A stretch of DNA of 12,745 nucleotides from Candidatus Schekmanbacteria bacterium (GTDB lineage: Bacteria > CSSED10-310 > JACPHN01). Under the pieces are notes generated by a model. The model saw only the letters and a list, made by a program, of their open reading frames with translations. It searched no databases and was not told the DNA's origin. Every line of letters starts with the position of its first letter. Positions within the stretch are counted from its first letter, which is position 1. The stretch spans positions 1-12,745 of the forward strand of contig JACPHN010000035.1 in the NCBI GenBank assembly GCA_016188575.1, in the 5' to 3' direction. Below are positions 1 through 12,745 of the stretch, piece by piece. A program made the position numbers and the translations under genes.

Positions 1-218
1 AGGTTTCGCCGCAGCGTTTCGCAACGCTCCATCGCGTCCACGCCCGACAGCACATCCGGAGCGTTCGCTCCCGCGATCGCGATGTGCACCGGCAGGTCGG
101 AACCGGCAATGGGTGCCATGAGCGCGGCGACGAGCTCAGGGCGGCCCTTGAACATCGCCGCCCATTCATTGAACGAAGTCAGGCCCAACATCGCCATCAG
201 CACGATGCCCCGCAGCAT
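1..218 (-). CDS. Partial protein of unknown function, runs off the left edge
   Basis: I do not recognise this gene. On the minus strand the frame from ATG at 218 down to base 1 is open for 72 codons, and the C-terminal part lies outside the window. About 80% of third codon positions are G or C against about two thirds of first positions, which favours this frame over the plus strand here. The product begins with a short hydrophobic helix (MLRGIVLMAMLGLTSF), then an amphipathic stretch (NEWAAMFKGRPELVAALM) and a small-residue segment. The helix layout faintly recalls the N-terminal helical part of ISAs1/H-repeat transposases, but the usual motifs are not evident and I would not assign it. The start is uncertain: GTG at 224 and GTG at 299 are in frame, and none has a convincing ribosome-binding site except possibly 299 (GGTGGA upstream). 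It diverges from the broken plus-strand gene that follows. Confidence 0.5.
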   Translation of the reverse strand, partial: MLRGIVLMAMLGLTSFNEWAAMFKGRPELVAALMAPIAGSDLPVHIAIAGANAPDVLSGVDAMERCETLRRN

Positions 219-239
219 GCACACCGGGTCACGCGGCCG

Positions 240-1142
240 GTGCTTGACGAGCTCGTCGCGCGCTTTCGCGCGCTCTTCGACCGCTTCGACATCCTGCACG
301 GGTACATTTCCACCGAGGACTGGTCGATTCTCCACCGGGAATTCAGCCGCTGCGAGGAGCTCTGTGAGGCTTGAAGGGGCTGGCACGACCTCTTCTGCCC
401 AATGGAGATGGGCACTTCTCATGGGATCCAGTACGGCCGCACCCTCAAGGTGAGCGGCATCTTCTGGGGGAACTTCCTGCGGGCGGGGCACGCCGCCGCT
501 TTCGCGGGCGACCCACGGCGGCTTTCGCCGGCGGATTGGGTGGTCGAGGAGCTGTCCGAGGGACGGCTGTTCATCCACGAGCCGCAGCACGTCTGCGACG
601 CCCGCGGCGAGGCGCGGGGCCTGGACGAAGTGCTACGGCGGTCGCTTCCGGTGCGGAACCGCGACGCGCGCGAGGAGCCGCCGTACCGGTGCGCGGCGAT
701 CATAAGTCGCGACCTGCTCCGGCGCATCGGCGGAGCGGAGCTGCTGCGCGCCTCCCGGGCGGTGCGCGCAGTGCACCCCATCGGAAACGGCGACGTGCTT
801 GCGATCTGGGTTGGGGCGACCGTGGCGGCGTCGTCGGACCTGCGCGAGGCGCTGTGGCCGATCTGGCCGATCGAGCGCAACAATATCGCCCCGTATGAAA
901 CCTCCGTCTCTGCGGAGAGCGTCAGCGAGAAGCACGAGGTGAGGCAGATCGAGTGGGTGCGAGAGCGCGTCGGGAAGCGCAAGGCGCTCTTTGGCCTGCT
1001 TCCCGGCGTGCTGGACGAGCCGGTGGCGGCGACGATCTCCTGCCATCTCGTCTGCACTACCGCGCCGGCGGAGCTGCCGATCGAGGGTGCGCTCCCCGAC
1101 CGCACCGTCAACGCAAGAAGGGTGGGCCCGAAGCCCGGATAG
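240..1142 (+). pseudogene. Broken gene of unknown function with in-frame TGA
   Basis: One plus-strand frame keeps strong coding bias from about 240 to its stop at 1140-1142, but a TGA at 372-374 interrupts it. In 240-374, third positions are about 84% G/C and first positions about 68%, so codons upstream of the TGA belong to the same gene as those downstream. The upstream part includes FDRFDILHGYISTEDW and the downstream part resumes with RGWHDLFCPMEMGTSHGIQY. The segment IFWGNFLRAGHAAAFAGDP loosely resembles the WGN-type motif of DUF3396/Imm52-like immunity proteins, a weak motif-level impression only. If ATG 402 is used instead, the product is 246 aa, but no Shine-Dalgarno site precedes it. 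The true N-terminus is unclear because 1-218 reads as coding on the other strand. A nonsense mutation is the simplest reading; a sequencing error is possible. Confidence 0.5.
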
Positions 1143-1179
1143 GGGGTAGATTCACCGCCAACCTCTTGCTAACATTCAA

Positions 1180-1200
1180 CTTGTCTCCAGAGAGAACAAG
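1180..1200 (+). terminator. Hairpin downstream of the broken gene, possible terminator
   Basis: CTTGTCTC (1180-1187) can pair with GAGAACAAG (1192-1200), giving an eight-pair stem with one bulged A and a CAGA tetraloop. It lies about 40 nt after the stop at 1142. No T-run follows (the next bases are CTTCCCGC), so it does not meet the usual rule for an intrinsic terminator. It could still act as an RNA-stabilising or weak terminating structure. Confidence 0.25.
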
Positions 1201-1444
1201 CTTCCCGCTGCGACGTCAGGGCGGCAGGTGGGTTTTTGGGCGCTTGCCGCCTTCCCATTAGCGGCGACGCCATCGACATGTACGTTGCCCTCGCCATGCC
1301 GCTTTCACCCCTGCACGAGTCCATTCTCCCGACGCACTTCAGGCCACGTCTCGCCCACGCCCGCGTCACCTGTGCCTGAGGCTCAGCCGCAAGCGGGCGG
1401 AGGTGAGGTGGGGGGTCTTCGTAACTGGCGATCCAACGTTAGGC

Positions 1445-1473
1445 TTGACATCCCCGGCGGGCGGCGCTATGCC
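1445..1473 (+). promoter_or_regulatory. Candidate sigma-70-type promoter for the acyl-CoA operon
   Basis: A perfect -35 hexamer TTGACA (1445-1450) is followed by a 17-base spacer and TATGCC (1468-1473), which matches the first three bases of the -10 consensus. Transcription would start near 1480, leaving a leader of about 80 nt before the first gene at 1560. It is the best promoter-like sequence in the intergenic stretch, but the -10 match is weak. Confidence 0.4.
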
Positions 1474-1483
1474 CGACTTGTCC

Positions 1484-1493
1484 CTGAATTCAG
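1484..1493. promoter_or_regulatory. 10-bp palindrome near the predicted start site, possible operator
   Basis: CTGAATTCAG is a perfect 10-bp palindrome lying about 11 bases downstream of the predicted -10 box, where a repressor would block initiation or clearance. The operon encodes its own TetR-family regulator, so this is a reasonable operator candidate. The symmetry does not extend outward, however, and TetR operators are usually longer, so the link is tentative. Confidence 0.25.
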
Positions 1494-1559
1494 TTCGATT
1501 GCTGATCCAGATTCGAGCGACCGCCATCTCCCCTCTCCGACCAGCCGCGAGGTGACCTT

Positions 1560-2702
1560 GTGGAGTTCTCACTCACCGAAGAGCAAGTCGCGTTCAAGCA
1601 GGAAGTCGTCCGCTTCGCTCGCGCCGAAATCGTCCCGCGCTGCCGCGAGCATGACCTCAAGGAGGAATTCGACTTCGAATCCTTCCGCAAGCTCGGCGAA
1701 TTCGGCATTCTCGGCCTGCACTTTCCCGAGGAGCTCGGCGGCTCCGGCGCCGACGTGCTCACCACTGTGCTTGCCGGCGAGGCTCTTGGCGAGGCCGGTG
1801 TCGATGGCGGCCTGACGCTCGCCTATGGAGCCCACTCGTTTCTGTGCGCCGACACGATCCTGCGCAACGGCACGGACGAGCAGCGCCGGAAGCTCATCCC
1901 GAAGCTCGCTTCCGGCGAGCACATCGGCTGCATGGGCCTGACGGAACCGGACGCCGGGTCCGACGTGGCGGCCATGAAAACCACGGCGCGCCGCCAGGGC
2001 GATCGCTACGTCCTCGACGGCGCGAAGATGTTCATCACCAACGGGCCGATTGCCGACGTCGCCGTGGTCTATGCCAAGACCCAACCGGAGCTTGGGCACG
2101 GCGGCATCTCGGCCTTCATCGTCGAGAAGGGGACGCCCGGTTTCACCGCCGGTCCGCCGCTCGTCAAGATGGGCGTGCGCACGTCCGTGACCAGCGAGCT
2201 CGTCTTCGCGGGCTGCGAGGTGCCGGCGGCGAATCTGCTCGGCCGCGAGGGTCAGGGGTTCCTCATGGCCATGCAGACTGTGGAGTGGGACCGGAGCGCA
2301 CTACTGGCGCCGTTCGTCGGCTCGGGCACCTACCTGCTGCAGAAGTGCGCCGCCTACGCGAGCGAGCGCACCCAGTTCGGCCGTCCGATCGCGGCCTTCC
2401 ACGCCACCAAGCAGAAGCTCGCCAGCATCCGCGTCTTCACCGAGGCCGCCCGCAGCCTCGTGTATCGCATCGCCTGGTGCAAGGACCAGGGTCGTCCGCT
2501 CAATCACCTCGAGGCGGCCGTGGCCAAGCTGTTCATCGGCGACTGGAGCCTGTCGCCCATAAACGACGCTGTCCTGCTCCATGGGGGCTACGGGTACTGC
2601 CACGAGTACGACGTGGAACGCGTTTTTCGCGATAGCCGACTGGCGCCGATCGGTGGTGGCACGTCGGATATCCAGAAAATGATCATCTCCAAGCTCATGT
2701 AG
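1560..2702 (+). CDS. Acyl-CoA dehydrogenase (catalytic-type subunit)
   Basis: A 380-aa protein of normal length for a flavin-dependent acyl-CoA dehydrogenase, which introduces the alpha,beta double bond into an acyl-CoA. The start is GTG 1560, with GAGGTGA (1549-1555) as ribosome-binding site. The N-terminal helical domain (about 1-115) is followed by the beta domain with signature GLTEPDAGSD (126-135), VLDGAKMFITNG (151-162), and the C-terminal helical domain with ERTQFGRP (269-276) and HGGYGYCHEYDVERVFRDSR (341-360). The residue that serves as catalytic Glu in medium-chain enzymes (I-Y-E-G-T) is Gly here (IGGGT, 364-368). The helix that supplies the base in isovaleryl-CoA dehydrogenase reads VEWDR (241-245), offering Glu242 or Asp244. 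It begins the operon and probably pairs with the degenerate homologue that follows. The family call is firm; the substrate cannot be read from the sequence. Confidence 0.93.
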   Translation: MEFSLTEEQVAFKQEVVRFARAEIVPRCREHDLKEEFDFESFRKLGEFGILGLHFPEELGGSGADVLTTVLAGEALGEAGVDGGLTLAYGAHSFLCADTILRNGTDEQRRKLIPKLASGEHIGCMGLTEPDAGSDVAAMKTTARRQGDRYVLDGAKMFITNGPIADVAVVYAKTQPELGHGGISAFIVEKGTPGFTAGPPLVKMGVRTSVTSELVFAGCEVPAANLLGREGQGFLMAMQTVEWDRSALLAPFVGSGTYLLQKCAAYASERTQFGRPIAAFHATKQKLASIRVFTEAARSLVYRIAWCKDQGRPLNHLEAAVAKLFIGDWSLSPINDAVLLHGGYGYCHEYDVERVFRDSRLAPIGGGTSDIQKMIISKLM

Positions 2703-2715
2703 GCCTTGCATCAGC

Positions 2716-2721
2716 GGAGGA
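2716..2721 (+). promoter_or_regulatory. Ribosome-binding site of the second dehydrogenase gene
   Basis: GGAGGA lies seven bases before ATG 2729 and fixes that start, giving a 26-nt gap after the first dehydrogenase gene. The tight coupling suits translation of two subunits in similar amounts. Confidence 0.7.
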
Positions 2722-2728
2722 CGACGCC

Positions 2729-3853
2729 ATGGACTTCGATCTCAGTCAGACCGTGCGCGAGGAGCTGCGCGTGCTCGAATCACTCGACTTTCCGGCCAGC
2801 GACGACGCGCAGGACGGGAATCCTCGCCCCTTGGCAGCGGCATTGGGCCGCGCGGGGTATTTCGGACCGGGCTCCCGAACCGGAAGCTCGCCGGATGGCG
2901 CCATTGGCGTCATCGCCGCCATCGAGGCATCGACCTGTCGCGCCGCTGCGGGGGCGCTTGGCATCGAGGCGGGAGTGCGCTTGTTGGCGATGGCGGTTGA
3001 CACATTCGGCGGGCCGGAACCGCGGGCGGCCTTGCTCGGGCCCTTGCGCGCGGGCGAGATGATCGCGCCGGTCGCGTTTCGCGAGGCTGCGTCCGCGAGC
3101 AAGGCGGCCGTGCTCCAGACCGCGGCGACCGCGTGCGACGGCGGTTATCACGTGACGGGAACGAAAGTCGGCGTGGTGTGGCCGGGAGAGCCCGACGCCG
3201 TTGCCGTTGCGGCGAGCTGTGGCGAGGGGCGGGCGGGGCTGTTTGTCGTGCGCTCGCCCGGCACCGCTGCCGGGATTTCGGTTACCAAGGTGGGTGGTTT
3301 TGGCGCCGGCGTGACTGTGGTGAGAGTGGCCTGCGAGTCGTGTCACGTGGCAGCAGCCGATGTCATCGGGCCGGTGCCCGCACCAGCGCTCTACGGGGCG
3401 CTCGAGCTGTGGGAAGACCTGACGTTGTTGGGGGTGGCCAACGGGTTGACACGTCTCGCCACGACGCGCGCTCTGGCGCATGCCAAGCAGGCGGTGGTAG
3501 CGGGCAAGCCGCTGCTCGCGCACCAGTGGGCGGGCTACAAGGCGGCGGAGCTGCTCGCACAGCAGCAGACCGCGCAACTGCTCGCCTATCGCGCGGCCTG
3601 GTCGGCGGCGTCGGACCCGAGCGCCGCCCGCGCGCTCGTGGACTGCGCCCGGGTGTTTTGCACGGAAACCGCGATCCGGGTGACGCAGGAGGCGGCCCGC
3701 ATCGCCGGCGCGGACGGTGCCGGGCTCGACGCCGATATCTCCGCGGCCGCGGCGCTCGCGTTGCTCTTGCAGATTCTCGGGACGCCGGTCGAAAACGCCA
3801 AGCTGCGCATCGGCGACGACGTGCTGCGGTCGTGGGGGAGCCCCGCGGCCTGA
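2729..3853 (+). CDS. Degenerate acyl-CoA dehydrogenase-like subunit
   Basis: A 374-aa protein with the length and layout of an acyl-CoA dehydrogenase but with its active-site and flavin motifs worn away. The N-terminus MDFDLSQTVREEL (1-13) and the beta-domain segments GGYHVTGTKVGVV (138-150) and ISVTKVGGFGAG (183-194) follow the family. The TEPxxGSD signature has become FREAASASKAA (117-127). The ER-x-QFG flavin-contact motif is absent (AKQAVVAGKPLLAHQ, 252-266). The C-terminal GGxGY and RD signature is replaced by an Ala/Leu-rich segment ending QILGTP (348-353). In steroid-degrading actinobacteria, FadE pairs such as ChsE1-ChsE2 form mixed tetramers in which one subunit is degenerate; I infer the same here. 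It follows the active-type gene by 26 nt and precedes the regulator by 13 nt. An independent enzymatic role looks unlikely. Confidence 0.8.
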   Translation: MDFDLSQTVREELRVLESLDFPASDDAQDGNPRPLAAALGRAGYFGPGSRTGSSPDGAIGVIAAIEASTCRAAAGALGIEAGVRLLAMAVDTFGGPEPRAALLGPLRAGEMIAPVAFREAASASKAAVLQTAATACDGGYHVTGTKVGVVWPGEPDAVAVAASCGEGRAGLFVVRSPGTAAGISVTKVGGFGAGVTVVRVACESCHVAAADVIGPVPAPALYGALELWEDLTLLGVANGLTRLATTRALAHAKQAVVAGKPLLAHQWAGYKAAELLAQQQTAQLLAYRAAWSAASDPSAARALVDCARVFCTETAIRVTQEAARIAGADGAGLDADISAAAALALLLQILGTPVENAKLRIGDDVLRSWGSPAA

Positions 3854-3866
3854 GGAGCGCAAGCGC

Positions 3867-4538
3867 ATGGCGGTGCCCTCGGCGTCGGCGCTCGCCCGCC
3901 GCGCGCAACGGCGCGAGCGCGAGCGGAATCAGCGGCTCGAGTCCATTCTCCGGGCGGCGGAGGCGTTTTTTGCCGACGTCGGCTACCAGGCGACCAACAT
4001 GACGCAAATCGCCGACGCCGCTGAGGTCTCTGTCGGCACCGTCTACTTCTACTTCAAGAACAAGGAAGAGCTGATGGTGCGCATCCTGGCCGACATCGGC
4101 TACTTCCTCCGCAACTTGCTCGGCCACCAATTTCGCGAGGCCGCCGATCCGCTCGATGGCTTCCGCCGCGCGAGCCACGCCTTCTTTGCGGAGTTCTGTC
4201 GCGACAATCGGCAGAAGCTCATCATCACGTACCGCGAGTCGGTGAGCCAGGGAGAGGCGGTCGAGGCGCTGCGGCGTCAACTGCTCGAGAAGCTCACGGC
4301 CGATGTCATGGAGGCGCTGTCGCGGCTCGCCGCCAGTCGCCGCTGGCTCGGCGCTTCGCGCTACGCGCTCGACACCACTGCGGCCGGCATTCTCGGTACC
4401 TATGAGCGCCTCGCGTACCGCTATTTCATCTGGCACGATGCCGCCGAAGACGCCGATGCGATCGCCGCCGAGGCCTTCGCCTGGATCGCGGGCGGCATCG
4501 AGGCGGTGCTCGGCGCAAGGAGCGGCGATGCACCTTAA
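3867..4538 (+). CDS. TetR/AcrR-family transcriptional regulator
   Basis: A 223-aa one-component repressor of typical TetR length. ATG 3867 is chosen because GAGGAG (3852-3857) sits nine bases upstream; the open frame reaches farther back, but that part overlaps the dehydrogenase gene and reads as Arg/Ser-rich shadow. A basic N-terminal arm (residues 9-24) leads into the TetR helix-turn-helix: ILRAAEAFFADVGYQATNM (27-45), TQIADAAEVSVGTVYFYFKN (46-65) and KEELM. The rest is a helical ligand-binding and dimerisation domain whose sequence does not identify a ligand. Regulators of this type beside acyl-CoA genes often respond to acyl-CoAs. Being inside the operon, it is likely autoregulatory and probably acts at the promoter region before 1560. 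Its last 11 bases overlap the PHP gene. Confidence 0.9.
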   Translation: MAVPSASALARRAQRRERERNQRLESILRAAEAFFADVGYQATNMTQIADAAEVSVGTVYFYFKNKEELMVRILADIGYFLRNLLGHQFREAADPLDGFRRASHAFFAEFCRDNRQKLIITYRESVSQGEAVEALRRQLLEKLTADVMEALSRLAASRRWLGASRYALDTTAAGILGTYERLAYRYFIWHDAAEDADAIAAEAFAWIAGGIEAVLGARSGDAP

Positions 4539-5097
4539 GGGCGCGCTGCACGCACACACCACCTTTTCCGACGGCGCGCTCGCGGTGGAGGCCGTTTGCG
4601 AGACGTACCGCGGGCTCGGTTTCGACTTTGTGGCGATTACCGACCACGACTTCCTGGTCAGGCCGGATTACTGGGACTGCCTCGCGCGCGTGCGGACCGA
4701 TGTGCTGCTCTTTGCGGGGATGGAGCTGACGGTGTTCGAGAAAGGCTACGTCCACGTCAACCGCATTCGCGGCGAGCGCGACGAGCTCCACATCTTCAAT
4801 CACCCTGCGGATCTGAATCTGCCGTTGCGGCGGATAATCGAGCGCATCCTGGCCGTGGCGCGGCGCCTGCCGATAGACGCTGTCGAGCTGACCGCGCGGG
4901 GCACCCGGATCCCCGAGCTCGAAGCCGCCAAGCTGCCATTCCCCAAGGTAGCGACGGATGACTCCCACACGCGCGCCGGGTGTGGGCGAGCCTGGGTCGA
5001 AATGGACAGCCGGCGCGACAAGGACGCGATCATCCGCGCCATTCGCGAGGGAGACTTCTGGAACTGTTATGCTGATGCCGGCCGGTACGGCTCCTGA
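4528..5097 (+). CDS. PHP-domain metal-dependent phosphoesterase-like protein
   Basis: A 189-aa protein with the polymerase-and-histidinol-phosphatase (PHP) fold, a multi-metal hydrolase that usually cleaves phosphate esters. Metal-ligand motifs appear in the expected order: HAHTTFSDG (8-16), ITDHD (37-41), GMELT (64-68), NHP (91-93) and DDSH (144-147). It is short, close to a single-domain PHP protein, with no added polymerase or nuclease domain. ATG 4528 has AAGGAG (4517-4522) five bases upstream and overlaps the TetR gene by 11 bases in another frame, indicating translational coupling. Its place between a regulator and thiolase-like genes gives no obvious substrate. Possible roles include hydrolysis of a phosphorylated or nucleotide-containing by-product such as a CoA fragment, which is a guess. 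A gap of 61 nt separates it from the next gene. Confidence 0.85.
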   Translation: MHLKGALHAHTTFSDGALAVEAVCETYRGLGFDFVAITDHDFLVRPDYWDCLARVRTDVLLFAGMELTVFEKGYVHVNRIRGERDELHIFNHPADLNLPLRRIIERILAVARRLPIDAVELTARGTRIPELEAAKLPFPKVATDDSHTRAGCGRAWVEMDSRRDKDAIIRAIREGDFWNCYADAGRYGS

Positions 5098-5143
5098 CGA
5101 TCAGGACCGCGGCGCGCCGGCTGGCGAAAAAACGAGAGCGGGC

Positions 5144-5153
5144 AAGGAGGTGA
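5144..5153 (+). promoter_or_regulatory. Strong ribosome-binding site of thiolase-like gene 1
   Basis: AAGGAGGTGA is a complete anti-16S match and lies five bases before ATG 5159. It decides the start, since the same frame is open about 200 bases farther upstream inside the PHP gene. The 61-nt gap is the longest in the operon, so this strong site may allow independent high translation of the following genes. Confidence 0.75.
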
Positions 5154-5158
5154 CGCAA

Positions 5159-6313
5159 ATGAGCGGACGCGTGGCGATTTGCGCAGTGGCGCAAACGAAG
5201 TATGAGCGCAACAACTGGTATCAGCGCTTTCAGGGAATGGCGCTGGAGGTGGTCACTCCGCTACTGGAACAGACGGGTTTGAAGTTCGATCGCCGTCGTG
5301 GCATCGGCATCGACATGGCCGTGAGCGTTTCCGACGACGTTTTCGACGCGCGCACGATCTCGGACAACGCGCTGACCGACGTGCTGGGCGCGCATTTCGG
5401 TTGCGAGGAGAAGGTCGCTCAGGAAGGCGCACAGGCGATCTACTACGCGGTCGCGGCGATTCGCTCCGGGCACGTCGACGCCGTGCTCGTGGTGGGGCAC
5501 TGCAAGGAGTCGCAGAGCCAGAGCCGCAACATGGTAACCCATCTCGCGTTCGATCCGTTCTACACGCGCCCAGTGGGTCTGGACTTTTGTGCGGCCGCGG
5601 GGCTTCAAGCGCAGGCCTACGGCGCGCGCACGGGTTTGTCCGAGGAGCAGCTCGCGCGGATTGTCGTGCGCGCCCGGGAGCAGGCGGCGCTCAACCCGGC
5701 GACCGCGGGGCTGCCGCCGGTCTCGGAAAGCGAGGTCGCCGCCTCGCCGATGCTGGCGGACCCGATCCGCACGCTGCACGCGTATCCGGTTTCAGACGGC
5801 GCGGTCGGCATGATCCTCGCCTCGGAGGAGCTGGCGCCGAAGCTGTGCGCGACTCCGGTATGGGTGACGGGGGTGGGGAGCTCCATGGACGTCTTTTTTC
5901 TCGGTGACCGCGACCTCGCCGACCCCGCCTGTCTGCGCGCCGCCGCGAGCCGCGCGTATCGCCGCGCCGAGGTCACCGACCCGGCGGTAGACTTCGATGT
6001 CGTCGAGGTATCCGATCAGTACGCGTATCAGCTACCGCTGTGGGCGGAGGGGCTCGGCCTTTGCGCTGCCGGCCAGGGACCCGCGTGGGTCGACGATCCG
6101 CGCCGCTCCCGGCCGGTGGTGAACCCGTCGGGCGGCATGCTCGCCGGCAACCCGCTGATCCTGGGCGGGCTCGTGCGGGTCGCCGAATGCGCGCTACAAC
6201 TGCGCGGCGAGGCCGGCGGGCGCCAGGTCTCGGGAGCGCGGCGTGCGCTTGCTCACGGCGTCATGGGGCCGGCAGGACAGATGTGCTCCGTCGTCGTGCT
6301 CGCGCGCGATTGA
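5159..6313 (+). CDS. Thiolase-fold protein 1 lacking catalytic Cys/His (Ltp2-type aldolase candidate)
   Basis: A 384-aa member of the thiolase/SCP-x superfamily. Fold markers are the first strand (VAICAVAQTKYERN, 5-18), AIYYAVAAIRSGHVDAVLVV (93-112), the conserved core YPVSDGAVGMILAS (209-222) and NPSGGMLAGNPLILGG (322-337). The position of the nucleophilic Cys in condensing thiolases reads VAQEGAQA (86-93), with no Cys. The GHP histidine is Asn331 in GNP. The protein should therefore not run the normal Cys-dependent thiolysis. Ltp2-type proteins with this fold instead cleave beta-hydroxyacyl-CoAs by a retro-aldol reaction with a DUF35 partner and depend on tyrosines; DQYAYQLPLWAE (286-297) supplies candidate Tyr288 and Tyr290. 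The downstream DUF35 genes support this reading. A structural or lipid-transfer role is the alternative. It is separated from thiolase-like gene 2 by 26 nt. Confidence 0.85.
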   Translation: MSGRVAICAVAQTKYERNNWYQRFQGMALEVVTPLLEQTGLKFDRRRGIGIDMAVSVSDDVFDARTISDNALTDVLGAHFGCEEKVAQEGAQAIYYAVAAIRSGHVDAVLVVGHCKESQSQSRNMVTHLAFDPFYTRPVGLDFCAAAGLQAQAYGARTGLSEEQLARIVVRAREQAALNPATAGLPPVSESEVAASPMLADPIRTLHAYPVSDGAVGMILASEELAPKLCATPVWVTGVGSSMDVFFLGDRDLADPACLRAAASRAYRRAEVTDPAVDFDVVEVSDQYAYQLPLWAEGLGLCAAGQGPAWVDDPRRSRPVVNPSGGMLAGNPLILGGLVRVAECALQLRGEAGGRQVSGARRALAHGVMGPAGQMCSVVVLARD

Positions 6314-6339
6314 CGGCACCCAGGCAGAAGGAGCTGACC

Positions 6340-7524
6340 ATGAAGCGAAATCGCAATGTTGGCATCGTCGGCGTGGGGCAGACCGTGCACTCGAGTCACC
6401 GCGAGGACGTCAACCAACCCGAGCTCATCTACGAAGCCGTGCGCGAGGCGCTGGAGCACGCGCACCTCAAGATCGCCGACGTCGACTGCATTATCCACGG
6501 GAACATGGAGCTGTTCGAAATGGTGCATCAGCCGGACCTGTGGCACTCGCTCGGGACGGGCGCCGCGGGCAAGGAGGTGCTGCGCGTCACCACAGGCGGC
6601 ACGACCGGGACAACGCTGATGTGTGCGGCCGATCACCTGGTGGCCTCCGGCTTGCATGACGTGGTCATGGCGGTCGGCGTCGAGAAGCTCCAGGAAGGCC
6701 ACACGACCGGCGGCATCACGAACATGGCCGACCCGCTGTGGGCGCGCCAGCTCCAGACCGGCGCGCTCACGGGGTTGAGCGCCGACGCGCTCATCTACGA
6801 GTTCGGCGCCGAGCGCGCCCGCCGCGCGTCGATGATCTATAGAGTCATCATGGACCGCCACGCCGCGCTGAACCCCAAGGCCCATCGCCGCTTCGGGTTC
6901 ACGATGGAGCAGATCGACGCGCTCGCCGCCAGCTCGCCTCGCCTGGTCGGCGAGCTACGCATGGTCCACATGTGCTCGCAGAGCGACGGAGCGTGCGCCG
7001 TCATCGTCGCGAGCGAAGAGCGCGCCAGGCGCATCCGCCCGAACCCCGCCTGGATCGAGGACCACGCCACCGTCCATCGCGAAGAAATGTTCGGCGTGTT
7101 CGGCGGGTTGCCGATACGCAGCACCATGCGCCACGCCGCCGAGGAGATCTTTGCGCGCCGCGGGATTCGCGAGCCGCGACGCGAGATCGACGTCTTCGAG
7201 ATGTACGATCCGTCGAGCTGGTGGGGCATCGAATGGCTCAAGGAGTTCTTGCTGCTGGAGGGGGACGCCCACCTGCGCATGATCGAGGACGAGGCCATCG
7301 CGATCACGGGGGACTTTCCCGTCAATCCATCGGGCGGCGTCATCGCTTCCAACCCGATCGGCGCCACGGCGCTGGTGCGCGTCGGCGAGGCCGCTCTGCA
7401 GGTGATGGGTGAGGCGGGAGCGCATCAGGTGCCGAAAGCGGTCGAGCGCGCCCTGGCTTCGGGCTTCGGCGGCACCCTGTGGACGGTGCTTTTTCTGCTG
7501 TCGCGAAAGCTGCCGGTATGGTAG
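6340..7524 (+). CDS. Thiolase-fold protein 2 lacking catalytic Cys/His
   Basis: A 394-aa second thiolase-superfamily protein, clearly divergent from its upstream neighbour. ATG 6340 has AGAAGGAG (6326-6333) as ribosome-binding site; in-frame codons upstream lie within thiolase-like gene 1. The first strand is NVGIVGVGQTVHSSHRED (6-23). The nucleophile loop is TTGGTTGTT (84-92), with Thr/Gly where Cys would be. The core SQSDGACAVIVAS (213-225) and VNPSGGVIASNPIGATALVR (328-347) are conserved, but the GHP histidine is Asn338. In place of the usual histidine loop it has an aromatic cluster, VFEMYDPSSWWGIEWLKEF (285-303), which could line a pocket and offers Tyr289. Two catalytically altered thiolase-fold proteins beside two DUF35 genes suggest a mixed complex, or two aldolases with different substrates. 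A condensing ketothiolase is unlikely given the missing residues. Confidence 0.85.
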   Translation: MKRNRNVGIVGVGQTVHSSHREDVNQPELIYEAVREALEHAHLKIADVDCIIHGNMELFEMVHQPDLWHSLGTGAAGKEVLRVTTGGTTGTTLMCAADHLVASGLHDVVMAVGVEKLQEGHTTGGITNMADPLWARQLQTGALTGLSADALIYEFGAERARRASMIYRVIMDRHAALNPKAHRRFGFTMEQIDALAASSPRLVGELRMVHMCSQSDGACAVIVASEERARRIRPNPAWIEDHATVHREEMFGVFGGLPIRSTMRHAAEEIFARRGIREPRREIDVFEMYDPSSWWGIEWLKEFLLLEGDAHLRMIEDEAIAITGDFPVNPSGGVIASNPIGATALVRVGEAALQVMGEAGAHQVPKAVERALASGFGGTLWTVLFLLSRKLPVW

Positions 7525-7544
7525 CGAAGGCGGAGGAGGTCAAC

Positions 7545-8408
7545 ATGAGCGACATCGCGATACCGGTAACAGTCGACGACATCTTCGGAACCATGGAGAA
7601 GCGCGTCAACCCGGACGGCATCGCCGGGGTGTCGGCGCGCTACGGATACGAAATCACCGGCGAGGGCGGCGGCACCTGGACCGTCGCCGTGGACAAGGGG
7701 AAGGTCGCCGTCACCCGGGGGCTCGAGAGCGTCAACGTAAAATCGATCATTTCGGCGAGCGACTTCATCGCTCTGAACCTTGGCAAGCTCGACGGCATGA
7801 CCGCGTTTACCACGGGCCGCCTCCGGGTCGAGGGCGACATGGCGCTCATGCTGAAGGCGCCGCGTTTTTTCAAGAAATACGTGCCGCCGGCGCCGGCAGG
7901 CGTGGCGGCCGAGGCCCCGCGCGCGGAGCTCGTCGTGCTCAGGCAGATCCTCTCCATCCCGCAGCGATTTGCCACGGGGCCAATCATGGGCAAGTTCCTG
8001 AGCGCTCTGAAGGAGCGCAAGATTCTCGCGATTCGGTGCTCGCGCTGCGGTAAGCGACTCCTGCCGGCGCGCGAGGTCTGCGCGGATTGCGTCGCGCCGG
8101 CGACGGATTGGGTCGAGGTGGGTCCCGGCGGGAAGCTGACGATGTACGACATCACCTACTACGCGAGCCCCGATCCACTCACCGGGGAGAGCCGCGAGAC
8201 GCCATACGTCTCCGCCCACATCCTGCTGGATGGTTGCGAGGGCCAGGAGACGTTCTGGCACGAGGTCAACCCGGACCACATTCCGCGGATGCACCCGGGC
8301 GCGCGCGTCTGGCCCGTCTGGAATGAGCAGCGTCGCGGAGCGATCACCGACATTCGACATTTCGACGTCGTCGACGAGAACGACACCGCGGAAGGGGTGG
8401 CACTGTGA
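7545..8408 (+). CDS. SCP2 sterol-carrier domain fused to a Zn-ribbon/OB-fold DUF35 domain
   Basis: A 287-aa two-domain protein. Residues 1-112 match the SCP2 lipid-carrier fold, with TWTVAVDKGKVAVTRG (44-59), VKSIISASDFIALNLGKLDG (65-84) and AFTTGRLRVEGDMALMLKA (87-105). After a Pro/Ala linker and the helix typical of DUF35 (GKFLSALKERKILAIRC, 149-165), a rubredoxin-like zinc ribbon has C165-x2-C168 and C179-x2-C182. An OB fold follows (about 187-272, with PYVSAHILLDG at 220-230). DUF35 proteins are obligate partners of thiolase-fold enzymes: ChsH2 with Ltp2 in steroid catabolism, and the archaeal thiolase/HMG-CoA synthase complex. Here the SCP2 domain may present a hydrophobic acyl chain. 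ATG 7545 has AGGAGGT (7534-7540) upstream; the gene sits 20 nt after thiolase-like gene 2 and overlaps the next by 4 bases. Confidence 0.88.
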   Translation: MSDIAIPVTVDDIFGTMEKRVNPDGIAGVSARYGYEITGEGGGTWTVAVDKGKVAVTRGLESVNVKSIISASDFIALNLGKLDGMTAFTTGRLRVEGDMALMLKAPRFFKKYVPPAPAGVAAEAPRAELVVLRQILSIPQRFATGPIMGKFLSALKERKILAIRCSRCGKRLLPAREVCADCVAPATDWVEVGPGGKLTMYDITYYASPDPLTGESRETPYVSAHILLDGCEGQETFWHEVNPDHIPRMHPGARVWPVWNEQRRGAITDIRHFDVVDENDTAEGVAL

Positions 8409-8872
8409 GCGCGGACACGCATGACTGCTTCGTCGTCGAGGGAAAGCTGGCACTGCCATATCAGTACTTCGCGGGCAAGACCGGCAGCCGCTTCCTGACC
8501 TCGCTGCGCGATGACAAGCGCATTCTGGGGCTGCGCTGCGAACGCTGCCGCAAGGTCTTCGTGCCGCCTCGCGAGACCTGCCAGGGGTGTTTCGAGCCGA
8601 TCGCGGGAAACTGGGTCGAGGTGGCTGCTACCGGCACGGTGACCGGGTTCACCGTCGTGCGCTACGCCGAACCGCACCAGCCGCTGGCGCCGCCATACGT
8701 GCTCGCGCTGATCAAGCTCGACGGCGCGGACACCGCGCTCGTGCACCTCGTGACAGGGGTGAGCCCGGAAGACGTGCGCACGGGGATGAGGGTGCGGGCG
8801 CACTGGGCCGCGCAGCCGGTGGCGACGATCCTGGCGATCGACAGTTTTCGCCCGGCCGAGGAGCGGTCGTGA
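8405..8872 (+). CDS. Zn-ribbon/OB-fold DUF35 protein
   Basis: A 155-aa stand-alone DUF35 protein. The N-terminal helix (LPYQYFAGKTGSRFLTSLRD, 17-36) precedes a zinc ribbon with C45-x2-C48 and C59-x2-C62. An OB fold follows (about 68-148), including GTVTGFTVVRYAEPHQP (77-93) and PPYVLALIKLDG (96-107). It is a paralogue of the DUF35 half of the upstream protein but lacks the SCP2 domain. Start is GTG 8405, overlapping the previous stop in the pattern GTGA, which implies translational coupling. By family precedent it should bind one of the two thiolase-fold proteins and help position the CoA thioester. It is the last gene of the operon; 232 bases separate it from the next gene. Confidence 0.9.
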   Translation: MSADTHDCFVVEGKLALPYQYFAGKTGSRFLTSLRDDKRILGLRCERCRKVFVPPRETCQGCFEPIAGNWVEVAATGTVTGFTVVRYAEPHQPLAPPYVLALIKLDGADTALVHLVTGVSPEDVRTGMRVRAHWAAQPVATILAIDSFRPAEERS

Positions 8873-8921
8873 AGAGTGCTGAGGGCTGGGGGCCGGGAGC
8901 GTCTACCTCTCAAGACATTCT

Positions 8922-8951
8922 GCCGACGCCCGCTTTCGGCGGAAGTGTCGG
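8922..8951 (+). terminator. GC-rich hairpin after the operon, doubtful terminator
   Basis: Fifty bases after the last operon stop, CCGAC (8923-8927) can pair with GTCGG (8947-8951), and nested or competing stems such as GCCGA (8922-8926) with TCGGC (8936-8940) are possible. No T-run follows; the next bases are GGTGGGG. A Rho-independent terminator is therefore not established, and the fold may simply reflect base composition. Confidence 0.2.
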
Positions 8952-9026
8952 GGTGGGGTGCTTCGTGATGTGCTTTCCGCACAGCTCGCAGTCGCACAGG
9001 CGGTGGATTTAGGGATTGCTTGCAGG

Positions 9027-9055
9027 TTGACAGGACCGGTTCGGAATGTCATCAT
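9027..9055 (+). promoter_or_regulatory. Candidate extended -10 promoter of the surface-protein gene
   Basis: A perfect TTGACA (9027-9032) is followed after 17 bases by CATCAT (9050-9055), four of six matches to the -10 consensus. It is preceded by TGT (9047-9049), the extended -10 element. Transcription would begin near 9062 and leave a leader of roughly 40 bases before ATG 9105. It is the best promoter-like sequence in the window and suggests the surface-protein gene is transcribed separately from the acyl-CoA operon. Confidence 0.5.
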
Positions 9056-9104
9056 CGATTCGCGAGGGCTGAAAGCAAGCAGTCCCCGGCGAAAGAGGGG
9101 AAGA

Positions 9105-12100
9105 ATGGTGCTCCGAGAGGCAAATGCGAGGTTGAATCGCGTGAGCTCGACGGCCGTGGCTGCGTTCGCGGCCGGGGTGGTGGGCGATGCCGCGATGCTG
9201 GCGTGCTCGACCACGGCTGCGGCGGCGCCGGTGACGGCGATTTCCGGGCACGCCTACCTGAGCGGCGCGGCGGAGCACGGCGGGATCGCGGTCTCCCTAA
9301 CGCAGGTGCACGTGGGGTTCTCCGGACCGGCATTGGCGGCGCTGCTGATCGCGCTGGCGGTGGTCGTGGCGATGGCGTGGCGGCGCGGAGCCGGCCGGCC
9401 AGCGCGTCTCGCGGTTGCGGGAGCGATGGCGCTCGCAATCGCGGGGGGGGGGGGGCGAGTTTGGGTTGCAGATGCGCTCGTCGATCCCCTCGAGGCGGTG
9501 ACCGACGCGAGCGGAAGCTTTTCGTTCGTTGCCCCCGCGGCGGAGACGGTGTTCGCGCCGGGAAGCTACGATCTGAGGTATCGCCGGGAGGGGTACTCGG
9601 AGGCGCGCCGGTTTGTGGCGATCGGCGCGGATGACGGGTCGACAGTGGTCCTGGACGCGGTGACACTGGCGGCGGAGGGGGCGAGCCCGACGCCGAGCGC
9701 CACGGGAACCGCGCGCGCGACCGAGACGCCGAGCGTCACGGCGACAGCGACCGCGGAGCCGACCGCGTCGGGAACGGCAACGGTGACGCCGGCGGCGGGC
9801 GTGCCCAGCGCAACCGGCACAGCGACGGGTATTCCGACGGCGACTCCGACAGCGGAGGTGGCGTCGAGCCCGACCCCGACATCGACTGTTCAGACGGCAA
9901 CCGCGACGGTCACGAGCGTGACCGCGGCGACCTCGACATCTACGGCGACGTCCACGCCAGCGCCTCCCGCGGCTACGGCCACCTCGACGGCGCTCCCCAC
10001 CGCGAGCGCTACCGCGACGGCAACGCCACCGCTTCCGCCGACCTCCACGCCAACGCCCACATCCACGCGAACACCCACTCCAACCGCGACGCCGACCGAG
10101 ACGCCGACACCCACGCCCTCCCTCACCCCAATCCCGACCGCCGGCAGCGAAGACGTCCTGCCGCCGCCCGGCGACGCGCCGCGGGCGGCAATCACCCTCG
10201 GCACGACCTTTGAGGAGCGCGCCGACTTCCTCTACACCGGGGCATCGCCGGCCCAGACCGGCGTCGCCCCGGGAACGCTCATCGCCGCGCGCCTGGCCAT
10301 CGTCCGCGGCCGCGTCACCGGCGCCGCCGGGACCGGGCTTGCCGGGGTCGCGGTTGCGGTTCTCGATCACCCCGACCTCGGCGCCACCCAGACGCGCGCC
10401 GACGGCGGCTATGACCTCGCGGTCAACGGCGGAACGTCGCTCGTGCTGACGTTCGCCGCGAGCGGATACCTGCCGGTCCAGCGCCCGGTCGATGCCCCCT
10501 GGAACGTCATTACGCGTATCGACGACGTCGTCCTGACCGCGGCGCAGGCGGCCGCCGCGGCGGTGGACACCTCCGGTCCGGAGGCGATCGCGGTCGTGCG
10601 CGGCGATGTCGAGAGCGACGCCGACGGGACCCGGCAGGCGACGGTGTTCTTCGCCCAGGGAGCGGTCGCCACGCTGCAGCTCCCCGGTGGTGGCACGCAG
10701 GACCTCACCGCGTTTCACGTCAGGGTGAAGGAATTCACCGTCGGGGAGCGCGGCCCGGAGGCGATGCCGGGACCGCTCGGGCCGACGGTCGGCTACACCT
10801 ACGCAGCCGAGCTGTCGCTCGACGAGGCCGATGCCGCGGGCGCGACAAGTGTCTCGTTCGATCGCCCTGTGATCTTCTATGGGGACAACTTCCTGGGCTA
10901 CCCGGTCGGCGAGACCGTGCCCGCGGGGTGGTTCGATCGCGCGCGCGGCGTCTGGGTGCCGGGCGACAACGGCCTCATCGTCGCGATCATCGGCACGACC
11001 GGAGACCTCGCGGAGCTCGACCTCGACGGCAGTGGACAGGCGGCCGATGCGGCCGCGTTGGCGGCAATCGGGATCGGCGACGACGAGCGGCGGCAGCTCG
11101 CGGCGCTCTACACCGCCGGCACCGAGCTGTGGCGGGTGCCGCTCGGCCATTTCACCCCCTGGGACTACAACTGGCCCGTCGGTCCGCCGCCCTACGCCTG
11201 GTGGCCCGAGCAACCCGACCCCGTCAAGCCCGTTCCGACGCCCGAGAAGCCGCACAAGAAGTGCCAGTCGTCGGCGATCGAGTGCGAGGGGCAGGTGCTG
11301 ACGGAGCGCGTCGCGATCCCCGGCGCGCCATTCTCGCTGGTCTACCGCAGCGACCGCGCGGTCGGCTACGCGGGCGAGCGGACACTCGAGATTCCGCTTG
11401 TCGACGTCGACGGCACGCTGCCGCCGGGCGTCGTGGCCGTGGCCGTGAACGTGGCGGTCGCGGGGCGGTTTTACGAGGAGCGCATCGAAACGCCCGGCGC
11501 ACAGCGGACGTTTACCTTCCCGTGGCCGGCGTGGGATGGGAAAACGGCGCTGGGCGAGAGCGTCGGTTGCGGGGAGGAGACGGCGACCGTGGAGGTCGGC
11601 TACATCTTCGACGCGGTGCGCGCGGTCGGGGGGCAGGCGTTCGGTGAGTCTGGAGAAACGTTTGTCACCGCTGACGTCATGCGCAACGAAATCGGGCTGT
11701 GGCGCCGATCGTCGGTGGCGCTCGGCGCTTGCCCGGCCTCGACAGGCGGCGGTGGATACCGCTCGGGACGCGACGCCGCGCCGGTGCAGCCCGCCGATCC
11801 CTGGGCGAGCCTCGCCGGCTGGAGCCTGAGCATCCAGCACGCGTTCGATCCCAAGGCGCGCATTCTCCATCTCGGCGGCGGGGCGCGCCTGCGCAAGCCG
11901 CCCGCGACGGTAGGAATCGTCGCGGGCACGGGAACCGCGGGCGCGGGTGGTGACGGCGGCCCGGCGGGCGAGGCCGAGCTGAACGGCCCGAGTGGTGTCG
12001 CCGCCGGACCGGACGGCGCGCTCTACATCGCCGACACGGGGAACCACCGGGTGCGCCGGGTGCGGCCGGACGGGATCATCGAGACTTTTGCCGGCACGGA

Positions 12101-12745
12101 CACAGCGGGTTACAGTGGTGACGGCGGGCCGGCAACGGCCGCGCGGCTCACCTTGCCCGTCGCGGTCGAGGTGGCACCGGACGGCGGCGTCCTGATCGTG
12201 GAGAACGACCTGCACGTCCGCGTGCGGCGGGTGGGTGCGGACGGGGTGATCGAGACGATCGCTGACTATCCATTCGGGGGCGCCGGACGTTCCGCGGGAC
12301 CGCTGGCGACTGGCGGGTCCGCGGGTGGCGACGTGGCGGTCGCTCCGGACGGCGCCATCTACGTCGCCGACCCCTACCACGCGAAGCTGTACCGGATCGG
12401 CACGGACGGCGTTAGCCGCGAGGTCGCGGGCACCGGAGCTCCCGGTGACAGCGGCGACGGCGGCCCTGCGAGCGCCGCCGCGCTCAGCAGCCCGGAAGCC
12501 GTCGCGGTCGACTCCTTCGGGATGGTCTACATCGCCGACGCGCGCAGCCACAAGGTTCGCGCGATCGCGCCGAGCGGCATCATCTCGACGTGGGCAGGTA
12601 CGGGGTCCAGCGGCGCCTGCACGGCCGGGGACGACGCGTCGTGCGGCGACGGCGGCGCGGCGACCGCGGGAGAGCTGAGCGGCAGCGGCGGGCTCGCCGT
12701 GACGCCGGACGGGCGCTTGCTGGTCAGCGATACCGAACAGGGGCG
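9105..12745 (+). CDS. Teneurin/RHS-like surface protein with NHL propeller (3' end outside window)
   Basis: One frame is open without a stop from ATG 9105 to the window end, 1213 complete codons, with strong coding bias throughout. GAGGGGA (9095-9101) is the likely ribosome-binding site. Layout: a hydrophobic N-terminus (about 13-42) serving as export signal or anchor; a carboxypeptidase-regulatory-like beta domain (43-66 and 127-180) split by a hydrophobic hairpin (75-113); a Thr/Pro/Ala stalk (194-347); a second such beta domain (399-461). Then come a beta-rich region with PAGWFDRARGVWVPGDNG (605-622) and HFTPWDYNWPVGPPP (682-696), an FN-plug-like segment (VLTERVAIPGAPFSLVYRSD, 731-750) and NHL repeats (936 to the end). 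This order is that of bacterial RHS/teneurin-like giants, which continue into a YD-repeat shell and often a variable toxin tip. Those parts are not in the window, so toxin function is inference. Confidence 0.88.
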   Translation, partial: MVLREANARLNRVSSTAVAAFAAGVVGDAAMLACSTTAAAAPVTAISGHAYLSGAAEHGGIAVSLTQVHVGFSGPALAALLIALAVVVAMAWRRGAGRPARLAVAGAMALAIAGGGGRVWVADALVDPLEAVTDASGSFSFVAPAAETVFAPGSYDLRYRREGYSEARRFVAIGADDGSTVVLDAVTLAAEGASPTPSATGTARATETPSVTATATAEPTASGTATVTPAAGVPSATGTATGIPTATPTAEVASSPTPTSTVQTATATVTSVTAATSTSTATSTPAPPAATATSTALPTASATATATPPLPPTSTPTPTSTRTPTPTATPTETPTPTPSLTPIPTAGSEDVLPPPGDAPRAAITLGTTFEERADFLYTGASPAQTGVAPGTLIAARLAIVRGRVTGAAGTGLAGVAVAVLDHPDLGATQTRADGGYDLAVNGGTSLVLTFAASGYLPVQRPVDAPWNVITRIDDVVLTAAQAAAAAVDTSGPEAIAVVRGDVESDADGTRQATVFFAQGAVATLQLPGGGTQDLTAFHVRVKEFTVGERGPEAMPGPLGPTVGYTYAAELSLDEADAAGATSVSFDRPVIFYGDNFLGYPVGETVPAGWFDRARGVWVPGDNGLIVAIIGTTGDLAELDLDGSGQAADAAALAAIGIGDDERRQLAALYTAGTELWRVPLGHFTPWDYNWPVGPPPYAWWPEQPDPVKPVPTPEKPHKKCQSSAIECEGQVLTERVAIPGAPFSLVYRSDRAVGYAGERTLEIPLVDVDGTLPPGVVAVAVNVAVAGRFYEERIETPGAQRTFTFPWPAWDGKTALGESVGCGEETATVEVGYIFDAVRAVGGQAFGESGETFVTADVMRNEIGLWRRSSVALGACPASTGGGGYRSGRDAAPVQPADPWASLAGWSLSIQHAFDPKARILHLGGGARLRKPPATVGIVAGTGTAGAGGDGGPAGEAELNGPSGVAAGPDGALYIADTGNHRVRRVRPDGIIETFAGTDTAGYSGDGGPATAARLTLPVAVEVAPDGGVLIVENDLHVRVRRVGADGVIETIADYPFGGAGRSAGPLATGGSAGGDVAVAPDGAIYVADPYHAKLYRIGTDGVSREVAGTGAPGDSGDGGPASAAALSSPEAVAVDSFGMVYIADARSHKVRAIAPSGIISTWAGTGSSGACTAGDDASCGDGGAATAGELSGSGGLAVTPDGRLLVSDTEQG
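9443..9455 (+). repeat. 13-G homopolymer inside the surface-protein gene
   Basis: Thirteen consecutive G residues span the codons for Gly114-Gly117 in the loop after the hydrophobic hairpin. At this length the surrounding frame is continuous on both sides. Gain or loss of one G would truncate the protein before the stalk. Such tracts are known slippage sites in other bacteria and also common assembly-error sites. Confidence 0.9.
9684..10145 (+). repeat. Low-complexity Thr/Pro/Ala stalk coding region
   Basis: About 154 codons encode mostly Thr, Pro, Ala and Ser, becoming a near-regular TPTPTxTPT pattern toward the end (STPTPTSTRTPTPTATPTET). The DNA is a degenerate ACG/ACC/CCG/GCG array rather than exact repeats, so it has drifted or been selected at protein level. 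Segments of this kind usually form extended, often glycosylated, stalks that project a domain from the cell surface. It separates the membrane-proximal domains from the NHL/RHS part. The antisense strand gives Val/Ala/Gly-rich open frames here that are by-products. Confidence 0.85.
11910..12745 (+). repeat. NHL beta-propeller repeats with 168-nt period
   Basis: At least five NHL-type blades can be seen, each ending a strand with an IADxxxHxVRxV-like segment: YIADTGNHRVRRV, LIVENDLHVRVRRV, YVADPYHAKLYRI, YIADARSHKVRAI and LLVSDTEQG (cut by the window). The loop motif GDGGPA starts at 11952, 12120 and 12456, spaced by exactly one and two units of 168 nt (56 codons). The blade between the last two has lost the loop motif. 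A fourth copy (GDGGAA, 12648) is 24 nt late because of an inserted loop with two Cys (residues 1172 and 1180). In teneurins and RHS relatives such a propeller sits just before the YD shell. Confidence 0.85.

What the first reader, a model, noticed from the sequence alone, without database searches (positions are those of the whole stretch)
1560..8872. Eight-gene operon for acyl-CoA dehydrogenation and apparent retro-aldol chain cleavage
Gene order and spacing (gaps 61 nt or less, two overlaps) tie a dehydrogenase pair, a TetR regulator, a PHP hydrolase, two thiolase-fold proteins and two DUF35 proteins into one unit. Established precedent is the actinobacterial cholesterol side-chain module: ChsE1-ChsE2, a MaoC hydratase with a DUF35 tail, and Ltp2. 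The present set keeps the dehydrogenase and aldolase parts but has two thiolase/DUF35 sets, an SCP2 domain in place of MaoC, and an added PHP enzyme. This may be an undescribed side-chain degradation or tailoring route in a non-actinobacterial lineage.
Basis: partly seen in the sequence, partly recalled or inferred. Interest (0 to 1): 0.7.

Follow-up and report, generated by a model that had tools for sequence, protein, structure and literature searches.

The report
Conserved Ltp3/Ltp4-type acyl-CoA cleavage operon
Eight neighbouring genes, found in the same order in several oil- and fat-degrading anaerobic bacteria, look like a kit that activates and then snaps branched or bulky fatty chains by a reverse-aldol cut, a reaction so far known mainly from bacterial steroid breakdown.

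Summary
In detail: eight co-directional genes at 1560-8872, gaps up to 61 nt, two overlaps. It is no local accident. A tree-supported ortholog of the second thiolase-fold protein (62-75% identical) lies in 76 named contigs, mostly Desulfobacterales, Syntrophaceae and Spirochaetes. Where contig length allows, ThlA is adjacent in 66/67, the PHP gene in 49/56, and two DUF35 domains in 54/54 and 50/50; 11 Desulfobacterales contigs carry the full set in order. Both thiolase-fold proteins have lost the nucleophilic Cys and the catalytic His residues. ThlB keeps an invariant Tyr at the position of the catalytic base of the Ltp2/Sal aldolases. In the tree they group with the Ltp3-like and Ltp4-like proteins of Actinomycetota, not with ordinary thiolases. 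Fusions in relatives (ligase-SCP2-DUF35, DUF35-MaoC, DUF35-BKACE) bracket a pathway: activation, dehydrogenation, hydration, retro-aldol cleavage, handling of a beta-keto acid. The best reading is a heteromeric, DUF35-clamped aldolase module for beta-branched or bulky acyl-CoAs. SCP2 does not replace MaoC: relatives carry both. Substrate, activity and the role of the PHP protein are unshown. New variant of a known kind.

The parts
1560..2702 (+). g1: acyl-CoA dehydrogenase, 380 aa (GTG start)
   Evidence: Pfam Acyl-CoA_dh_N/M/1; 22-row alignment shows invariant VEWDRSALLAP and APIGGGTS, i.e. no Glu at the usual 'EGT' position
2729..3853 (+). g2: divergent acyl-CoA dehydrogenase partner, 374 aa
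   Evidence: Pfam: only the C-terminal ACAD domain; follows g1 directly in the Desulfobacterales loci
3867..4538 (+). g3: TetR-family regulator, 223 aa
   Evidence: Pfam TetR_N; inside the operon in 21 of 50 loci with room
4528..5097 (+). g4: PHP-domain metal-dependent hydrolase, 189 aa
   Evidence: Pfam PHP and PHP_C; metal-ligand motifs conserved in 57 rows; near-universal operon member, 49 of 56 loci with room
5159..6313 (+). g5 (ThlA): thiolase-fold subunit, 384 aa, catalytic residues lost (SDQY for HDCF, no nucleophilic Cys)
   Evidence: AlphaFold model pLDDT 84.8, pTM 0.90; fold neighbours
6340..7524 (+). g6 (ThlB): thiolase-fold subunit, 394 aa, likely catalytic: TTGGTTG for the Cys loop, YDPSSWW for HDCF, NP for GHP
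   Evidence: AlphaFold model pLDDT 84.6, pTM 0.90; fold neighbours
7545..8408 (+). g7: SCP2 lipid-carrier domain fused to DUF35 (zinc ribbon plus OB fold), 287 aa
   Evidence: SCP2 and a g7-type DUF35 next to ThlB in 53/54 and 54/54 loci
8405..8872 (+). g8: second DUF35 protein, 155 aa
   Evidence: in relatives fused to MaoC or to BKACE

Best explanation
The operon encodes a heteromeric, DUF35-clamped retro-aldol cleavage module of the Ltp3/Ltp4 type for acyl-CoAs whose beta carbon is branched or bulky, so that ordinary beta-oxidation stalls at a tertiary alcohol. Proposed course: the acyl-CoA (made by a ligase elsewhere in this genome; fused to SCP2-DUF35 in Desulfobacterales) is dehydrogenated by g1/g2, hydrated by a MaoC-type hydratase (in trans here; fused to the g8-type DUF35 in Desulfobacterales), and cleaved by ThlA/ThlB (g5/g6), with Tyr289 of ThlB as base, into a ketone, aldehyde or beta-keto acid plus a short acyl-CoA. 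SCP2 would carry the hydrophobic chain and the two DUF35 domains would dock the enzymes on one complex. In Spirochaetes and Syntrophaceae the docking domain bears BKACE, which would turn a beta-keto acid product back into an acyl-CoA. Shown: gene order, fusions, motif losses, invariant Tyr, tree position, fold. Inferred: every chemical step, the complex, the substrate class and the role of the PHP hydrolase.
For: Conserved order across phyla. Loss of thiolase Cys/His/His in both subunits and invariant Tyr289, Pro291, Thr85, Gly87 in 31 aligned ThlB rows. Tyr289 lies at the first position of the HDCF motif, which is the YDHF Tyr294 of Ltp2 and the YDCY Tyr302 of Sal, shown to be the catalytic residue there (PMC12329534; alignment linking a plasmid Ltp2-like protein to 6ok1 and 9myr). 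Tree: ThlB with Ltp3-like proteins 97/96, ThlA with Ltp4-like proteins 100/99, intact-motif thiolases outside. Actinobacterial loci: double-DUF35 protein, then Ltp4-like, then Ltp3-like. Ltp3-Ltp4 is described as a heteromeric aldol-lyase for C24-branched sterol side chains (PMC6678751; PMC6273163). Fusions ligase-SCP2-DUF35, DUF35-MaoC and DUF35-BKACE. Best structural neighbours are SCP2-type thiolases and DUF35-partnered enzymes, Z 41-47, against about 35 for ordinary thiolases.
Against: No activity is shown for any member of this clade. ThlB has Pro where Sal uses Cys and Ltp2 uses His, and no obvious equivalent of the proton donor Tyr344 was identified. The window operon itself holds no hydratase, ligase or BKACE. 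The PHP hydrolase has no place in the known scheme. MaoC and BKACE fusions occur in different lineages, so the pathways may differ. Identification of the plasmid proteins as Ltp3/Ltp4 rests on NCBI models, gene order and recalled lengths, not on comparison with the named sequences.
Confidence: 0.6

Rival explanations
1. The module runs in the synthetic direction: ThlA/ThlB joins an acyl-CoA to a ketone or aldehyde (aldol-type condensation), tailoring or building a branched lipid or secondary metabolite, as DUF35-partnered thiolase-fold enzymes such as PhlABC do.
For: The fold group contains condensing enzymes with DUF35 partners (6esq, PhlC, CsATase). Aldol reactions are reversible.
Against: The nucleophilic Cys used by those condensing enzymes is gone in both subunits. 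Neighbours are oxidative and catabolic: dehydrogenases, ligases, CoA transferase, BKACE. Hosts are mostly fatty-acid and hydrocarbon oxidisers (by taxon name).
Confidence: 0.15
2. ThlA and ThlB are catalytically dead scaffolds that bind acyl-CoA and present it, with DUF35 and SCP2, to the dehydrogenase pair and the PHP hydrolase; the PHP protein does the real chemistry, for example hydrolysis of a thioester, lactone or similar bond.
For: Loss of all classical residues. PHP is nearly as conserved as the thiolase-fold genes and keeps its metal ligands.
Against: ThlB keeps a set of invariant polar residues in the active-site loops (Tyr289, Thr85, Asn338) at 62-75% identity across phyla, which suits an active enzyme better than a scaffold. 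Ltp3/Ltp4 mutants lose a specific catabolic step.
Confidence: 0.13
3. A true steroid side-chain module, the same job as ChsE/ChsH/Ltp2 or Ltp3/Ltp4.
For: Closest characterised relatives act on sterol side chains. An SCP2 domain suits sterols.
Against: Most hosts are Desulfobacterales, Syntrophaceae and Spirochaetes, groups not known, as far as I recall, for steroid ring degradation; no steroid ring gene was seen in the loci read. Ring-degradation genes in the window's own genome were not searched for.
Confidence: 0.12

Closest known systems
Ltp3-Ltp4 heteromeric aldol-lyase of Actinomycetota (C24-branched sterol side chains)
   Same: Two different thiolase-fold subunits encoded side by side; both without thiolase residues; two DUF35 domains next door (fused into one protein there); tree clades shared; Y.P.SW motif shared by ThlB and the Ltp3-like proteins.
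   Different: Only about a third identical; DUF35 domains separate and one bears SCP2; dehydrogenase pair, TetR and PHP in the operon; hosts mostly anaerobic; substrate unknown.
ChsE1-ChsE2 / ChsH1-ChsH2 / Ltp2 (igr operon) and Shy-Sal
   Same: Dehydrogenase pair, DUF35-partnered thiolase-fold aldolase with Tyr in place of the HDCF His; MaoC-DUF35 fusion present in Desulfobacterales orthologs.
   Different: YDPS instead of YDHF/YDCY; two thiolase-fold subunits instead of one; no MaoC in the window operon; SCP2 and PHP added.
Benzoylsuccinyl-CoA thiolase BbsAB and archaeal thiolase/HMG-CoA synthase complex
   Same: Thiolase fold plus DUF35 partner; among the closest structures.
   Different: These keep the catalytic Cys and His; NCBI's BbsB model scores 85 and 69 bits against a cut-off of 750.
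BKACE (beta-keto acid cleavage enzymes, DUF849)
   Same: Fused to the g8-type DUF35 in 18 of 50 loci with room, or a separate gene nearby in 4.
   Different: Not in the window operon; one copy elsewhere in the genome at C5.

Membership tests
Ltp3/Ltp4 heteromeric aldol-lyase | Two adjacent, distinct thiolase-fold subunits falling in the Ltp3-like and Ltp4-like clades | tested here: met
   Tree supports 97/96 and 100/99; adjacent in 66/67 loci. Reference rows are Ltp-like proteins on plasmids named by NCBI models, not the type sequences.
Ltp3/Ltp4 heteromeric aldol-lyase | Two DUF35 domains encoded with the pair | tested here: met
   g7 and g8; fused double DUF35 in Tsukamurella and Streptomyces plasmids
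Ltp3/Ltp4 heteromeric aldol-lyase | Membership of NCBI subfamily PRK08313 at its cut-off | tested here: not met
   g6 scores 263 bits against a cut-off of 514; the Tsukamurella protein scores 734
Ltp3/Ltp4 heteromeric aldol-lyase | Aldol cleavage of a branched acyl-CoA | not testable with these tools
   needs enzymology
Ltp2/Sal steroid aldolases | Catalytic Tyr at the first position of the HDCF motif | tested here: met
   Tyr289 of g6, invariant in 31 rows; g5 has Ser there
Ltp2/Sal steroid aldolases | YDHF or YDCY motif | tested here: not met
   g6 has YDPS, g5 SDQY
igr-type module (ChsE/ChsH/Ltp2) | MaoC hydratase carrying the DUF35 tail, in the operon | tested here: not met
   No MaoC domain in the window genes; present in orthologous operons
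igr-type module (ChsE/ChsH/Ltp2) | Heteromeric acyl-CoA dehydrogenase of two subunits | tested here: inconclusive
   Adjacent full and divergent ACAD genes conserved; no complex was modelled
Thiolases (condensing or degradative) | Nucleophilic Cys, HDCF His/Cys and GHP His | tested here: not met
   All replaced in g5 and g6
DUF35-partnered thiolase-fold enzymes | Physical complex with DUF35 | not testable with these tools
   only single chains can be predicted; closest structures are SCP2-type thiolases and DUF35-partnered enzymes

The most novel reading that the evidence does not exclude
A widespread, mostly anaerobic pathway that removes beta-branches from isoprenoid-like or otherwise branched acyl-CoAs by retro-aldol cleavage on a DUF35 scaffold, with either hydration (MaoC) or beta-keto acid recovery (BKACE) docked to the same aldolase and a PHP hydrolase as a new essential component. 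It would supply enzymes for anaerobic breakdown of branched lipids such as phytol-derived acids, for which I know of none.
Probability: 0.3. Interest if true: 0.8.

Novelty: new variant of a known kind. Interest (0 to 1): 0.56.

Why it matters
Beta-branched chains block ordinary beta-oxidation. If this module cuts them by retro-aldol chemistry, it extends a reaction studied in aerobic steroid degraders to hydrocarbon- and fatty-acid-degrading anaerobes, links BKACE to a defined upstream reaction, and gives a first context for an orphan PHP enzyme. Two sequenced isolates (Desulfosarcina alkanivorans PL12 and D. widdelii PP31) carry the full set, so it can be tested.

Tried and rejected
First coordinates for g5 and g6 were out of frame (errors) and were corrected. 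Full-text searches for phytol or isoprenoid ketone precedents and for Desulfosarcina/DUF35 or BKACE/DUF35 links gave nothing on this operon; absence in that library is weak evidence. An operator palindrome for the TetR protein upstream of g1 was sought: only GC-rich, 76-80% complementary pairs turned up, no convincing site. Contamination by a Desulfobacterales contig was considered and disfavoured by composition. Rejected as membership: ordinary thiolase, BbsB, acryloyl-CoA reductase (best NCBI model for g1, 333 bits against a cut-off of 640). A biotin carboxylase beside the operon, which a carboxylation route would need, was not seen among the neighbours scanned with Pfam, but it was not searched for systematically.

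Full report
What is there. Eight genes on the + strand fill 1560-8872 with gaps of at most 61 nt and two overlaps. Pfam gives acyl-CoA dehydrogenase (g1), a divergent partner recognised only in its C-terminal domain (g2), TetR (g3), PHP (g4), two thiolase-fold proteins (g5 ThlA, g6 ThlB), an SCP2-DUF35 fusion (g7) and a DUF35 protein (g8). The window is one whole contig of a 9.2 Mb draft genome with few phylum-mates. None of the seven phylum-mates searched has a convincing g7 relative; one gives a weak SCP2-only match. The genome has three COX1 genes, so it probably respires oxygen. Contig composition fits that genome.

Conservation. A different phylum (G042) carries TetR-PHP-ACAD-ACAD-[CoA ligase+SCP2]-ThlA-ThlB-DUF35-DUF35, with ThlB 68% identical. 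A scan of named genomes with the two-row ThlB alignment found 76 loci at 62-75% identity, mostly Desulfobacterales, Syntrophaceae/Smithella and Spirochaetes, including the isolates Desulfosarcina alkanivorans and D. widdelii. At loci with enough flanking sequence, ThlA precedes ThlB in 66/67, PHP lies upstream in 49/56, a g7-type DUF35 follows in 54/54 (SCP2 in 53/54) and a g8-type DUF35 in 50/50; TetR is present in 21/50, and the full eight-gene set in 11/35, all Desulfobacterales. The core is therefore PHP-ThlA-ThlB-SCP2/DUF35-DUF35. The dehydrogenases and TetR are a frequent addition.

Fusions. In Desulfosarcina alkanivorans the g7 counterpart is CoA ligase + two SCP2 + DUF35 and the g8 counterpart is DUF35 + MaoC. 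In Spirochaetes and Syntrophaceae g7 is SCP2-SCP2-DUF35 and g8 is DUF35 + BKACE. BKACE is a free-standing gene beside the operon in a few others, for example L084. DUF35 is known as the docking domain between a hydratase and a thiolase-fold aldolase (PMC12329534, PMC11321319), so what is fused to DUF35 here is probably brought to ThlA/ThlB.

Active sites. ThlB has TTGGTTG where thiolases have the Cys loop, YDPSSWW for HDCF and NP for GHP; ThlA has neither Cys nor His, with SDQY for HDCF. In 31 ThlB rows Tyr289, Pro291, Thr85, Gly87, Asn338 and Pro339 are invariant. The Tyr position corresponds to Tyr294 of Ltp2 and Tyr302 of Sal, where it is the catalytic base (linking alignments). The equivalents of the second catalytic residue (Tyr344 in Ltp2, Cys304 in Sal) are not conserved: Pro291 lies at the Cys304 position. 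The proton donor is thus unknown, a real gap in the argument.

Family. A careful tree of 58 proteins puts ThlB with Ltp3-like proteins (97/96) and ThlA with Ltp4-like proteins (100/99), with intact-motif thiolases in a separate clade (wider quick tree). On a Tsukamurella plasmid a double-DUF35 protein, an Ltp4-like and an Ltp3-like protein are consecutive, near an AMP-dependent ligase, a crotonase and an F420-dependent oxidoreductase. That ligase resembles FadD8 rather than FadD19. The literature describes Ltp3-Ltp4 as a heteromeric aldol-lyase needed for C24-branched but not straight sterol side chains, in a scheme with carboxylation, hydration and cleavage, after which the freed carboxylate must be re-activated (PMC6678751; PMC6273163). 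A BKACE docked to the aldolase would do just such a re-activation if the product is a beta-keto acid. This last link is inference.

Fold. AlphaFold models of ThlA and ThlB are good (pLDDT 84.8 and 84.6, pTM 0.90 each). Closest solved structures of ThlB are SCP2-type thiolases and DUF35-partnered enzymes, Z 41-47, against about 35 for ordinary thiolases; Ltp2 and Sal are at Z 40.8 and 40.9.

Mechanism proposed. Acyl-CoA, dehydrogenation by g1/g2, hydration in trans, retro-aldol cleavage by ThlA/ThlB with Tyr289 as base, SCP2 holding the chain, DUF35 domains as clamps. A beta-branched substrate is favoured because a tertiary beta-hydroxyl cannot be oxidised, so only aldol cleavage frees the chain. 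In g1 the usual catalytic Glu of the 'EGT' motif is Gly, and an invariant VEWDRS segment lies about where isovaleryl-CoA dehydrogenase has its base (the comparison with isovaleryl-CoA dehydrogenase is from memory). No substrate is shown. The PHP enzyme, with its metal ligands intact, has no assigned role.

Verdict. This is a new variant of the Ltp3/Ltp4 kind, broadly distributed in anaerobes, with an unexplained PHP component.

Noticed in passing
4528-5097 and the PHP genes of 49 loci: A PHP hydrolase is nearly as constant in these operons as the thiolase-fold pair, with intact metal ligands, yet no DUF35/thiolase system I know of has one. Its reaction is unknown.
   Followed up: partly
9105-12743 (+, runs off the contig): A long reading frame with a Thr/Ala/Pro-rich linker, a teneurin-type TTR domain and NHL repeats; the long GC-rich ORF on its opposite strand is probably not a gene.
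   Followed up: partly
L034 (G000:C184) 6201-11507, - strand: In the same genome: a 932-aa SDR-SCP2-SCP2-MaoC protein resembling peroxisomal multifunctional enzyme 2, next to an intact-motif SCP2-type thiolase and a KAS III-like protein with a DUF35 tail, followed by Mla-type transport genes. It could supply the missing hydratase.
   Followed up: partly
L110 15772-19054; similar in L087, L100, L101, L108: A second, diverged ThlA/ThlB set with two DUF35 genes follows the first in Syntrophaceae and Spirochaetes, often with a CoA transferase.
   Followed up: no
L063, L067, L068, L071 and others, right end: In Desulfobacterales a second, closer ThlA/ThlB/SCP2-DUF35 set follows the operon after a further ligase, so one genome may handle two related substrates.
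   Followed up: no
L027 8733-10721 against L059 11300-13984 and window 7545-8408: The SCP2 domain changes partners: fused to a CoA ligase in G042, to ligase plus DUF35 in Desulfosarcina, and to DUF35 alone in the window.
   Followed up: partly
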